Source: Xanthomonas indica
Lineage (GTDB): Bacteria; Pseudomonadota; Gammaproteobacteria; Xanthomonadales; Xanthomonadaceae
NCBI RefSeq assembly: GCF_040529045.1
Contig: NZ_CP131914.1
Coordinates: 1,534,501 to 1,598,500 of the forward strand
Direction: 5' to 3'
DNA length: 64,000 nucleotides
The position numbers were made by a program, and so were the translations under genes. The notes under the pieces are model-generated. The model was not told the DNA's origin. It searched no databases and saw only the letters and a program-made list of their open reading frames with translations. This document shows, piece after piece, positions 1 to 64,000 of this stretch. Each line of letters begins with the position of its first letter. Position 1 is the stretch's first letter.

Positions 1-48
1 TTCCTCGGCGATGGCGCCATTCCGGTGGGCCGCCGCGGCCGCGGCTGA
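1..48 (+). CDS. C-terminal tail of an upstream gene (partial)
   Basis: Frame 1 is open from the window edge and ends at a TGA at 46-48, giving a tail that reads FLGDGAIPVGRRGRG. The gene runs off the left edge. In xanthomonads a cell-wall peptidase of the M23 type often precedes secA, but 15 residues are too few to confirm that. The 160 bp between this stop and secA show no further gene. Confidence 0.35.
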   Translation, partial: FLGDGAIPVGRRGRG

Positions 49-209
49 GTCCGGCAGGGGCGGTGTGCCGGCATTGAATCGCCGGACCCCGCCCCAAGCT
101 ACAATGTGCTTTGCCATCGACAGGGCGCCTCGCGCCCTGTTTCGTTTGCGGCCCGTCGATTCCCTGGGGATCGGGCCGCCGAGGCGTTCCTTTCCAACCG
201 GTTCCTTCA

Positions 210-2951
<2,742 letters not shown>

Positions 2952-2968
2952 GTCTGGCCTCCACGCAG

Positions 2969-3020
2969 GGCTGCGCACGCGCGCAGCCGTTGCGTGCTTG
3001 GTCCTCCACCACGGAGGACC
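2969..3020. terminator. Two hairpins between convergent genes
   Basis: An 8-bp stem GGCTGCGC/GCGCAGCC (2969-2988, 4-nt loop) is followed by an 8-bp stem GGTCCTCC/GGAGGACC (3000-3020, 5-nt loop). They lie between the convergent ends of secA and the monooxygenase. Neither is followed by a T-run, so they are weak intrinsic terminators at best and may act with Rho. Confidence 0.4.
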
Positions 3021-3067
3021 AGGATCCGCTGCTCCCGTCCCTTTGCGGAGCAGCGGCGGTTCGCCGC

Positions 3068-4255
3068 TCAGTTACCCAGTTCGGCCAATCGGGCCGCCAG
3101 CCTGTGTCGGATCGGCGGCGCATGATCGATCAACCCAAGCAGGCCGTTGCGGACGCTGCGCGCCACCGGCCCGGTGGCGGTGGCCGCGCGCGTCATCGCG
3201 TCGGTCATGCGCACCACGCCGCGGGCGATGCGATGGCGGCCGGTCGCCCACGCGTCCAGGCCGCGGGCATCGTGCTGGCGTAGCGCCCGCTGCAGCGCCG
3301 GCGCCAGGGCGATCGCGTCCTGGATGCCGGTATTCATGCCCTGGCCTCCGGCGGGGCTGTGCACGTGCGCCGCATCGCCGCACAGCAGGGCCCGCCCTCG
3401 GCGCAGGTGCGCGGCCACCCGGTGCTGCAGATGGAAATCCGAACTCCACAGCATCGCGTCGATGCGCGCGCGCGCACTTTGCGGTCCGCGCGCGTCGAGC
3501 ACGGCCTGCATCTGCGCCAGCGTCGGCGGCCCGATGGCGTCCGCCACCGTGACCACGATCCGGTGGCGATCGCCCGCCGTGCCGTCGGGTTCCGGCAACG
3601 GCGCCACCACCATCAAGCCCTGCGGCGAGAAGAACAGGCTGACCTCCTCGCGCGGCAGCGGCCAGGCCATGCGCACATCGGCGAGCACGAAGGTCTCCGC
3701 GTAGTCGCCGCCCTGGAATGCGATCCCCGCGCCCTCGCGCACGGCGCTGTGCGCGCCGTCGCAGCCGACGATCCATTGCGCATGGACGCGTCGCTGGCGC
3801 TGCTCCGGCAGTTCCAGATCGGCGCTGACGCCGTCGGCTGTCTCCGCAAACGCGAGCAGGCGTGCCGGCCGCCACACCGTGGCGGAGTCTGGCGCCAGCC
3901 CATCGCCCAGAATCGCCTCGGTGGCGTTCTGCGGGCACATCAGCGCATACCGATGCGCCGAGGGCAGGTCGTCGAAGCTGATCTGCAGCAGGCTCCGGTC
4001 GCCGTCGCGCACGCGGAACCGAGTGGCCTGCACGCCCGCCGCAAGCAGGCGCGGCACCACGCCGAGCGGTTCCAGCACTTCCAGGGTGCGTGCATGGATC
4101 ACCGCGGCGCGCGAGGTGTTCAGCCCCGCCGCATGCCGGTCGACCAGGAGCGAGGCGATCCCGAGGCGGTCCAGGGCCAGGCGCAGTGCCAGGCCACTGG
4201 GGCCGGCGCCCACGATCAGGACGTCCGTGGACAGCGTGTCTGCGTGGGCGTTCAT
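3068..4255 (-). CDS. FAD-dependent aromatic-ring monooxygenase (PheA/TfdB type)
   Basis: The 395-residue protein looks like a single-component flavoprotein hydroxylase that uses NAD(P)H and O2 on an aromatic or related substrate. Three family signatures are present: the N-terminal FAD fold DVLIVGAGPSG (residues 11-21), the NAD(P)H/FAD motif GCDGAHSAVRE near 162, and the second FAD motif CGDAAHVHSPAGGQG near 290. The ATG at 4255 follows a clear ribosome-binding site (GGGAGAGGCG). It is divergent from a TetR regulator, and the intergenic space carries two near-identical operators, so repression by that TetR is the simplest model. The substrate cannot be read from sequence. Confidence 0.88.
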   Translation of the reverse strand: MNAHADTLSTDVLIVGAGPSGLALRLALDRLGIASLLVDRHAAGLNTSRAAVIHARTLEVLEPLGVVPRLLAAGVQATRFRVRDGDRSLLQISFDDLPSAHRYALMCPQNATEAILGDGLAPDSATVWRPARLLAFAETADGVSADLELPEQRQRRVHAQWIVGCDGAHSAVREGAGIAFQGGDYAETFVLADVRMAWPLPREEVSLFFSPQGLMVVAPLPEPDGTAGDRHRIVVTVADAIGPPTLAQMQAVLDARGPQSARARIDAMLWSSDFHLQHRVAAHLRRGRALLCGDAAHVHSPAGGQGMNTGIQDAIALAPALQRALRQHDARGLDAWATGRHRIARGVVRMTDAMTRAATATGPVARSVRNGLLGLIDHAPPIRHRLAARLAELGN

Positions 4256-4268
4256 CGCCTCTCCCTGG

Positions 4269-4284
4269 GTAAGCGTGTGTTTAC
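4269..4284. promoter_or_regulatory. TetR operator copy 1
   Basis: GTAAGC-GTGT-GTTTAC is an inverted repeat with one mismatch. It lies 13 bp upstream of the monooxygenase start and is a near copy of the perfect palindrome at 4309-4324, with start positions 40 bp apart. Confidence 0.7.
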
Positions 4285-4308
4285 ATTCTGCGCCCTTTTC
4301 GGCATGGA

Positions 4309-4324
4309 GTAAACTTATGTTTAC
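4309..4324. promoter_or_regulatory. TetR operator copy 2
   Basis: GTAAAC-TTAT-GTTTAC is a perfect 6-bp inverted repeat. It contains the first in-frame ATG (4317) of the divergent TetR gene. That makes the GTG at 4359 the likelier start, with the operator in the promoter or leader. Confidence 0.72.
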
Positions 4325-4358
4325 AGGCGCTTCGCCTGTTTTCTCCAGGGGCGCCCCC

Positions 4359-4913
4359 GTGACACGTTCGCAGGCCACCAAAGACCGCATTCTCGAATCG
4401 GCGCGGGCGCTGTTCGCCCTGCACGGCTACGACGGCGCCACGGTGCGCCAGATCGCCGCGCAGGCGCAGGCCAACGTCGCGCTGGTGATCCGCTACTACG
4501 GCAGCAAGGAGCAGTTGTTCCTGGCGGCGGTGGAGTTCGACCTGCAGTTGCCGGATCTGCGCGACGTCCCGGCCGAGGAGGTGGGCGAACGTCTGGCGGC
4601 GCATTTCTTCGCGGTCTGGGAGGACGCGCCCTCGGGCCATCAACTGGTGGCCTTGCTGCGCGCGGCGGTGAGCCACGCCGATGCGCAGGCGCGGCTCACC
4701 GAGATCTTCGAGAAGCAGTTGCGCACGGCCGTGCGCCGCTACCTGGGGCCGGGCGCGGCGGCGGAGACGCGCGCGACCCTGATCGCCTCGCAGATGCTGG
4801 GCTTCGCCCTGGTGCGCTACGTGCTGGAGTTTCCGGCCAGGGGCCTGACCCGGCCGCTGGCGGTGCGGGTGTTGGGGGAGACGCTGCAGCGGTATCTGAC
4901 CCAGCCCCTGTGA
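4359..4913 (+). CDS. TetR/AcrR-family repressor
   Basis: The 184-residue protein has the TetR architecture: an N-terminal helix-turn-helix (about residues 28-50, TVRQIAAQAQANVALVIRYYG, then the conserved K-x-x-LF) and an all-helical C-terminal ligand/dimer domain with AAETRATLIASQMLGF. I chose the GTG at 4359 with AGGGG seven bases upstream, because the alternative ATG at 4317 lies inside an operator palindrome. It is divergent from the FAD monooxygenase with two matching operators between them, so local autoregulation plus control of the monooxygenase is inferred. The inducer is unknown; the pairing suggests an aromatic or quinone-like compound. Confidence 0.88.
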   Translation: MTRSQATKDRILESARALFALHGYDGATVRQIAAQAQANVALVIRYYGSKEQLFLAAVEFDLQLPDLRDVPAEEVGERLAAHFFAVWEDAPSGHQLVALLRAAVSHADAQARLTEIFEKQLRTAVRRYLGPGAAAETRATLIASQMLGFALVRYVLEFPARGLTRPLAVRVLGETLQRYLTQPL

Positions 4914-5089
4914 GGGTGGGGGGAGCCCGTCTGTCGAGTCAACCGCGAGTCGCGGTCGCGCGTGCGCCGCTGACCGTGTCAGGCCGGGGCATGAGTGGAG
5001 CTTCGCGTGTGCACTCGTTGCCGGCGCGCGCCCCGTCGCGGCATGGCATGCTCGGCAATGCGGGGCACGAATGCGTCGGAGGAATCGTC

Positions 5090-5464
5090 TTGGCTCCCTT
5101 GCACAGCCTGGAACTGAAGGTCTTCGTGCCCGCGCAGGATTTCGCGCTGTCGGCGCGCTTCTATGCGGAACTCGGGTTCGCGCCCGAGCCGCTCGGCGAC
5201 GGCCTGCTCTGCTTCCGCCACGGCGACCGTTGCGCGTTTCTGTTGCAGGATTTCTACCACGCAGGCCTGGCGCAGAACCTGGTGCTGCATCTGTGGGTGG
5301 AGGACGCCGATGCCTGGTGGCGGCGGCTGCATGCGGCCGATCTGGCCGGCCGTTATGGTGCGCGCCTGGGCGATCCCGAGGCCCGGCCCTGGGGCATGCG
5401 CGACTTCACCCTGCACGACCCCAGCGGCGTGCTGTGGCGCATCGGCCACGGCCTGGACGCCTGA
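5090..5464 (+). CDS. VOC/glyoxalase-fold protein
   Basis: This 124-residue protein has the vicinal-oxygen-chelate fold pattern: a start region LHSLELKVFVPAQDFALSARFY followed by a strand/helix repeat and a C-terminal DFTLHDPSGVLWRIG. Bleomycin-resistance-type and glyoxalase-type members share this layout, and many have no known substrate. I chose a TTG start at 5090 because GGAGGA sits six bases upstream and the fold begins immediately after it. The longer open frame from 4910 adds residues with no family match. It follows the TetR gene by 176 bp and may be separately transcribed. Confidence 0.72.
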   Translation: MAPLHSLELKVFVPAQDFALSARFYAELGFAPEPLGDGLLCFRHGDRCAFLLQDFYHAGLAQNLVLHLWVEDADAWWRRLHAADLAGRYGARLGDPEARPWGMRDFTLHDPSGVLWRIGHGLDA

Positions 5465-5737
5465 GTGGCGGTCGGATGCAGAAATGCAGCAGCCGTCGCG
5501 ATGCATGCCGCGGCAGCGCCGTGCGCGGCGCGCCACGCAGCGTGGCATGCGGATCGGGGCGCACGCGTACCGTGTCCGATGACGGTCTGGCAGGTCCCTG
5601 CGTCAGGCGCACTGCCGCGCCGCGCATCGACATTGCGGGCATGCCCGCCGATGCGGTCGCCGCGCTCCGACGCCGATCGACGCCGATGTGACCCCGGTTG
5701 ATTGCGTTGGCGCTGCCGGAAACGGCAAGCTTGCGCC

Positions 5738-6700
5738 ATGTCCGAACCGCTCAGATCCATTCATGTCGTTGCCGGCGTAATCACCGATGCGCGCGGCCGT
5801 ATCCTGCTGACCCGCCGCACCGAGGGCCGTGACCTGGCCGGCCTGTGGGAATTCCCCGGTGGCAAGCGCGAGCCCGGCGAGACCTCGGAGCAGGCGCTGG
5901 TGCGCGAGCTGCAGGAGGAACTGGGGATCGAGGCCGTGGTCGGCGACTGGCTGATGGAAGTGCCGCAGCGCTACCCGGACAAGCGCCTGCGCCTGGAAGT
6001 GCGCCAGGTGTCGGCGTGGAAGGGCACGCCGCGCGGCCGCGAGGGCCAGGCGCTGACCTGGGTGAGCGCCGACAAGCTGGGCCGCTACGCGATGCCGCCG
6101 GCCGACCAGCCGGTGGTGGCGATGCTGCGCCAACCCGCTTGCTACCTGGTGACCCCGGAGCCGACCGAACCGGGCCCGTGGTTGGCGGCGCTGGAGCGCG
6201 CGCTGGACGCCGGTGTGCGCCGCGTGCAGTTGCGCGCGCGCGGCCTGCCGGCCGAGCAGTGGCTGCCGCTGGCGCGGGCCGCGGCGACGCTGTGCGCGGC
6301 GCGTGGCGCACAGGTGCTGGTCAATCGTGACGTGGCGCTGGCGCAGGACCTGGGCGTGGGCGTGCACCTGGGCGCGGAGCAACTGCCGCAATGGCAGGCG
6401 CGTCCGTTGCCGGCCGGACAGCCCGTGGCGGCGTCCTGCCACAGCCTCGAAGAGTTGCAGGCGGCGCAGCGCATTGGCTGCGATTTCGCGGTGGTCGGGC
6501 CGCTGGCCGCCACCGCCAGCCATCCTGGCGCCGCACCGCTGGGCTGGGAGGCGTTCGAGCGCCTGCGCGAGCAGGTCGCCCTGCCGATCTATCCGATCGG
6601 CGGCCTGGCGCCGACCCAGGTGGCCGAGGCGCGCCGCCATGGCGGCCAGGGCATCGCCGCGATCCGCGCGCTGTGGCCGCTGGCGGCCGATGTGGCGTGA
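5738..6700 (+). CDS. mutT: MutT-type Nudix hydrolase fused to a ThiE-like domain
   Basis: The 320-residue protein has two domains. Residues 1-135 are a MutT-type Nudix hydrolase with a full Nudix box (G-x5-E-x7-RELQEELGI), expected to clear oxidised dGTP such as 8-oxo-dGTP. Residues about 145-320 resemble thiamine-phosphate synthase, with VQLRARGLP, LVNRDVAL, GVHLGAEQLP and SCHSLEEL segments. The ThiE half lacks the usual Lys after QLR and the T-x-T-K diphosphate motif (here TASH), so it is probably not a working thiamine enzyme. This fusion is common in gamma-proteobacteria. The ATG at 5738 gives MSEPLRSIHVVAGV. Confidence 0.9.
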   Translation: MSEPLRSIHVVAGVITDARGRILLTRRTEGRDLAGLWEFPGGKREPGETSEQALVRELQEELGIEAVVGDWLMEVPQRYPDKRLRLEVRQVSAWKGTPRGREGQALTWVSADKLGRYAMPPADQPVVAMLRQPACYLVTPEPTEPGPWLAALERALDAGVRRVQLRARGLPAEQWLPLARAAATLCAARGAQVLVNRDVALAQDLGVGVHLGAEQLPQWQARPLPAGQPVAASCHSLEELQAAQRIGCDFAVVGPLAATASHPGAAPLGWEAFERLREQVALPIYPIGGLAPTQVAEARRHGGQGIAAIRALWPLAADVA

Positions 6701-6725
6701 GTGGAGCGGCGGCAACCGCTGCCCG

Positions 6726-6944
6726 TAGGAGCGGCTTCAGCCGCGACATCGGATCGCCGACAAGTAGCGGCTGAAGCCACTCCTCCGCGAAGGTGGCGTG
6801 GCGCGTAGGGAGAAGCCGCTGTTGCGATTCCCCAATCCCCATTCCCGATTCCCGGCTTCACCACGTCGCGGCTGGAGCCGCTCCTACGCGAGGGGGGGGC
6901 GTGTACAGGGAGCCGCCATAGCGAATCCCCAATCCCCAATCCCG
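6726..6944. repeat. Xanthomonad intergenic repeats (REP hairpin plus AATCCCC blocks)
   Basis: An 18-bp stem with one mismatch, AGGAGCGGCTTCAGCCGC (6727-6744) against 6767-6784, is followed by CCCAATCCCC-type tandem blocks at about 6826-6855 and 6923-6944. Another half-REP (CGGCTGGAGCCGCTCCTACG) lies near 6870-6890. The same two repeat kinds recur elsewhere in the window. Confidence 0.75.
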
Positions 6945-6949
6945 GCTCC

Positions 6950-7555
6950 TCAGAAACTGATCCAGAAACAGTCGTACTGCCGGCGCAGCCCCAGCACGGT
7001 GGAGGCCGGGGTGATGCTGCCGCTCAAGGTCTGCTGCAGGCGCAGCCCGGTCGCGTGCGCCCGCGGAGGGCCACCGGTGTCGTCGCTGTCCGGCGTGCCC
7101 GGCATCGGCACGGCCGCCGTCGCGGCGGGCGTAGTGTTGGCGCTCTCTGCCGAGTCGCCCGGCAACACCGGCACGATCGCGACAAGGGGGCGGCGCACGA
7201 TCGCGTCCAGCCGGTCGAGCACGCGCTGCGCGCCGGCGTCGGAGACGCCGTTCCACCAGTACAGCGCCGACAGCCGGTTGACGTCGCGGGTTTCCACCGC
7301 GGTGCGGATCTGCTGCGCCAATACGCTGAGCCGGCGCACGCACTGCGGCGGCGCCAGGGCGCGGGCGCTGCCATCGACGTTGCCGGGTGCGGCCGGTGGC
7401 GGCAGCCGGTCGATCGCGCCGACGTCCTCGCAGCGCCGATCGCTGAACACGGTGGTGCCGTCGGGGCCGCTGCAGCGGTTCACCCGCTGCGCCGCGGCGG
7501 GCGTGGCGAACACGCAGAGGCACAGGAGCAGCAGCATCGGCGGAAGAGCGCGCAT
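6950..7555 (-). CDS. Secreted protein with a DUF4124-like N-terminus
   Basis: The 201-residue product starts with a signal peptide (MRALPPMLLLLCLCVFATPAAAQ) at the ATG at 7555. Next comes a short segment RVNRCSGPDGTTVFSDRRC that matches the DUF4124 pattern of a cysteine-bounded sheet with a V-F-S-D turn. The middle is helical with many Arg and Asp residues, and a proline/threonine-rich stretch precedes a conserved-looking end (GLRRQYDCFWISF). Four or more cysteines suggest periplasmic disulfides. It sits alone between two repeat blocks. The function is unknown. Confidence 0.7.
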   Translation of the reverse strand: MRALPPMLLLLCLCVFATPAAAQRVNRCSGPDGTTVFSDRRCEDVGAIDRLPPPAAPGNVDGSARALAPPQCVRRLSVLAQQIRTAVETRDVNRLSALYWWNGVSDAGAQRVLDRLDAIVRRPLVAIVPVLPGDSAESANTTPAATAAVPMPGTPDSDDTGGPPRAHATGLRLQQTLSGSITPASTVLGLRRQYDCFWISF

Positions 7556-7609
7556 CGGCGCAGGGTAGCCGCAGCCGGCGTGACCGCGGAGCGAATGGGT
7601 GGTGACGCC

Positions 7610-7722
7610 GGGATTGGTGATTCGGGATTCGGGATTGGCAACAGCGGCACGCGGCCCCGCTTTGGCGAATCCCCAATCCCCAATCCCCAATCCCCAATCC
7701 CCAATCCCCAATCCCCAATCCC
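7610..7722. repeat. Seven-base AATCCCC tandem repeat with inverted arm
   Basis: Seven exact copies of AATCCCC run from 7668 to 7716, with a six-base partial copy to 7722. A partly matching opposite arm (GGGATTGGTGATTCGGGATT and so on) lies at 7610-7638, so the block can fold back on itself. It fills the gap between metF and the DUF4124-like gene. Copy number is likely to vary between strains. Confidence 0.8.
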
Positions 7723-7743
7723 GAGCGGCAGCGACCGCGCCGC

Positions 7744-8586
7744 TCAGCCGGCGTCGATGGCGCCGCGCAGGCGCGCCAGGACGCTGGTGGTCGGCTTGGC
7801 CAGGTTGAGGGTGTAGAAATGCAGCCCGGGCGCGCCGCCGTCGATCAGGCGTTGGCACAACGTGGCGACCACGTCGGCGCCGAACTCGCGGATGGCCTCG
7901 GCATCGTCGCCGTAGGCCTGCATGCGCTTGCCGATCCAGCGCGGGATTTCCGCGCCGCACTGTTCGGAGAAGCGCCGCAGCTGGCTGAAGTTGGAGATCG
8001 GCATGATGCCGGGCACGATCGGGATCTGCACGCCGAGCTTGCGCACCGCGTCGACGAAGTGGAAGTAGGCGTCGGCGTTGTAGAAATACTGGGTGATGGC
8101 GGCATCGGCGCCGGCGTCGACCTTGGCCTTGAAGTGGCGCAGGTCGCTGAGCGCGTCGTTGGCCTGCGGATGCGTCTCCGGATACGCGCCCACTTCCAGG
8201 TGGAAGGCATCGCCGTGCTCGGCGCGGATGAAGGCGATCAGGTCGGCGGCATAGCGCAGGTCGCCGGGGTGGCCCATGCCGGAGGGCAGGTCGCCGCGCA
8301 GCGCGACCAGGCGGCGGCAGCCGATCGCGCGGTACAGCTTGAGCAGTTCGCGGATCTCCTCGCGGCTGCCACCCACGCAGGACAGGTGCGGGGCGGCCTC
8401 GAAGCGGTGGTGCTGCTTGAGGTGGCGCACGGTCTCGGAGGTGTAGCTGAGGGTCGAGCCGCCGGCGCCGAAGGTGCAGGAGACGTATTCCGGAGCGTAG
8501 GCCTTCAGCCGCGCAGCGGTGCGGTCGAGCTGCGCGCGCTGCTCGTCGGTCTTGGGCGGATAGAACTCGAAGCTGATGGCGGTCAT
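7744..8586 (-). CDS. metF: 5,10-methylenetetrahydrofolate reductase
   Basis: MetF is a cytoplasmic FAD enzyme that reduces methylene-tetrahydrofolate to methyl-tetrahydrofolate for methionine synthesis. The 280-residue protein has the family start SFEFYPPKTDEQR with the catalytic Glu, plus VSCTFGAGGS, LVALRGDLP, EVGAYPETHPQA, KVDAGADAAITQYFYN and PIVPGIMPISN, in the expected order for the TIM barrel. The ATG at 8586 is the canonical start; a further in-frame ATG at 8628 only adds 14 unmatched residues. It is a single gene, away from the ahcY and metK genes in this window. No riboswitch was recognised upstream. Confidence 0.97.
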   Translation of the reverse strand: MTAISFEFYPPKTDEQRAQLDRTAARLKAYAPEYVSCTFGAGGSTLSYTSETVRHLKQHHRFEAAPHLSCVGGSREEIRELLKLYRAIGCRRLVALRGDLPSGMGHPGDLRYAADLIAFIRAEHGDAFHLEVGAYPETHPQANDALSDLRHFKAKVDAGADAAITQYFYNADAYFHFVDAVRKLGVQIPIVPGIMPISNFSQLRRFSEQCGAEIPRWIGKRMQAYGDDAEAIREFGADVVATLCQRLIDGGAPGLHFYTLNLAKPTTSVLARLRGAIDAG

Positions 8587-8697
8587 GGGCGCAACGCAGC
8601 GGGCGGTGCGGTCAGTATATCTCTTCATCCGGATGGATGTGCAAGATTACGGGTGATTGGGAATGGTCGCGGCCGGCGTCGCGCTGCCGTCGCCGGA

Positions 8698-8905
8698 TAG
8701 GGCGTGTCACTAATCCATGAGCATGCCGGGCCACGACGACGCGGCCATGACGTGCGCAATCGCGGCGCTTCGGGTTGGGCCTGGCAGGCGCGCGGCCGGC
8801 CCGCGCGGCTTGACCTGACGGCCAGTCAGGCACTGCGCCGTGCAACGCCGCCGCGGGCCTGCCAGACCCAACGCGGCAATACTCGCGAATTGGCGACACG
8901 CCCTA
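8698..8905. mobile_element. MITE-like 208-bp palindromic element (candidate)
   Basis: The ends are an exact 11-bp inverted repeat, TAGGGCGTGTC at 8698-8708 and GACACGCCCTA at 8895-8905. Inside lies a second inverted pair: 16 bp, GTTGGGCCTGGCAGGC at 8774-8789 against 8857-8872, with one mismatch. It codes for nothing convincing and fills the gap between metF and the amylase gene. No clear target-site duplication was seen, so a structured non-mobile repeat remains possible. Confidence 0.45.
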
Positions 8906-8946
8906 GGCCGACGCGCCCGCGCGGCGCATCGGCCGGATGCGGACGC

Positions 8947-10371
8947 TCAGCGCTTCCACATCCGCGCCTGCCGAGGCGGCAGGCTGAAGGTGTAGCTGCC
9001 GCTGGAGATGCGCACCACGCTGCCGGAGCCCAGCGCATCGGTGTAGTCGACGTTCCAGCGCAGCACGCTGCCGTTCATCGGCACCGCGGCGGTGACGGTG
9101 GTGCCGCACTTGTTGATGCCGACGATGCCCAGGTCGCCGCGGCGGAACAGCAGGTAGCAGGCACCGTGCGCCAGCACCTGCATGTCGCGGCCCTGCGCGG
9201 CGTTGTGGAAGCCGACCATGCGCTTGAGGTCGTCGCGCTGGTAGGCGTTGACCCAGCGGTTGTCGCCGCTCTCGTTGTTGTCCGAGTACACCATCGGCAC
9301 GCCGCCGTCGCGGCCGAGCAGGTAGGCGTAGGCCAGGGTCTCGTCGACCGGATCCATGATCGCGTAGCGGAAGCCGGCGTTGTTGGGGATGTCGTGGGTG
9401 ATGGCGAAGGTCACTGCGCGCGCGCCCGGCAGCGCCTGGCCGTAGGCGCCCGGATCCACCAGCAGGTCCATGCTGCCGCCGTAGGCGAAGGCGTTGCGCA
9501 CCGAGTTGAAGAGCGGGAAGTCGTAGGCCGCGTGCGGGGTGGCCTGCAGGTACGGCGCCAGGAACTGGTCGTAGTCGGCATTGCCGCTGCCGCCGCCGGT
9601 GATCACTTCGCCGAACACCAGCACGCCGGAGCGGACCTGAGCATCGAGTACCTTGTTCAGATGATCGAAGGTCATGTGCTTGGCCGCGTCGACGCGAAAG
9701 CCGGTGACGCCCAGCGCCTTCAGCGCCAGCAGGTAATTGCGCTGCTGCTGCACCACCCAGTCGTTGCCGACCAGATCCGGCAGGCCGGGATCGCTGCCGC
9801 CGCCGCAGATGCGGTAGGTGCGCACCTGGTAGGGATCGTTGTAGTTGGTGATGCACTGCGCCGGGCCGAAGTCGTTGGCGCCGAGAAAATTCTGCGAGAG
9901 GTCGCCGAACAGCCGCAGCGACGCATAACGCTGCGGATTGGCGGCGTACTGGCCGAGCACCGCGCTGCCGGGGTAGTTCAGGTCCGAGCGCGTGGCCGCC
10001 TCGTTGGCCATGTGGTTGAGCACCACGTCCGCATAGGTCTCCACGCCGACCGCCTTCAGCGCCTGCACCATGCTGGCGAAGGCGTCGGTGTCGCCGAGCG
10101 GGTTGTCGATCAGGCGCATGTCCTGCGGCTGGTAGCGCGCCCACCAGGCGTCGCCCTGCGAGCGGTAGGCCGGCGCCACCAGCACCTTGCGGTAGCCGGC
10201 GGCGGCGATCTGCGCGGCGCGCGCTTCCACGGTGGCATAGGGCCAGTTGAACGCATGCAGGATGACGTCGGCCTGGGCGCTGGCGGTGGCCAGGAACAGC
10301 AGCAGGCCGACCAGCAGGCTGCGCCAGCGGTGCAGGCGTAGCAGACGATTTGCAGCGGATGGAACGCGCAT
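8947..10371 (-). CDS. Secreted GH13 alpha-amylase
   Basis: The 474-residue protein should cut internal alpha-1,4 bonds in starch outside the inner membrane. It begins with a twin-Arg-poor signal peptide (about residues 1-35, ending ATASAQA) and then a (beta/alpha)8 glycosidase. GH13 regions are visible: I DVVLNH, II GFRVDAAKHM (nucleophile Asp near residue 228), III VFGEVITGG (acid Glu near 253) and IV FAITHDIPNN (Asp near 326). A C-terminal beta domain ends in SGSYTFSLPPRQARMWKR. The ATG at 10371 follows GAGGAG. The upstream 277 bp holds no gene. Xanthomonas species secrete an amylase of this type. Confidence 0.93.
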   Translation of the reverse strand: MRVPSAANRLLRLHRWRSLLVGLLLFLATASAQADVILHAFNWPYATVEARAAQIAAAGYRKVLVAPAYRSQGDAWWARYQPQDMRLIDNPLGDTDAFASMVQALKAVGVETYADVVLNHMANEAATRSDLNYPGSAVLGQYAANPQRYASLRLFGDLSQNFLGANDFGPAQCITNYNDPYQVRTYRICGGGSDPGLPDLVGNDWVVQQQRNYLLALKALGVTGFRVDAAKHMTFDHLNKVLDAQVRSGVLVFGEVITGGGSGNADYDQFLAPYLQATPHAAYDFPLFNSVRNAFAYGGSMDLLVDPGAYGQALPGARAVTFAITHDIPNNAGFRYAIMDPVDETLAYAYLLGRDGGVPMVYSDNNESGDNRWVNAYQRDDLKRMVGFHNAAQGRDMQVLAHGACYLLFRRGDLGIVGINKCGTTVTAAVPMNGSVLRWNVDYTDALGSGSVVRISSGSYTFSLPPRQARMWKR

Positions 10372-10648
10372 CGTTCGATCTCCTCGGTGCGTGGGCGCAG
10401 GCAAGGCGCCTGCAGGACAGGGCGTGACGTCGCCGCGGGCAGGCGTGCGGCGGGAGGATGCTAAGCGCGCATCGCGGCGCAACATGCGTGCGCTACATAC
10501 GTATTCATGGCGACAGCGCAAGAAAGCGGGATCGGCATCCGCTTCCGCGTGGGAGCACCGTGCGCGCTGCATTCTTGGCACGTGTCGCATCGCGGCCCAT
10601 GTGCTTTGCTACAGTCGCCGCCCTCACCTGTCGACGCGGAGCCGCACC

Positions 10649-11569
10649 ATGACCAGCGCAGCCTTCTATCCGATCGGAACCCCCGGCGTGCCCTGGGGCG
10701 CCGCCGAGAAGGCGGCCTGGCTGGCCGGGCAGCCGCGCCGGCGTAGCTACCAGGACGAAGTGGTCGCTGCCATCGAAGACCTGCGCGGGCACTGGGACGT
10801 GGTCGAGTACGGGCAGTTGGCGTACGCGCAGGAGCGCTATCCGTTGCTGGCGCTGCGCAGCCGCGGTTGGGACGACGCGCTGCCGTGCATGCTGGTCACC
10901 GGTGGCGTGCATGGCTACGAGACCAGCGGCGTGCACGGCGCGCTGCAGTTCGCGCAGCAGCACGCGCAGGACTACGCCGGCCGCGCCAACGTGCTGCTGG
11001 CGCCGTGCGTGAGCCCCTGGGCGTACGAGCGCATCCACCGCTGGAACGCCGATGCGATCGATCCCAACCGTTCGTTCCGCGCCGACAGCCCGGCGCAGGA
11101 ATCGGCGGCGCTGCTGCGTCTGGTCGCGCCGTTGCGCGATCGGGTGCGCATGCACATCGACCTGCACGAGACCACCGACAGCGACGAGTCCGAGTTCCGC
11201 CCGGCGCTGGCCGCGCGCGATGGCATCGCCTACGAACCGGGCGGCATCCCCGACGGCTTCTACCTGGTCGGCGACAGCGAGAATCCGCAGCCGGCCTTCC
11301 AGCAGGCGGTGCTGGCCGCGGTGGCGCAGGTTACCCACATCGCGCCGGCCGACGCCGCGGGCACATTGATCGGCACGCCGCTGGCGGCGCCGGGGGTCAT
11401 CAACTACCCGGTGAAGCGGCTGGGCCTGTGCGCGGGCATCACCGACGCGCGCTACACCACCACCACCGAGGTGTACCCGGACAGCGCCAGCGCCACGCCG
11501 CAGCAGTGCAACGCCGCGCAGGTGGCGGCGGTGCGCGCGGCGATCGACTACGCCCTGGCGCATCCGTAG
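10649..11569 (+). CDS. M14-family zinc hydrolase (carboxypeptidase/aspartoacylase-like)
   Basis: The 306-residue protein shows the zinc-binding pattern of the M14/succinylglutamate desuccinylase superfamily: H-x-x-E in GGVHGYETSGVHGAL (about residues 86-100), then HIDLHETTD near 170 with the third ligand, and a late TTTEVYP that can supply the catalytic Glu. It has no signal peptide, so it is cytoplasmic. Such proteins trim C-terminal residues or N-acyl groups; the substrate is not evident. A 29-bp perfect hairpin follows the stop. It is divergent from the amylase gene across 277 bp. Confidence 0.85.
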   Translation: MTSAAFYPIGTPGVPWGAAEKAAWLAGQPRRRSYQDEVVAAIEDLRGHWDVVEYGQLAYAQERYPLLALRSRGWDDALPCMLVTGGVHGYETSGVHGALQFAQQHAQDYAGRANVLLAPCVSPWAYERIHRWNADAIDPNRSFRADSPAQESAALLRLVAPLRDRVRMHIDLHETTDSDESEFRPALAARDGIAYEPGGIPDGFYLVGDSENPQPAFQQAVLAAVAQVTHIAPADAAGTLIGTPLAAPGVINYPVKRLGLCAGITDARYTTTTEVYPDSASATPQQCNAAQVAAVRAAIDYALAHP

Positions 11570-11589
11570 GCGCAAGCCGGCTGCACGCT

Positions 11590-11659
11590 CCGTAGGGGCG
11601 GCTTCAGCCGCGACCGGCCTCCCCGGGAACGCCGGTCGCGGCTGAAGCCGCCCCTACGG
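11590..11659. repeat. REP hairpin, 29-bp perfect arms
   Basis: The arms 11590-11618 and 11631-11659 are exact reverse complements (starting CCGTAGGGGCGGCTTCAGCC), with a 12-nt loop. The hairpin lies 20 bp after the M14-like gene and may stop or stabilise its transcript. It belongs to the same family as the hairpin at 39766-39834. Confidence 0.85.
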
Positions 11660-11761
11660 GGTCGTTCGATGCCGAGGGTTGCCGGCGCGGTGACGGTGGC
11701 AGCGGTGGGCACGGTCCCGGCCGCGCGCTACGCTTGTCCGCCCTTGTTCGCCATGCACGCC

Positions 11762-12319
11762 ATGTCCATCGTCCTCACGCCGTTCGCCCGCACCCGCCTG
11801 TTTCCGCGCGACGGCCGCCGCAACGCGATCCAGGACTGCACGCCGGAGCAGTTCGAGCAGCATCTCAACACGCACGCGCCGCTGCAGGTGCTGGACGGCT
11901 ACGCGCCGTTCTGCAAGTTGCACGTGCATCGCAACTGGACCTCGACGCGCTGCCTGACCGTGCCGATCACCGACGCCAACCGGCGCCTGCTGCGCTCCGG
12001 CTACGAGGCACGCAGCCGCGAGGAACTGCCGGTGCTGGTGCGCTGGTTCGAAGGCGTCGAGCCGCCGGTGGCCGCCTATCTGCTGCCGATCCTCTACAGC
12101 CGCGAACAGCTCGCGCACGAGGGGGCGCCGATCGAGGCCGACTGGGGCGTGGTCGGTTGCCTGTATACCGCCGAGCCGCAGGAGATTCCGATGGCGCCGA
12201 TCACCATGCTGCGCAATGCGCTGGGCGTAGAGGAGGGCGGCTCGGGCGTGGCGCTGGATCGCGACGCCTACCGGCGCAGCGTGGCGTTCTGGGAGCACAA
12301 CGCCAACTGGCGGCCGTAA
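11762..12319 (+). CDS. DUF3228 family protein
   Basis: The 185-residue cytoplasmic protein matches the DUF3228 pattern from memory: MSIVLTPFARTRLFP at the start, a central KLHVHRNWTSTRCLTVPIT, and a C-terminal PMAPITMLRNALG followed by a conserved tryptophan-containing end. The function is unknown; the family is usually 180-200 residues, so this copy is complete. ATGs at 11753 and 11762 are both possible, and neither has a clear ribosome-binding site. A decayed second copy of its 3' end sits at 22902-23033, which shows that this gene or its relative was duplicated in the region. Confidence 0.75.
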   Translation: MSIVLTPFARTRLFPRDGRRNAIQDCTPEQFEQHLNTHAPLQVLDGYAPFCKLHVHRNWTSTRCLTVPITDANRRLLRSGYEARSREELPVLVRWFEGVEPPVAAYLLPILYSREQLAHEGAPIEADWGVVGCLYTAEPQEIPMAPITMLRNALGVEEGGSGVALDRDAYRRSVAFWEHNANWRP

Positions 12320-12833
12320 GCGCTATGCGCGCGCCATCTGCGCGCAGCGAGCCGGTTGTACGCATGCATCGATGAGTGCGCGACGGTGATGCTTGCGCCG
12401 GTCACAGCGCAGGTGTGATCGCCGCTTGCCTGCGGCGGCTCCATGCGCTGTTACGTCTGTGGTCCTGCGTCTTGTACCTTGCCGAAGTCGACAAGGCCGT
12501 GCTGCATCAGTGTGCATGCCTGTTCACTGGCGCACGCGCGCAAGAGTAAACAGCGCGCTATTGACCACTTTCACGGCGGAGCCATGTCCGTTCATCCGGT
12601 CCGCACGGGATGGGCATCAAGTTTGCGCACGGCAGGACGATAGCGAGAGGGTGGGCCACACGCAGCAGTGCCGGGAAGCGATTTCCGGCGGCGCGTCGTG
12701 GCCGGTGGGGAAGGCGTCCCGGGCAGCAGGTCATCGGCACGGACACGCGCGCTCGCGCCGTGCGCCGCGGCGGGCTGTGCTGCGCGGCGCGTTCTCCGCG
12801 ACCGCATTCCCTCCCCCCGCCAAGGAAGTTGTC
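12320..12833. other. Intergenic region upstream of the chemoreceptor
   Basis: This 514-bp gap contains several short open frames, but none has a convincing ribosome-binding site or recognisable motif. A half-site GGTGTGATCGCC near 12410 recalls a CRP/Clp half-operator but lacks its partner. The chemoreceptor promoter must lie here. Nothing else was identified. Confidence 0.5.
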
Positions 12834-15281
12834 ATGTCCACTCCGTCGCCGCATCGCCGTCGCGGCAGCGTCGCCAAACGCCTGATGCTGGGTACCGGCC
12901 TGCTCGCGCTGGCCTGTTTCGGCCTGACCGCGATGATCATCTACTGGCGCAGCAGCGATGCGTTGCTGTCGACCTCGCGCACCAGCATCGAGAACCTCGC
13001 GCAACTGGAAGCGCAGCGCGTGTCGCGCGAGATCGGCGTGGCCTTCGACGCCAGCGAGGCGCTGGCCAACAGCTTCCGCGTGCAGCACGGCGCCGGCGGC
13101 CTGTCGCGTACCACCGCCACCGCGGTGCTGCGCAGCCAGCTCGATGCGCATCCGCAGTGGCTGGGCATCAGCACCATGTGGGAGCCGGACGCGTTCGACG
13201 GCAACGACAAGGGCTTCGTCGGTGCCGAGGGCCACGACGCCACCGGCCGCTACATGACCTGGTGGTCGCGGCAGAACGGCACGCTGGTGCGCGAGGCGCT
13301 GCGCGACTACGAGAAGCCGGGCGACGGCGACTGGTACCTGCTGGCGCGCAACACGCACAAGCCGGTGGTGATCGAGCCGTACTACTACCCGGTGGCCGGC
13401 AAGGACACGCTGATGACCACGCTGGCCACGCCGATCCTGGAGAACGGCCGCTTCCTGGGCGTGGTCACCGTCGACTTCACCCTCGATACCCTGCAGCAGC
13501 GCATCGCCGCGCTGCGGCCGATGGGCGAGGGCCATGCCAGCCTGTTGTCGCCGTTGGGCATGGTGATGGCCAGCCGCGATCCGCAGCAGGTCGGCAAGAC
13601 CCGCAACGACGCCTGGTCCAAGGACATGCTCGCGCGCGTGGCCAAGGGGCAGGTGGTGTTCGACCATCGCCGTGCCGATGGCGAGGATGCGTTGAACGTG
13701 TTCGTGCCGCTGAAGATCGGCGATGCGCCGCAAGCGTTCGCGCTGGGCATCTCGGTGCCGTACGCGCTGGTGATGGCCAAGGCGCGTGCGTTGCTGTGGA
13801 CCATCGCCGCGGTCGGCCTGCTCTCGGCGCTGGTGCTGAGCGGCGCGCTGTACCTGCTGCTGCGCCGGCAGGTGCTCGATCCGTTGGCCGAGGCGGTGCG
13901 CGTGTCCTCCGCGGTCGCCGCCGGACGCCTGGACAGCCAGGTCCGCCACCGTCGCGACGACGAGCTGGGGCAGTTGCTGGACGCGATGGGCAGCATGCAG
14001 ACGCAGTTGCAGGCGGTGATGCAGGCGCAGGCGGAGATGGCGCAGCGCCACGACGCCGGCGAGATGAGCTACCGGATGGACGCCGAGCGCTTCCCCGGCG
14101 AGTACGGACGCATGGTCCACGGCACCAACGCGCTGGTCGCCGCGCATGTGGACGTGCAGCGGCGCCTGGTCGAGGTGATGTCGCAGTACGCGATCGGCAA
14201 CATGCAGGTGGACATGGAGCCGCTGCCGGGCGAGAAGGCGGCGATCACCGAGGCGATGCGCACCACCAAGCACAGCCTGCAGGCGATCAACCAGGCCATC
14301 ACCGAGCTGGCGCAGGCGGCCGCCTCCGGCGATTTCTCCCGGCGCGGCGATGCCGAGCGCTTCCAGTACGACTTCCGCGGCATGGTGGTCGGGCTGAACC
14401 GCCTGATGGAGCTGACCGAAGGGAACCTCTCGGCCTTGTCGGCGTTGTTGCGCGCCGTGGCGCAGGGCGACCTCACCGCGCGCATGCACGGCGAGTTCCA
14501 TGGCGTGTTCGCGCAGATGCGCGACGATGCCAATGCCACCGTGGAGCAGTTGACCGGCATCGTCGGCCGCATCCAGCAGGCCACCACCGCGATCAACACC
14601 GCCGCCGGCGAAATTGCGGCCGGCAACGACGACCTGTCGCGCCGCACCGAGCAACAAGCCGCCAACCTGGAAGAAACCGCGGCCTCGATGGAGGAACTGA
14701 CCTCCACGGTGAAGCAGAACGCCGAGCATGCGCACCAGGCCAACCGACTGGCGCAGGACACCGCCGGCGTGGCCTCGCGCGGCGGCGCGGTGGTCGAGCA
14801 GGTGGTGGAGACCATGACAGGTATCGCCGCGGCCTCGAAGAAAATGGCCGAGATCATCGGTGTGATCGACGGCATCGCCTTCCAGACCAACATCCTGGCG
14901 CTCAATGCCGCGGTGGAGGCGGCGCGTGCCGGCGAGCAGGGTCGCGGCTTTGCGGTGGTGGCAAGCGAGGTACGTGCGCTGGCACAGCGGTCGGCGACCG
15001 CGGCGCACGAGATCAAGGGCCTGATCGACGCCTCGGTCGGGAAGATCGACGACGGCACCGCGCTGGTCAACGGCGCCGGCGACACCATGCGCGAGGTGGT
15101 GGCCAGCGTGCGCCGGGTCACCGACATCATGAGCGAGATCGCCGCCGCTTCGCAGGAACAGAGTGCCGGCATCGAACAGGTGGGCAAGACCATCGTGCAG
15201 ATGGACGAGGTGACGCAGCAGAACGCCGCATTGGTCGAGGAAGCCACGGCGGCGGCGCGGGCGATGGAAGAGCAGGCCTAG
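12834..15281 (+). CDS. Methyl-accepting chemotaxis protein, C-terminally truncated by a stop codon
   Basis: The 815-residue transmembrane receptor senses ligand in the periplasm and controls CheA. Order: TM1 (about residues 18-40), a double-Cache-like sensor (about 40-310, with [18 protein letters not shown]), TM2 (about 318-343), HAMP, and a signalling hairpin near 674-735 containing [23 protein letters not shown]. The frame ends at TAG (15279-15281) right after AMEEQA. Continuing past that codon reads ELQRAVALFKLAAPSPGG and on to a TGA at 15375-15377, the usual tail of xanthomonad receptors. That old stop overlaps the next gene's ATG. The signalling core is intact, so function may persist. 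Confidence 0.93.
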
Positions 15282-15373
15282 GAACTGCAGCGCGCGGTGG
15301 CGCTGTTCAAGCTCGCGGCGCCATCGCCGGGCGGCCTGGGTGCGTCGAGCCGGACGCGGCTGGAGCTGGTGTC

Positions 15374-16156
15374 ATGAGGGCCGTGCGCACGGGCATGCTG
15401 CTGATCGCGTTGGGCGCCGCTGCACCGGCCTGGGCCGGGACCGCCAGCGCCAATCTGGCGGCGACCTCGAACTACGTCTCGCGCGGATTCGAGCAAAGCT
15501 GGGGCCGGCCGGTGGTGCAGGGCGGGCTGGACGTGGCCGCGGACAGCGGCTGGTATGCCGGCACCTGGGCATCGGGGGTAAGCCCGTACTTCATCGAAGG
15601 CGGGCACGTGGAGTGGGACGTGTATGCCGGTTACGCGGCCAGCCGTGGCGACTGGGGCTGGCGCGCCGGCATCTACCACTACGCCTATCCCGGCGCGCGC
15701 ATGAGCGCCAGCGGCACCCGCTACGACTACGGGGAGGCCATCGTCGCCGGTCACTGGCGCACACTGGAGCTGTCCTACGCCAGTACCTGGACGCGCGACT
15801 ACTTCGGCTACAACAGCGCCACGCTGGGCGTCGGCCAGGGCCGGCACTCGCGCGGCTCCGGCTATCTGGCCTTGGACGCCACGCTGCCGCTGGCCTCGGA
15901 CTGGCAGGTGAGCGTGCATGCCGGCCACCAGCACGTACGCAACTTCGCCGACTACGGCTGGACCGACGCGCGCGTGGGCCTGAGCCGCACCTGGCGCGGC
16001 ACCGAGTTCGGCGTGAGCTATGCACGCGCCTGGAACAGCGCCGGCGTCTATCGCCGCTACACCACGGGCGTGGCGGATGGGGATGGCCGGGTACATGTCT
16101 CCAACCCGATCGACGGCGCCTGGGCGTTCACCATCAAGCGCAGTTTCACCCTGTAG
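15374..16156 (+). CDS. TorF-family putative outer-membrane porin
   Basis: The 260-residue product has a signal peptide ending AAPAWA and continues GTASANLAATSNYVSRGFEQS, the start pattern of the TorF/gcw_chp family. Alternating aromatic strands follow (DVYAGYAASRGDWGWRAGIYHY, SYASTWTRDYFGYN) and the chain ends in a strand with a terminal hydrophobic residue (IKRSFTL), as outer-membrane barrels do. Its ATG overlaps by four bases (ATGA) the ancestral stop of the chemoreceptor frame, so the two were once translationally coupled. The substrate is unknown. Confidence 0.8.
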   Translation: MRAVRTGMLLIALGAAAPAWAGTASANLAATSNYVSRGFEQSWGRPVVQGGLDVAADSGWYAGTWASGVSPYFIEGGHVEWDVYAGYAASRGDWGWRAGIYHYAYPGARMSASGTRYDYGEAIVAGHWRTLELSYASTWTRDYFGYNSATLGVGQGRHSRGSGYLALDATLPLASDWQVSVHAGHQHVRNFADYGWTDARVGLSRTWRGTEFGVSYARAWNSAGVYRRYTTGVADGDGRVHVSNPIDGAWAFTIKRSFTL

Positions 16157-16303
16157 CGCACGCCACTCCCGTCGCCGGCAGCGGCGTGCGCCGACGCTTC
16201 CGAAGCCCTTGGTGCGATCGCCCTCCGCGCCATGCGCTACGCATGGACGAGGCCGACGCCGGACCCCGCCGCCCGCCGCCAGGCATTGACGTCGGTCGCT
16301 AAA

Positions 16304-16322
16304 GTAAATAAGAATCGTTTTC
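16304..16322. promoter_or_regulatory. Fur-like box ahead of the FecI-type sigma gene
   Basis: GTAAATAAGAATCGTTTTC agrees with the 19-bp Fur consensus GATAATGATAATCATTATC at 13 positions. It lies about 60 bp upstream of the sigma-factor start, in an AT-rich island of a GC-rich gap. The iron-uptake context raises the likelihood; the match alone is moderate. Confidence 0.5.
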
Positions 16323-16383
16323 TTTTGTTGGGGGCGAGCCACGCGCGTCGAAGCGGCCCCATGCCGCTTCGCTCGGGGGTCGC

Positions 16384-16878
16384 ATGCTTCTCCATCGGGA
16401 TTCGCTCGGTCAGCTCTACCGTGATCATCAGCCCTGGCTGCAGCGCTGGCTTGCCGGGCGTCTGGGCTGCCGCGACGTCGCCGCCGATCTGGCGCAGGAC
16501 ACCTTCGCGCGCCTGCTCAGCGGACGCGACCTTGCTTGCCTGCACGAGCCGCGCGCCTATCTGACCACCGTCGCCAAGGGCCTGATGGCCAACTGGTGCC
16601 GGCGGCAATCCTTGGAGCGCGCCTACCTGCAACGGCTGGCGGCGCTGCCGGAGTCAGCGATGCCGTCGGCCGAACAGCAGGCGCTGGTGCGCGAGGCGCT
16701 GGAGGCGATCGATGCGATGCTCGACGGCCTGCCCGCGCAGGCGCGCCGGGTGTTCCTGCTGTCGCAGTTCGACGGGCTCGGTTACGCCGAGATCGCCAGC
16801 CGGCTGGGGGTGTCGCTCAGCACGGTCAAGCGGCACATGAAGCGCGCCCTGCTCGGTTGCCTGCTGCATGCGCCCTGA
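16384..16878 (+). CDS. FecI-like ECF sigma factor
   Basis: The 164-residue protein has the two-domain ECF layout. Region 2 is at about residues 10-75 (LYRDHQPWLQRWLAGRLGC, DLAQDTFARLL) and region 4 at about 110-158 (LDGLPAQARRVFLLSQFDGLGYAEIASRLGVSLSTVKRHMKRAL). The AQDTF and LPA-x-x-R-x-V-FLLS patterns are typical of the FecI/PvdS group. It overlaps the FecR-type gene by 11 bases and heads a four-gene run with a TonB receptor. It should direct transcription of that receptor gene when released by FecR. Confidence 0.93.
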   Translation: MLLHRDSLGQLYRDHQPWLQRWLAGRLGCRDVAADLAQDTFARLLSGRDLACLHEPRAYLTTVAKGLMANWCRRQSLERAYLQRLAALPESAMPSAEQQALVREALEAIDAMLDGLPAQARRVFLLSQFDGLGYAEIASRLGVSLSTVKRHMKRALLGCLLHAP

Positions 16879-17863
16879 GCCGGCGGACGCGGGGCTGGAT
16901 CCGCGTGTCCTGGAGCAGGCGGTGGAGTGGCTGGTCCGGCTGGGCGACGACGCGGCCGGCGAGGCCGAGCACGCCGCATGCGCGCGCTGGCGGGCGCAGC
17001 ACCCCGATCACGCCCGTGCCTGGGCGCGCGTGGAGCGCCTGCACGACCTGATCGCGGCGGTACCGGCGACGCTGGCGCGGCCGGTGCTGGACCGCCCGTC
17101 GCGTGGCGGGCGCCGCGCGGCGATCAAGTCGGTGGGCGCGTTGCTGCTGCTGGCGCCCGGCGCGTGGCTGGGCTGGCAGTGGCTGGGCCGGTCGCCGGCC
17201 GGCGCGACGCTGCAGACGGCGGTCGGCGAACGCCGGCGGCTGCGCCTGGACGATGCGAGCCTGCTCGAGCTGGACACGGACACCGCGCTGCAGGTGGCCT
17301 TCGGTGCGCAGCAGCGCCTGCTCCGCCTGCGCCACGGAAGGATCCTGGTGACGACCGCGGCCGACCCGCAGCGCCCCGCCCGCGCATTCCGGGTGACCAC
17401 CGCCGATGGCGCGCTGCAGGCGCTGGGCACGCGCTTCGAGGTGCGCGCCGATGCCGGCGGCACGCGCGTGGCGGTGCTGGAGGGCGCGGTGCTGGCGCAG
17501 CCGGGCGCGGCGGCGCGTCCTTGCCGGGTGCCGGCCGGGCAGGCGCTGCGTTTCGATCGCCGCCACTGCGGCGCGCTGCGGGCCATCGCGCCGGGAGCCG
17601 CCGCCTGGACGCGCGGCATGCTGGTCGCCGATGCGTGGCCGCTGGCGGAGCTGTTGCGCGAACTGGGCCGCTACCGCCGCGGCGTGCTGCGCTGCGATCC
17701 GGCGATCGCCGGGCTGCGGGTGTCCGGCGCGTTCCCGGTGGACGATCCCGAGCGCAGCCTGGCGCTGCTGGAAGCGACCTATCCGGTGCGCGTGCGGCGG
17801 CAGGCGGACGGCTGGTGGACCACGCTGGCGCCGCGCGAGCGCGTGCCTACGCAACCGCGCTGA
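16868..17863 (+). CDS. FecR-family anti-sigma/sigma regulator
   Basis: The 331-residue inner-membrane protein carries a signal from the outer-membrane receptor to the sigma factor. It has an N-terminal cytoplasmic DUF4880-like helix bundle (about residues 9-50, with AVEWLVRLGDDAAGEAE and a WRAQHPDHARAW motif), one transmembrane helix (about 78-97) and a periplasmic FecR domain (about 105-210, with VGERRRLRLDDASLLELDT, LGTRFEVRAD and VLEGAVLA). The C-terminal STN-like part contacts the receptor's signalling domain. The start overlaps the sigma gene, which implies coupled translation. Confidence 0.92.
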   Translation: MRPEPADAGLDPRVLEQAVEWLVRLGDDAAGEAEHAACARWRAQHPDHARAWARVERLHDLIAAVPATLARPVLDRPSRGGRRAAIKSVGALLLLAPGAWLGWQWLGRSPAGATLQTAVGERRRLRLDDASLLELDTDTALQVAFGAQQRLLRLRHGRILVTTAADPQRPARAFRVTTADGALQALGTRFEVRADAGGTRVAVLEGAVLAQPGAAARPCRVPAGQALRFDRRHCGALRAIAPGAAAWTRGMLVADAWPLAELLRELGRYRRGVLRCDPAIAGLRVSGAFPVDDPERSLALLEATYPVRVRRQADGWWTTLAPRERVPTQPR

Positions 17864-17922
17864 CACTTTTTCGCGACTCGCGTGGCAAGGCTGCGAATCC
17901 TTCTTCGTCGAGTCCATCGCCC

Positions 17923-20679
17923 ATGCGTCGCCTCCCACGTCCCTTCCGCGCCAGCCTGCTGGCCGTCGCCCTTGCCGCCGTGCCACCGTCCCTCGCCCAC
18001 GCGCACAGCGCCCCGGTCGATCTGCCGGCCGGTCCGCTCGGCAGTGCCCTGAGCACCTTCGCCGGGCAGCGCGGCATCGCGCTGGCGTTCGATCCCGCGC
18101 TGACCGAGGGCCGGCAGGCGCCGCCGCTGCAAGGGCAGGTGGATGATCGCGAAGGCCTGGAGCGCCTGCTGGCGGGATCGGGGCTGCGCCTGATCGCGCG
18201 CGCCGACGGCAGCTACACCCTGGTGCCGGCCCCGGCCGGCACCGCGGCGCTGCCGTTCGCGCCGCTGCGCATCGGCGCGCAGCGGACGTTTCCGTACTCG
18301 GAGGGAATGGCGCTGGACCAGGCTTACCTCGAGGGCGCGCCGAAGGGCGACGGCGACATCGCCACGCTGCTGCGGATCGATCCGGCCGTACAGTTCAGCG
18401 AGACCGCGCGCAGTTCGCGCAACATGGGCGAGATCCGTCCCGCCGACATCAGCATCAACGGCGCGCCGTTCTACCAGAACCTGTTCCTGCTGGACGGGGT
18501 GAGCTTCAACAACGACATCGATCCGACCTTCGACAACCCCAACCATTTCGCCGACGTGCCCAGCCACTCCCAAGGCGTGGCGGTGGACACCGATCTGCTG
18601 GAGAGCGTGACCGTCTACGACAGCAACGTGCCGGCGGCCTTCGGCAACTTCACCGGCGGCGTGGTCGATGCGCAGACCCGCAAGGCCGGCGATGCGCTGC
18701 GCGGCAAGCTCTGGTGGCGGATGGCGCGTTCGGCCTGGGACGAGATCATCGTGCCGACGGGCCAGGAGCAGAGCTTCGCGCAGTCGGCCAGCGCGTCCTA
18801 CCAGCCGCGCTACGACAAGGCCAAGTTCGGCCTGCGCCTGGAAGGGCGGACCGCGTCCGGCCTCGGCCTGGTCGGCACGCTGGTGCGCACGCGCTCGGAG
18901 ATTCCGCTGCGCGGCTACACCGCCGGCAACCTCAGCAGCAGCGACAGCAACCGCAAGACGCAAACGCGCCAGAACAGCGCGGTCACCCTGGCCGCGGACT
19001 GGCGCGGCCAGAGCGGCCTGGAGCTTGGCGCCAGCCTCGCCTATGCGCCCAGCGACGACCGCTACTTCATCCAGAACGCCAACAACGCCTGGTTCGACCT
19101 GAAGTCCGGCGGCCCGGTGCTGAGCCTGCGTGCCAATGCCGAGCACGGCGCCTGGCGTTTGCGCAACACGCTCAGCTACAGCGACCTGGAGAGCTCGCGG
19201 CGCAGCCAGGTGAACTACTGGAAGGCCTGGGCGAAGTCGGCAGCCTACGACTGGGGCGTCAACAACAGCAGTTTCGAGGGCAGCTGGGGCAACGTCGACC
19301 AGCACGATCGCAAGCTCGGCTACCAGCTCCAGCTCGACCGCGAAGCCTTCGCCTGGGGCGCGACCCGCCACGAACTGCAGGCCGGCGTGTCCTACCAGCG
19401 GCGCAAGGCGAACTACGCCCGCCTCAACGACCACCTCTCCTACCTGCAACCCTACGCCACGACCAGTTGCACCACCGCCGACGGGCGCGTGGACAGCGAC
19501 AGCTGTTCGCTGTCGCCGGTGGCGGCCACGTCCGGCACGCTGATCGCCGGCCGCGGACAGTATTTCCGGCGCCTGACGATCTACCGCGCGGGCGAGTTCG
19601 CGGTCAGCGGCGACGAATGGGCGGCGTGGCTGCAGGACGACATCCGCATCGGCGACCTCAGCCTGCGTCCGGGCCTGCGCCTGGACCAGGACGATATCTG
19701 GGACAGGGCCACGCTGGCGCCGCGCCTGGCCGCCTCGTGGGACCTGCGCGGCGACCGCGCGACGGTGCTCAGTGCCGGCCTCAACCGCTACTACGGGCGC
19801 AACTTCTTCAGCTATCTGCTGCGCGAAGGGCGCGAGCGCCTGGGCCTGACCAAGACCCGCAGCAGCAGCCGCACCGCCTGGGACAGCGTCACCGGCACCA
19901 GCGGCGGCTCCAGCAACCGCCTGGCCGACGTCGACATTCCCCATACCGACGAATGGACGGTGGGCGTGGACCAGCGCTGGGCAGGCATGGAGATCGGCCT
20001 GAAGTACGTCAACCGCGACAACCGCGACGAAGTGCTGCGACAGTCGGTCCGCAGCAACGATGCCAGCGGCGCCTACGCCACGAACGTCTACGAGTATGTC
20101 AACAAGGGCCGCAGCCGCAGCGCGGTCTATACCCTGAGCGTGGCGCCGCAGGCGCCGCTGGTGTGGGGCGGCAGCACCACGCAGGCGCAGTTCGCGTTCG
20201 ACTACACCGACAGCCGGCGCAACTACTCCGATTACCAGTCGAGCTGGAACGACGCCGCGGACGCGCTGGTGCTGTACAAGGGACAGCCGACGTGGCTGTA
20301 CGACCTGCCGGCCACCGACTTCGCGCGCCGGTGGAACGCACGCCTGTCCACGCAGACCCGGCGTGCGCTGGGACCCGGCGAACTGCTGTGGAGCAATTTC
20401 CTGCGCTACCGCGCCGGCTTCCGCAACATCCTGCAGCGCGGCAGCGCCGACTACCAGGGACAGACCCTCGACGTCTATGCCGACGTGGTCTATCCGCGCT
20501 CCTTCAGCCTCGATACCACCCTGGAATACAGCGTCGAGCTGCCGCGCGCGCAACAGGTCTACGCGCGGCTGGAGGCGATGAACGTGCTCAACCGGGCCAA
20601 CCCCATCGTCGGCGCCGGCAGTTCCGCCTACTACGAAGCCGGGCGCAGCTATTGGCTGGAAGCCGGCTACCGCTTCTGA
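17923..20679 (+). CDS. TonB-dependent receptor with N-terminal STN signalling domain
   Basis: The 918-residue outer-membrane receptor has a signal peptide (cleavage near AHAHS), an STN domain (about residues 30-80, LPAGPLGSALSTFAGQRGI and ERLLAGSGLRL), a plug, and a 22-strand barrel ending in YRF. Plug marks include DISINGAPFYQNLFLLDGVS and NFTGGVVDAQTRKAG. The STN domain and the upstream FecI/FecR pair identify it as a signalling transducer-type transporter. The ligand is unknown; a ferric siderophore or haem-like compound is the usual case, and a Fur-like box precedes the operon. The following peroxidase gene starts within its stop codon. Confidence 0.93.
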   Translation: MRRLPRPFRASLLAVALAAVPPSLAHAHSAPVDLPAGPLGSALSTFAGQRGIALAFDPALTEGRQAPPLQGQVDDREGLERLLAGSGLRLIARADGSYTLVPAPAGTAALPFAPLRIGAQRTFPYSEGMALDQAYLEGAPKGDGDIATLLRIDPAVQFSETARSSRNMGEIRPADISINGAPFYQNLFLLDGVSFNNDIDPTFDNPNHFADVPSHSQGVAVDTDLLESVTVYDSNVPAAFGNFTGGVVDAQTRKAGDALRGKLWWRMARSAWDEIIVPTGQEQSFAQSASASYQPRYDKAKFGLRLEGRTASGLGLVGTLVRTRSEIPLRGYTAGNLSSSDSNRKTQTRQNSAVTLAADWRGQSGLELGASLAYAPSDDRYFIQNANNAWFDLKSGGPVLSLRANAEHGAWRLRNTLSYSDLESSRRSQVNYWKAWAKSAAYDWGVNNSSFEGSWGNVDQHDRKLGYQLQLDREAFAWGATRHELQAGVSYQRRKANYARLNDHLSYLQPYATTSCTTADGRVDSDSCSLSPVAATSGTLIAGRGQYFRRLTIYRAGEFAVSGDEWAAWLQDDIRIGDLSLRPGLRLDQDDIWDRATLAPRLAASWDLRGDRATVLSAGLNRYYGRNFFSYLLREGRERLGLTKTRSSSRTAWDSVTGTSGGSSNRLADVDIPHTDEWTVGVDQRWAGMEIGLKYVNRDNRDEVLRQSVRSNDASGAYATNVYEYVNKGRSRSAVYTLSVAPQAPLVWGGSTTQAQFAFDYTDSRRNYSDYQSSWNDAADALVLYKGQPTWLYDLPATDFARRWNARLSTQTRRALGPGELLWSNFLRYRAGFRNILQRGSADYQGQTLDVYADVVYPRSFSLDTTLEYSVELPRAQQVYARLEAMNVLNRANPIVGAGSSAYYEAGRSYWLEAGYRF

Positions 20680-21905
20680 TGCGCGAGAGCGTGCAGGCGC
20701 GGGCGCCGGCCGTTGCGCCGCAGGGGGCGGCGCGCGGCCGGCGCAGGCGCGTGCGGCGGTATTGCCTCGCGCTGCTGCTGGCCGGGCTGGCGGCAGCGCC
20801 GCAGGCGGTCCCGCCCGCGCCTGCGGCCGCCGCGGCAGAGGCCGATGCGGCGTTGGCGCAGTGCCGCACCCGCATCGCGGCGAGCGCAGCGACGATCGAC
20901 TATGCCTGCCTGCGCCGGGTGTATGCCCAGCCGATCGCGCAGTGGCCGGCACCGCAGGTGGCCGACGGCGCGCAGTGGAGCGAGCTGGCGCCGCTGCCGG
21001 CGACGGCCCCGGCGCCGCCGGACAATCCCGGCACGCCGGACAAGATCGCCTTGGGCCGCATGCTGTTCGAGGACCCGCGCCTGTCGCGCTCCGGGCAGAT
21101 CGCCTGCGCCAGTTGCCACGACCGCGAACTGGGCTGGGGCGACGGCCGCAGCGTGCCGTTCGGCAACGCCCGCCAGCGCGGGCGGCGCAACGCGATGAGC
21201 GTGGCGATGGCGGCCTATGCGCAGCCGCTGTTCTGGGACGGACGCGCGCGCACCCTGGAAGAGCAGGCGTTGCATCCCATCGTCGATCGCAAGGAAATGG
21301 ATTTCGACATCGCCGCGCTGTTGCGGCGGCTGAACCGCAGTGCGGACTATCCGGCGCAGTTCCAGCGCGTCTTCGGGACGCGGCGCATCGACGCGCCGCA
21401 ACTCGCGCAGGCGCTGGCGGCGTACCAGCGCAGCCTGGTCCCGCGCGCCAACCGCTTCGACCGCTTCCTGGAGGGGCGCCGCGACCTGCTCAGCGACCAG
21501 CAGGTGTGGGGGCTGCATCTGTTCCGCACCCACGCGCGCTGCATGAACTGTCACAGCGGGCCGGCGCTGACCGACAACGGCTTCCACAACCTGGGCCTGC
21601 ATTTCTACGGCCGCGCGCGGCAGGACCTGGGCCGCTACGAGGTCACCGGCGATCCCGCCGACAGCGGCAAGTTCCGCACGCCCTCGCTGCGCGGTGTCGG
21701 CAAGACCGGGCCGTGGATGCACAACGGCGGGTTCGCCGACTTGCGCGGTATCGTCAACCTGTACAACGTCGGCATGCCGCGGCCCAAGCCCAGGCCGGCG
21801 CAGTTGGGCGACCCCCTGTTCCCGCAGCCGGACCCGTTGCTGCAACCGCTGGACCTGCACCGGAGCGAGCTGGAGGCGATCACCGCGTTCCTGGATACCT
21901 TGTAG
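20679..21905 (+). CDS. Di-haem cytochrome c peroxidase (CcpA/MauG family)
   Basis: The 408-residue periplasmic protein has an N-terminal export segment (hydrophobic about residues 28-46) and two c-type haem sites, CASCH near 143-147 and CMNCH near 288-292. The surrounding family signatures are KIALGRMLFEDPRLS, PLFWDGRARTLEEQ, GKFRTPSLRGVGKTGPWMHNG and a late LDTL end. These enzymes reduce hydrogen peroxide or oxidise a partner substrate. Its ATG shares a base with the receptor's TGA (TGATG), so it is co-translated with the TonB receptor. That suggests chemical modification of the imported ligand, or peroxide defence during iron uptake. Confidence 0.92.
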   Translation: MRESVQARAPAVAPQGAARGRRRRVRRYCLALLLAGLAAAPQAVPPAPAAAAAEADAALAQCRTRIAASAATIDYACLRRVYAQPIAQWPAPQVADGAQWSELAPLPATAPAPPDNPGTPDKIALGRMLFEDPRLSRSGQIACASCHDRELGWGDGRSVPFGNARQRGRRNAMSVAMAAYAQPLFWDGRARTLEEQALHPIVDRKEMDFDIAALLRRLNRSADYPAQFQRVFGTRRIDAPQLAQALAAYQRSLVPRANRFDRFLEGRRDLLSDQQVWGLHLFRTHARCMNCHSGPALTDNGFHNLGLHFYGRARQDLGRYEVTGDPADSGKFRTPSLRGVGKTGPWMHNGGFADLRGIVNLYNVGMPRPKPRPAQLGDPLFPQPDPLLQPLDLHRSELEAITAFLDTL

Positions 21906-21989
21906 GCAGCCGCCGCTGCGCAGGCGCGGGCACGCGCTGCGCCGGGGCCTGCAGCGGCCGCTTTGCCGCGCGCCAACACCGGCGCCGGC

Positions 21990-22766
21990 TCAGCGCAGGA
22001 AGAATTCGACCGGGACGTCGACTTCGACCGGGTCCGGCAGCGTGTCCGGCGCGCGCGGCAGCGGCTGCGCGCGCAGGAAGGTCTGCAGGGCCTCCTGGTC
22101 GAGCAGGGCGTAGCCGCTGCCGTGGCGGATCGTCGCCGACAGCACGCGGCCCTGCCGGTCGAGCCGCGCACGTACGTAGGCCACGCCCTCCTGGCGGCGA
22201 TTGCGCGCCTGCCGCGGGTAGCGGCGGAACTGGTGCAGCCGCGCCAGCACCTTGCCTTCCCAGTTCGGGTCGCTGGTGCCGGCCGCCTGCGCCGCCGGCG
22301 GCAGCGGCGGCGAGGACGGCGCCGCCGCCTCCGCCGCCTCCACCGCCTGCGGCGCATCGGCAGTGGCGGCGCTGGGATCGGTGCCGGGGCGGTGCGCCAG
22401 CGCATCGGCCGCAGGCTGCGGCAGCGGCGGCGATGCCGGCAATGGGCGCGCGGTGGGGCGCTGCACCGGCGGGGGCTGCACGGCCGGCGGTCGCCGCGCC
22501 TGCGGCGCCGCCGCGTGTTCCGGGCGCGGTTGTGGCGCCTCCTTCGGCGCCACCGGCATCGGCGGCGCCGCAGGCGGCAGCAGGGTCAGGCGCATCCGCA
22601 CCGATTCCTGTGGCGGCGGCAACGGCGGTGGCGCCGTGGCGATGCCGAACAGCAGCCACGCCAGCGCCAGATGCGCGCCGATGGCGATGCCGGCCGCGAG
22701 CGCACGCGGCAGGGCATCGTGGCGCCAGGTCGAGCGGGAAGGGACGGTGGCCGCGGCGAACGCCAT
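21990..22766 (-). CDS. TonB-like energy transducer
   Basis: The 258-residue protein has one N-terminal transmembrane helix (about residues 22-46), a long periplasmic Pro/Ala-rich spacer (about 47-160), and a TonB C-terminal domain (about 167-245) with WEGKVLARLHQFRRYPRQARNRRQEGVAYV and LLDQEALQTF. TonB delivers proton-motive energy to receptors such as its convergent neighbour, which ends 84 bp away. No exbB or exbD is adjacent, so it must borrow those. A Fur-like motif lies just upstream of the ATG. Low-complexity spacing could differ between strains. Confidence 0.9.
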   Translation of the reverse strand: MAFAAATVPSRSTWRHDALPRALAAGIAIGAHLALAWLLFGIATAPPPLPPPQESVRMRLTLLPPAAPPMPVAPKEAPQPRPEHAAAPQARRPPAVQPPPVQRPTARPLPASPPLPQPAADALAHRPGTDPSAATADAPQAVEAAEAAAPSSPPLPPAAQAAGTSDPNWEGKVLARLHQFRRYPRQARNRRQEGVAYVRARLDRQGRVLSATIRHGSGYALLDQEALQTFLRAQPLPRAPDTLPDPVEVDVPVEFFLR

Positions 22767-22777
22767 GTCTGCGGGTT

Positions 22778-22796
22778 AATACGAATGATTATCATC
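22778..22796 (-). promoter_or_regulatory. Fur-like box upstream of the TonB-like gene
   Basis: The minus strand carries ATGATAATCATT, twelve consecutive bases of the Fur consensus (plus-strand 22784-22795), within 30 bp of the TonB-like start codon. Overlap with promoter or start region fits direct repression by Fur-Fe. Confidence 0.6.
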
Positions 22797-22901
22797 CAAT
22801 GATAACGCAGGTGCGGATGCGCCGCAGGCGGGCGAGAGGGTTGCCTGGGCGTCGGTCGGCTTGGTGAGGGCAGTGGGGTCGGCCGTGCGGGGCAGAACGC
22901 G

Positions 22902-23033
22902 TTGCCGATGGCACCGATCACCCTGCCGCGCAACGCGCTGGAGATGGAGGACGGCGATGAAGGCGTGCTGCCGGATCGCGGGCGATCGGCGCAGCGTAGC
23001 GTTTCGGCGGCCGGCGCCAACTGGTGGCTATGA
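22902..23033 (+). pseudogene. Decayed 3' end of a DUF3228 gene
   Basis: Reading from 22902 gives LPMAPITLPRNALEMEDGDEG, a changed stretch, then GANWWL and a TGA. This lines up with PMAPITMLRNALGVEEGG and ANWRP, the C-terminus of the intact DUF3228 gene at 11762-12319. Substitutions and small shifts have blurred the middle. Only the last third is present and there is no start codon, so it is a dead copy. Confidence 0.65.
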
Positions 23034-23055
23034 TCGTGATCGCGCCGCTGGTGTT

Positions 23056-23180
23056 TCATGCGTCGCGCGCATAGCCCGCCTCCCGCTGTGCGCGGATGGC
23101 CAGCACGATCACCGTATCGGTCACGTCCACATCGCGATACAACGCCAGGTCCCCGTAGCGCAGGTGTGGTGCAGATGACC
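23056..23180 (-). pseudogene. Fragment of a RelE/ParE-type toxin gene
   Basis: The minus strand reads LRYGDLALYRDVDVTDTVIV, then LAIRAQREAGY and a TGA at 23056-23058. The pattern LYR-(x)-DTV-VLAIR-x-QREAGY is the usual C-terminal half of RelE/ParE-family toxins. The N-terminal half has no match and no partner antitoxin gene is visible, so it is a remnant. A fully diverged short gene cannot be ruled out. Confidence 0.5.
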
Positions 23181-23321
23181 TAGCTGTACAGACGCGTCGG
23201 CCAACTGGCGGGAAAAGGCCGCTTGGAGCAGGATTGGCGGAAGGTGGCGATGTCTGCGGTTTTTCGCTCCGTACGATTTCCAGCTCCCTTTCCTCCACGC
23301 GCGCGCAGCGCCGATCGCACG

Positions 23322-23348
23322 AAAAACGGGCGCCTCGCGGCGCCCGTT
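23322..23348 (-). terminator. Rho-independent terminator of ahcY
   Basis: On the minus strand a 10-bp stem AACGGGCGCC/GGCGCCCGTT with a 4-nt loop is followed directly by a run of T. It starts about 30 bp after the ahcY stop. Confidence 0.88.
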
Positions 23349-23379
23349 CCTGTCTGCCTGGCGATGTCTTGCCGATGGC

Positions 23380-24825
<1,446 letters not shown>

Positions 24826-24889
24826 CGATAAAGCTCCGGTCAATGGCGAGAAACTCGCGAAGTCCGGGCGCCGTTGTCGCTCAAGCCTC

Positions 24890-24957
24890 GCGCCGAGCCT
24901 GGCCGGGTCTGGAGACGGGAAATTCGGTCTCGATCCGGTCGCAGCGCCCCTCGGCGC
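24890..24957 (-). promoter_or_regulatory. SAH riboswitch
   Basis: In transcript order the leader has GCGCCGAG (24957-24950), the conserved GGGCGCTGCGACCGG core, a variable stem, then CCAGGCTCGGCGC, whose CTCGGCGC (24897-24890) closes an 8-bp P1 with the start. This matches the published SAH aptamer layout (GCUGCGAC core and CCAGGCUCGG end). It lies 64 bp upstream of ahcY, where binding of SAH is expected to switch expression on. Confidence 0.93.
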
Positions 24958-25089
24958 AAGGGGTAACCGATTATAGCGGCTGCCGCGTGTGGCGCTTGAA
25001 CACGCGATCAGGCCCAACCATCGACAGGGGGCGGCCGGCGCCGGCCCTGCTACCGTCGGTGGTTCGATCGATGCGAGGAGAGGGGAGAG

Positions 25090-27645
25090 ATGAACCAGAT
25101 CACAGTGCGCGGGCGCCGCCGCGTCGCCAGGCCGGTCTTCAGCCTGCTGTGCGCGGCCCTGGCCGCGGCCGGCAGCGCCGCCGCCAACGCGGCCTCGGTA
25201 CCTGCGGCGGCTGCCGTGAGCGCCGATCCGGCCGACAGCGGCTATCAACTGCCGTCGGCGCCGCTGCAGGCCATCGTCGATGCGCCGCGGCCGCCGCAGC
25301 TGGCGCTGAGCCCGCGGCGCGATCTGGCGGCGATGCTGCAGTTGCCCGCGCTGCCCGGCATCGCCCAGGTCGCGCAGCCGGAACTCAAGCTCGCCGGGCT
25401 GCGCATCCATCCGCGTACTCGCTCGCAGAGCCGTTTCGCCTTCGGCGACAAGCTGTGGCTGCTGCGCATCGCCGACGGCAGCGAGCTGCAGATCGAGGGC
25501 CTGCCGTCGCCGCTGTCGATCGCCGGCATGGCCTGGGCACCGGACCAGCGGCATCTGGCCTTCAACCGCGTCGACGCGCGCAGCGGCGCCAACGAGCTGT
25601 GGGTGGTGGACATCGCCGCGCAGCGTGCACGGCGCGTCGCCGAGCGGCTCAATACGGTATCCGGCGAGGGCTATGCGTGGATGCCGGACAGCCGCCAGTT
25701 GCTGGTGCTGCTGCAGCCGCAGGAGCAGGGCGCGGCGCCGCCCGCCGACGCGGTGCCGACCGGGCCGGCGGTGCAACAGACCGCCGGTGGCGGCGCCACC
25801 GCCTTGCGCACCTACCAGGACCTGCTGAAGAACGAGGCCGATGCGCGCCAGTTCGATGACCAGCTACGCGCGCAGCCGGCGCTGGTCGACGTCGACGGGC
25901 AGGTGCAGCGCATCGCCAGCCCCAACCTGTACCTGTCGCTGGCGCCGTCGCCGGACGGCCGTTATCTGCTGGCGCAGCGCCTGCAGCGGCCGTTCTCCTA
26001 CCTGGTGCCGGCCAGCGGCTTCCCGCGCACCATCGAGGTGCTCGACCGCGCCGGCAAGCCGGTGCACACGGTGGCGCAGCTGCCGCTGGTGGAAGGCCTG
26101 CCGACCGGCAACGATGCGGTGCGCACCGGCGTGCGCGACATCGACTGGCGCAGCGACGCGCCGGCCACCCTGGTCTGGGCCGAGGCCCAGGACGGCGGCG
26201 ACCCGGCGCGCGACGCGGCCGTGCGCGACGCGGTGCTGATGCAGGCGGCGCCGTTCACCGCGCCGCCGGTGACGCTGGCGCGCCTGCAGTCGCGTTTTGC
26301 CGGCATTGTCTGGGGCCGCGGCGATCTCGCCCTGATCGACGAGTTCTGGTGGAAGACGCGCCAGACCAGGCAGTGGCGCGTGGCCCCGGACCATCCCGCC
26401 CAGGCGCCGCAGCTGCTGGTGCAGCGTTCGCAGGAAGACCGCTATGCCGATCCGGGGACGCCGGTGACGGTGCGCGATGCCGCCGGCAACCCGCGCCTGC
26501 TGATCGCCGCCGACGGCCACAGCCTGTTCCTGCGCGGCGAGGGCGCCTCGCCGCAGGGCGATCGGCCGTTCCTGGATCGCTACGATCTGGACACGCGGCA
26601 AAGCACCCGCCTGTTCCAGTCGCAGGCACCGTACTACGCGGTGCCACAGGCGCTGCTCGACGACAGCGGCCAACGCCTGCTGATCACCCGCGAGACGCCG
26701 CAGGAGCCGCGCAATTTCTATCGGCTCGACGGTGCGGACGCGGCGCCGGTGGCGCTGACCCGCTTCACCCATCCCACGCCGCAGTTGCGCGACGTGCACA
26801 AGGAGCAGATCCGCTACCGGCGCAAGGACGGCGTGGAACTGACCGCGACCCTGCTGCTGCCGCCGGGCTACGACGCCAAGCGCGACGGCCCGCTGCCGAT
26901 GCTGATGTGGGCCTACCCGGGCGAGTTCAAATCCGCCGACGCCGCCAGCCAGGTCACCGATTCGCCGTACCGTTTCAATGCGATCGGTTACTGGGGCCCG
27001 CAGGCGTTCCTGGCCTTGGGCTATGCGGTGCTCAACGATCCGTCGATGCCGATCGTCGGCGAGGGCACGCGCGAACCCAACGACACCTACGTCGAGCAAC
27101 TGGTCGCCGATGCGCAGGCGGCGGTGGACGAGGTGGTGCGGCGCGGCGTCGCCGATCGCGATCGCATCGCCATCGGCGGGCATTCGTATGGCGCCTTCAT
27201 GACCGCCAACCTGCTCGCGCACACCCGCCTGTTCAAGGCCGGCATCGCCCGCAGCGGCGCCTACAACCGCTCGCTGACCCCGTTCGGCTTCCAGTCCGAG
27301 GAGCGCACCTACTGGCAGGCGCAGCCGGTGTACCAGGCGATGTCGCCGTTCAACTACGCCGACCGGATCAAGGATCCGCTGCTGCTGATCCACGGCGCCG
27401 AGGACAACAACTCCGGCACCTTCCCGATCCAGAGCGAGCGCATGTACGCGGCGATCAAGGGCAATGGCGGCACCGCCCGGCTGGTGATGCTGCCCAACGA
27501 GGCGCATGCCTACCGTGCGCGCGAGTCGGTGCTGCAGATGCTGGCCGAGAGCGAGCGCTGGCTGCGCACCTATCTGGGACCGGCGCCCACGCCCAAGTCC
27601 ACGCCGAGTCCGGGCACGACTGCGGCCGGCGCCGCGTCGCCCTGA
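25090..27645 (+). CDS. Exported S9-family peptidase (prolyl-oligopeptidase/glutamyl-type)
   Basis: The 851-residue protein has a signal peptide (about residues 1-34), a beta-propeller lid (about 80-600) and an alpha/beta-hydrolase domain. The catalytic triad is visible: Ser in GGHSYGAFM (near 698), Asp in [12 protein letters not shown] (near 772) and His in NEAHAYR (near 805). NSGTFP and the full length recall the glutamyl endopeptidase group of S9 rather than dipeptidyl peptidase IV. It is periplasmic or secreted and likely degrades short peptides. The ATG at 25090 follows GAGGAGAGGGGAGAG. It is divergent from ahcY and followed by a GC-rich hairpin. Confidence 0.92.
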
Positions 27646-27653
27646 GCCGTGCC

Positions 27654-27689
27654 TGCGCCCCGGCTGCGCATTCGCGCGGCCGGGGCGCA
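27654..27689 (+). terminator. GC hairpin after the S9 peptidase gene
   Basis: An 11-bp perfect stem, TGCGCCCCGGC (27654-27664) against GCCGGGGCGCA (27679-27689), starts eight bases after the stop codon. There is no T-run, so it is a weak intrinsic or Rho-assisted terminator candidate. Confidence 0.5.
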
Positions 27690-27808
27690 GCAGGGACTGG
27701 CGTGCAAGGCAAATGGTTCGCTTTGAAACCGTCGCCATGGCCGACGGGAACGCGCTCCCTTTTCGGTTAGGCTTGCGACGCCCCCACTGCCGAGCCATGC
27801 GTTTCCCG

Positions 27809-30523
27809 ATGAACGAGTCCCGCAGCAGCATCGTCTTCGCCACGCCCGACCTTCCCTTACGCGACGACGTGCGCCGGCTCGGCGCCCTGGTGGGCGACCT
27901 GCTCGCCGAACAGGTGTCTGCGCAGTTTCTCGACGAAATCGAACGCATCCGCACCACCGCGATCGCGCGCCGCGAACGTGCCGCGCCGCTGTCCTCGCTG
28001 AGCGAGCAACTCGCCGGGCGTGCACCGCGCGACGCCGAAGCGCTGGTGCGCGCCTTCAGCACCTATTTCCAGGTGGTCAACATCGCCGAGCGCGTGCACC
28101 GCATCCGCCGCCGGCGCGACTACCAGCGCAGCAGCGCCGACACGCCGCAGCCGGACGGCCTGCTCGACGCCTTGCGCCGGCTCAAGGCGCAGGGCGTCGG
28201 CATCGAGGAACTGCGCGACTGGCTGCCGCGCATCGACGTCGAGCCGGTGTTCACCGCACACCCGACCGAGGCGGTGCGGCGTGCGCTGCTGGAGAAGGAA
28301 CAGTTGATGGTGGCCAGCCTGGTCGACAACCTCGACGGCCTGCGCACCCCGGGCGAGCGCGCGACCGACGCGGCGCGGTTCCGCATGGCGCTGACCGCCT
28401 CGTGGCAGACCGCCGATTCCTCGCCGGTGCGGCCCACCGTGGAGGACGAGCGCGAGCATGTCGGTTTCTACCTGACCCAGGTGCTGTATCGGGTGATCCC
28501 GGTGATGTATGAGACCCTGGAGCACGCCATCGAGCAGACCTACGGCCAGGCGCTGCCCCTGCCGCGGCTGCTGCGCTTCGGCACCTGGGTCGGTGGCGAC
28601 ATGGACGGCAACCCCAACGTCGATGCCGCCACCATCACCGCCACGCTCGACGCGCAGCGGCGCGCGGTGCTGGAGCGCTATCTGAAGGAGCTGTGGCAGC
28701 TGGCCAGCCTACTCAGCCAGTCGACCACCCTGGTCGCGGTCAGCGCGCCGCTGCTGGAGCAACTGGCGCGTTACCGGCAACTGTTGCCGGAGGCCGCGGC
28801 GCGCTCGCGCCCGCGCCATGGCGACATGCCCTACCGCCTGCTCAACGACCTGATGCGCGCGCGGCTGCAGGCGACCCTGGACGATGCGCCCGGCGCCTAT
28901 GCCGCGCCGGCGGAACTGGAAAGCGACCTGCAGTTGATCCTGGACAGCCTGCAGGCCAACAAGGGCCTGCACGCCGGCTGGTTCGCGGTGCGGCGCCTGC
29001 TGTGGCGGGTACGCAGCTTTGGGTTCCACCTGGCGCGGCTGGACGTGCGCCAGGAGTCCAGCGTGCATGCGCGCGCGGTCGCCGCCGCGCTGGACACGCA
29101 TGACTGGGACGCGCGGTCGGTGCAGGAGCGGGCGCACCTGCTCGGCTCCTATGCCGGCGGCGAGCAGACCCTGCCGGCGGCCGACGACGACGGCAATGCG
29201 CGGCTGGACGCGGTGTTCGCCGCGCTCGCCGATGCGCGCGCACGGCACGGCGCCGACGCGCTGGGCAGCTACATCATCTCGATGGCGCACGACCGTGCCG
29301 ACGTGCTGACCGTGCTGGCGCTGGCGCGCCGCGGAGGCCTGGTCGATGCCGACGGCGCGGTGCCGCTGGACATCGTGCCGTTGTTCGAGACCGTGGCCGA
29401 TCTGCGCGGCGGCACCGCGACCCTGCGCGACCTGCTGGCCGACCCGGTCTACCGCCGCCACCTGGCCGCGCGCGACGACGTGCAGATGGTGATGCTCGGC
29501 TATTCGGACAGCGGCAAGGACGGCGGCATCGCCGCCTCGCGCTGGGGCCTGCAGCGCGCGCAGGTGGAACTGCTGGAGGCGGCGGCCGAACTGGGCATCC
29601 GCCTGACCTTCTTCCATGGCCGTGGCGGCTCGATCGTGCGCGGCGGCGGCAAGACCACGCGTGCGCTGGAGGCTGCGCCGCGCGGCAGCGTCGACGGGCG
29701 CCTGCGCGTGACCGAGCAGGGCGAGGTGATCCATCGCAAGTACGGCATCCGCGCGCTGGCGCTGCGCTCGCTGGAACAGATGACCGGCGCGGTGCTGCTG
29801 TCGAGCCTGCGCCCGCGTGCGGCCGACGCGCGCGAGGCCGGCTGGCGGCCGGTGATGGACCTGGTCGCCGAACACAGCAGCCAGGCGTACCGCAGCTTCG
29901 TCGGCGATGCCGAGTTCATGCGCTATTTCCGCCTGGCCACGCCGATCGACGTGATCGAGCGCATGACCCTGGGCTCGCGGCCGTCGCGCCGTCTCGGCCA
30001 GGATGCGGCGCTATCCAACCTGCGTGCGATCCCCTGGGTGTTCGCCTGGAGCCAGGCGCGCGCGGTGATCCCGGGCTGGTACGGCGTGGGCAGCGGCCTG
30101 CAGGCGGCGGTGGACGCCGGCCACGAGGACGCGCTGCGCGCGATGGCCGCCGACTGGCCGTTCTTCCGCACCTTCCTCGACGACATCGCCATGGTCCTGT
30201 CCAAGGGCGACCTCAACATCGCCGAGATGTTCTCGCGCCTGTCCGGGCCGCTGCACGCGCGCTTCTTCCCGCGCATCCGCGACGAACTGGCGCTGACCAA
30301 GGGCTGGGTGAAGGCATTGACCGGGCAGGCCTCGCTGCTGCAGCACGATCCGCGCCTGGCGCTATCGATCCGCCTGCGCAACCCCTACATCGACCCGATC
30401 AGCGTGCTGCAGGTGGATCTGCTGCAGCGCTGGCGCGCCACCGAGGGCGAGGACGAGGACCTGCTGCGGGCGCTGGTGGCCTGCGTCAACGGCGTCGCCC
30501 AGGGCGTGCAGAACACCGGCTGA
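27809..30523 (+). CDS. ppc: Phosphoenolpyruvate carboxylase
   Basis: PEPC adds bicarbonate to phosphoenolpyruvate, giving oxaloacetate to refill the TCA cycle. The 904-residue product has the length I remember for the Xanthomonas enzyme. Catalytic signatures are [12 protein letters not shown] (His near residue 150), [18 protein letters not shown] (active-site Lys), [14 protein letters not shown] (Arg/Gly loop), and a C-terminal end [13 protein letters not shown] through QNTG. The ATG at 27809 starts [14 protein letters not shown], the family start; an in-frame ATG at 27797 is less likely. It stands alone between the peptidase and a TetR gene. Confidence 0.98.
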
Positions 30524-30586
30524 GGCTGGTGCATCAAGGCGCCGCCGGCCGCTGCCGGCGGCCGCCCGTCGCCATTCGCTTGCAAG

Positions 30587-30602
30587 CGGACAAAATCGTC
30601 CG
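30587..30602. promoter_or_regulatory. Operator for the downstream TetR gene
   Basis: CGGAC-AAAATC-GTCCG is a perfect 5-bp inverted repeat ending four bases before the TetR start codon. GGACAAAATTGTCC-like palindromes at this position are common for self-repressing TetR regulators. Binding would block the whole three-gene operon. Confidence 0.68.
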
Positions 30603-30605
30603 ATA

Positions 30606-31181
30606 ATGCCGCGCATGGAGATGCGAGCCGATACCGCCCACCGCCGCCGCCTGTTGCTGGACGCCGCCGACGAGGTGTTCTGCGAGCACGGCGTGCTGGC
30701 GCCGCTGGAACTGGTGGTCGAGCGCGCCGGACTGGGCCGCGCGACCCTGTACCGCCATTTCGCCGACCGCACCGCACTGATCGCGGCGCTGCTGGATCGT
30801 GGCCTGGACGGCCTGGAGGGCTGCGCGCGCGAGATCGGTGCGCGGCCGGACGGGCTGTTCCTGCTGATGTACGACGTCGCCGAACACATCGCGATGTCGG
30901 CGCCGCTGGCCGACTATTGGCGGTCGATGCCGCGCGAGCATCCGATGATCGCTGCGGCGCATACGCGGGCGATGGCGATCCTGCTGCCGTTCCTGCAGCG
31001 TGCGATCGGCGCCGGCCTGTGCCGCGCGGACCTGGGCGAGCAGGACCTGGCCCTGGCGATGGACATGCTTGGCGCCTGCCAGCGCGGCAGCGACGAGGCC
31101 GAACGCAAGGCGCTGGCGCAACGCGGTTGCCGCCTGCTGTGCCACGCCCTGGCCACGCCCGCGGCGGCGGCGGACTTGTGA
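30606..31181 (+). CDS. TetR-family regulator heading the DUF4105/lipase operon
   Basis: The 191-residue protein has an N-terminal helix-turn-helix (about residues 14-58, LLLDAADEVFCEHGVLAPLE, then VVERAGLGRATLYRHFADRTALI) with the TetR hallmark LYRHFADR. A helical C-terminal domain follows. An operator-like palindrome lies immediately upstream. Its stop overlaps the next gene's GTG (GTGA), so it is the first gene of a coupled operon with a DUF4105 protein and a lipase-like lipoprotein. ATGs at 30606, 30615 and 30621 are all possible starts; I used the first. Confidence 0.88.
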   Translation: MPRMEMRADTAHRRRLLLDAADEVFCEHGVLAPLELVVERAGLGRATLYRHFADRTALIAALLDRGLDGLEGCAREIGARPDGLFLLMYDVAEHIAMSAPLADYWRSMPREHPMIAAAHTRAMAILLPFLQRAIGAGLCRADLGEQDLALAMDMLGACQRGSDEAERKALAQRGCRLLCHALATPAAAADL

Positions 31182-32221
31182 GCGCCGACAGCGCCGCGCG
31201 CCGACGCGCCTGGTCGTGGCGGCTGGCGCGCGTCGTGGCGATGCTGGCGGTGCTGGTCGCCAGCCTGTGGGGCGCGTTGTTTCTGGCCTATCTGCCGCAT
31301 ACCGGTGCCGTGGTGCGCTACGGCTCGGCACTGCTGTGGGCCGCGCTGGGCGCCGCGGCGCTGTGGGGCCTTCGCCATCCGCGCGAGTACCGCGTGCTGC
31401 CGCTGCTGTTCGCGCTCGGCTGTGCGGGCATGGTGGTGGGCTGGTCGACGCTGCAGCCGCAGCAGAACCGCGAGTGGGCCGACGATGTCGCGCAGTTGCT
31501 GCAGCCGCAGGTGGACGGGCAGGTGGTGACCTTGCACAACGTGCGCAACTTCGCCTGGCGCAGCGACCACGACTACACCCCGCGCTGGGAGACCCGGCGC
31601 TACGACCTGGAGCAACTCGCCTCGGCGGACCTGGCGCTGTCGTACTGGATGGGGCCGGCGATCGCCCACACCCTGGTCTCGTTCGGCTTCGACGACGGCC
31701 GCCGGGTGGTGTTCTCGCTGGAGATCCGCAAGGAGCGCGGCGAAGCGTTTTCGGCGCTGGCCGGGTTCTTCCGCAATTTCGAACAGGTGATGGTGGCCGC
31801 CGACGAGCGCGACATCCTGGCGGTGCGCAGCAACGTGCGCGGCGAGGACGTGTACCTGTACCGGCTCAATCTCTCGCGCGCACAACTGCGCCAGCTGTTC
31901 CTCGGCTACGTGGCACAGGCGCAGCAACTGCAGCGCACGCCGCGCTTCTACAACACCGCCACCAGCAACTGCACCACCATCGTGTTCGAACTGGCGCGCA
32001 AGCTCGATCCTGCGCTGCCGCTGGACTATCGCCTGCTGCTGTCCGGCTACCTGCCGTCCTACGTCTACGCGCAACACGGCTTCGTGCCAGGCTACAGCCT
32101 GGCCACGCTGCGCGCGCGCGGCCGCATCGGCGAGCGCGCACGCGCGGCCGGCGCTGGCGCCGACTTCTCCACGCGCATCCGCGCCGGCATTCCCGGCGAC
32201 GATCCCACGGTCACGCCATGA
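31178..32221 (+). CDS. DUF4105 (Lnb N-terminal-like) membrane protein
   Basis: The 347-residue protein has two or three N-terminal transmembrane helices (about residues 16-42, 48-62 and 70-88) and a periplasmic DUF4105 domain. The domain signatures are clear: NVRNFAWRSDHDYTPRWETR, LALSYWMGPAIAHTLVSFGF and FYNTATSNCTTIVFELA, where the Asn-Cys-Thr gives the probable thiol nucleophile. This fold occurs in the lipoprotein N-acyl transfer protein Lnb of Gram-positives; whether the proteobacterial members act on lipoproteins is not established. It starts at GTG 31178, overlapping the TetR stop, and its own stop overlaps the next ATG. Confidence 0.85.
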   Translation: MSADSAARRRAWSWRLARVVAMLAVLVASLWGALFLAYLPHTGAVVRYGSALLWAALGAAALWGLRHPREYRVLPLLFALGCAGMVVGWSTLQPQQNREWADDVAQLLQPQVDGQVVTLHNVRNFAWRSDHDYTPRWETRRYDLEQLASADLALSYWMGPAIAHTLVSFGFDDGRRVVFSLEIRKERGEAFSALAGFFRNFEQVMVAADERDILAVRSNVRGEDVYLYRLNLSRAQLRQLFLGYVAQAQQLQRTPRFYNTATSNCTTIVFELARKLDPALPLDYRLLLSGYLPSYVYAQHGFVPGYSLATLRARGRIGERARAAGAGADFSTRIRAGIPGDDPTVTP

Positions 32222-34158
32222 CCCTGCGCGCACGTCTTGCGCGGTGTGCGGGCGCCGCGCTGCTGGCTGCCGCGCTGCTGCTCGGTGCCGGCTGCGCAAT
32301 GGTCAGCGTGCAGTCGCGCAGCGCCGCCGACTACATCGCCACCCAGCGCGGCGACGTGCTCAGCACCGGCAGGCTCAGCGACGCCAGCCTGGAGACGCTG
32401 CGCGTGCTCGCGCTCGATCCCAAGACCTGCGAGGCGGACATCCCGGCCTGCGTCACGCAGCTGCGCGCATTGCAGGGGCTGGACCAGGAGCGGCGGCTGG
32501 CGACGCTGTCGGAGCTGTGGGTGCATGCGGCCAACGCGCGTACCTCGCGCCAGGGCCAGGCGCAGGACGATGCGGCGCTGCAGGCCTGGCTGGAAGCGGC
32601 ACGCTACGCCTACGCGTATCTGTTCTACACCCAGCGGCCGGCCAGCGCGCGCGCCTTCGAGGACCGGCAGACCCAGGTGCGCGACTACTACAACTACGCG
32701 GTGCAGCAGGTGGTGGGCGAGCTGTTCCTGCGCTGGCGGGCCGGCAGCGCCAGCGGCGAACTGCACGACGACGACACCCTGCGCGCGGCCGGTTGGCAGG
32801 TGCGGGCGGACATGGGCAGCTTCCGCCTGCCGGGCGGCGTGGCGCGGCCGGACGCGATGCTGCCGGCGTCGACGTTGCGCTTCGATGGCCTGCGTAGCAC
32901 CTACCGGCGCGACGGCTTCGGCGCCGAGCTGGTCGCGGAGATCGCCCCGTCCAAGGTCGGCGACCCGACCGCGTCCGCGGCGGCCCTTGCGCACGCCAGC
33001 GGCTTCAGCGAGATGCCGTATGCGCCGACCACGGTACTGCTGCGCTTCGACGGCGACAGCCTGGCGCAGGTGCTGGACACCCGCAGCGTGGTGGTGGCGC
33101 CCTACGACCCGTACCGCGACGGCGAGGTCGAGGTGCATGGCCAGCGCCTGCCGTTGGCGGCCAACTTCACCGCGGCCTACGGCCTGTGGCTGGCCCGTGC
33201 CGGGTTCGCTCGGCAATCCCTGCGTTCGATGCTCGGGCGCCAGCACGGGCTGGACCAGCCGCACCTGTACCTGATGCAGCCTTACGATCCGGACCGGCGC
33301 ATCATCCTGATGCTCCACGGGCTGGCCAGCAGTCCCGAGGCCTGGGTCAACGTCGCCAACGAACTGATGGGCGACGAGCAACTGCGCCGTCACTACCAGA
33401 TCTGGCAGGTCTACTACCCGACCAACATGCCGATCGCCTGGAACCGCGCGCAGATCGATGCGCTGTTGCGGCAGACCCTGCACCATTTCGATCCACAGGG
33501 GCAGGCGCCGGCCTCGCAGCACATGGTGCTGATCGGCCACAGCATGGGCGGGGTGATCGGGCGATTGCTGGTCAGCGACTCCGGCGACACGCTGTGGAAC
33601 GACCTGATCGGCACGCGCGCCGACCGGCGCCCGCTGGATCCGCAGGCGCTGGCGCAGTTGCAGCCGCTGCTGCGCTTCGTGCCGCTGCCGCACGTGGACC
33701 GGGCGATCTTCATCGCCGCGCCGCAGCGCGGTACGTCCTTCGCCGAAGGCCGCCTCGGGCGCCTGGCCGCGCGCCTGGTGCGCCTGCCGGTGGCGCTGCT
33801 CGACCGCCTCAATACCGTGCTGCAGGGCATCGACGGCCCCGATGGCATGCCGATCCGCGTGCCCAACAGCATCGACAACCTGCGCGACACCGATCCGTTC
33901 GTGCGCGCGGTGGCGGATCTGCCGATCTCGACGGGCGTGCGCTACCACACCATCATCGCCCGCCGCGATCCGGCGGTGCCGCTGGCCGACTCCGACGACG
34001 GACTGGTGCCGTACCGCAGCGCGCATCTGCCCGGCGCGGCCTCCGAGTTGGTGGTCACCTCAGGCCACAGCGTGCAGGAGACGCCGCAGGCGATCCTGGA
34101 GATCCGCCGCATCCTGCACGCGCAGTTGCAGGTCGACGCCGCCGCGCCCTCGCACTGA
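32218..34158 (+). CDS. Lipoprotein with alpha/beta-hydrolase (esterase/lipase) domain
   Basis: The 646-residue product has a lipoprotein signal with lipobox LGAGC (Cys 26), a helical N-terminal half (about 40-360) without a known motif, and a C-terminal alpha/beta-hydrolase (about 360-640). Hydrolase marks are ILMLHGLASSPEAWVNVANEL, the nucleophile elbow IGHSMGGVIGR (Ser near 441), and a late GHSVQETP that may supply the His. It resembles membrane-anchored lipases and esterases of the DUF676/PGAP1 type. ATGA overlap with the DUF4105 gene ties it to that operon, so a joint envelope-lipid role is plausible. Confidence 0.85.
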   Translation: MTLRARLARCAGAALLAAALLLGAGCAMVSVQSRSAADYIATQRGDVLSTGRLSDASLETLRVLALDPKTCEADIPACVTQLRALQGLDQERRLATLSELWVHAANARTSRQGQAQDDAALQAWLEAARYAYAYLFYTQRPASARAFEDRQTQVRDYYNYAVQQVVGELFLRWRAGSASGELHDDDTLRAAGWQVRADMGSFRLPGGVARPDAMLPASTLRFDGLRSTYRRDGFGAELVAEIAPSKVGDPTASAAALAHASGFSEMPYAPTTVLLRFDGDSLAQVLDTRSVVVAPYDPYRDGEVEVHGQRLPLAANFTAAYGLWLARAGFARQSLRSMLGRQHGLDQPHLYLMQPYDPDRRIILMLHGLASSPEAWVNVANELMGDEQLRRHYQIWQVYYPTNMPIAWNRAQIDALLRQTLHHFDPQGQAPASQHMVLIGHSMGGVIGRLLVSDSGDTLWNDLIGTRADRRPLDPQALAQLQPLLRFVPLPHVDRAIFIAAPQRGTSFAEGRLGRLAARLVRLPVALLDRLNTVLQGIDGPDGMPIRVPNSIDNLRDTDPFVRAVADLPISTGVRYHTIIARRDPAVPLADSDDGLVPYRSAHLPGAASELVVTSGHSVQETPQAILEIRRILHAQLQVDAAAPSH

Positions 34159-34514
34159 CCCGCCCGCGACGGGCGGCTGCGCGCCTGAGCCGTGACGCGC
34201 CGTGCCTAGCGGGAGGATCCGGCACGCAGCGCGGGCGATCGCCTCGCTGCGCATCGCGTCGACGCACCCAACGCATCGTCTTCCGCCGCGCCAGGCGCGC
34301 ATCGCCGCGTGCGTGCGTCGCTGTGGTTGTGCCGAATTACGCAGCAAACGTGTCGAATCCTCGGTCGATGGTTTCGGATGACATCGTTGTCACGAAATTG
34401 CAGCCGCCAACCCGAACAATGCGCGCCGCCGTGATCACGATCACGGCCTCTCTCCCTCCTCCATGTCCGGCCTGCGGCACGTTTCCGTTGGCCGCGCCTA
34501 CGTTCGGATTTTTC
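34159..34514. other. Leader and promoter region of the 34.5-kb TonB receptor
   Basis: The 356-bp gap holds no gene. Its 3' half is less GC-rich than the surroundings and carries one perfect palindrome, TGACATCGTTGTCA (34379-34392), described separately. No PhoB box could be supported. Confidence 0.55.
34379..34392. promoter_or_regulatory. LacI-like palindromic operator candidate
   Basis: TGACA-TCGT-TGTCA is a perfect 5-bp inverted repeat with a CG at the centre, 123 bp upstream of the receptor's ATG. LacI-family operators with this shape precede many Xanthomonas carbohydrate receptor genes. No regulator gene is adjacent. Confidence 0.45.
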
Positions 34515-37301
34515 ATGTCGCACTCGATCCATCTTCCCAAACGCCTGTCACGGGCGATCGCCGCAGCGTTGCTTGGTGTCGCGCCGATGGCCTTGGCCCA
34601 GGCGCAGGATGCGCAGGAGACGCAGAACACCGCGTCCGACGCCAGCGCCAAGACCCTGGACAAGATCACCGTCGCCGTCACCCGCTACAACGCCGCGGAC
34701 ATGCAGATGGCGGCGACCAACACGGCCAACGTGCTGTCGGCCGAGGACCTGAAGTACACCGCCGTGCACAACATCGCCGAGGCGCTGGGCCTGCTGCCGG
34801 GCGTCAACGTGGTCAACACCGGGCAGTCGTACTTCGGCGGCGTCGACGGCGCCGCGCGCGGCGAGGGCATGTTCGCCTCGGTGCGCGGCCTCAACGCCGA
34901 GTACAACGTCAACCTGATCAACGGCGTCAACGTCGCCCAGGGCCTGCCCTACAGCCGCAGCGTGCAGCTGAGCCTGCTGCCGCCGTCGGGCCTGCAGACC
35001 ATCGTGTTGAACAAGACCTCCACCGCGTCGATGGACGGCGACGCGATCGGCGGCACCATCGACTACCGCACCCCCAGCGGCTTCGACTACAGCGAAGCGA
35101 TGGGCGGCAGCGTCACCGCCAGCGGGCGCATGGAAAGCCGTGCGCGCGATTACGGCGACGACGGCCTGGGCAAGGGCGCGGCCGGCGAGTTCCACGCCAA
35201 GTTCGGCGCCGACAACCAGTTCGGCGTGTACACCAGCGCGTACTACGACGAGCGCCACTACGTGAACAGCGAAGTGGCCAATGCCGCGGCCTCGCGCGGC
35301 GACTGGGGCAAGAAGTACTTCTCGCGCACCACCGCCAGCGGCCAGCCGGCGCCCGGCTACGATCCGCAGGACCTGCTGATGGCCACCGGCGCCAACATCG
35401 GCTACTCCGCGGGCGATACCAAGCGCTACGGCGGCAACGTGTCCTTCGACTGGCACGTCGACCCGAGCCTGCAGCTGTACGCGCGCGCCACCTATGCCTA
35501 CGCCAAGACCGAGCAGAACACCGGCTACACCCAGCTGGTGCCGGCCAACGTCAGCCTGGCGCAGATCGGCACCACCGGCGTGTACCAGCCGCAGATCAAC
35601 CGCGTGGCGGTGCGCTACTGGTACGAGACCAACCCGGAAGTGGCGGACCTGGCCACCTTCCAGTTCGGCGCCGACAAGCAGCTGGGCAACTGGACGCTGT
35701 CGCCGAACCTGTTCTACAGCTACGGCGACAACGATCGCCCGGACCACGTGGAAATCTCCGCGCGGGTAGATCAGTACGCGTCCACCCAGTTTCCGTACGG
35801 CGGCGCCAGCACCTTCTCCGGCTACGACAGCGACGGCTTCCCCAAGCCGCTGCTGACCCCGGCGATCCAGGCCCAGGCCAGCGACATCGGCAGCCTGTAT
35901 GCGCGCCGCTACGGCCAGTTGACCAAGTCCTACAGCGGCCAGACCAAGGGCGGCGCCAAGTTCGACGTGCGATACGACTTCGACCAGGGCGCGCTGAGCA
36001 ACGTCCAGTTCGGCGTGAAGTACGTCGACAGTTCCCGCGACTTCACCTCGCGCGACTGGACCAACAGCAAGTTCACCGACGGCACCCTGCTGCGCGATAC
36101 CGGCCTGGTGGTCGGGCAGTACGATGCGGTGTACCCGGGCAAGTACGCATGGCCGACGGTCAAGCTCAGCAACGGCGGGCTGAAGGCGATGATCGCCCAG
36201 CACCTGACCGCGGCCAGCTTCGACACCTGCGGCAGCCTGGCGATCAACAACCAGAACTGCGCGACCATGCGCGGCGACGAGGCGGTGACCTCGGCGTATG
36301 CGATGGCCACCTTCCGCACCGGCGACCTGGAAGTGATCCCGGGCGTGCGCTTCGAGCACACGCGCATCCGCAACACCTTCTGGACCATGCCCGAAGACGC
36401 CAACGGCAACGAGCTGCCCGGCTTCTTCAGCAGCAACCGCACCAGCTACGACGTGCCGCTGCCGAGCGTGTTCCTGAACTACCGCCCGGGCGACGGCAAC
36501 GCGGTGTACCGCGCCTCGGTGTGGACCAGCTACACCCGGCCGGCGCTGGTGCAGCTCGGCGGCGGCGCCAACTACGACGTCTCCAGCGACGGCACCACGG
36601 TCATCACCGAGGGCAACCCGGACCTGAAGCCGATCAAGTCGCTCAACGTGGACCTGTCCGGCGAGTGGGACAACGGCCATGGCGGCCACGCGATGCTGGC
36701 CGGCTACTACAAGCGCCTGACCGACTACATCTACGAGAGCGGCTCTGATCCGGCCAACGCCGGCAGCAGCGCCGGCGCCGGCAACGTGCGCTACGTGCGT
36801 CCGCAGAACGGCGGCGACGGCAAGGTGCTCGGCGTCGAGGCCGCGGTGCGGCAGACCCTGCAGGGCATGCCGGCGCCGCTGGACGGCTTCGGCATCGGCG
36901 CCAACCTCACCCGCCAGACCACCCGTGTCGACCTGGGCATGGACGGCTTCCACGACGAGCGCATCCAGAACGCCCCGGACCTGATGGCCAACGCCGAGGT
37001 GTTCTACGAGAAGGGCCCGCTGTCGGTGAACCTGGCCTACCACTACTCCGGCGAATACGTCTCGGTGTACGACTACTACAACCGCGGCGCGACCTGGGAC
37101 GACCTGTGGGTCAAGCCGATCACCCGCGTGGACCTGCACGTCGGCTACACCTTCAACGAGCACCTGCGCGCCGACCTGTCGGTGGCCAACCTCACCAACC
37201 GCCTGAGCTACTGGGCGCACGTGGGCCGCAACAGCACCGCGATCTCCGACATCGTCGATGCCGGCCGCACCGCGCTGCTGAACGTGAAGTACACGTTCTG
37301 A
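34515..37301 (+). CDS. TonB-dependent receptor (carbohydrate/phosphoester type)
   Basis: The 928-residue outer-membrane receptor starts with a signal peptide (about residues 1-31, ending AQAQD), then a TonB-box region, a plug (about 45-170, with LDKITVAVTRYNAADMQMAA, IAEALGLLPGVNVV, GLNAEYNVNLINGV, TSTASMDGDAIGGTIDYRTP), and a barrel that ends in LLNVKYTF. It belongs to the large xanthomonad receptor family related to TIGR01782. It lacks an STN domain, so it is not of the FecA signalling type. Genes for a PI-PLC-like enzyme and a histidine acid phosphatase follow directly, so a phosphorylated organic substrate is the inferred ligand. Confidence 0.93.
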   Translation: MSHSIHLPKRLSRAIAAALLGVAPMALAQAQDAQETQNTASDASAKTLDKITVAVTRYNAADMQMAATNTANVLSAEDLKYTAVHNIAEALGLLPGVNVVNTGQSYFGGVDGAARGEGMFASVRGLNAEYNVNLINGVNVAQGLPYSRSVQLSLLPPSGLQTIVLNKTSTASMDGDAIGGTIDYRTPSGFDYSEAMGGSVTASGRMESRARDYGDDGLGKGAAGEFHAKFGADNQFGVYTSAYYDERHYVNSEVANAAASRGDWGKKYFSRTTASGQPAPGYDPQDLLMATGANIGYSAGDTKRYGGNVSFDWHVDPSLQLYARATYAYAKTEQNTGYTQLVPANVSLAQIGTTGVYQPQINRVAVRYWYETNPEVADLATFQFGADKQLGNWTLSPNLFYSYGDNDRPDHVEISARVDQYASTQFPYGGASTFSGYDSDGFPKPLLTPAIQAQASDIGSLYARRYGQLTKSYSGQTKGGAKFDVRYDFDQGALSNVQFGVKYVDSSRDFTSRDWTNSKFTDGTLLRDTGLVVGQYDAVYPGKYAWPTVKLSNGGLKAMIAQHLTAASFDTCGSLAINNQNCATMRGDEAVTSAYAMATFRTGDLEVIPGVRFEHTRIRNTFWTMPEDANGNELPGFFSSNRTSYDVPLPSVFLNYRPGDGNAVYRASVWTSYTRPALVQLGGGANYDVSSDGTTVITEGNPDLKPIKSLNVDLSGEWDNGHGGHAMLAGYYKRLTDYIYESGSDPANAGSSAGAGNVRYVRPQNGGDGKVLGVEAAVRQTLQGMPAPLDGFGIGANLTRQTTRVDLGMDGFHDERIQNAPDLMANAEVFYEKGPLSVNLAYHYSGEYVSVYDYYNRGATWDDLWVKPITRVDLHVGYTFNEHLRADLSVANLTNRLSYWAHVGRNSTAISDIVDAGRTALLNVKYTF

Positions 37302-37348
37302 ACCGGGCGCTTGCGCACGCTGGACGTCGTCACCCGCCGCACGGCCTT

Positions 37349-38464
37349 GTGCCGCGCGGCGGGTGGGGCGTTGTTTGCCTCGCGGTCCTGCTCGCCTGCC
37401 TGATACTGGCGGGCCTGCCGGCGTCCGCCCGTGCGGCGGACGCGCCGACCATGCGGCCGGTCGACGGCTTGCGCCTGGACCAGGTGCAACTGCTCGGCTC
37501 GCACAACAGCTATCGACCGGTGCCGACCGCACAGGTGCGGCGGCGCCTGCAGGCGCACGACGCGGCCGAATGGCCGGCACTGGCCTATGGCCATCCTTCG
37601 CTGCAGGCCCAGCTCGCGCTGGGGCTGCGGCAACTCGAACTCGACGTGGCCGCCGATCCGCGCGGCGGCCTGTATGCCGCGCCATATGCACGCGCGGATG
37701 CGGCGACCCGCGCGAGCATGCGCGCACCGGGCGCCAAGGTCCTGCACCAGCCGGGCCTGGACTACGCCAGCCACTGCCTGCGCTTCCGCGATTGCCTGGC
37801 GATCCTCGCCGCCTGGTCGCGCGCGCACCCGCGGCACACGCCGCTGGTGGTGCTGGTCAATGCGGTGGATTTCGATCCGGTGCCGGGCCTGTGGCCGCAC
37901 CGTTCCGCTTTCGACGCCAACGCCCTGGACGCGCTGGACCGCGACATCGCCGAGGTGATCGGGCGCGCGCACCTGATCGTGCCCGACGATGTGCGCGGCG
38001 ATGCGCCGAGCCTGCGCGACGCGGTGCTGGCGCATGCCTGGCCGCGCGTGGCGCAGGCGCGCGGCCGCCTGCTGTTCGTGCTCGACGGCAATCCGCGGCA
38101 CGAAGCGCTGTATCGACAGGCGCATCCATCGCTGCGCGGTCGCATGATGTTCGGCTGGTACGCGTCGGACCAACCGGAGGCGGCGGTGCTGTCGATCGAG
38201 GATCCGCTGGCCGAGGCGCCGCGGATCCGCGCGCTGATCGCGCAGGGGTTCGTGGTGCGCACCCGCGCCGATGCCGACGGCCGCGAGGCGCGCGCGCACG
38301 ACCGCCGCCGCGCGCAGGCGGCGTTGGACGCTGGCGCGCAATGGATCAGCACCGATTACTACGCCGGCGCGCCGGATCCGCAGCGGCTGGGCTACTGGCT
38401 CGGCATCAGCACGGGCCTGCGCTGCGACCGCGTCACCGCCGCGTGCGGCGCGACGGCGCCGTGA
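37349..38464 (+). CDS. Exported Ca2+-dependent PI-PLC-like phosphodiesterase
   Basis: The 371-residue protein has a signal peptide (about residues 1-30, cleavage near ARAA) and a PI-PLC-C1 fold. LLGSHNSYRP near 50 carries the catalytic His, followed by LGLRQLELDVAADPRGG and a late AQWISTDYYAG. These enzymes cleave phosphodiester headgroups such as phosphatidylinositol or related phospholipids. No ATG fits; I chose GTG at 37349 because it opens the signal peptide exactly. It begins 47 bp after the TonB receptor and is followed by an acid phosphatase, giving a plausible route from phospholipid headgroups to phosphate. Confidence 0.82.
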   Translation: MPRGGWGVVCLAVLLACLILAGLPASARAADAPTMRPVDGLRLDQVQLLGSHNSYRPVPTAQVRRRLQAHDAAEWPALAYGHPSLQAQLALGLRQLELDVAADPRGGLYAAPYARADAATRASMRAPGAKVLHQPGLDYASHCLRFRDCLAILAAWSRAHPRHTPLVVLVNAVDFDPVPGLWPHRSAFDANALDALDRDIAEVIGRAHLIVPDDVRGDAPSLRDAVLAHAWPRVAQARGRLLFVLDGNPRHEALYRQAHPSLRGRMMFGWYASDQPEAAVLSIEDPLAEAPRIRALIAQGFVVRTRADADGREARAHDRRRAQAALDAGAQWISTDYYAGAPDPQRLGYWLGISTGLRCDRVTAACGATAP

Positions 38465-38487
38465 GACCTTCCATTTTGGGGATGACG

Positions 38488-39726
38488 ATGAAGACAAGCT
38501 TGCGTTGGATGGTGTGGGTCGTGCTGGTGGTGGCGACGCTGGGGGCGCAGGCGCGGCCGGCGCCCAAGGCCGCGCCCGCGCTGCAGGTGGAAAAGGTGTG
38601 GATGCTGTTCCGTCACGGCGTGCGCGCGCCGCTGCCGGGCGAGGCCGCGGCCGCCGCGCTGGCGCCGCAACCCTGGCCGGTGTGGGACACGCCGCCGAGC
38701 CTGCTCACCGCACACGGCCGCACTGCGGTGGAACGCAGCGGCGACTACACCCGGCAATGGCTGCTGCGCGATGGCGTGCTGCCGGCGCAGGGCTGCCCGG
38801 CCGACGGCGCGGTCAGCATTTATGCCAACACCGACCAGCGCACCATCGTCAGCGCGCAGGTGCTCGCCGACACGCTGGCGCCGGGCTGCCATCTGCAGGC
38901 CGGCCACCAGGCCGAGGGCAGCGACGATCCGCTGTTCCGCCCGGTGGAAGCCGGCGCGGTGGACTTCGATGCCGCCGCGGCGGTGGCCTCGATCCAGCGC
39001 CAGACCGGCGGCCCGGGCGCGGTGCTGGCGCCGTATGCGCGCGAATTGCGCACCATGCAGCAGATCCTCGGCTGCGCGCAGCGCTGCGATTTCGTGCACA
39101 TGCCCTCGTCGCTGACCCCTGGCACGAACGGGCGCAGCCTGGCCCTGCATGGGCCGCTGGACCTGACCTCGGGCACGGCCGAGGTGTTCATCCTGCAATA
39201 CGCCGAGGGCATGCCGCTGGACCAGGTCGGCTGGGGCCGCGCGACCCCGGCGCGGATCGCCGCGGTGTCGCGCCTGCATGCCTTGCTGTTCGAGATCTAC
39301 GCGCGTCCGCAGTACATGGCCGCGCGTGCGGGCGCGCCACTGGCGCACCGCCTGCTGGACACCCTGGGCGCGGCCGACGCGCCGCGGCTGAGCGTGTTGG
39401 TCGCCAGCGACACCCACATCGCCGCACTCAGCGGCCTGCTCGACCTGCACTTCCAGTTGCCCGGCTTCGGCCGCGACGACGCGCCCCCGGGCGGCGCACT
39501 GGTGGTGGAGCAGGTGCGCGATCCGCGCGATGGTCAGCGCTATGTGCGCGTGCGCTACCAGGCGCAGTCGCTGGACCAGTTGCGCGCGCTGACCCCGCTG
39601 AGCCTGCGCCATCCGCCGCTGCTGCAGACGCTGCAGATTCCGGGGTGTCGCGACGCCGCGACCGGGTTGTGCCCGCTGCCGCAGTTCCAGTCGTTGCTGC
39701 AGGGGGCGATGCAGCGGCGCGGCTGA
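38488..39726 (+). CDS. Histidine-type acid phosphatase (phytase/glucose-1-phosphatase-like)
   Basis: The 412-residue periplasmic protein has a signal peptide (about residues 1-24) and the branch-2 histidine phosphatase start VWMLFRHGVRAPLPG, where RHG-x-R-x-P holds the nucleophilic His near 43. GCPADGAVSIYANTDQRT and DPLFRP follow as in AppA/Agp. The usual late HD-T-N motif reads ASDTHIAAL here (near 307), with the Asp kept and the preceding His replaced by Ser. I chose ATG 38488, six bases after GGGGA; ATG 38482 has no room for a binding site. It closes the receptor/PI-PLC/phosphatase cluster. Confidence 0.88.
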   Translation: MKTSLRWMVWVVLVVATLGAQARPAPKAAPALQVEKVWMLFRHGVRAPLPGEAAAAALAPQPWPVWDTPPSLLTAHGRTAVERSGDYTRQWLLRDGVLPAQGCPADGAVSIYANTDQRTIVSAQVLADTLAPGCHLQAGHQAEGSDDPLFRPVEAGAVDFDAAAAVASIQRQTGGPGAVLAPYARELRTMQQILGCAQRCDFVHMPSSLTPGTNGRSLALHGPLDLTSGTAEVFILQYAEGMPLDQVGWGRATPARIAAVSRLHALLFEIYARPQYMAARAGAPLAHRLLDTLGAADAPRLSVLVASDTHIAALSGLLDLHFQLPGFGRDDAPPGGALVVEQVRDPRDGQRYVRVRYQAQSLDQLRALTPLSLRHPPLLQTLQIPGCRDAATGLCPLPQFQSLLQGAMQRRG

Positions 39727-39765
39727 GCCGGCTCGACGCTCTTCTGCTCTGCCGCTCTTTGCTTG

Positions 39766-39834
39766 TCGTAGGAGCGGCTTCAGCCGCGACAGGCTTCCCG
39801 GGAATGCCCGTCGCGGCTGAAGCCGCTCCTACGA
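39766..39834. repeat. REP hairpin, 25-bp perfect arms
   Basis: The arms TCGTAGGAGCGGCTTCAGCC and on (39766-39790) and their reverse complement (39810-39834) are exact, with a 19-nt loop. It lies between the convergent phosphatase and metK genes and matches the hairpin family at 11590-11659. Confidence 0.85.
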
Positions 39835-39910
39835 CGAGCTACTGCCGCGACAGGTATGCGATCGACGCGGCCTCCATCAGCCCAAGCAAGAGCCAAATCC
39901 CATCCCCCAA

Positions 39911-39945
39911 ACGCAGAACGGGCCGCAGTGCGGCCCGTTCTGCGT
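39911..39945 (-). terminator. Terminator of metK
   Basis: A perfect 16-bp stem (ACGCAGAACGGGCCGC against its complement) with a 3-nt loop begins 21 bp after the metK stop and is followed on the minus strand by TTT. The stem is unusually long and may also block the convergent transcript. Confidence 0.8.
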
Positions 39946-39965
39946 CGCAAGCGCGGCAGGCCGGC

Positions 39966-41177
39966 TTACTTCAGCTTGGCGTCCGCGCGCAGCGCCTCGG
40001 CGCGGTCGGTCTTCTCCCACGAGAACGCGGTGGCCTGGTGCTGGGCGCCGGTGCCGTCGGTGTAGGTGAAGGCCTTCGGGGTGCGGCCGAAGTGGCCGTA
40101 CGAGGCGGTCTGCTGGTACATCGGGTGGATCAGGTCGAGCATCTGGATGATGCCGAACGGACGCAGGTCGAAATGCTTGCGGATCAGCTTCTCGATCTGC
40201 TCGTCGGCGATCTTGCCGGTGCCGAAGGTGGTGACCGAGATCGAGGTCGGCTCGGCCACGCCGATGGCGTAGGAGACCTGCACTTCGCAACGGTCGGCCA
40301 GGCCCGCGGCGACCACGTTCTTGGCGACGTAGCGCGCGGCGTAGGCGGCCGAGCGGTCGACCTTGGACGGATCCTTGCCGGAGAACGCGCCGCCGCCGTG
40401 GCGCGCCCAGCCGCCGTAGGTGTCGACGATGATCTTGCGCCCGGTCAGGCCGCAGTCGCCCACCGGCCCGCCGATCACGAACTTGCCGGTCGGGTTGATG
40501 TGGAACTTGGTGCCCTTGTGCAGCCACTTGGCCGGCAGCACCGGCTTGAGGATCTCCTCGCGCACGGCTTCGACCAGGTGCTTCTGCTTGATGTCCGGAT
40601 CGTGCTGGGTGGACAGCACCACCGCGTCGATGGCGGTCGCCACGCCGTCTTCGTAGCGCAGGGTGACCTGGCTCTTGGCGTCCGGGCGCAGCCACGCCAG
40701 CGGCGAGTTCTTCTTCTTGCGCACCTTGGCCTGCTGTTCGACCAGGCGGTGCGACAGGTGGATGGCGGCCGGCATGAAGCTGTCGGTCTCGCGGGTGGCG
40801 TAGCCGAACATCAGGCCCTGGTCGCCAGCGCCCTGTTCTTCCGGCTTCTTGCGGTCCACGCCCTGGTTGATGTCCGGCGACTGCTTGCCGATCAGGTTGA
40901 GCACGCCGCAGGTCTCGCCGTCGAAGCCGACGTCGGAGCTGTTGTAGCCGATGTCCAGGATCACCTTGCGGGTCAGCGCTTCCAGATCGATCCAGGCGCT
41001 GGTGGTGATCTCGCCGGCGACGATCGCCACGCCGGTCTTCACCAGCGTTTCGCAGGCCACGCGCGCGCGCTTGTCCTGGGTCAGGATCGCGTCGAGCACC
41101 GCATCGGAGATCTGATCGGCGATCTTGTCCGGGTGGCCTTCGGAGACCGACTCGGAGGTGAAGAGATAGCTGGACAT
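39966..41177 (-). CDS. metK: S-adenosylmethionine synthetase
   Basis: MetK makes SAM from methionine and ATP. The 403-residue cytoplasmic protein has the usual length and all signatures: [20 protein letters not shown] at the start, [14 protein letters not shown], the P-loop-like [19 protein letters not shown], and [15 protein letters not shown] near the end. The ATG at 41177 starts [11 protein letters not shown]. It is a single gene with a strong terminator. The 206-bp gap to the divergent acyltransferase gene shows no SAM riboswitch that I can recognise. Confidence 0.98.
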
Positions 41178-41383
41178 CGCGGCTATATCCTTGTATTCGG
41201 ATGAAAAGATGGAGGCGAATGATACACGGGCGCCGGGCGGCGTGCATGATGCCCGGGGTCGACGTTGCCCAAGGTTAACCGGTTGGCGCGCCACGGTGCG
41301 GCCGTCACCTTGCCGTAGCCAGATTGCAAGATCGGTGTCGCCGCCGCGGCCGAAGCTGTGCGCAGTCAGCAAGGGGGCTTGCC

Positions 41384-43099
41384 GTGCTCGCACTCGAACG
41401 CCGTCTTCAGGACCGCTACCCGCACTGGTTTGCCGGACGCCGCTCGCGGCTGGTCCGGCCATTGCTGCGCGGTCTGCAGAAATGGTCCGGACTGGACGCG
41501 CTGGACGCGTTCCTGGAGGCCAACCGCGACCTGCGCGGGTTCGCCCTGGTCCAGGCCGGACTGGATTTCCTGCAGGCCCGCTACGTGGTCGCACCGACCG
41601 CGGCCGACTGCATCCCGGCGCGTGGCCGCCTGCTGATCGTCGCCAACCACCCCTCCGGTGCGCTGGATGCGCTGGCGCTGCTGGACTGCGTGGGCCAGGT
41701 GCGGCGCGACGTGAAGATCGTCGCCAACGATTTCCTGTGGGCGCTGGAGGGGCTGCGCGATCTGCTGCTGCCGGTGCGCATCCTCGGCGGCGCGCCGTCG
41801 CCGGCCAGTGTGCGGGCGATCGAACAGGCGCTGGCGCAGGAGCAATGTGTGATCGTATTCCCGGCCGGCGAGGTCTCGCGGCTGGGTTGGGGCGGCGTCG
41901 CCGACGGGCGCTGGCGCCGCGGCTTCCTGCGCTTTGCCCTGCGTACCGCCGCGCCGGTGCTGCCGGTGCGTATCCATGCGCGCAACTCGGCGCTGTTCTA
42001 TGGCGCCTCGGCGCTGTTCAAGCCGGCCGGGACCGCGCTGCTGGCGCGCGAGATGTTCGCCCGCCGCGAGCGCCGCATCGCGCTCAGCCTGGGCCGAGCC
42101 CGCGCGCTGCCGCAGGACCTGCCCGAAGCCGAGCTGATGCGGCGCCTGCGCAGCGAGCTGTATGCGCTGGGCCGCAGCGGTGGGCAGGCCGCGCCGAACG
42201 AGGAAGCGCTGGTCGCCGCCGAGGACCCGGCGCAGCTGGCGGTGGAAGTGGCCGGCCTGCGCAGCCTTGGCCACACCCTGGATGGCAAGCAGATCCGTGT
42301 CGGCCGGCTGCGTGCCGGTTCGGCGCTGCTGCGCGAGATCGGCCGCCTGCGCGAACTGACCTTCCGCGCGGTCGGCGAGGGCACCGGCCGGCGCCTGGAC
42401 CTGGACGACTACGACACTTGGTACGAGCACATCGTGCTGTGGGAAGGCGCCGCCACGCGCGTGGTCGGCGCCTACCGGGTCGCCCGCGGCGCACCGGTGC
42501 TGGCCGAGCGCGGTCTGGCCGGTTTCTACACCGCCGAACTGTTCCGCTACGGCGAGGGCATGCTGCCGCGCATCGCCGCGGGCATGGAACTGGGCCGCAG
42601 CTTTGTGGTGCCGGACTACTGGGGCAGCCGCAGCATCGACTACCTGTGGCAGGGCATCGGCGCCTATCTACAAGACCATCCGCAGGTGCGCTACCTGTTC
42701 GGCGCGGTGTCGATCAGCGCCGCGCTGCCGTACGAAGCGCGCGAGCAGATCGTGGCCTACTACGCGCGCTACTACGGCGACGCCAGCGGTGAAGCCGCCT
42801 CGGCGCGGCCGTTCCCGTATCCGGAAGCGCCGCCGGCGTTCGACGAACTGGATGCCGACACCGCCTTCAAGGTACTCAAGGGCAATCTCGACGCGCTGGG
42901 CGCGGCGGTGCCGATGCTCTACAAGCAGTACACCGATCTGTGCGAGCCCGGCGGTGCGCGCTTCCTCGCCTTCGGCGTGGATCCCGCGTTCAACGATGCC
43001 GTCGACGGCCTGATCGAACTGGACCTGCAGCGCATCCGCAGCAAGAAGCGCGCGCGCTACCTCGAACGACCCCGCAACGAAGCAGAGGTGGTGGCATGA
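41384..43099 (+). CDS. Two-domain acyltransferase resembling OlsF (ornithine-lipid type)
   Basis: The 571-residue protein joins an N-terminal PlsC-type acyltransferase and a C-terminal GNAT acyltransferase. The first half has [11 protein letters not shown] near 87-96 (the H-x5-D variant of hemolysin-type PlsC proteins) and [14 protein letters not shown]. The second half (about 300-545) has [44 protein letters not shown] and LFGAVSIS, the acyl-ACP-dependent N-acyltransferase pattern. Such fusions make ornithine or related aminolipids. I chose GTG 41384 with AGGGGG upstream. ATGA overlap couples it to the phosphoesterase gene that follows. Confidence 0.82.
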
Positions 43100-43914
43100 G
43101 TCCGCTCAACAGCCTGGCGCCGCGCCGCGCGGTGTTCGTTTCCGACGTGCACCTGGGGGCGCCGCATTGCCATGCGCGTGAACTGGCCGACTTCCTCGGC
43201 GGCTTGCGCTGCGAACAGCTGTACCTGGTCGGCGACATCGTCGACTTCTGGTGGATGGCGCAGCGCCGCGCGGTCTGGAGTGCGGCGCACCAGCGCGTGA
43301 TCGATGCGCTGCACGCGCTGGCCCGCGGCGGCACCGAACTGATCTACGTGCCCGGCAACCACGACCGGCCGATCCGCCGCTTCTGCGGGCTGGCGCTGCC
43401 GGCGATGCAGGTGCGCCGGCGCGCGGTGCACACGACCGCCGATGGACGCCGCCTGCTGGTGGTGCACGGCGACGACTACGACAGCGTGACCCAGTTCGGC
43501 GGCCTGCAGGAGAAGTTCGGCGACTGGCTGTACTACCGCATCCTCACCGGCAACCAGCTGACCAACCGCGTGCGCCGCCGCCTGGGCATGCGCTACTGGT
43601 CGCTGGCCGACTATCTGAAGCGGCAGAGCAGCGCGGCCGAGCGCTACATCGAGCGCTTCGTCGCCGCCGGCCTGGACGACGCGCGCCGCCGCGGCCTGGA
43701 CGGGGTGATCTGCGGCCATGTGCACCGCGCCGGGCTGTTCGAGCGCGACGGCCTGGTCTACGCCAACGACGGCGACTGGGTGGAGAGCCTCACCGCGCTC
43801 GCCGAGGACGCCGACGGCACGCTGCGCCTGCTCTCGCACCGCGGCGACGTGCTGCGCGAACTGCCGCCACGCCTGCGGCTGGTGCAGGAGAACGCCTGGC
43901 CGCGCGCGGCCTGA
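43096..43914 (+). CDS. Calcineurin-like phosphoesterase, LpxH-related
   Basis: The 272-residue protein has the dimetal motifs of LpxH-type pyrophosphatases: SDVHLGAPH (near 16), LVGDIVDFWWM (near 44), PGNHDRP (near 93), VVHGDDYDS (near 117) and GHVHRAG (near 206). LpxH splits UDP-diacylglucosamine in lipid A synthesis, but this subgroup often occurs as a second copy with other phospholipid-type substrates. It overlaps the acyltransferase gene by four bases, so a membrane-lipid headgroup role is more likely than housekeeping lipid A synthesis. Substrate assignment is open. Confidence 0.85.
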   Translation: MSPLNSLAPRRAVFVSDVHLGAPHCHARELADFLGGLRCEQLYLVGDIVDFWWMAQRRAVWSAAHQRVIDALHALARGGTELIYVPGNHDRPIRRFCGLALPAMQVRRRAVHTTADGRRLLVVHGDDYDSVTQFGGLQEKFGDWLYYRILTGNQLTNRVRRRLGMRYWSLADYLKRQSSAAERYIERFVAAGLDDARRRGLDGVICGHVHRAGLFERDGLVYANDGDWVESLTALAEDADGTLRLLSHRGDVLRELPPRLRLVQENAWPRAA

Positions 43915-44300
43915 AGCAGGCGATCGGGCCAGACAGCGCTGCACCGCCTGGCACCTGACTGAAAGATTCGTGCGTTCGACCGCTGCCGCGCCTGCGCGCC
44001 GTGCCATTGCCCCGGTCGCGATCGTTCCGGTCGAGGCGCGGCTGCCCCTGCACTGGACGGAAGCGTAGAACCTGGCGTGACCGCCATTCCACGATGATGG
44101 TGTGTGGTGTGCATCACCGCCTTTGCATCGGGTCTACTGCGATGCATCGGTGCGGCATGCCCGGGCAGGAACCCACTTCGCGCCCGGGCCTCGCGCTGAT
44201 CCATGCCGCTGTGGCGCGCATGGGCCGCATCCCGATCAGTTCTGGAGTTGTGGAGACCGTGAAACCAGGGAAGGCGTTGTGCGGCCGGTCGCGCCGATCC
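43915..44300. other. Intergenic region and uncertain start of the TPR sensor
   Basis: These 386 bp show no separate gene. The TPR-sensor frame is open throughout, and GTG codons at 44250 and 44259 (near GGAG) compete with ATG 44301, so the true start could lie up to about 50 bp into this gap. Confidence 0.5.
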
Positions 44301-46499
44301 ATGGAGACGTGGCACGGTTTGGCCTGGTCCGCCGTTTCCGGCGATCTCGTCCAGGCGCACGTCGCCGCGCCTGGCGCGCGGCCGCGGACATGCCTGCGCT
44401 TGGCGTGCCTGGGCGTGCTGCTTGCGGCGAGTGCGGCCTCGATCGCGCAGAACACGGTGTATGGCTGCGCGGAGCCCGCGGCGCCGCGTCCGCTTCCCGA
44501 TCCGTTGCTGTGCGCGCAGCAGGCGGGCGTGTCGACGCCGCACACGGCGGGCGAAGCGCGGGTCGCGGCATTGTTTGCGCGTGCCAAGGAGCAGCTCGAC
44601 GGCGGCCGCCTCGACGCTGCCGAACAGACGCTCGACTGCGCCGCGGCCAACATCGGCGATGCCGGCGATACCCGCCTGCGCTACGAACTCACCCGCCGCC
44701 GCGGCATTCTCGATTTCCGCCGCGAACGCCTGCCGCAGGCGCTGGCGCGCTTCGAATGTGCGGCCACGCTGTCCCGGTCGTTGCACGACCGCGCCGGCGA
44801 GGCACGCGATCTGAACAATGTGGGGGCGGCGCTGCGCCGGCTCGGCGATTTCCGCGGCGCCCTGCGCCACCTGACGCTGAGCCTGGACCTGCAGCGCGCG
44901 CGCGGCGCGGCGTCGGCGTCCGTGCTCACCAATATCGCCGACGTGTACCGCGAACTGCGCGAGCCCGACACCGCGATGCGCTACTACCGCGAAGCGCTGG
45001 CCGCCAACCGCGCGCAGGGCGACGCCATCGAGGCCGCGCATGTGCAGGAAACCATGGCCGAGCTGGCGCTCGACAGTGGCGACACGGCGCAGGCGCTGGC
45101 CTGGTTGCAGGAAGCGCTGGCCGTGTACGGCGCGCAGGGCCGCCGGGTGTACGAACTGCGTGTGCACGATGGCCTGATCCGCGCGGCACTGGCGCTTGGC
45201 GACGTGGCGCAGGCGCAGCGCTGGAGCTCCAGTGCGCTGGCGCTGGCCGAGGCATGGGCGCTGCCGTTGCCGTCGGCGTTGCAGCTGCAACTGGCGCGGA
45301 CCGCCCGGCTCGAAGGCAATGCCGCCGCCGCCGCGGCACGCTTGCGCGCGGCGCTGGCGGCGGCCGCTGGCGGCGATCCGGTGCGGGTGCCATTGCTGGA
45401 AGAACTGGCACGGCTGCAGGAAAGCAGTGGCGACACGGGCGCGGCCATCGCCACGCTGCGGCGTGCGAACACGGAAGCCGCCGCACTGGTGCGCGCGCAG
45501 CACGATCGCCAGTTGGACTGGCTGCGGGTCCGCTTCGACACCGCCGAAAAGCAGCGCACCATCGACGCCCTGCAGAGCGAAAACCGCCTGCGCCAGGTCC
45601 AGCTGCGCCAGCGCACCTTGCTGCTGTGGCTGGCGCTGGTGTCGGGCGTCGCCGCGGTGCTCGGCGTCTGGCTGTGGCTGCAGCGTCGCCGGCAGCGCGA
45701 GCGCGTGCTGCAGGCCGCGCAGCAGGTCCGCCATGAGGAGCAACTCGCGCGCTATCGCCGAGAGGCCGATGCGCTGGCCGAGGATCGCAGCCTGCTGCAG
45801 ACCCTGCTCGACAGCCGCGAGGATGCGCTGTGCCTGCTCGATGCCGAAGGCCAGGTGCTGGCCACCAATCGTGCCGGCCGCCTGCTGCTTGGCGGCGCGG
45901 ACGCCGCCGAACCGGTCGGGCAGGCGGTGTTCGCCTGCGTTGCCGAGAGCGACCGCCCGGCCTTGCAGGCGGCGCTGGAGCGGATGGAGGACAGCGCCGC
46001 GCAGCGACTGGAGGTCGTGGCGCGGCACGGCACGCCGCTCGCCGCCACCCTCGCGCCCTGGCAGGGCGGCGATGGCCTGGTCGTGCTCGCCCTGCAGGAA
46101 CGCGACAGTGATGCGGGGTCGGACACCGCGCAGGCCGAGGACGTGCACGAGGAGGCCGCTGCGCCTGCGTTGCGCGACGCGTTCCGGCGCGCGCTGGTCG
46201 ACTTGATGCTGGCGGTCATCGATACTTGGGAGCGCGCCACGGCAACGGGCCGGCTGGAGCTGGCCGAGCGCAGCCGGATCTGGCGCGTGAACATCGACGA
46301 CGGCCGCCTGCGCGCGCGAGCGATGGAGCGCTACCTGGCGGTCTCCAAATTGCCCAGCAACCCGCGCTGGCGGGATGTGCTGCGCTCGGCCTATTTCGTG
46401 CTCGCACACTGCGACGGGCTGTCGGCAGAGGCGCGCGCCGCCTTGCAGTCCAGGATCGACACGGTGCTGGCCTACACCCGCCGGGATGCGCTCGGCTGA
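44301..46499 (+). CDS. TPR-PAS membrane sensor with an unassigned C-terminal domain
   Basis: The 732-residue protein has an N-terminal export segment (hydrophobic about residues 33-50), periplasmic tetratricopeptide repeats (about 90-400, for example ALARFECAATLSRSLHDRAGEA and AMRYYREALAANRAQGD), one transmembrane helix (about 440-460), a short coiled coil, and a cytoplasmic PAS-like domain (about 490-600, with EDALCLLDAEGQVLATNRAG). The last 115 residues (ALVDLMLAVIDTWERAT and on) form a distinct helical domain with Trp and Arg clusters. No kinase, GGDEF or DNA-binding motif is present. I recall this end from other xanthomonad TPR proteins, but its output is unknown. Confidence 0.75.
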   Translation: METWHGLAWSAVSGDLVQAHVAAPGARPRTCLRLACLGVLLAASAASIAQNTVYGCAEPAAPRPLPDPLLCAQQAGVSTPHTAGEARVAALFARAKEQLDGGRLDAAEQTLDCAAANIGDAGDTRLRYELTRRRGILDFRRERLPQALARFECAATLSRSLHDRAGEARDLNNVGAALRRLGDFRGALRHLTLSLDLQRARGAASASVLTNIADVYRELREPDTAMRYYREALAANRAQGDAIEAAHVQETMAELALDSGDTAQALAWLQEALAVYGAQGRRVYELRVHDGLIRAALALGDVAQAQRWSSSALALAEAWALPLPSALQLQLARTARLEGNAAAAAARLRAALAAAAGGDPVRVPLLEELARLQESSGDTGAAIATLRRANTEAAALVRAQHDRQLDWLRVRFDTAEKQRTIDALQSENRLRQVQLRQRTLLLWLALVSGVAAVLGVWLWLQRRRQRERVLQAAQQVRHEEQLARYRREADALAEDRSLLQTLLDSREDALCLLDAEGQVLATNRAGRLLLGGADAAEPVGQAVFACVAESDRPALQAALERMEDSAAQRLEVVARHGTPLAATLAPWQGGDGLVVLALQERDSDAGSDTAQAEDVHEEAAAPALRDAFRRALVDLMLAVIDTWERATATGRLELAERSRIWRVNIDDGRLRARAMERYLAVSKLPSNPRWRDVLRSAYFVLAHCDGLSAEARAALQSRIDTVLAYTRRDALG

Positions 46500-46565
46500 G
46501 CGTGCCCGGCATTCCTGCTGGCGATCGTTGGCTGCATTGAGGAGCGCGCGCGGCTGCACGGTGTG

Positions 46566-46952
46566 TCAGCGCCCGCGCTTGGCCGGGCAGACCACGCACG
46601 CGCCCTTCAAGCCTTGTTCCATGCGATAGGTGCTGTGGTGGTCGCGGGCCAGGAAGGTCGTCGGGCCGAGCACGATGGGCTTGGCCGATCGCGAGGGCGC
46701 CACCACCTCGCAATAGGCGGCGATGGTGTTGAGCGTATTGGTGTAGGGCTCGTGGCTATCGACCACCCCGCACTTGTCCATGGTCTGCCGCAACTGCTCG
46801 CCATCGAAATCGAACTTCACCACCACCTCCGGTTCCTGGTCCTGCTCCAGGCACCAGTCCGGTGGCAGGGTGTCGTGGCCGTGGGCGATCAGGGGAAGGG
46901 TCAGCAGCACCGCGACGAGGGCGGTGTAGAAGATGGAGCGGTAGGCAGGCAT
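46566..46952 (-). CDS. Small secreted cysteine-containing protein, unknown
   Basis: The 128-residue protein has a signal peptide (about residues 1-25, ending AHGHD) and a mature part with five cysteines (DWC, DKC, AYC and GACVVC). A central helix FDFDGEQLRQTMDKCGVVDS is the best-preserved part in its decayed copy at 51728-51961. It is not recognised. It is transcribed away from the first of four secreted paralogues, and the 363-bp gap between them matches the gap beside the decayed copy, so the pair moved as a unit. That suggests a linked role with the paralogue family. Confidence 0.7.
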   Translation of the reverse strand: MPAYRSIFYTALVAVLLTLPLIAHGHDTLPPDWCLEQDQEPEVVVKFDFDGEQLRQTMDKCGVVDSHEPYTNTLNTIAAYCEVVAPSRSAKPIVLGPTTFLARDHHSTYRMEQGLKGACVVCPAKRGR

Positions 46953-47132
46953 CGGAATCTCGCAATGCGCAGAGAAGGGACCAGCAGCCTACGAGCGGCG
47001 CCGCGGCGGATGCCAGCGCATCCACGGGTATAGACCGGGAATAAATCCGCCTAACGCATTGATTTCCAGGATGGTGGCATTCGCGCCACAGGTGCAGCGC
47101 GCGCCCGGTGCAGGCCCGCCGCCGCACTCGGC

Positions 47133-47250
47133 CTCGCCAATCCCGCCCGGTTCGTTCCGCGGGCGGCCCGGCTTCGCCCTCGTGCTGCGCCGACGCGCTG
47201 CCTAGCCTGAAATCGCCGGATCGCAGCGTCTGCCGATGCGGCGGTGGCCA
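47133..47250 (+). promoter_or_regulatory. Conserved leader of paralogue 1
   Basis: This stretch aligns with 50428-50550 and 52137-52262, upstream of paralogues 3 and 4. Shared marks are CGCCAAT, CCCGGTTCGTTCC, CCTAGCCTGAAA and GCCGATGCGGCGG. Here the hairpin arm reads CGGATCG instead of CGCATCG, leaving one mismatch to CGATGCG. The rest of 46953-47315 matches the divergent gap at 51962-52323. Confidence 0.6.
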
Positions 47251-47315
47251 TCCCCCGGGGGCGATCCACGTACCCCAGCCATCTCCAATCCCTTCCATAG
47301 AGCGAGAGAACCCTC

Positions 47316-48008
47316 ATGAAGAAGAAGTTCCTTGTCGCAACCGCCCTGCTGGCGGGCAGTGTCGTCGGCGCCCCTGCGCTGGCGGTCGAAAACCCGATGG
47401 ACCAGGCCGGCATCCAGCACAACATGTACCTGGGCTGCCTGATGGAACTCAATGTCTCGGCTGAAGATGCCCTGGCGGTGCTGGTCAAGAAATGTGGCTA
47501 TGCTCCAGGTGTGCCGATCGAGCGGTTCGTTGCCACGCAGCAGCCCATCGTCGATGGCGTCGATCCGACCCGGCCGATGACCGAGAACCTGGCCGGGCTG
47601 CGCCAGCAGCTCAGTGCCTATGAATTCTCGTTCATCGTGCGCATGGACCAGATCGTCGAGAACGCCGAGGATCTGGACGCCGCTGCGGTGCAGTTCGAGG
47701 AACTGGAGCGGGAGGCCATCGCGCGGCTCGATCCCAGGTCGAAGAACGGCGCGCTGATCCTGGGCGGACTGAGCGTGGCCAAGCACTCCAACCGCTACTG
47801 GGCCAATGTCTTGGCCGAGCGTGGCGAGGCCGCGGCGGGTGGCACCGCAGCGAAGAAAAAGGGACGGTTCTGGCGGTGGCTGGCGGTCATCGGATCGGAC
47901 GCGGCCGGCTTCCTACTCACCGAAAATCCCGTCGTCGCGGCCGCCACCTCCAACACGGTCTACGACATCGTCCTTGGCGAGACCACAACGCCCACCCCGG
48001 GAGATTAA
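47316..48008 (+). CDS. Secreted paralogue 1 of a four-copy unknown family
   Basis: The 230-residue protein has a signal peptide (about residues 1-23, ALA-V). The mature N-terminus is ENPMDQAGIQHNMYLGCLM, then KKCGY, giving Cys41 and Cys60 in all four copies. The shared core runs to about residue 172 (RPMTENLAGLRQQLS, AAAVQFEELERE, SKNGALILGGLSV, then RYW). After it the tails diverge: this copy has AAKKKGRFWRWLAVIGSDAAG and a short Thr-rich end, shared in outline only with paralogue 2. No enzyme motif was seen. The family is not recognised. Confidence 0.85.
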   Translation: MKKKFLVATALLAGSVVGAPALAVENPMDQAGIQHNMYLGCLMELNVSAEDALAVLVKKCGYAPGVPIERFVATQQPIVDGVDPTRPMTENLAGLRQQLSAYEFSFIVRMDQIVENAEDLDAAAVQFEELEREAIARLDPRSKNGALILGGLSVAKHSNRYWANVLAERGEAAAGGTAAKKKGRFWRWLAVIGSDAAGFLLTENPVVAAATSNTVYDIVLGETTTPTPGD

Positions 48009-48194
48009 TCCCATTCCGATGACTGTCCAGTTCCGATCCGGACAGTGTCCTGGCGCCGGGCGGCGTTCTGCCGGTGCGATTTTCCCAACGCCCAGAGAAG
48101 AACGGCCTCCCACTGCGCACCGTCGTCGTGGCGTTACGTCGCGGAGTCTGAGCAAGACCACATCGCCACAGCCTTCCCTTGAGAGAACCTATAC

Positions 48195-48875
48195 ATGAAC
48201 AAAAAGTCCCTTGCCGCAAGCCTTGTGCTCTTGGCCGGTGGTGCCGTCGGCGTCCCCGTGCAGGCCGCAGAGAACCCCATGGACCACGCCGGCGTCCAGC
48301 ACAACATGTACCTCGGCTGCCTGATGGACCTGAACCCGTCGCACGACGAGGCGTTGACCGTGCTGATCAAGAAGTGCGGCTACGACCCCGGCATGTCGCT
48401 GGAGCGGTTCATCTCCACGCAGCAGCCGATCATCGATGGGATCGACCCGACCCGGTCGGTGACCGAAAACCTGACGGGACTGCGCCAGCGGTTCAGTGCC
48501 GATGAATTCGCGTTCGTGGTGCGGATCGACCAGATCGTCGAGAATGCCGAGGACCTGGAGGCTGCGGCAGTACAGTTCGAGGAACTGGAGCGCGACGCCA
48601 TGGCAAAGCTCGATCCCACCTCCAAGAACGGCGCGCTGATCCTGGGAGGGTTGAGCGTGGCCAGGCACTCCACGCGTTACTGGTCCAGGCAGGCGGCCGA
48701 AAGCGGTGAGGTTGCGGCAGAGGGCGCGACCTCGAAGAAGAAGGGACGATTCTGGAAGTGGCTGGGCGTCATCGCAGTCGACGTAATGAGCTATTTCGAA
48801 TCGGAAAATCCCGGTACGGCGGCTACGTCCTCCGACGATGCGTACTCACTGTTCTTCGAAGACTTCGGAGTCTGA
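48195..48875 (+). CDS. Secreted paralogue 2
   Basis: The 226-residue protein has a signal peptide ending PVQAAENPMD and the family core with two cysteines (YLGCLMDL and KKCGYDPGM), VTENLTGLRQRFS, AAAVQFEELERD and SKNGALILGGLSVARHS. Its tail (TSKKKGRFWKWLGVIAVDVMS) resembles paralogue 1, then ends differently in an acidic-aromatic stretch (DDAYSLFFEDFGV). It starts 186 bp after paralogue 1 with a leader that does not match the other three, and a clear terminator follows. Function unknown. Confidence 0.85.
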   Translation: MNKKSLAASLVLLAGGAVGVPVQAAENPMDHAGVQHNMYLGCLMDLNPSHDEALTVLIKKCGYDPGMSLERFISTQQPIIDGIDPTRSVTENLTGLRQRFSADEFAFVVRIDQIVENAEDLEAAAVQFEELERDAMAKLDPTSKNGALILGGLSVARHSTRYWSRQAAESGEVAAEGATSKKKGRFWKWLGVIAVDVMSYFESENPGTAATSSDDAYSLFFEDFGV

Positions 48876-48895
48876 TCCGGGTGCTGCCTGGGTAG

Positions 48896-48930
48896 GGGAA
48901 GGGCGCCCTGGTGAGGTGCCTTTCCTTTTT
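48896..48930 (+). terminator. Terminator after paralogue 2
   Basis: GGAAGGGCGCC and GGTGCCTTTCC form a stem with minor mismatches around a short loop and are followed by five T (48926-48930). Confidence 0.8.
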
Positions 48931-49219
48931 GAGTCAGTCGGCCAGCCAAGCCGATGGGTGCTTCATGTTCCGGTGCATGCGCTGTGCGCAACGCCTACTC
49001 GGTCGCCGTCGTGACAGGCACCTTCGTGCAACGCAGCCGAACAGCGTCAGGACTGAAGCCCCTCACACGCCTGCATGCCGCACATTTACAGTTGCTCAAA
49101 CCAGGCCACTGTGGGAGCGGCGTCCGCCCCAAAGGCTGGGTCACCTCTGCCGCTTGCAATGCATCAACACCGCCGCCACCGCCGCGCACCCATCGCCGCA
49201 TCGCTGCTAGCATCGGCCG
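48931..49219. other. Gap between paralogue 2 and the membrane hydrolase
   Basis: Together with the terminator this 344-bp gap contains short open frames only. A half-REP (GTGGGAGCGGCGTCCGCCCC) lies near 49110. No gene is supported. Confidence 0.5.
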
Positions 49220-50293
49220 ATGGATTCCCTTACTCAGATCGTCCTCGGCGGTGCCATTGCCGCCGCCATCGCGCCGGCTGCACATCGGCGTGCGGCACTG
49301 CTCGCCGGTGCCGTACTCGGCACCTTGCCCGATCTCGACTCGCTGATCCTGCTGCCGCTGACCCGCGACCCGGTCACGTTGATGACGGTGCATCGCAGCT
49401 TCAGTCATTCGCTGCTCGTGCTGCCGCTGCTCGGCTGGCTGATCTGGTGGCTGTTCCGCCGCTTCGGCCACGGGCGGGTCGCCGAAGCGCCGCGCCGCTG
49501 GTTCTGGGCGATCCAACTGGCGCTGATCACCCATCCCTTGCTGGATGCGTTCACTGTCTACGGCACACAGCTGTGGTGGCCGCTGCGGCCGCCGCCGACG
49601 ATGTGGTCGAGCGTGTTCATTATCGATCCGGCCTATACGCTGTGGTTGCTGCTGGCTTGCGCCATCGCCTGGTTTGCCCGCGCGCGGCGCGTGGCGCAGC
49701 AGGCGTTGCTTGCCGGACTGCTGTTGAGCAGCGCTTACCTGGGCTGGTCGCTGCTGGCCAAGCAACTGGTCGATCGCGAGGCCGACCGCGCGCTGGCGGC
49801 GATGGGCCTGGCGCAGGCGCCGCGCTTTTCAGTGCCGATGCCGTTCAACACGCTGTTGTGGCGGGTGGTGGCGATGACGCCGAGTGGCTACGTGATTGGC
49901 GAGCGTTCGCTGGTCGCCGATCACGGGCCGATGCGCTTCCAGGGCTATCCCTCCAACACCCAGGCGCTGGCGCAAGTGCGCGACCTGCCGGCGGTGCAGC
50001 GGCTGAGCTGGTTCAATCGCGGTTTCATGCGCGCGCAGGTCAGGGACGGCGAGCTGGTGCTCAGCGACCTGCGCATGGGCCTGGAGCCGGACTACAACTT
50101 CAATTTCGCGGTGGCGCGGCAGCAGGGCGACAGCTGGGAGGCGATGCCGCCGCGGCAGTTGCAGGCCACCTACCGGGCGCCGGAAGCACGTGGGCAGATT
50201 CGGGCAGCGCTGGTGCGGATGTGGCAACGGATCTGGGTCGAACCGGCGTCATCCGCGCCGGTCAGCGCGCAGGCGCCGACAGCGGCGCGTTGA
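49220..50293 (+). CDS. Membrane-bound metal-dependent hydrolase-like protein (DUF457/YdjM type)
   Basis: The 357-residue inner-membrane protein starts MDSLTQIVLGGAIAAA, followed by GAVLGTLPDLDSL and HRSFSHSLLVLPL, the DUF457 signature with conserved Asp and His residues that could bind a metal. Four or five transmembrane helices follow (about residues 5-200), with HPLLDAFTVYGTQLW. A soluble C-terminal part (about 210-357) ends in MGLEPDYNFNFAV and an Ala/Pro tail. A broken copy of its last 70 codons lies at 51474-51690. It sits between secreted paralogues 2 and 3, so it marks one edge of the duplicated segment. Confidence 0.85.
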   Translation: MDSLTQIVLGGAIAAAIAPAAHRRAALLAGAVLGTLPDLDSLILLPLTRDPVTLMTVHRSFSHSLLVLPLLGWLIWWLFRRFGHGRVAEAPRRWFWAIQLALITHPLLDAFTVYGTQLWWPLRPPPTMWSSVFIIDPAYTLWLLLACAIAWFARARRVAQQALLAGLLLSSAYLGWSLLAKQLVDREADRALAAMGLAQAPRFSVPMPFNTLLWRVVAMTPSGYVIGERSLVADHGPMRFQGYPSNTQALAQVRDLPAVQRLSWFNRGFMRAQVRDGELVLSDLRMGLEPDYNFNFAVARQQGDSWEAMPPRQLQATYRAPEARGQIRAALVRMWQRIWVEPASSAPVSAQAPTAAR

Positions 50294-50427
50294 GCGCGGC
50301 ACACAATCGACCGAGGCATGGCGCGCCCTCATTGGGGAACGAATCGGCGCAAGCATTAATTCTTCGATCATGGAGCGCCCGCTGCAAGCCAGGGCCGTGT
50401 CTCCGCACTGCAGCGGTGATGTCCAGT

Positions 50428-50550
50428 TCGCCAATTCGACCCGGTTCGTTCCCGTCGCGACCCGGTTCCGCCCTCGTGTGTCGCCGCAGACCGGCCTAAC
50501 TTGAAACCGTCGCATCGCGCCGTGTGCCGATGCGGCGGTGGTCGCCTCGC
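50428..50550 (+). promoter_or_regulatory. Conserved leader of paralogue 3
   Basis: This block is almost base-for-base like 52137-52262. It contains an exact 7-bp inverted repeat, CGCATCG (50512-50518) and CGATGCG (50529-50535), with a 10-nt loop, about 85 bp before the start codon. The gap 50294-50618 otherwise holds only the remains of the divergent promoter segment (GGAACGAATCGGCGCAAGC near 50338). Confidence 0.6.
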
Positions 50551-50618
50551 ATGGGATCCCCTCAGGAACGTCGGGAGACCTGGGCCATCCTCTTTCCATC
50601 CATTGCATGAGAATATTC

Positions 50619-51317
50619 ATGAACAAAACGCTTTTTGGCGCGACCGCCGCCCTCCTGATCTGTAGCGCCTTTGGCGCCGCCCCCGCGCTGGCAGCCGAGA
50701 ACCCGATGGACCAGGCGGGCATCCAGCACAACATGTACCTCGGCTGCTTGATGGACACCAAGGCCTCGCCCGACGATGCGCTGGTCGTCCTGGTCGAGAA
50801 GTGCGGTTACGACCCCGGCATGCCGCTGGAGCGCTTCATCGCCACGCGCAAGCCCATGATCGATGCAATCGATCCGACACGGCCGATGACCGAGAACTTG
50901 GCCGGGCTACGCCAAGAACTCAGTGCCTACGAGTTCTCGTTCATCGCGCGGATGGACCAGATCGTGCAGAACGCCGGGAGCCTGGACGCGGCGGCGGTGC
51001 AATTCGAGGAATTGGAACGGGAAGGCATCGCGCGACTCGACCCCAAGTCGAAGAATGGCGCGCTGGTTCTCGGCGGGCTGAGCGTGCTCAGACACTCCGC
51101 GCGCTACTGGTCGAAATTTGCGGCGGATACCACGTCGAAATACGCTGGGTCTCCGGATCCATACAATGCATGGATGATGGTCGTAGCGTACGACGTAATG
51201 GGTTGTCTCGTCTTTAATAACGCCGAATTGGCGTCTTTAACCTCCTATATAGGCTTTTATATACTCGTCTCACAAGGATATTTCCCGCTCTACGCAGACC
51301 AAGAGCTCTCCCTCTGA
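50619..51317 (+). CDS. Secreted paralogue 3
   Basis: The 232-residue protein has a signal peptide ending ALAAENPMDQAG and the full family core (YLGCLMDT, EKCGYDPGM, RPMTENLAGLRQELS, AAAVQFEELEREG, SKNGALVLGGLSV). Its tail differs from copies 1 and 2: TSKYAGSPDPYNAWMMVVAY followed by DVMGCLVF and a hydrophobic run to SQGYFPLYADQELSL, shared in pattern with paralogue 4. The coding sequence for this tail (about 51185-51300) is strikingly AT-rich against the window, which hints at recombination or transfer of the 3' end. Function unknown. Confidence 0.85.
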   Translation: MNKTLFGATAALLICSAFGAAPALAAENPMDQAGIQHNMYLGCLMDTKASPDDALVVLVEKCGYDPGMPLERFIATRKPMIDAIDPTRPMTENLAGLRQELSAYEFSFIARMDQIVQNAGSLDAAAVQFEELEREGIARLDPKSKNGALVLGGLSVLRHSARYWSKFAADTTSKYAGSPDPYNAWMMVVAYDVMGCLVFNNAELASLTSYIGFYILVSQGYFPLYADQELSL

Positions 51318-51344
51318 GCCTGCCTCTGGTGGTACAGATAAAGG

Positions 51345-51372
51345 AAGGCGTTCCCGTCGGGACGCCTTTTTT
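51345..51372 (+). terminator. Terminator after paralogue 3
   Basis: AAGGCG-TTCCC and GGGACGCCTT form a strong stem with a 3-nt loop, followed by six T. A sequence-related terminator follows paralogue 4. Confidence 0.88.
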
Positions 51373-51473
51373 ATCAGATAGAAAAGGCGCCATGTCGCCA
51401 CTGTTCTGACGTGCAGGCGGCACTGATCCACGTTTCTGAAGGTGGCTGAGCTAGGCCTTCTCTGCATCGCTAG

Positions 51474-51690
51474 CAGAGTTGGTGCTCAGAGGCCTACACA
51501 TGGGCCTGGAGCCGGACTACAACTTCAACTTCGCCGCAGCTGCCGGCCGCGTACCGGACGCCGGTGGCACGTGGGCAGATCCGCGCAGTGCTGGCGCGGA
51601 TGTGGCAACGGATCTGAGTAGAGCCGGCGTTGCCCGCGCCGGTCGACGCGCGGGGGCCGGCAGCAGCGCGTTGAGCACGGCGCGATAAGC
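51474..51690 (+). pseudogene. 3' fragment of the DUF457 membrane-protein gene
   Basis: From about 51474 the sequence matches the DUF457 gene from about 50052 to its end: TTGGTGCTCAG, then MGLEPDYNFNFA is preserved, a stretch is deleted, and GTGGGCAGAT and GTGGCAACGGATCTG recur before a matching GCGCGTTGAGC end. No start codon or membrane part is present. It is the left end of a second copy of the duplicated segment. Confidence 0.85.
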
Positions 51691-51727
51691 CGTAGCGTGA
51701 TGCGCCTTCATCGCCGACGCGGAGTCG

Positions 51728-51961
51728 CGAGGCGGCGGTCATCGCCAGGGCGCTTGAGGACGGCTCTCGGTGGTCGGCCGCCCCGCATGTGTCCATCAGT
51801 TGCCGGAGCTGTTCCCTGTCGAGATCGACCTTCTTCCCCTGTTCGGCTCCCGGTCCTGCTCCAGTCACCCGTCCGGTGGCGGCAGGGTGCCGAGGGCGTA
51901 GCGGTCGCGGGCGGGGTCAGAGAGGCGCGATGAAGCGCATGGATGGCGGGGCGGCAGGCAT
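51728..51961 (-). pseudogene. Decayed copy of the small secreted cysteine protein gene
   Basis: The minus strand preserves KVDLDREQLRQLMDTCGAADH, close to KFDFDGEQLRQTMDKCGVVDS of the intact gene at 46566-46952, and the segment around the start codon (GGCAGGCATCGGA) also matches. The signal peptide is frameshifted and the C-terminal third has gone. Its position relative to paralogue 4 mirrors the intact pair beside paralogue 1. Confidence 0.8.
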
Positions 51962-52136
51962 CGGAGTTCTCCCGACGCAAGAGAGGGGATCGGCAGCCTA
52001 AGCGGCGGTGCCACGGATTCCAGCGCATCTGCGGGTATGGATTGGGAACGAATCGGCATAAGGCATTGATTCCTTGATCATGGGTGCCCACCGCGCGGCA
52101 GGACAAGGTTTGCGCGATGCGGCGGCGGTGCCATCG

Positions 52137-52262
52137 CCTCGCCAATTCGACCCGGTTCGTTCCCGTCGCGACCCGATTTTGCCCTCGTGCGTCGCCGCAG
52201 ACCCGCCTAGCCTGAAACCGTCGCATCGCGTCGTGTGCCGATGCGGTGTCGTCGCCTCGCCT
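52137..52262 (+). promoter_or_regulatory. Conserved leader of paralogue 4
   Basis: It matches the paralogue 3 leader closely, with the same inverted repeat CGCATCG (52222-52228) and CGATGCG (52239-52245). The segment 51962-52136 aligns with the divergent gap upstream of paralogue 1 (for example CAGCGCATC, GGGTATGGATTGGGAA, GCATTGATT). Confidence 0.6.
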
Positions 52263-52323
52263 GGGTCCGTCGCAGGAACGTCGGAGATCTGGCTCACCCT
52301 CCATCCATTGCATGAGAACGTTG

Positions 52324-52995
52324 ATGAATACGAAGCTCTTTGTCGCGACCGCCACCCTCTTGATCAACAGTGCCTTCGGCACCACCCCCGTGCAGGCGGC
52401 CGAGAATCCGCTCGATCAGGTAGGCATTCAGCACAACATGTACCTGGGCTGCCTGATGGACGCGAAAGCCTCGCGCGACGAGGCCCTGGCCGTCCTGGTC
52501 GAGAAGTGCGGCTACAATCCCGGCATGCCGCTGGAGCGCTTCATCGCCACGCACCAGCCCATGATCGATGCAATCGATCCGCTCCGGCCGATGACCGAAA
52601 ACCTGGTCGAGCTGCGCCAACAACTCAGTGACTACGAGTTCTCGTTCATCGTGCGAATGGACCAGATCGTGCAGAACACCGAGAGCCTGGACGCGGCGGC
52701 GGTGCAATTCGAGGAATTGGAACGGGAAGGCATCGCGCGGCTCGATCCCAAGTCGAAAAATGGCGCGCTGGTGCTGAGCGCGCTGAGCGTGGTCAGACAT
52801 TCCGCGCGCTATTGGTCTAAATTTTCGGCCGGCACCACGTCGAAACCGGACCCGAAAAAGGGCTGGGCGATTGTCTCAGTGTGCGATGCAATGGGCGCGC
52901 TCTTCTTTGGCAGCAGCGAGATGGCGGCTTCCGCCTCGTATTCGGCCTATCAAGAACTCGCTTCGCAGGGATATTTCCCACTCTACGCAAACTGA
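52324..52995 (+). CDS. Secreted paralogue 4
   Basis: The 223-residue protein has a signal peptide ending PVQAAENPLDQVG and the family core (YLGCLMDA, EKCGYNPGM, AAAVQFEELEREG, SKNGALVLSALSVVRHS). The tail TSKPDPKKGWAIVSVCDAMGA to LASQGYFPLYAN follows paralogue 3 in outline but differs at many positions. An extra cysteine (VSVCDAMG) appears in the tail. The ATG at 52324 matches the start used in the other copies. A terminator follows. Function unknown. Confidence 0.85.
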   Translation: MNTKLFVATATLLINSAFGTTPVQAAENPLDQVGIQHNMYLGCLMDAKASRDEALAVLVEKCGYNPGMPLERFIATHQPMIDAIDPLRPMTENLVELRQQLSDYEFSFIVRMDQIVQNTESLDAAAVQFEELEREGIARLDPKSKNGALVLSALSVVRHSARYWSKFSAGTTSKPDPKKGWAIVSVCDAMGALFFGSSEMAASASYSAYQELASQGYFPLYAN

Positions 52996-53036
52996 AATCT
53001 TCTTCATGATCTTGCTTTAGGCATTGCAGATGAAAT

Positions 53037-53070
53037 AAAGAAAGGCGTTCCCTAATGGGGCGTCTTTCTT
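53037..53070 (+). terminator. Terminator after paralogue 4
   Basis: AAAGAAAGGCGTTCCC and GGGGCGTCTTTCTT pair around a TAAT loop. The core (AAAGGCGTTCCC) is the same as in the paralogue 3 terminator. Confidence 0.8.
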
Positions 53071-53322
53071 CATCAGACACACCGAGAATGCGAACATGTC
53101 GCCGCTGTTCTGGTGTGCCGGTGCAGCGTTGATTCTGGCTTGTGAATGCGGCTGAGCCGAGCGTTCCTTGCATCGCCAGCGAAGTAGCTTCGCGCGACAA
53201 CGTCACTTCGCGATGGCGTGGTGTAGGGCAGGAGCTGGCAGGCGATCCATCCGCGGCACCTGGAGGCAGCATATCGGGTGCCAGTCGATGCGCAGGCATC
53301 AACACCGCGCCGTGAGCGCCGC
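53071..53322. other. Right flank of the duplicated segment
   Basis: The sequence from about 53096 (CATGTCGCC, CTGTTCTG, GGCTGAG, TGCATCGC) repeats the flank after paralogue 3 at about 51391-51470, then the similarity stops. No gene is supported before the methyltransferase. Confidence 0.6.
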
Positions 53323-54150
53323 TCAATACACCGTCGCGTGCGCCTGCACGAACGAATAGAAGAACACCGCGTCCGGGTCGCTCTGCACCTGCGCCATTTC
53401 CCGGCGCATGCCGGCCACGGTCTCCGCATCCACCGCGCCGGCCTGCAACAGCCGTTCGGCCGCCGACAGCAGCAGTTCCTCCCAGAACCCGATCATGGTC
53501 TTGCGCCGCGCCGGCTCGCGGTTGTCCAGGTGCAGGGTCTTGATCTCGGTGCTGACGTCACGATAGCCGCCGGCGAGCAGCAGGTTGCCGAGCTTGGCGC
53601 CGACGAACGGGTCGCCGCCGTGGTCGTACTGGAAGTCGTTGAACGCCATCCAGTAGCGCCACACGTTCGGCGAGTACGGGTGCAGCAGGAACGAGGCGTT
53701 CATCACCTCGGTCACGTAGACCGGCGAGCCCGGCGCCAGCACCCGCCGCACTTCGCTGAGCACCCGCGCCGGCGACGGTACGTGCTCCAGCACCCAGCAC
53801 AGGAATGCCGCATCGAAGCTACGTGGCTGGAACGGCAGGTCGCCGGCGTCGGCCTGCTGCAGGGTGTAGCGATCCTGGCACCAGGGCATGCGCTGCAGGT
53901 TGTCGCGCGCGGCCTGCAGCTGCGCCTCGCTCAGGTCGACGCCGGTGACGTGCAGGTCGGGAAAGCGCCGCAGCAGCACCTCGGTCTGCGCGCCGACGCC
54001 GCTGCCCACTTCCAGCAGGCGCCGCGCGCCGGTGTAGTCGATCTGGTTGAACAGGGTGGCTTCCAGCAAGCGCGCCTGCTTCAGCAGGCGTGCCTGTTCG
54101 GTGTCGGAATAGCCGTGAAGATAGGTCGGGGAGTTGGGAGACGTGCCCAT
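53323..54150 (-). CDS. SAM-dependent methyltransferase (class I)
   Basis: The 275-residue protein has the class I SAM-binding motifs: RLLEVGSGVGAQTEVLL (motif I, about residues 43-59), VTGVDLSEAQL (motif II), QADAGDLPFQPRSFDAAFLCWVLEHV and VLSEVRRVLAPGSPVYVTE. The C-terminal part (NVWRYWMAFNDFQYDHGGDP) recalls ubiquinone/malonyl-type small-molecule methyltransferases more than RNA enzymes. It starts 26 bp after dusB and is probably co-transcribed with it. The substrate is unknown. Confidence 0.85.
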   Translation of the reverse strand: MGTSPNSPTYLHGYSDTEQARLLKQARLLEATLFNQIDYTGARRLLEVGSGVGAQTEVLLRRFPDLHVTGVDLSEAQLQAARDNLQRMPWCQDRYTLQQADAGDLPFQPRSFDAAFLCWVLEHVPSPARVLSEVRRVLAPGSPVYVTEVMNASFLLHPYSPNVWRYWMAFNDFQYDHGGDPFVGAKLGNLLLAGGYRDVSTEIKTLHLDNREPARRKTMIGFWEELLLSAAERLLQAGAVDAETVAGMRREMAQVQSDPDAVFFYSFVQAHATVY

Positions 54151-54176
54151 GGCGGTGCTCCAGGGAGAAGAAAACG

Positions 54177-55175
54177 TCAGGCGGCGGCGGACAAGGCCGG
54201 CGGCACCCCGGCGATCAGCGCATCGAAGTACTCGGCGGTCAGCGCCAGTTGCGCCTGCGCGCTCTCGGCGCGGTTGACCACGGCACGGAACGCGGCGTTT
54301 TCCGGCCGGTCCTTGGCGTACCAGCCCAGATGCTTGCGCGCGATGCGCACGCCCTGCGCCTCGCCGTAGAAATCGTGCAGGGCCTGCAGGTGGCCGAGCA
54401 GGGTGTCGCGCACGAACGCCAGCGACGGCGCCGGCTGCAGTTTGCCGGTGGCCAGGTAGTGGGCGATTTCGCCGAAGATCCACGGCCGGCCCTGCGCCGC
54501 GCGCCCGACCATCACCGCATCGGCGCCGGTTGCGGCCAGCACCTGTGCCGCCTTCTGCGGCGAATCGATATCGCCGTTGGCGATCACCGGAATGCGCAGC
54601 ATCGCCTTGATCTGGGCGATGGTGGCGTACTCGGCCTGGCCGCTGTAATGCTGGTCGCGGGTGCGCCCGTGCACCGCCAGCGCGGCGATGCCGCAGTCCT
54701 CGGCGATGCGCGCGATGACCGGGCCGTTGCGATGGTCGCAGTCCCAGCCGGTACGGATCTTCAGCGTCACCGGCACCGGCGAGGCCTTCACCACCGCGCT
54801 GAGGATGCGCGCCACCAGCGCCTCGTCGCGCATCAGCGCCGAACCGGCCCAGGCGTTGCACACCTTCTTCGCCGGGCAGCCCATGTTGATGTCGATCAGT
54901 TGCGCGCCGTGGTCGGCGTTGTAGCGCGCGGCCTCGGCCAGTTGCTGCGGTTCGGTGCCGGCGATCTGCACGCTGACCGGGTCCGGCTCGCCGGCGTGGT
55001 CCATGCGCTGCAGCGACTTGCGGGTCTGCCAGAAGCGCGGATCGGAGATGGTCATCTCCGACACCGCCAGGCCGGCGCCCAAGCGCTTGCACAGCAGCCG
55101 GAACGGCTTGTCGGTGACCCCGGCCATCGGTGCCAGGATCACCTTCGGTTCGATCGTGTAGGGGCCGATGCGCAT
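54177..55175 (-). CDS. dusB: tRNA-dihydrouridine synthase B
   Basis: DusB reduces uridine to dihydrouridine in the tRNA D-loop with FMN and NADPH. The 332-residue protein shows the family order: IGPYTIEPKVILAPMAGVTD, SEMTISDPRFW, DINMGCPAKKVCNAWAGSAL with the catalytic Cys, TLKIRTGWD, AVHGRTRDQHYSG, PVIANGDIDSP and DAVMVGRAAQGRPWIF. The YTIEP start and length fit DusB rather than DusA or DusC. The gene fis, its usual partner in enterics, is not present; a methyltransferase follows instead. Confidence 0.95.
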   Translation of the reverse strand: MRIGPYTIEPKVILAPMAGVTDKPFRLLCKRLGAGLAVSEMTISDPRFWQTRKSLQRMDHAGEPDPVSVQIAGTEPQQLAEAARYNADHGAQLIDINMGCPAKKVCNAWAGSALMRDEALVARILSAVVKASPVPVTLKIRTGWDCDHRNGPVIARIAEDCGIAALAVHGRTRDQHYSGQAEYATIAQIKAMLRIPVIANGDIDSPQKAAQVLAATGADAVMVGRAAQGRPWIFGEIAHYLATGKLQPAPSLAFVRDTLLGHLQALHDFYGEAQGVRIARKHLGWYAKDRPENAAFRAVVNRAESAQAQLALTAEYFDALIAGVPPALSAAA

Positions 55176-55251
55176 GCCGCTAGTGTAGCGGGGCGTGCGT
55201 CAGCGCGCCCTGCAGTCGCGCCGCCCTCCGCGACTCCGGACGCCGCGCGCG

Positions 55252-55854
55252 TCAGCGAATCAGCTGGTACAGCTCGAAGCCGTTGTCCTTGCCGTCCAGG
55301 ATCAGCAGCAATTCGTTCGGTCCCAGCGCGACCAGGCGGCCGACGCTGTTGCCATGCGTGCCGTCGGAGACATGACCAGGCGCGTAGGCCGCTTCCGGCT
55401 CGTCGTTCACCGTGCTGGCGCCGAGGAAGGCCAGTTCGTGGCTGCCGGCGGCCAGCGGGTACAGCGTGCCGCTGCGGCGCTGCGAGCCGCTGGTCTTGCT
55501 CAGGTGATAGCCGCAGGGATCGCGGCGGATCTCGGCCTTGAAGTAGGGATAGGCGTAGGCGAAGTGCGGGTCGACCTGGATCGAGCGCACCTTCCAGCGG
55601 CCTTCCAGGGTGCCGGGCTGCTGCGGCGTCCGCGCGCGTTGCAGCAGGGTGCGCGCCAGCGCCGCGCCCTTGTCCTGATCGGCATCGTCGTACTGCGCGG
55701 CGATCACCTGCTGCAGGCGTTCGGCGGACACGGTTACCGCGGCGCGGTCGGCATCGGCGGCCAGGCTGTTCCAGTCGCAGCGCGGTGCCGCGGCGGCGGA
55801 CAGCGGGAGCAGCAGTGCGCACAGCACACCGAACGGCAGCAGGGAGCGGGGCAT
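55252..55854 (-). CDS. Periplasmic protein, DUF4893-like
   Basis: The 200-residue product has a signal peptide (about residues 1-22, ending SAAAAPRCDW). The mature chain has a helical first part (AERLQQVIAAQYDDADQDKGAA) and a beta-rich second part (GRWKVRSIQVDP, FAYAYPYFKAEIRRD, GYHLSKTSGSQRRSGTLYP, LAFLGASTVNDEP). The combination of a W-K-V-R-S start and a Y-P-Y-F-K core fits DUF4893 as I remember it. The function is unknown. It stands alone between dusB and the ribokinase gene, in the same direction. Confidence 0.68.
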   Translation of the reverse strand: MPRSLLPFGVLCALLLPLSAAAAPRCDWNSLAADADRAAVTVSAERLQQVIAAQYDDADQDKGAALARTLLQRARTPQQPGTLEGRWKVRSIQVDPHFAYAYPYFKAEIRRDPCGYHLSKTSGSQRRSGTLYPLAAGSHELAFLGASTVNDEPEAAYAPGHVSDGTHGNSVGRLVALGPNELLLILDGKDNGFELYQLIR

Positions 55855-55951
55855 CGGGAACTCCTTGTCGGGATGCGGCCGGCGCGGCGGCCGGCGGTGT
55901 GCGGTCAGGGAAACACCGCCAGGGCGGCGGCGCAGGCCGCCCCGCCCGGAC

Positions 55952-56905
55952 TCAGGCGGCGTCCGGGGTCAGCCGCGGCATCGACGCCGCCGCGCCTTCG
56001 GCCTCGGTGGAGCGCGCCGCATAGTGGTTGGCGAAGCGCACGTGGGTGGCGAACACGGCGTTCGGCGACTGCGCCATCGACGCCACCAGGGCGCCGTTGA
56101 AGGCATCGCCGGCGCCGGTGGTGTCCACGGTGTGCGCGGTCTCGGCGCCGATCCGGTAGTAGGGCTGGGTGTCGCCGAGCAGGCGCTCGTCGGGGTGCGA
56201 GATGAAGGCGCCGACCGCGCCCAGCGTCACCACCACGGTGCCGCCGGGCAGCAGCTTGCGGCACAGCGCGTGCAGGCTGCCGCCATCGGTGGCGGCGACG
56301 TCGTCGGCGTCCACGCGCACGCCGACATGGCGCGCGAGCAGGGCGGCGAACTCGGTCTCGTTGGGGGTCAGCACGTCGGCCAGCTTGAGCAGGCCGATGC
56401 TGGTCTGCGCATTGGCCGGGGCGGCGTTGAGCACGGTGGTCAGGCCGGCCTCGCGGGCCAGCGCCAGGGTGCCCTCGATGGTCTCGATCGGCGATTCCAG
56501 CTGCGCGAGCAGCACCCGCGCCGAACCCAGCAGCGGGCGCTGTGCCTGCACGAAGTCCAGGCTCAGCGCCGCGTTGGCGCCGGCGCCGATGACGATGGTG
56601 TTGCGGCCGTGGCCATCGACATAGATGCCGCCGGTGCCGGTGGGCTCGGTGCTGGCCTCGGCGACCAGGGCGATGCCATCCTGCGCGGCCAGGCCGCGTG
56701 CCATCGTGCCGCCGGCATCGTCGCCGAGCGCGCAGACGAAACTGGTGCGCGCGCCGGCGCGTGCTGCCGCCACCGCCTGGTTGAAGCCCTTGCCGCCGGG
56801 GCCGGTGCTGTAGCGGCCGGCGATGGTCGCCCCCGGTGCGGGCAGATTCTCGCACCGCCACACATGGTCGACATTGAACGAACCGACGACGATGACCGAA
56901 CTCAT
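55952..56905 (-). CDS. rbsK: Ribokinase (PfkB family)
   Basis: The 317-residue protein phosphorylates ribose at O5. It has both PfkB signatures: STGPGGKGFNQAVAAARAGA near residues 34-53, and HTVDTTGAGDAFNGALVAS near 260, which holds the catalytic Asp and anion hole. VLNAAPANAQ and LTPNETE are typical of ribokinase rather than fructokinase. Starts at 56905 (MSSVIVVGSFN) or 56911 (MPMSS) are equally open; neither has a clear binding site. It lies just after a nucleoside transporter gene on the same strand, so it likely handles ribose released from imported nucleosides. Confidence 0.93.
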   Translation of the reverse strand: MSSVIVVGSFNVDHVWRCENLPAPGATIAGRYSTGPGGKGFNQAVAAARAGARTSFVCALGDDAGGTMARGLAAQDGIALVAEASTEPTGTGGIYVDGHGRNTIVIGAGANAALSLDFVQAQRPLLGSARVLLAQLESPIETIEGTLALAREAGLTTVLNAAPANAQTSIGLLKLADVLTPNETEFAALLARHVGVRVDADDVAATDGGSLHALCRKLLPGGTVVVTLGAVGAFISHPDERLLGDTQPYYRIGAETAHTVDTTGAGDAFNGALVASMAQSPNAVFATHVRFANHYAARSTEAEGAAASMPRLTPDAA

Positions 56906-56972
56906 AGGCATGTACTGCGTCTCGACTGGAACTGAAAAAAGGAAAAACGGTGGAGCGGATGTTGCGGCCGGA

Positions 56973-58271
56973 TCAGGCGAAGTGCGACAGCACCCCGGCG
57001 ATGGTCGCGGTCATGAAGGTGGCGATCGAGCCGCCCAGCACGGCACGCAGGCCGAAGCGCGCCAGGTCGTGGCGGCGCTCCGGGGCCAGGCCGCCGATGC
57101 CGCCGATCTGGATCGCGATCGAACTGAAGTTGGCGAAGCCGCACAGCGCGTAGGTGGCGACCAGCCGGCCTTCCGCGCTGAGGCTCACGCCCGGCACCTG
57201 GCCCTGCACGATGCGCGACAGCTCGGTATACGCGACGAACTCGTTGATGACCACCTTCTGGCCGATCAGCGAACCGACCGTGGTCGCATCCGGCCACGGC
57301 GTGCCGATCACCCAGGCCACCGGCGCCAGCACGTAGCCGAAGATGGTGGACAGGTTGGTCGGGCGGCCGAGCGCGCTGGCCAGGCCGGTGACGTCGCCGA
57401 GCCAGGTCAGCGGCGCGTTGACCAGCGCGATCAGGGCGATGAAGGCCAGCAGCATCGCGCCGATGTTCAGCGCCAGGCGCAGGCCGTCGCCGGCGCCGGC
57501 GGCGGCGGCATCGATCACGTTGCTGGTGGTCTTCTCCACTTCCATCTTGACCGTGCCGCGGGTCAGCGGCGTACCGGTCTCCGGCACCAGCAGCTTGGCC
57601 ACCACCAGCGTGGCCGGCGCGGCCATGATGCTGGCCGCCAGCAGATGCTTGGCGTAGAACGCCTGCTGCGCCGGATCGCCGCCGCCGAGCATGCCCACGT
57701 AGGCCGCCAGCACGCCGCCGGCGATGTGCGCCATGCCGCCGATCATCATCGTCAGCAGTTCGGATTCGGTCATGCGCGGGATGTAGGGGCGCACCGTCAG
57801 CGGCGCCTCGGTCTGGCCGATGAACACGCTGGCGCAGACGCTGGTGGTCTCGGCGCCGGACACGCGCATCACCTTGGTGATGGCCCAGGCCATCACCCGC
57901 ACCACCGCCTGCATCACCCCCAGGTGGTACAGCACGCCCATCAGCGCGGAGAAGAAGATGATGGTCGGCAGCACCTGGAAGGCGAAGATGAAGCCGTAGG
58001 TCTTGGTGTCGAGCAGGCTGCCGAAGATGAAGCTGGAGCCTTCGTTGACGAAGCTCAGCACCTTCACGAACACCTGGCCGAGCCAGTCGAACACCTCGCG
58101 CCCGCCCGGGACCAGCAGCACCAGCGAGGCGAAACCGATCTGCAGGACCAGGCCGGTCGCGACCAGCTTCCAGTCCACCGCCCGGCGGTTGTTGGAGAAC
58201 AGCCAGGTGATCCCGATCAACACCGCCAAACCGAACAGGCCGAAGCCGATCCTTCCCAATCCCTCGACCAT
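56973..58271 (-). CDS. CNT-family nucleoside transporter
   Basis: The 432-residue inner-membrane protein imports nucleosides with a cation. It has about ten hydrophobic segments and the CNT signatures FIFAFQVLPTIIFFSALMG, SVFIGQTEAPLTVRPYIPRM, GGMAHIAGGVLAAYVGML, and QKVVINEFVAYTEL and CGFANFSSIAIQIGGIGGLAP near the end. The length and motifs fit NupC/NupX-type carriers. The ATG at 58271 gives MVEGLGRIGFGL. Ribokinase follows 67 bp downstream, so the two form a nucleoside-use unit. No nucleoside hydrolase is adjacent. Confidence 0.93.
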   Translation of the reverse strand: MVEGLGRIGFGLFGLAVLIGITWLFSNNRRAVDWKLVATGLVLQIGFASLVLLVPGGREVFDWLGQVFVKVLSFVNEGSSFIFGSLLDTKTYGFIFAFQVLPTIIFFSALMGVLYHLGVMQAVVRVMAWAITKVMRVSGAETTSVCASVFIGQTEAPLTVRPYIPRMTESELLTMMIGGMAHIAGGVLAAYVGMLGGGDPAQQAFYAKHLLAASIMAAPATLVVAKLLVPETGTPLTRGTVKMEVEKTTSNVIDAAAAGAGDGLRLALNIGAMLLAFIALIALVNAPLTWLGDVTGLASALGRPTNLSTIFGYVLAPVAWVIGTPWPDATTVGSLIGQKVVINEFVAYTELSRIVQGQVPGVSLSAEGRLVATYALCGFANFSSIAIQIGGIGGLAPERRHDLARFGLRAVLGGSIATFMTATIAGVLSHFA

Positions 58272-58350
58272 CTGCGTCCCCGGGTCCCCGACCAAAGACG
58301 GGAAGCCTAGTGCAGGGGGTGACGGCCGGCAAGGCGAGGCGTGTTCAGTC

Positions 58351-58380
58351 GGGGGATTGGGGATTCGGGATTCGGGATTC
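58351..58380. repeat. GGGATTC/GGGATTG tandem block
   Basis: GGGGGATTGGGGATTCGGGA and two further GGATTC units lie in the gap between the transporter and aldo/keto reductase genes. The block and its right flank resemble the arm at 7610-7645. Confidence 0.7.
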
Positions 58381-58486
58381 GCAAGAGCGGGGCCCCTGCC
58401 GCTGGCGGGGCGATGCCGGGCGGCGTCGCTACACTGTGCGGCCGTCCCCGGCCATGCCGCGGGTTCGCTCAGCAGGAGGAGTTGCC

Positions 58487-59458
58487 ATGCATTACCGTCG
58501 CCTCGGGACCACCGGGCTGCAGCTGTCGGCGCTGTCGTTCGGCGCCTGGATCAACTTCGGCGGGCAAACCGGCCGCGACGAAGCGCGCAACCTGATCGCC
58601 GCCGCCTGGGACCACGGCATCAATTTCTTCGACAACGCCGAGGTCTATGCGCACGGCCGCGCCGAGCAGGTGATGGGCGACGTGATCGCCGACCTGCGGC
58701 TGCCGCGCGACGGCTTCTGCGTGTCCAGCAAGGTCTACTTCGGCGCCGTCGAGTCGCCGCGCCCGACCCAGCGCGGGCTCTCGCGCAAGCACGTCACCGA
58801 CGCCTGCCATGCCGCACTCAAGCGCTTGCGGGTGGACTACCTGGATCTGTACTACTGCCACCGCCCCGACCCGGACACGCCGGTGGAGGAAACCGTACGC
58901 GCGATGGATGCGCTTATCCGCCAGGGCAAGGTGCTGTACTGGGGCACCTCCGAGTGGCCGGCCGAGCGCATCCGCGAGGCAGCGCAGGTGGCGCGTGCGC
59001 TGGGCCTGCACGGGCCGTCGATGGAACAGCCGCAGTACAACCTGCTGCATCGCCAGCGCGTGGAGCAGGAGTACGCGCCGCTGTACGCCGAACTCGGCCT
59101 GGGCACCACCATCTGGTCGCCGCTGGCCTCGGGCCTGCTCACCGGCAAGTACAACGACGGCATCGATCCGGCCTCGCGGCTGGGCCAGGAGCGCAACGCC
59201 TGGCTGCAGCAGGAGGTGATCGGGCCGCCGGCGCAGCGCCGGGTCGAGCGTGCGCGCGCCTTCACCGCGCTGGCCGCGGCCGAGGGCGTGGCGCCGGCGG
59301 CGCTGGCGATCGCCTGGTGCCTGCGCAACCCGCATGTGTCCACGGTGATCCTGGGCGCCAGCCGGGTCGCGCAGTTGCTGGAGAACCTGGTCGCACTGGA
59401 ACTGGCCGAGCGCGACGACCCGGCGTGGTGGGGCAGGGTCGAGTCCGCGTTGGCGTAA
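58487..59458 (+). CDS. Aldo/keto reductase (Kv-beta/YghZ-like)
   Basis: The 323-residue protein is an NADPH-dependent TIM-barrel oxidoreductase. It shows the family start LGTTGLQLSALSFGAWINFG, the active-site FFDNAEVYAHGRAE (Asp and Tyr), SSKVYFG (Lys) and DLYYCHRPDP (His), then VLYWGTSEWPAERI and a C-terminal cofactor loop TVILGASRVAQLLEN. The W-I-N-FGGQ and YWGTSEW segments fit the potassium-channel beta-subunit subgroup. AGGAGGA six bases before the ATG makes the start secure. Its substrate is unknown; it is not clearly part of an operon. Confidence 0.9.
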   Translation: MHYRRLGTTGLQLSALSFGAWINFGGQTGRDEARNLIAAAWDHGINFFDNAEVYAHGRAEQVMGDVIADLRLPRDGFCVSSKVYFGAVESPRPTQRGLSRKHVTDACHAALKRLRVDYLDLYYCHRPDPDTPVEETVRAMDALIRQGKVLYWGTSEWPAERIREAAQVARALGLHGPSMEQPQYNLLHRQRVEQEYAPLYAELGLGTTIWSPLASGLLTGKYNDGIDPASRLGQERNAWLQQEVIGPPAQRRVERARAFTALAAAEGVAPAALAIAWCLRNPHVSTVILGASRVAQLLENLVALELAERDDPAWWGRVESALA

Positions 59459-59580
59459 GCACTCGGGCCGGCGCCGCCGCGCCGGCCGTCGCTCGCGTGC
59501 CGTTCGATTTTCCGCGTCTTTGGTTGTTGCGGTTTCGATCGCGAGTACGAATCGAAATGGTCGAGAATGGGTCTTGATTA

Positions 59581-59599
59581 ATTATTGAGAATCATTATC
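59581..59599 (+). promoter_or_regulatory. Fur box of the haem-uptake operon
   Basis: ATTATTGAGAATCATTATC agrees with the 19-bp Fur consensus at 15 positions, including ten in a row at the 3' end. It lies 32 bp upstream of hemP, so iron-dependent repression of the operon is strongly suggested. Confidence 0.85.
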
Positions 59600-59631
59600 A
59601 TCTCGATGCACCCCGTGGATGGAGTCCGACC

Positions 59632-59832
59632 ATGACCGCTCAACCCGTGCTGTTGCGTCACCCCGAAACCCTGAGCCTGCGCGAGCGCACCGTGCCGCGC
59701 GCTGTGCCGGCCGAAGAAACCATCAGCAGCCAGGCGCTGCTCAAGGGTCGCCGCGAAGTGCTGATCCAGCACGGCGACCGTGTCTATCGCCTGCGCCACA
59801 CCAGCAACGACAAGCTGATCCTGACCAAGTAA
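59632..59832 (+). CDS. hemP: HemP/HmuP family haem-uptake protein
   Basis: The 66-residue basic protein ends in the HemP signature: ISSQALLKGRREVLIQHGDR, then VYRLRHTSNDKLILTK. HemP/HmuP proteins are small cytoplasmic proteins, and in rhizobia and Burkholderia they activate haem-receptor gene transcription. GGAG lies seven bases before the ATG and a near-perfect Fur box lies upstream. The haem receptor gene follows 167 bp downstream, as in other haem loci. A 66-residue length is normal for the family. Confidence 0.9.
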   Translation: MTAQPVLLRHPETLSLRERTVPRAVPAEETISSQALLKGRREVLIQHGDRVYRLRHTSNDKLILTK

Positions 59833-59999
59833 CGCCGTCCGGCCGCCGCGCGCGGCCGGCCTCCCCGCTCGATCTGCCGCCACCTGGCCGACGCCCCTGC
59901 GCGTCGGCCGCGGCCGCCTCGCAGTCGCGATCCTTCTCTCTCCCCTCGGCCAGGCGCGGACCCCGCGCCGTGCCGGTCGAGGGTCTTCCGCGACCACCG

Positions 60000-62240
60000 A
60001 TGCTCTCCATGTTCCGTACCGCTCCGCTGACCGGCGCGCTGTGGCTGGCCCTGGCCTCCTGCGCGCATGCCGCTCCGGCATCCGCCTCTGTCTCTTCTTC
60101 CAACGCTGACGCCGACGCCAGTGCGGCGGCCGCCGTCCGCGATTTCGATCGCCTGCAGGTCACCGCCACCCGCACCCAGCGCGCCATCGTGGATGTGCCG
60201 GGCAGCGTCGATGTGATCGACCGCGAACAGATGGATCGCACCCTGGTCCACGACCTGAAGGACCTGCTGCGCTACACGCCGGGCGTGTCCGCCACCGGCA
60301 ACAGCGGCCGCTTCAGCGGCATCTCCGGCATCCGCATCCGTGGCCTGGACGGCAACCGCGTGCTGATCCAGACCGATGGCATCCCGGTCTCGGACAGCTT
60401 CAGCTTCGGCAGCTACCTCAACGCCAACCGCAACTTCGTCGACATGGACACGCTCAAACGCGTGGAGATCGTGCGCGGCCCGGCCAGCGCGCTGTATGGC
60501 TCCGATGCGCTCGGTGGCGTGGTGGCCTACGTCACCAAGGATCCGGCCGACTACCTGGCGCCGGGCAAGGACAGTTACGTCGGCCTGAAGTTCGGCTACG
60601 AGAGCGAGTGGAAGGGCCTGTTCGCCGGCGCGCTGGTCGCCTTCGGCGGGGACCGCTGGAGCGGCATGGCCGCGCTCAGCCATCGCCAGGGCCAGGAGAG
60701 CGAGACCCAGGGCGACAACCGCAGCATCGGCGCCGCCCGCACCGCGCCCAATCCGCTCAGCAGCGACGGCCGCAGCCTGCTCAGCAAGCTGGTCTACACG
60801 CCCAGCGCCAACCAGCGCTTCAAGCTGACCGTCGAAGGCAACGAGGACTATTCCCGCATCGATGCGCTGAGCAACGTCACCGCCAGCATCCTGTCGCAGC
60901 GTGGCCGCGACCATCAGACCCGCGCCCGCGTGTCGCTGGGGCACGAGGTGGACCAGCTCGACACGCTGCTTGCCGACGACCTGCAGTGGCAGCTGTACCG
61001 CCAGGACAGCCAGAGCCTGCAGCGCACCGACGAGCGCCGCAGCAACGCGACGCTGCGGCACATGCAGCACGACTTCGACCAGCGCCTGTACGGGCTGCAG
61101 GCCAACCTGCACAAGCGGGTGGACCAGGGCCGCGTCGTGCACGACATCAGCTACGGCATCGACCTGTCGCACACCGATACCCACGAGAAGCGCGACGGCC
61201 ACACGCTGAACCTGCGCACCGGGGCGATCAGCAAGACCGTGGGCATGGAGACCTTTCCGGTCCGGGATTTCCCGATCACCGAGACGCTCAAGGCCGGTGC
61301 CTACCTGCAGGACGAGATCGCCCTGGCCGACGGCCGCTTCAGCCTGACGCCGGCGCTACGTGCCGACTACTACCGGCTGTCGCCGCAGGTCGATGCGATC
61401 TTCGCCACCGACAATCCCGGCGTGGCGGCGAAGAAGATCAGCGACCGCAACGTCTCGCCCAAGCTCGGCGCGATCTGGCGCCTGGACGACGCCTGGTCGC
61501 TGTACGCCAACTACGCGCATGGCTTCCGCGCGCCACCGTACAACGACGTCAATATCGGCTTCACCAATCTGCTGATCGGCTACACCGCGATCGCCAATCC
61601 CGACCTGAAGCCGGAGACCAGCCGCGGCGCCGAACTGGGCGTGCGCTACGCCGGTTCGGCCATCTACGCCGGCCTGAGCGCCTACCGCAACGCCTACCGC
61701 GACTTCATCGAGTCCTATCGCTTCGTCGGCTTCAACGCCGACGGCCTGATGCTGTATCAGTCGCGCAACGTCGACCGGGTGACCATCCGTGGCGTCGAGG
61801 CCAAGGCCGGCATCGACTTCGGCGCACTCGATGCGCGCTGGGCCGGCTGGTCGCTGCAGGCCAGCGCCGCCTATGCGCGCGGCGACAACCGCACCGACGG
61901 CACGCCGCTCAATTCGGTGGATCCGCTGCGCGGCGTGCTCGGGCTGGGCTACGACCGCGGCACCTGGGGCACGCAACTGGTCGCCACCGCGGTGGCGAAG
62001 AAGCGCCGGCCGGAACTGCCCACCTACTACACGCCGGCCGGCTACGCGACGCTGGACCTGCTCGCGCACTGGCACTTCACCGAAGGCGCGCGGCTCGACG
62101 TGGGCGTGTTCAACCTGGCCGACCGCCGCTACATCGACTGGAACATGCTGCCCGGCGCGACCCTGGCCAGCAGCGCCGTGCTCGACCGCTATACCGGCGC
62201 CGGGCGCAACGTCTCGGTCAGCCTGGCGCTGGATTGGTAG
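60000..62240 (+). CDS. TonB-dependent haem/haemoglobin receptor
   Basis: The 746-residue outer-membrane protein has a signal peptide ending CAHAAP, a TonB-box region and plug (about residues 45-170: DFDRLQVTATRTQR, GIRIRGLDGNRVLIQTDGI, EIVRGPASALYGSDALGGVV), and a barrel ending in ALDW. The haem-receptor signature is present: YAHGFRAPPYNDVNIGF followed by NPDLKPETS, close to the FRAP and NPNL motifs of HemR/HmuR types with conserved His residues in between. ATGs at 60000 and 60009 are both open. The Fur box, hemP and two small downstream genes support haem uptake. Confidence 0.92.
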   Translation: MLSMFRTAPLTGALWLALASCAHAAPASASVSSSNADADASAAAAVRDFDRLQVTATRTQRAIVDVPGSVDVIDREQMDRTLVHDLKDLLRYTPGVSATGNSGRFSGISGIRIRGLDGNRVLIQTDGIPVSDSFSFGSYLNANRNFVDMDTLKRVEIVRGPASALYGSDALGGVVAYVTKDPADYLAPGKDSYVGLKFGYESEWKGLFAGALVAFGGDRWSGMAALSHRQGQESETQGDNRSIGAARTAPNPLSSDGRSLLSKLVYTPSANQRFKLTVEGNEDYSRIDALSNVTASILSQRGRDHQTRARVSLGHEVDQLDTLLADDLQWQLYRQDSQSLQRTDERRSNATLRHMQHDFDQRLYGLQANLHKRVDQGRVVHDISYGIDLSHTDTHEKRDGHTLNLRTGAISKTVGMETFPVRDFPITETLKAGAYLQDEIALADGRFSLTPALRADYYRLSPQVDAIFATDNPGVAAKKISDRNVSPKLGAIWRLDDAWSLYANYAHGFRAPPYNDVNIGFTNLLIGYTAIANPDLKPETSRGAELGVRYAGSAIYAGLSAYRNAYRDFIESYRFVGFNADGLMLYQSRNVDRVTIRGVEAKAGIDFGALDARWAGWSLQASAAYARGDNRTDGTPLNSVDPLRGVLGLGYDRGTWGTQLVATAVAKKRRPELPTYYTPAGYATLDLLAHWHFTEGARLDVGVFNLADRRYIDWNMLPGATLASSAVLDRYTGAGRNVSVSLALDW

Positions 62241-62246
62241 CCGCGC

Positions 62247-62840
62247 ATGCGCACGGCGTCGCCAGCGCGGACGGAGCAGGAGCGGATGGCCGCGTTTGCG
62301 CCGCTGCCGCGCCCGGCGCAACTGGCCGCGCTGGGCACCGTGCTGTGCCTGTACCGCGCCCGCACCGGCGCCGAACTGATCGGCTGGCGCCACGCCCGCG
62401 GCGTGGCCGCGCACCTGGACGTGGACAGCGACGGCGTGCTGGAGAGCCTGCGCTTCTACGATTGCCAGCAACAGTGCTGCTGGCGCCTGTACCTGCTGCC
62501 CGACAGCGATTTCGTCGCCTGGGACATGCTGCTGTCGGCGTTGCCCGCGGCGCAGGATGCCGCCGACGGCAGCGTCGCCGAGCGCCTGTGGCGGCGCGTC
62601 GCCGGCCGCCTGCGCGGCGATGGCTGGCACGCGCGAGCGCTGCGCCTGCACGCGGCCGATGGCGTGCTGGCGGCCAGCGTCGCCGGCGTGTCGCCGCTCG
62701 GCGCCAGCATCGCCCGCCGCATCGCGCGCCTGGAAGCGGCCGAGGGCGATGTGCTGGTCGACGACTGCTGTTGCGCCCGTGCCGGACGCCCTGCGCCGCG
62801 CCCCGATCCCGAGCGGCCATGGCCGCTGCTGCGGTTGTGA
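62247..62840 (+). CDS. Cysteine-cluster protein of the haem operon
   Basis: The 197-residue protein starts six bases after the receptor stop. No signal peptide or membrane helix is evident. The middle has LCLYRARTGAELIGWRHARG, LRFYDCQQQCCWRLYLLPDS and WDMLLSALPAA, and the end has DVLVDDCCCARAG. The two cysteine clusters (C-x3-CC and CCC) are striking in a protein with few other cysteines and could bind haem or a metal. I do not recognise the family; operon position points to haem handling after uptake. A later ATG at 62286 is possible. Confidence 0.7.
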   Translation: MRTASPARTEQERMAAFAPLPRPAQLAALGTVLCLYRARTGAELIGWRHARGVAAHLDVDSDGVLESLRFYDCQQQCCWRLYLLPDSDFVAWDMLLSALPAAQDAADGSVAERLWRRVAGRLRGDGWHARALRLHAADGVLAASVAGVSPLGASIARRIARLEAAEGDVLVDDCCCARAGRPAPRPDPERPWPLLRL

Positions 62841-62887
62841 GCGGCCGATCGGTTTCCTCGTTCCCATCACCCAAGACACCTCTCTCG

Positions 62888-63826
62888 ATGATGAAAGCTC
62901 CGCCTCTGTTCTGCGCCCTGCTGCTTGCCGGCAGCCTTCCCGTCCATGCCGAGAACGCCGACCCGGCGCGCGACCGTGCCAGCATCCTGGCGATGCAGGG
63001 CGAGTACACGGTGGCGTTCGCCTTCGACGAGACGGTGCTGCTGCAACCCGGCTACACGCGCGCCGCACCGTTGCGCAGCGGCGGCGACGAAGTGGTGATC
63101 GTGGTCGAGGACAGCCCGCGCAAGGTGGTGCTGCAGCATCTGCTGGTAGAGCCCAAGAGTGGCCACGTGACCAAGCACTGGCGCCAGGACTGGGTCTACG
63201 AGGCGCCGCAGCGCTTCGAGTTCAGCGCCGACCAGACCTGGCAGGTGCGCCCGCTCGATGCCGCCGCCACCCGCGGTGCCTGGACCCAGTGCGTGTACGA
63301 AGTCAGCGATGCGCCGCGCTACTGCGGCACCGGCCGCTGGGACTACGCCGATGGCCATCCGACCTGGACCAGCGACCTGAGCTGGCGCCCGCTGCCGCGT
63401 CGCGAGTACACCAAGCGCAGCGACTACAACGCGCTGGCAGTGATCAACCGGCACACGCTGACCCCGGCCGGCTGGACCCACGAGCAGTTCAACACCAAGG
63501 TGCTGCGCAAGCCCGATGGCAGCCAGCAGGCCATCGCGCGCGAGTTCGGCTTCAACGACTACGTCAAGACCACGACCGTCGACTTCACTCCGGCGCGCAC
63601 CTACTGGAACGCGACCCAGGGCTACTGGGCCAGGGTGCGTGCGCGCTGGGACGGCCTGCTCGGCAAGCCGCCGGGCGTGCACCTGAAGACCAAGGTCGAT
63701 GGCATGGCGATCATCGTGCCACTGTTCGGCCAGGCCGAGGCGGTGCAACAGGGCAAGCCGGTCAGCGATGCGCAGCTCGATGCGGTGTTCGCGCAATGGA
63801 CGGCGCCGGCGCCAGCCGCGCGCTGA
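62888..63826 (+). CDS. Exported DUF6607 family protein
   Basis: The 312-residue protein has a signal peptide (about residues 1-20, SLPVHAENADP) and matches DUF6607 from memory: ILAMQGEYTVAFAFDETVLL, VVEDSPRKVVLQHLL, HWRQDWVYEAPQRFEF, YCGTGRWDYADGHPTW and REYTKRSDYNALAVINRHT. The function is unknown. It lies 47 bp after the cysteine-cluster gene and before a strong terminator, so it is the last gene of the haem operon. Periplasmic location fits a ligand-processing or binding role. Confidence 0.78.
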   Translation: MMKAPPLFCALLLAGSLPVHAENADPARDRASILAMQGEYTVAFAFDETVLLQPGYTRAAPLRSGGDEVVIVVEDSPRKVVLQHLLVEPKSGHVTKHWRQDWVYEAPQRFEFSADQTWQVRPLDAAATRGAWTQCVYEVSDAPRYCGTGRWDYADGHPTWTSDLSWRPLPRREYTKRSDYNALAVINRHTLTPAGWTHEQFNTKVLRKPDGSQQAIAREFGFNDYVKTTTVDFTPARTYWNATQGYWARVRARWDGLLGKPPGVHLKTKVDGMAIIVPLFGQAEAVQQGKPVSDAQLDAVFAQWTAPAPAAR

Positions 63827-63852
63827 GGACAGCGCCGGCAATCAGCCAGGGT

Positions 63853-63888
63853 GGGGAAGGCGGCCGGGATGGCGCCTTCCCCTTTTTT
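63853..63888 (+). terminator. Terminator of the haem operon
   Basis: GGGGAAGGCG and CGCCTTCCCC form a perfect 10-bp stem with a 10-nt loop, followed by six T. It begins 27 bp after the DUF6607 stop. Confidence 0.92.
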
Positions 63889-63954
63889 GCGTTTCATCGA
63901 TGCGCGGGCGCTCGTGCCGGCGGCGACCGGCCGTGGAGATGACGCCCGAATTGC

Positions 63955-64000
63955 TCAGCGCTGCATGCCCCAGCGGCGCACGGTGAGCCGTTCCAGCACG
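63955..64000 (-). CDS. Possible C-terminal end of a gene (partial)
   Basis: The minus strand is open from the window edge to a TGA at 63955-63957 and reads VLERLTVRRWGMQR. It would converge on the haem operon behind its terminator. Fourteen residues are not enough for a family call. Confidence 0.3.
   Translation of the reverse strand, partial: VLERLTVRRWGMQR

Follow-up and report, generated by a model that had tools for sequence, protein, structure and literature searches.

A tandem array of four genes for an unrecognised, putatively exported protein family with a conserved core and a faster-changing tail in Xanthomonas indica

Polymorphic effector families combine a constant front with an exchanged tail, fulvocin C-type bacteriocins carry a cysteine-rich mature peptide at the C-terminus, and Rap1a/Tai immunity proteins are small, exported and contain conserved cysteines. 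Here, we describe in Xanthomonas indica a family of putatively exported proteins that partly resembles each of these. In a window of 64,000 nucleotides (the whole stretch of DNA analysed; NZ_CP131914.1, positions 1,534,501 to 1,598,500), the original prediction placed an array of four genes for an unrecognised secreted family, and the array is present as described, as intact ORFs of 230, 226, 232 and 223 amino acids that all belong to one family. The genes, their neighbors and the repeated segments, in window coordinates, are:

44001-46499, plus strand: TPR protein gene, with TPR repeats, one hydrophobic segment (by eye) and a PAS domain; convergent with the small partner gene
46566-46952, minus strand: small partner gene, 128 aa, exported-looking, with a presumed mature N-terminal His, an HH pair and five Cys; divergent from copy 1
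46759-47778, no strand: duplicated segment (small partner front, intergenic region and family gene front), pairing with 51774-52792 (74.5%)
47316-48008, plus strand: copy 1 (type A1), 230 aa exported-type family protein; mosaic gene
48195-48875, plus strand: copy 2 (type A2), 226 aa; orthologs in G085 and G111, two of the nine other genus genomes compared
49220-50293, plus strand: YdjM-type inner-membrane protein, carried along as a passenger when the unit was duplicated
50331-51140, no strand: duplicated segment, pairing with 52041-52845 (84.7%, self-comparison)
50511-50534, no strand: inverted repeat CGCATCG-N10-CGATGCG, putative element, 84 bp before copy 3
50619-51317, plus strand: copy 3 (type B), 232 aa; structure model m4c3a1557dd94
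51476-51681, plus strand: decayed YdjM-type gene remnant, two pieces in different frames, internal stop
51731-51879, minus strand: decayed small partner gene remnant, two pieces, internal stop
52324-52995, plus strand: copy 4 (type B), 223 aa; an 815-nt segment is 84.7% identical with copy 3

All four copies contain ENPxDxxGxQHNMYLGCLM, (K/E)KCGY, AAAVQFEELER, SKNGAL and RYW, and each has exactly two cysteines in its core, in agreement with the shared motifs and fixed cysteines first noted. The alignment puts copies 2-4 at 60-64% identity with copy 1, pairwise E-values between copies (6e-75 to 2e-105) exclude chance similarity, and nucleotide repeats in the array reach about 1.0 kb. The predicted division into two subtypes, copies 1-2 and copies 3-4, with further variation inside each, also held: copies 3 and 4 fall with genes from six other genomes in a clade of 8 rows with 100/100 support, and copy 2, too, stands apart from copy 1. 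The 4.81-Mb genome contains no matches at E <= 0.01 other than these four copies.

Pfam and NCBIfam returned nothing above cut-off for the four window copies or the 25 aligned members. PHROGs gave no convincing match for the four window copies, PADLOC none for two window copies and two relatives, and the PDB sequence search none either (four designed proteins were listed, the best at E 0.013); pattern scans of viral contigs found no relative. An N-P-x-D-x-x-G-x-x-HN motif may also occur in secreted Bacteroidota proteins, as originally suggested. The family is thus unrecognised in these databases, as originally proposed. At E <= 10, three of the 25 members match the fulvocin C-related bacteriocin model NF033852 below its cut-off, the best match (L017, residues 72-154, in the core) reaching E 0.0015 and 19.4 bits against a curated cut-off of 35, and none of the four window copies matches it. 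Six of the 25 members weakly match an unrelated NCBIfam model, NF047414 (best E 0.0037; one range shown covers the signal-like N-terminus), and since this is more than match NF033852, such weak matches mean little. Family tails also differ from the fulvocin C type in having no cysteine-rich C-terminal peptide, with zero to two tail cysteines in all 25 members. Like Rap1a/Tai proteins (PF18602), family members are small, apparently exported and contain conserved cysteines, but neither the four window copies nor any of the 25 aligned members match that profile at E <= 10, and the Rap1a protein of this genome is encoded elsewhere. The likeness to polymorphic effectors lies in the constant core, the apparent replacement of the copy 1 tail by recombination and the remnants beside the array, whereas the family differs in that its members are small single-fold proteins that lack a large carrier and a recognised toxin domain, with no evident immunity gene accompanying each tail.

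Tandem duplication of a unit comprising the small partner gene, a family gene and the YdjM-type gene built up the array, as indicated by the segment repeats, by the decayed YdjM-type and small partner remnants that both sit between copies 3 and 4, and by similar remnants around a type B gene in G058, G134 and G594. The inverted repeat that precedes copy 3 recurs before copy 4 (52222-52245) and, with one mismatch, before copy 1 (47217-47240). Because the passengers decayed while the family genes stayed open, this history points to selection that keeps the family genes, without indicating its kind.

We compared substitution rates of core and tail in 21 of 23 full-length genes, leaving out the outgroups L035 and L036 and the fragments in G170 and G597. 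Among A1 orthologs (10 genes; of 45 pairs, 43 could be used for the tail), the core has a median dN/dS of 0.26 and the tail one of 0.64; for type B genes (8 genes, 28 pairs), the values are 0.21 and 0.64. Mean dN is 0.118 in the core versus 0.449 in the tail for A1, and 0.070 versus 0.297 for B, so that tails change at about four times the core rate in both ortholog sets. Per-column differences agree (core versus tail, 0.20 versus 0.50 in A1 and 0.14 versus 0.41 in B; permutation p <= 5e-5 each), which bears out the proposed constant core and faster tail for these two sets; the A2 comparison, of only three pairs, runs in the opposite direction (core 0.31, tail 0.13). In A1, dS is also higher in the tail (0.75, versus 0.44 in the core), and saturation or homogenised cores may therefore distort the dN/dS ratios. 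Tails are not free to vary, since the terminus GYFPLYA is well conserved in type B, and with tail dN/dS below 1 positive selection is not demonstrated. Given these ratios and the opposite trend in A2, the faster tail may reflect mere relaxed constraint.

In copy 1, the core and tail have different closest relatives. Compared with G058, the nearest relative, called the same species as the window's genome in the genome comparison, stretches of the surrounding gnat, lpxH, TPR 3' end and methyltransferase genes are 95-98% identical, the YdjM-type gene 95%, the small partner 92% and the copy 1 core 90-91%, but the copy 1 tail is 71% identical over 98 nt. Against the distant G085 and G111, the outer genes are 84-92% identical, apart from one G111 methyltransferase stretch with 68% over 128 nt. 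Identity with these two genomes is 77-81% for the small partner, 80-81% for the front of copy 1 (with the best G111 match in its A2-type gene), 92% for the second half of the core and 83-84% over 159 nt for the tail. Against G134, identity over the small partner and intergenic region is 96%, but where copy 1 begins it drops to 82%. Informative sites favor the close sequence (L037, from G058) over the distant one (L066, from G085) by 34 to 9 in the front, and favor the distant one by 15 to 11 in the back of the core and 38 to 9 in the tail. The switch between core and tail, a split fixed beforehand, has p 1.4e-6 for G058/G085 and p 4e-5 to 1e-7 for three other pairings, versus p 0.58 and 0.78 in the control gene L072_9319; the split between front and back was placed after identities had been inspected. 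In the full-length tree copy 1 groups with G085/G111 (97/93), and in the core-only tree with the closer genomes (83/91, under the support mark). These comparisons are most simply read as recombination with a G085/G111-like lineage, the source of the back of copy 1 and perhaps of copy 2 as well. Copy 1, the copy covered by this comparison, shows an exchanged tail behind a conserved front, a pattern by which polymorphic toxins are judged.

The N-termini of the family proteins, with a charged start, a hydrophobic run and an AxA-type end as judged by eye, suggest that the proteins are exported, and they are probably disulfide-stapled. AlphaFold predicts an all-helical structure for copy 3 (pLDDT 86.5, pTM 0.82) in which the tail forms helices at residues 181-199 and 202-218 with block pLDDT of about 89-96. 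The earlier idea of a variable C-terminus behind a constant fold is therefore upheld as regards the divergence of the tail, but the model shows packed helices rather than a free module. Many tails of members from outside Xanthomonas are hydrophobic and rich in Gly/Ala. The best 19-residue Kyte-Doolittle mean in a tail reaches 2.17 and is at least 1.6 in seven of the 25 members, none of them from the window's genus; the tails of the window copies are mildly hydrophobic (0.56-1.27).

The family is patchily distributed. Searches with a 25-member alignment detected it in 16 genomes out of 198 sampled from the bacterial family, with no more than a fragment in G170; in 12 of 348 genomes of the order, including G170 and G610, a genome of another family; and phylum-wide in the window's genome alone, one of 398. 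Named family members are from Lysobacter antibioticus, Luteimonas aquatica, Xanthomonas sp. F10, X. bonasiae, Stenotrophomonas chelatiphaga, S. pennii and one Lysobacter MAG. Among 20 Xanthomonas genomes, for which a comparison of copy number had been suggested, the count ranges from zero to four: ten have full-length genes (four copies in one, two in eight, one in one), two have a fragment only and eight have no match.

Family genes often lie beside the same two neighbors. The order TPR gene, small partner on the opposite strand, family gene is found in 16 genomes including the window's, five of which (L035, L039, L041, L082 and L083) differ in their outer flanks; in L082 a second small partner and another ORF lie in between. 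In seven genomes (L040, G090, G173, G138, G116, G115 and G610) the family gene lies away from the TPR gene and small partner, neither of which was found near the family copy in G610. Within the sample of 198 genomes, the small partner is encoded in 27 overall and in 15 of the 15 that have a full-length family gene, at another place in the genome in five of these 15 (G090, G115, G116, G138 and G173), a co-occurrence with Fisher p 1.4e-15, not corrected for kinship; class-wide it was found in one of 303 genomes, the window's own. The TPR protein's true start probably lies downstream of 44001.

At 14 further small-partner loci, from 13 of the 27 genomes that encode it, the TPR gene lies tail to tail with the small partner in every case, with one L168 pair about 2.7 kb apart. 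Other ORFs occupy the divergent side of these loci, and several begin like exported proteins: a subtilase (L160), a product with a DUF6289 match below cut-off (L168) and unnamed small proteins (L159, L163-L165, L167 and L170). No such ORF was seen at L161, L162, L166, L169, L171 or L172, and of ten divergent-side ORFs compared with Pfam only the subtilase scored over cut-off. The small partner itself has a presumed mature N-terminus, judged by eye, that is His in 28 of 28 sequences. In an alignment of 23 of these (omitting the near-duplicate L037, and L162, L166, L170 and L171 for uncertain start or distance), the N-terminal His, the HH pair and three Cys are invariant and two more Cys nearly so. 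The small partner is like histidine-brace and N-terminal-His metalloproteins (CopC, LPMO, DUF4198, DUF6702; PMC12537917) in its presumed mature N-terminal His and conserved HH; it differs in its several conserved Cys, and the window's copy has no Pfam match. This resemblance makes the small partner a candidate N-terminal-His metal-binding protein, reminiscent of histidine-brace proteins.

We tentatively propose, at less than even confidence, that the family proteins are sensor-linked exported effectors whose helical tail is exchangeable and seeks membranes, with competition between bacteria as their probable role. The four genes would give rise to exported, probably disulfide-stapled and, by prediction, all-helical proteins in which the core provides a constant fold and the last two helices form a fast-evolving hydrophobic hairpin open to replacement by recombination. 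This hairpin may be the active part of the molecule and act on the membrane of a rival bacterium or on a protein embedded there. The family protein would be the output of a neighboring sensing unit, made up of the TPR-PAS membrane protein and the small histidine/cysteine protein, which faces other exported proteins elsewhere and in which control may lie with the TPR protein. The fast tail, mosaic copy 1, confidently predicted tail helices, hydrophobic relatives' tails, retention of family genes, conserved gene order, co-occurrence with the small partner and the sub-cut-off similarity to NF033852 are consistent with this model; the mild hydrophobicity of the window tails, the absence of the window copies from that similarity, the seven genomes with a separated family gene and the possibility of relaxed constraint in the tail argue against it, as does the lack of any obvious cognate immunity gene after the window copies or at the mapped loci, short ORFs aside.

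Alternatively, the proteins could act in periplasmic protection, as an immunity-like or decoy set of neutralisers that expands without adjoining cognate toxins and whose variable tails match incoming ones. We regard this as doubtful: it would account for the array of paralogues, their export-like starts, the diverse and exchanged tails, the patchy distribution and the lack, by eye, of an obvious secretion-system or toxin gene beside the window copies, but no Rap1a/Tai-type or other immunity profile appears among the family matches, the genome's single Rap1a-family protein sits elsewhere, and we recognised no partner toxin at the loci inspected, where a minority of neighboring ORFs was compared with profile libraries. 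A role in envelope homeostasis is likewise questionable. Here, the exported helical protein would be induced through the TPR-PAS protein, perhaps when metal or redox stress is sensed with the small histidine/cysteine protein, in line with the sensor-like neighbor, the candidate metal-binding partner and the conserved core; half of the genus manages without a full-length gene, however, and copy number and tails turn over quickly. It is also conceivable, if unlikely, that the locus belongs to an undescribed Xanthomonadaceae exchange platform, in which the fixed tail-to-tail TPR-PAS/small-partner pair senses a signal (perhaps copper or redox) and a divergent slot holds interchangeable exported cargo, here four copies of a helical family whose hairpins are swapped between lineages by intragenic recombination. 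Xanthomonas lives on plants, and type II secreted proteins aimed at a plant or other eukaryotic host could have an export-like start and tails that evolve fast under host pressure, but this is improbable given the records from Luteimonas, Lysobacter and Stenotrophomonas, the ten of 20 Xanthomonas genomes without a full-length gene and the lack of any eukaryote-like domain over cut-off in Pfam searches of family members.

Whichever of these readings applies, the locus offers a compact example, open to testing, of an exported protein that keeps its fold but exchanges its end; its relatives span zero to four copies in intact, mosaic and decayed states. If the cause is ordinary, an unannotated family has still been described and its array explained by tandem duplication and passenger decay. 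Should the TPR/small-partner pair indeed drive diverse exported cargo, the two genes would represent a novel regulatory cassette for bacterial exported weapons or envelope proteins, with the small partner as a further candidate for a metal site built on an N-terminal histidine.

The family genes, which encode putative exported helical proteins, are preceded at copies 1, 3 and 4 by the inverted repeat CGCATCG-N10-CGATGCG, lying 75-84 bp from the gene in each case. This repeat is possibly an operator, or possibly inherited promoter sequence.

47217-47240, inverted repeat upstream of copy 1, one mismatch
50511-50534, inverted repeat upstream of copy 3
52222-52245, inverted repeat upstream of copy 4

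Family genes or fragments of them also occur apart from the TPR gene and the small partner. Within the 16-kb stretches fetched for L074 (genome G170) and L075 (G597), the family gene is present as a short fragment only, and the TPR gene, the small partner and the usual flanking genes have no match. Two further loci, L080 (G116) and L078 (G173), each carry two neighbouring family genes distant from the TPR/small-partner pair, with transposase-like ORFs, recognized by eye, adjoining those of L080. The only Rap1a-family (PF18602) match above cut-off in the window's genome lies outside the window, at G000:C1:1020588-1020833.

The small partner lies tail to tail with the TPR gene in 14/14 further loci (L159-L172), and L167 carries three such pairs within 19 kb. 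On the divergent side of the pair, several of these loci carry varied ORFs.

46566-46952 (-), small partner in the window, a small protein exported by its look
L035-L039, L041, L066-L073, L082, L083 and L159-L172, other small-partner loci
L160, divergent-side ORF, subtilase
L163-L165, divergent-side ORFs, small putatively exported proteins

Pfam and PDB gave no match to the window's small partner, and NCBIfam matched one of 23 members weakly (E 0.015). A histidine forms the presumed mature N-terminus in all 28 sequences seen, and the family conserves an HH pair and cysteines, including a CxxC-like end. The small partner is a candidate N-terminal-histidine metal protein.
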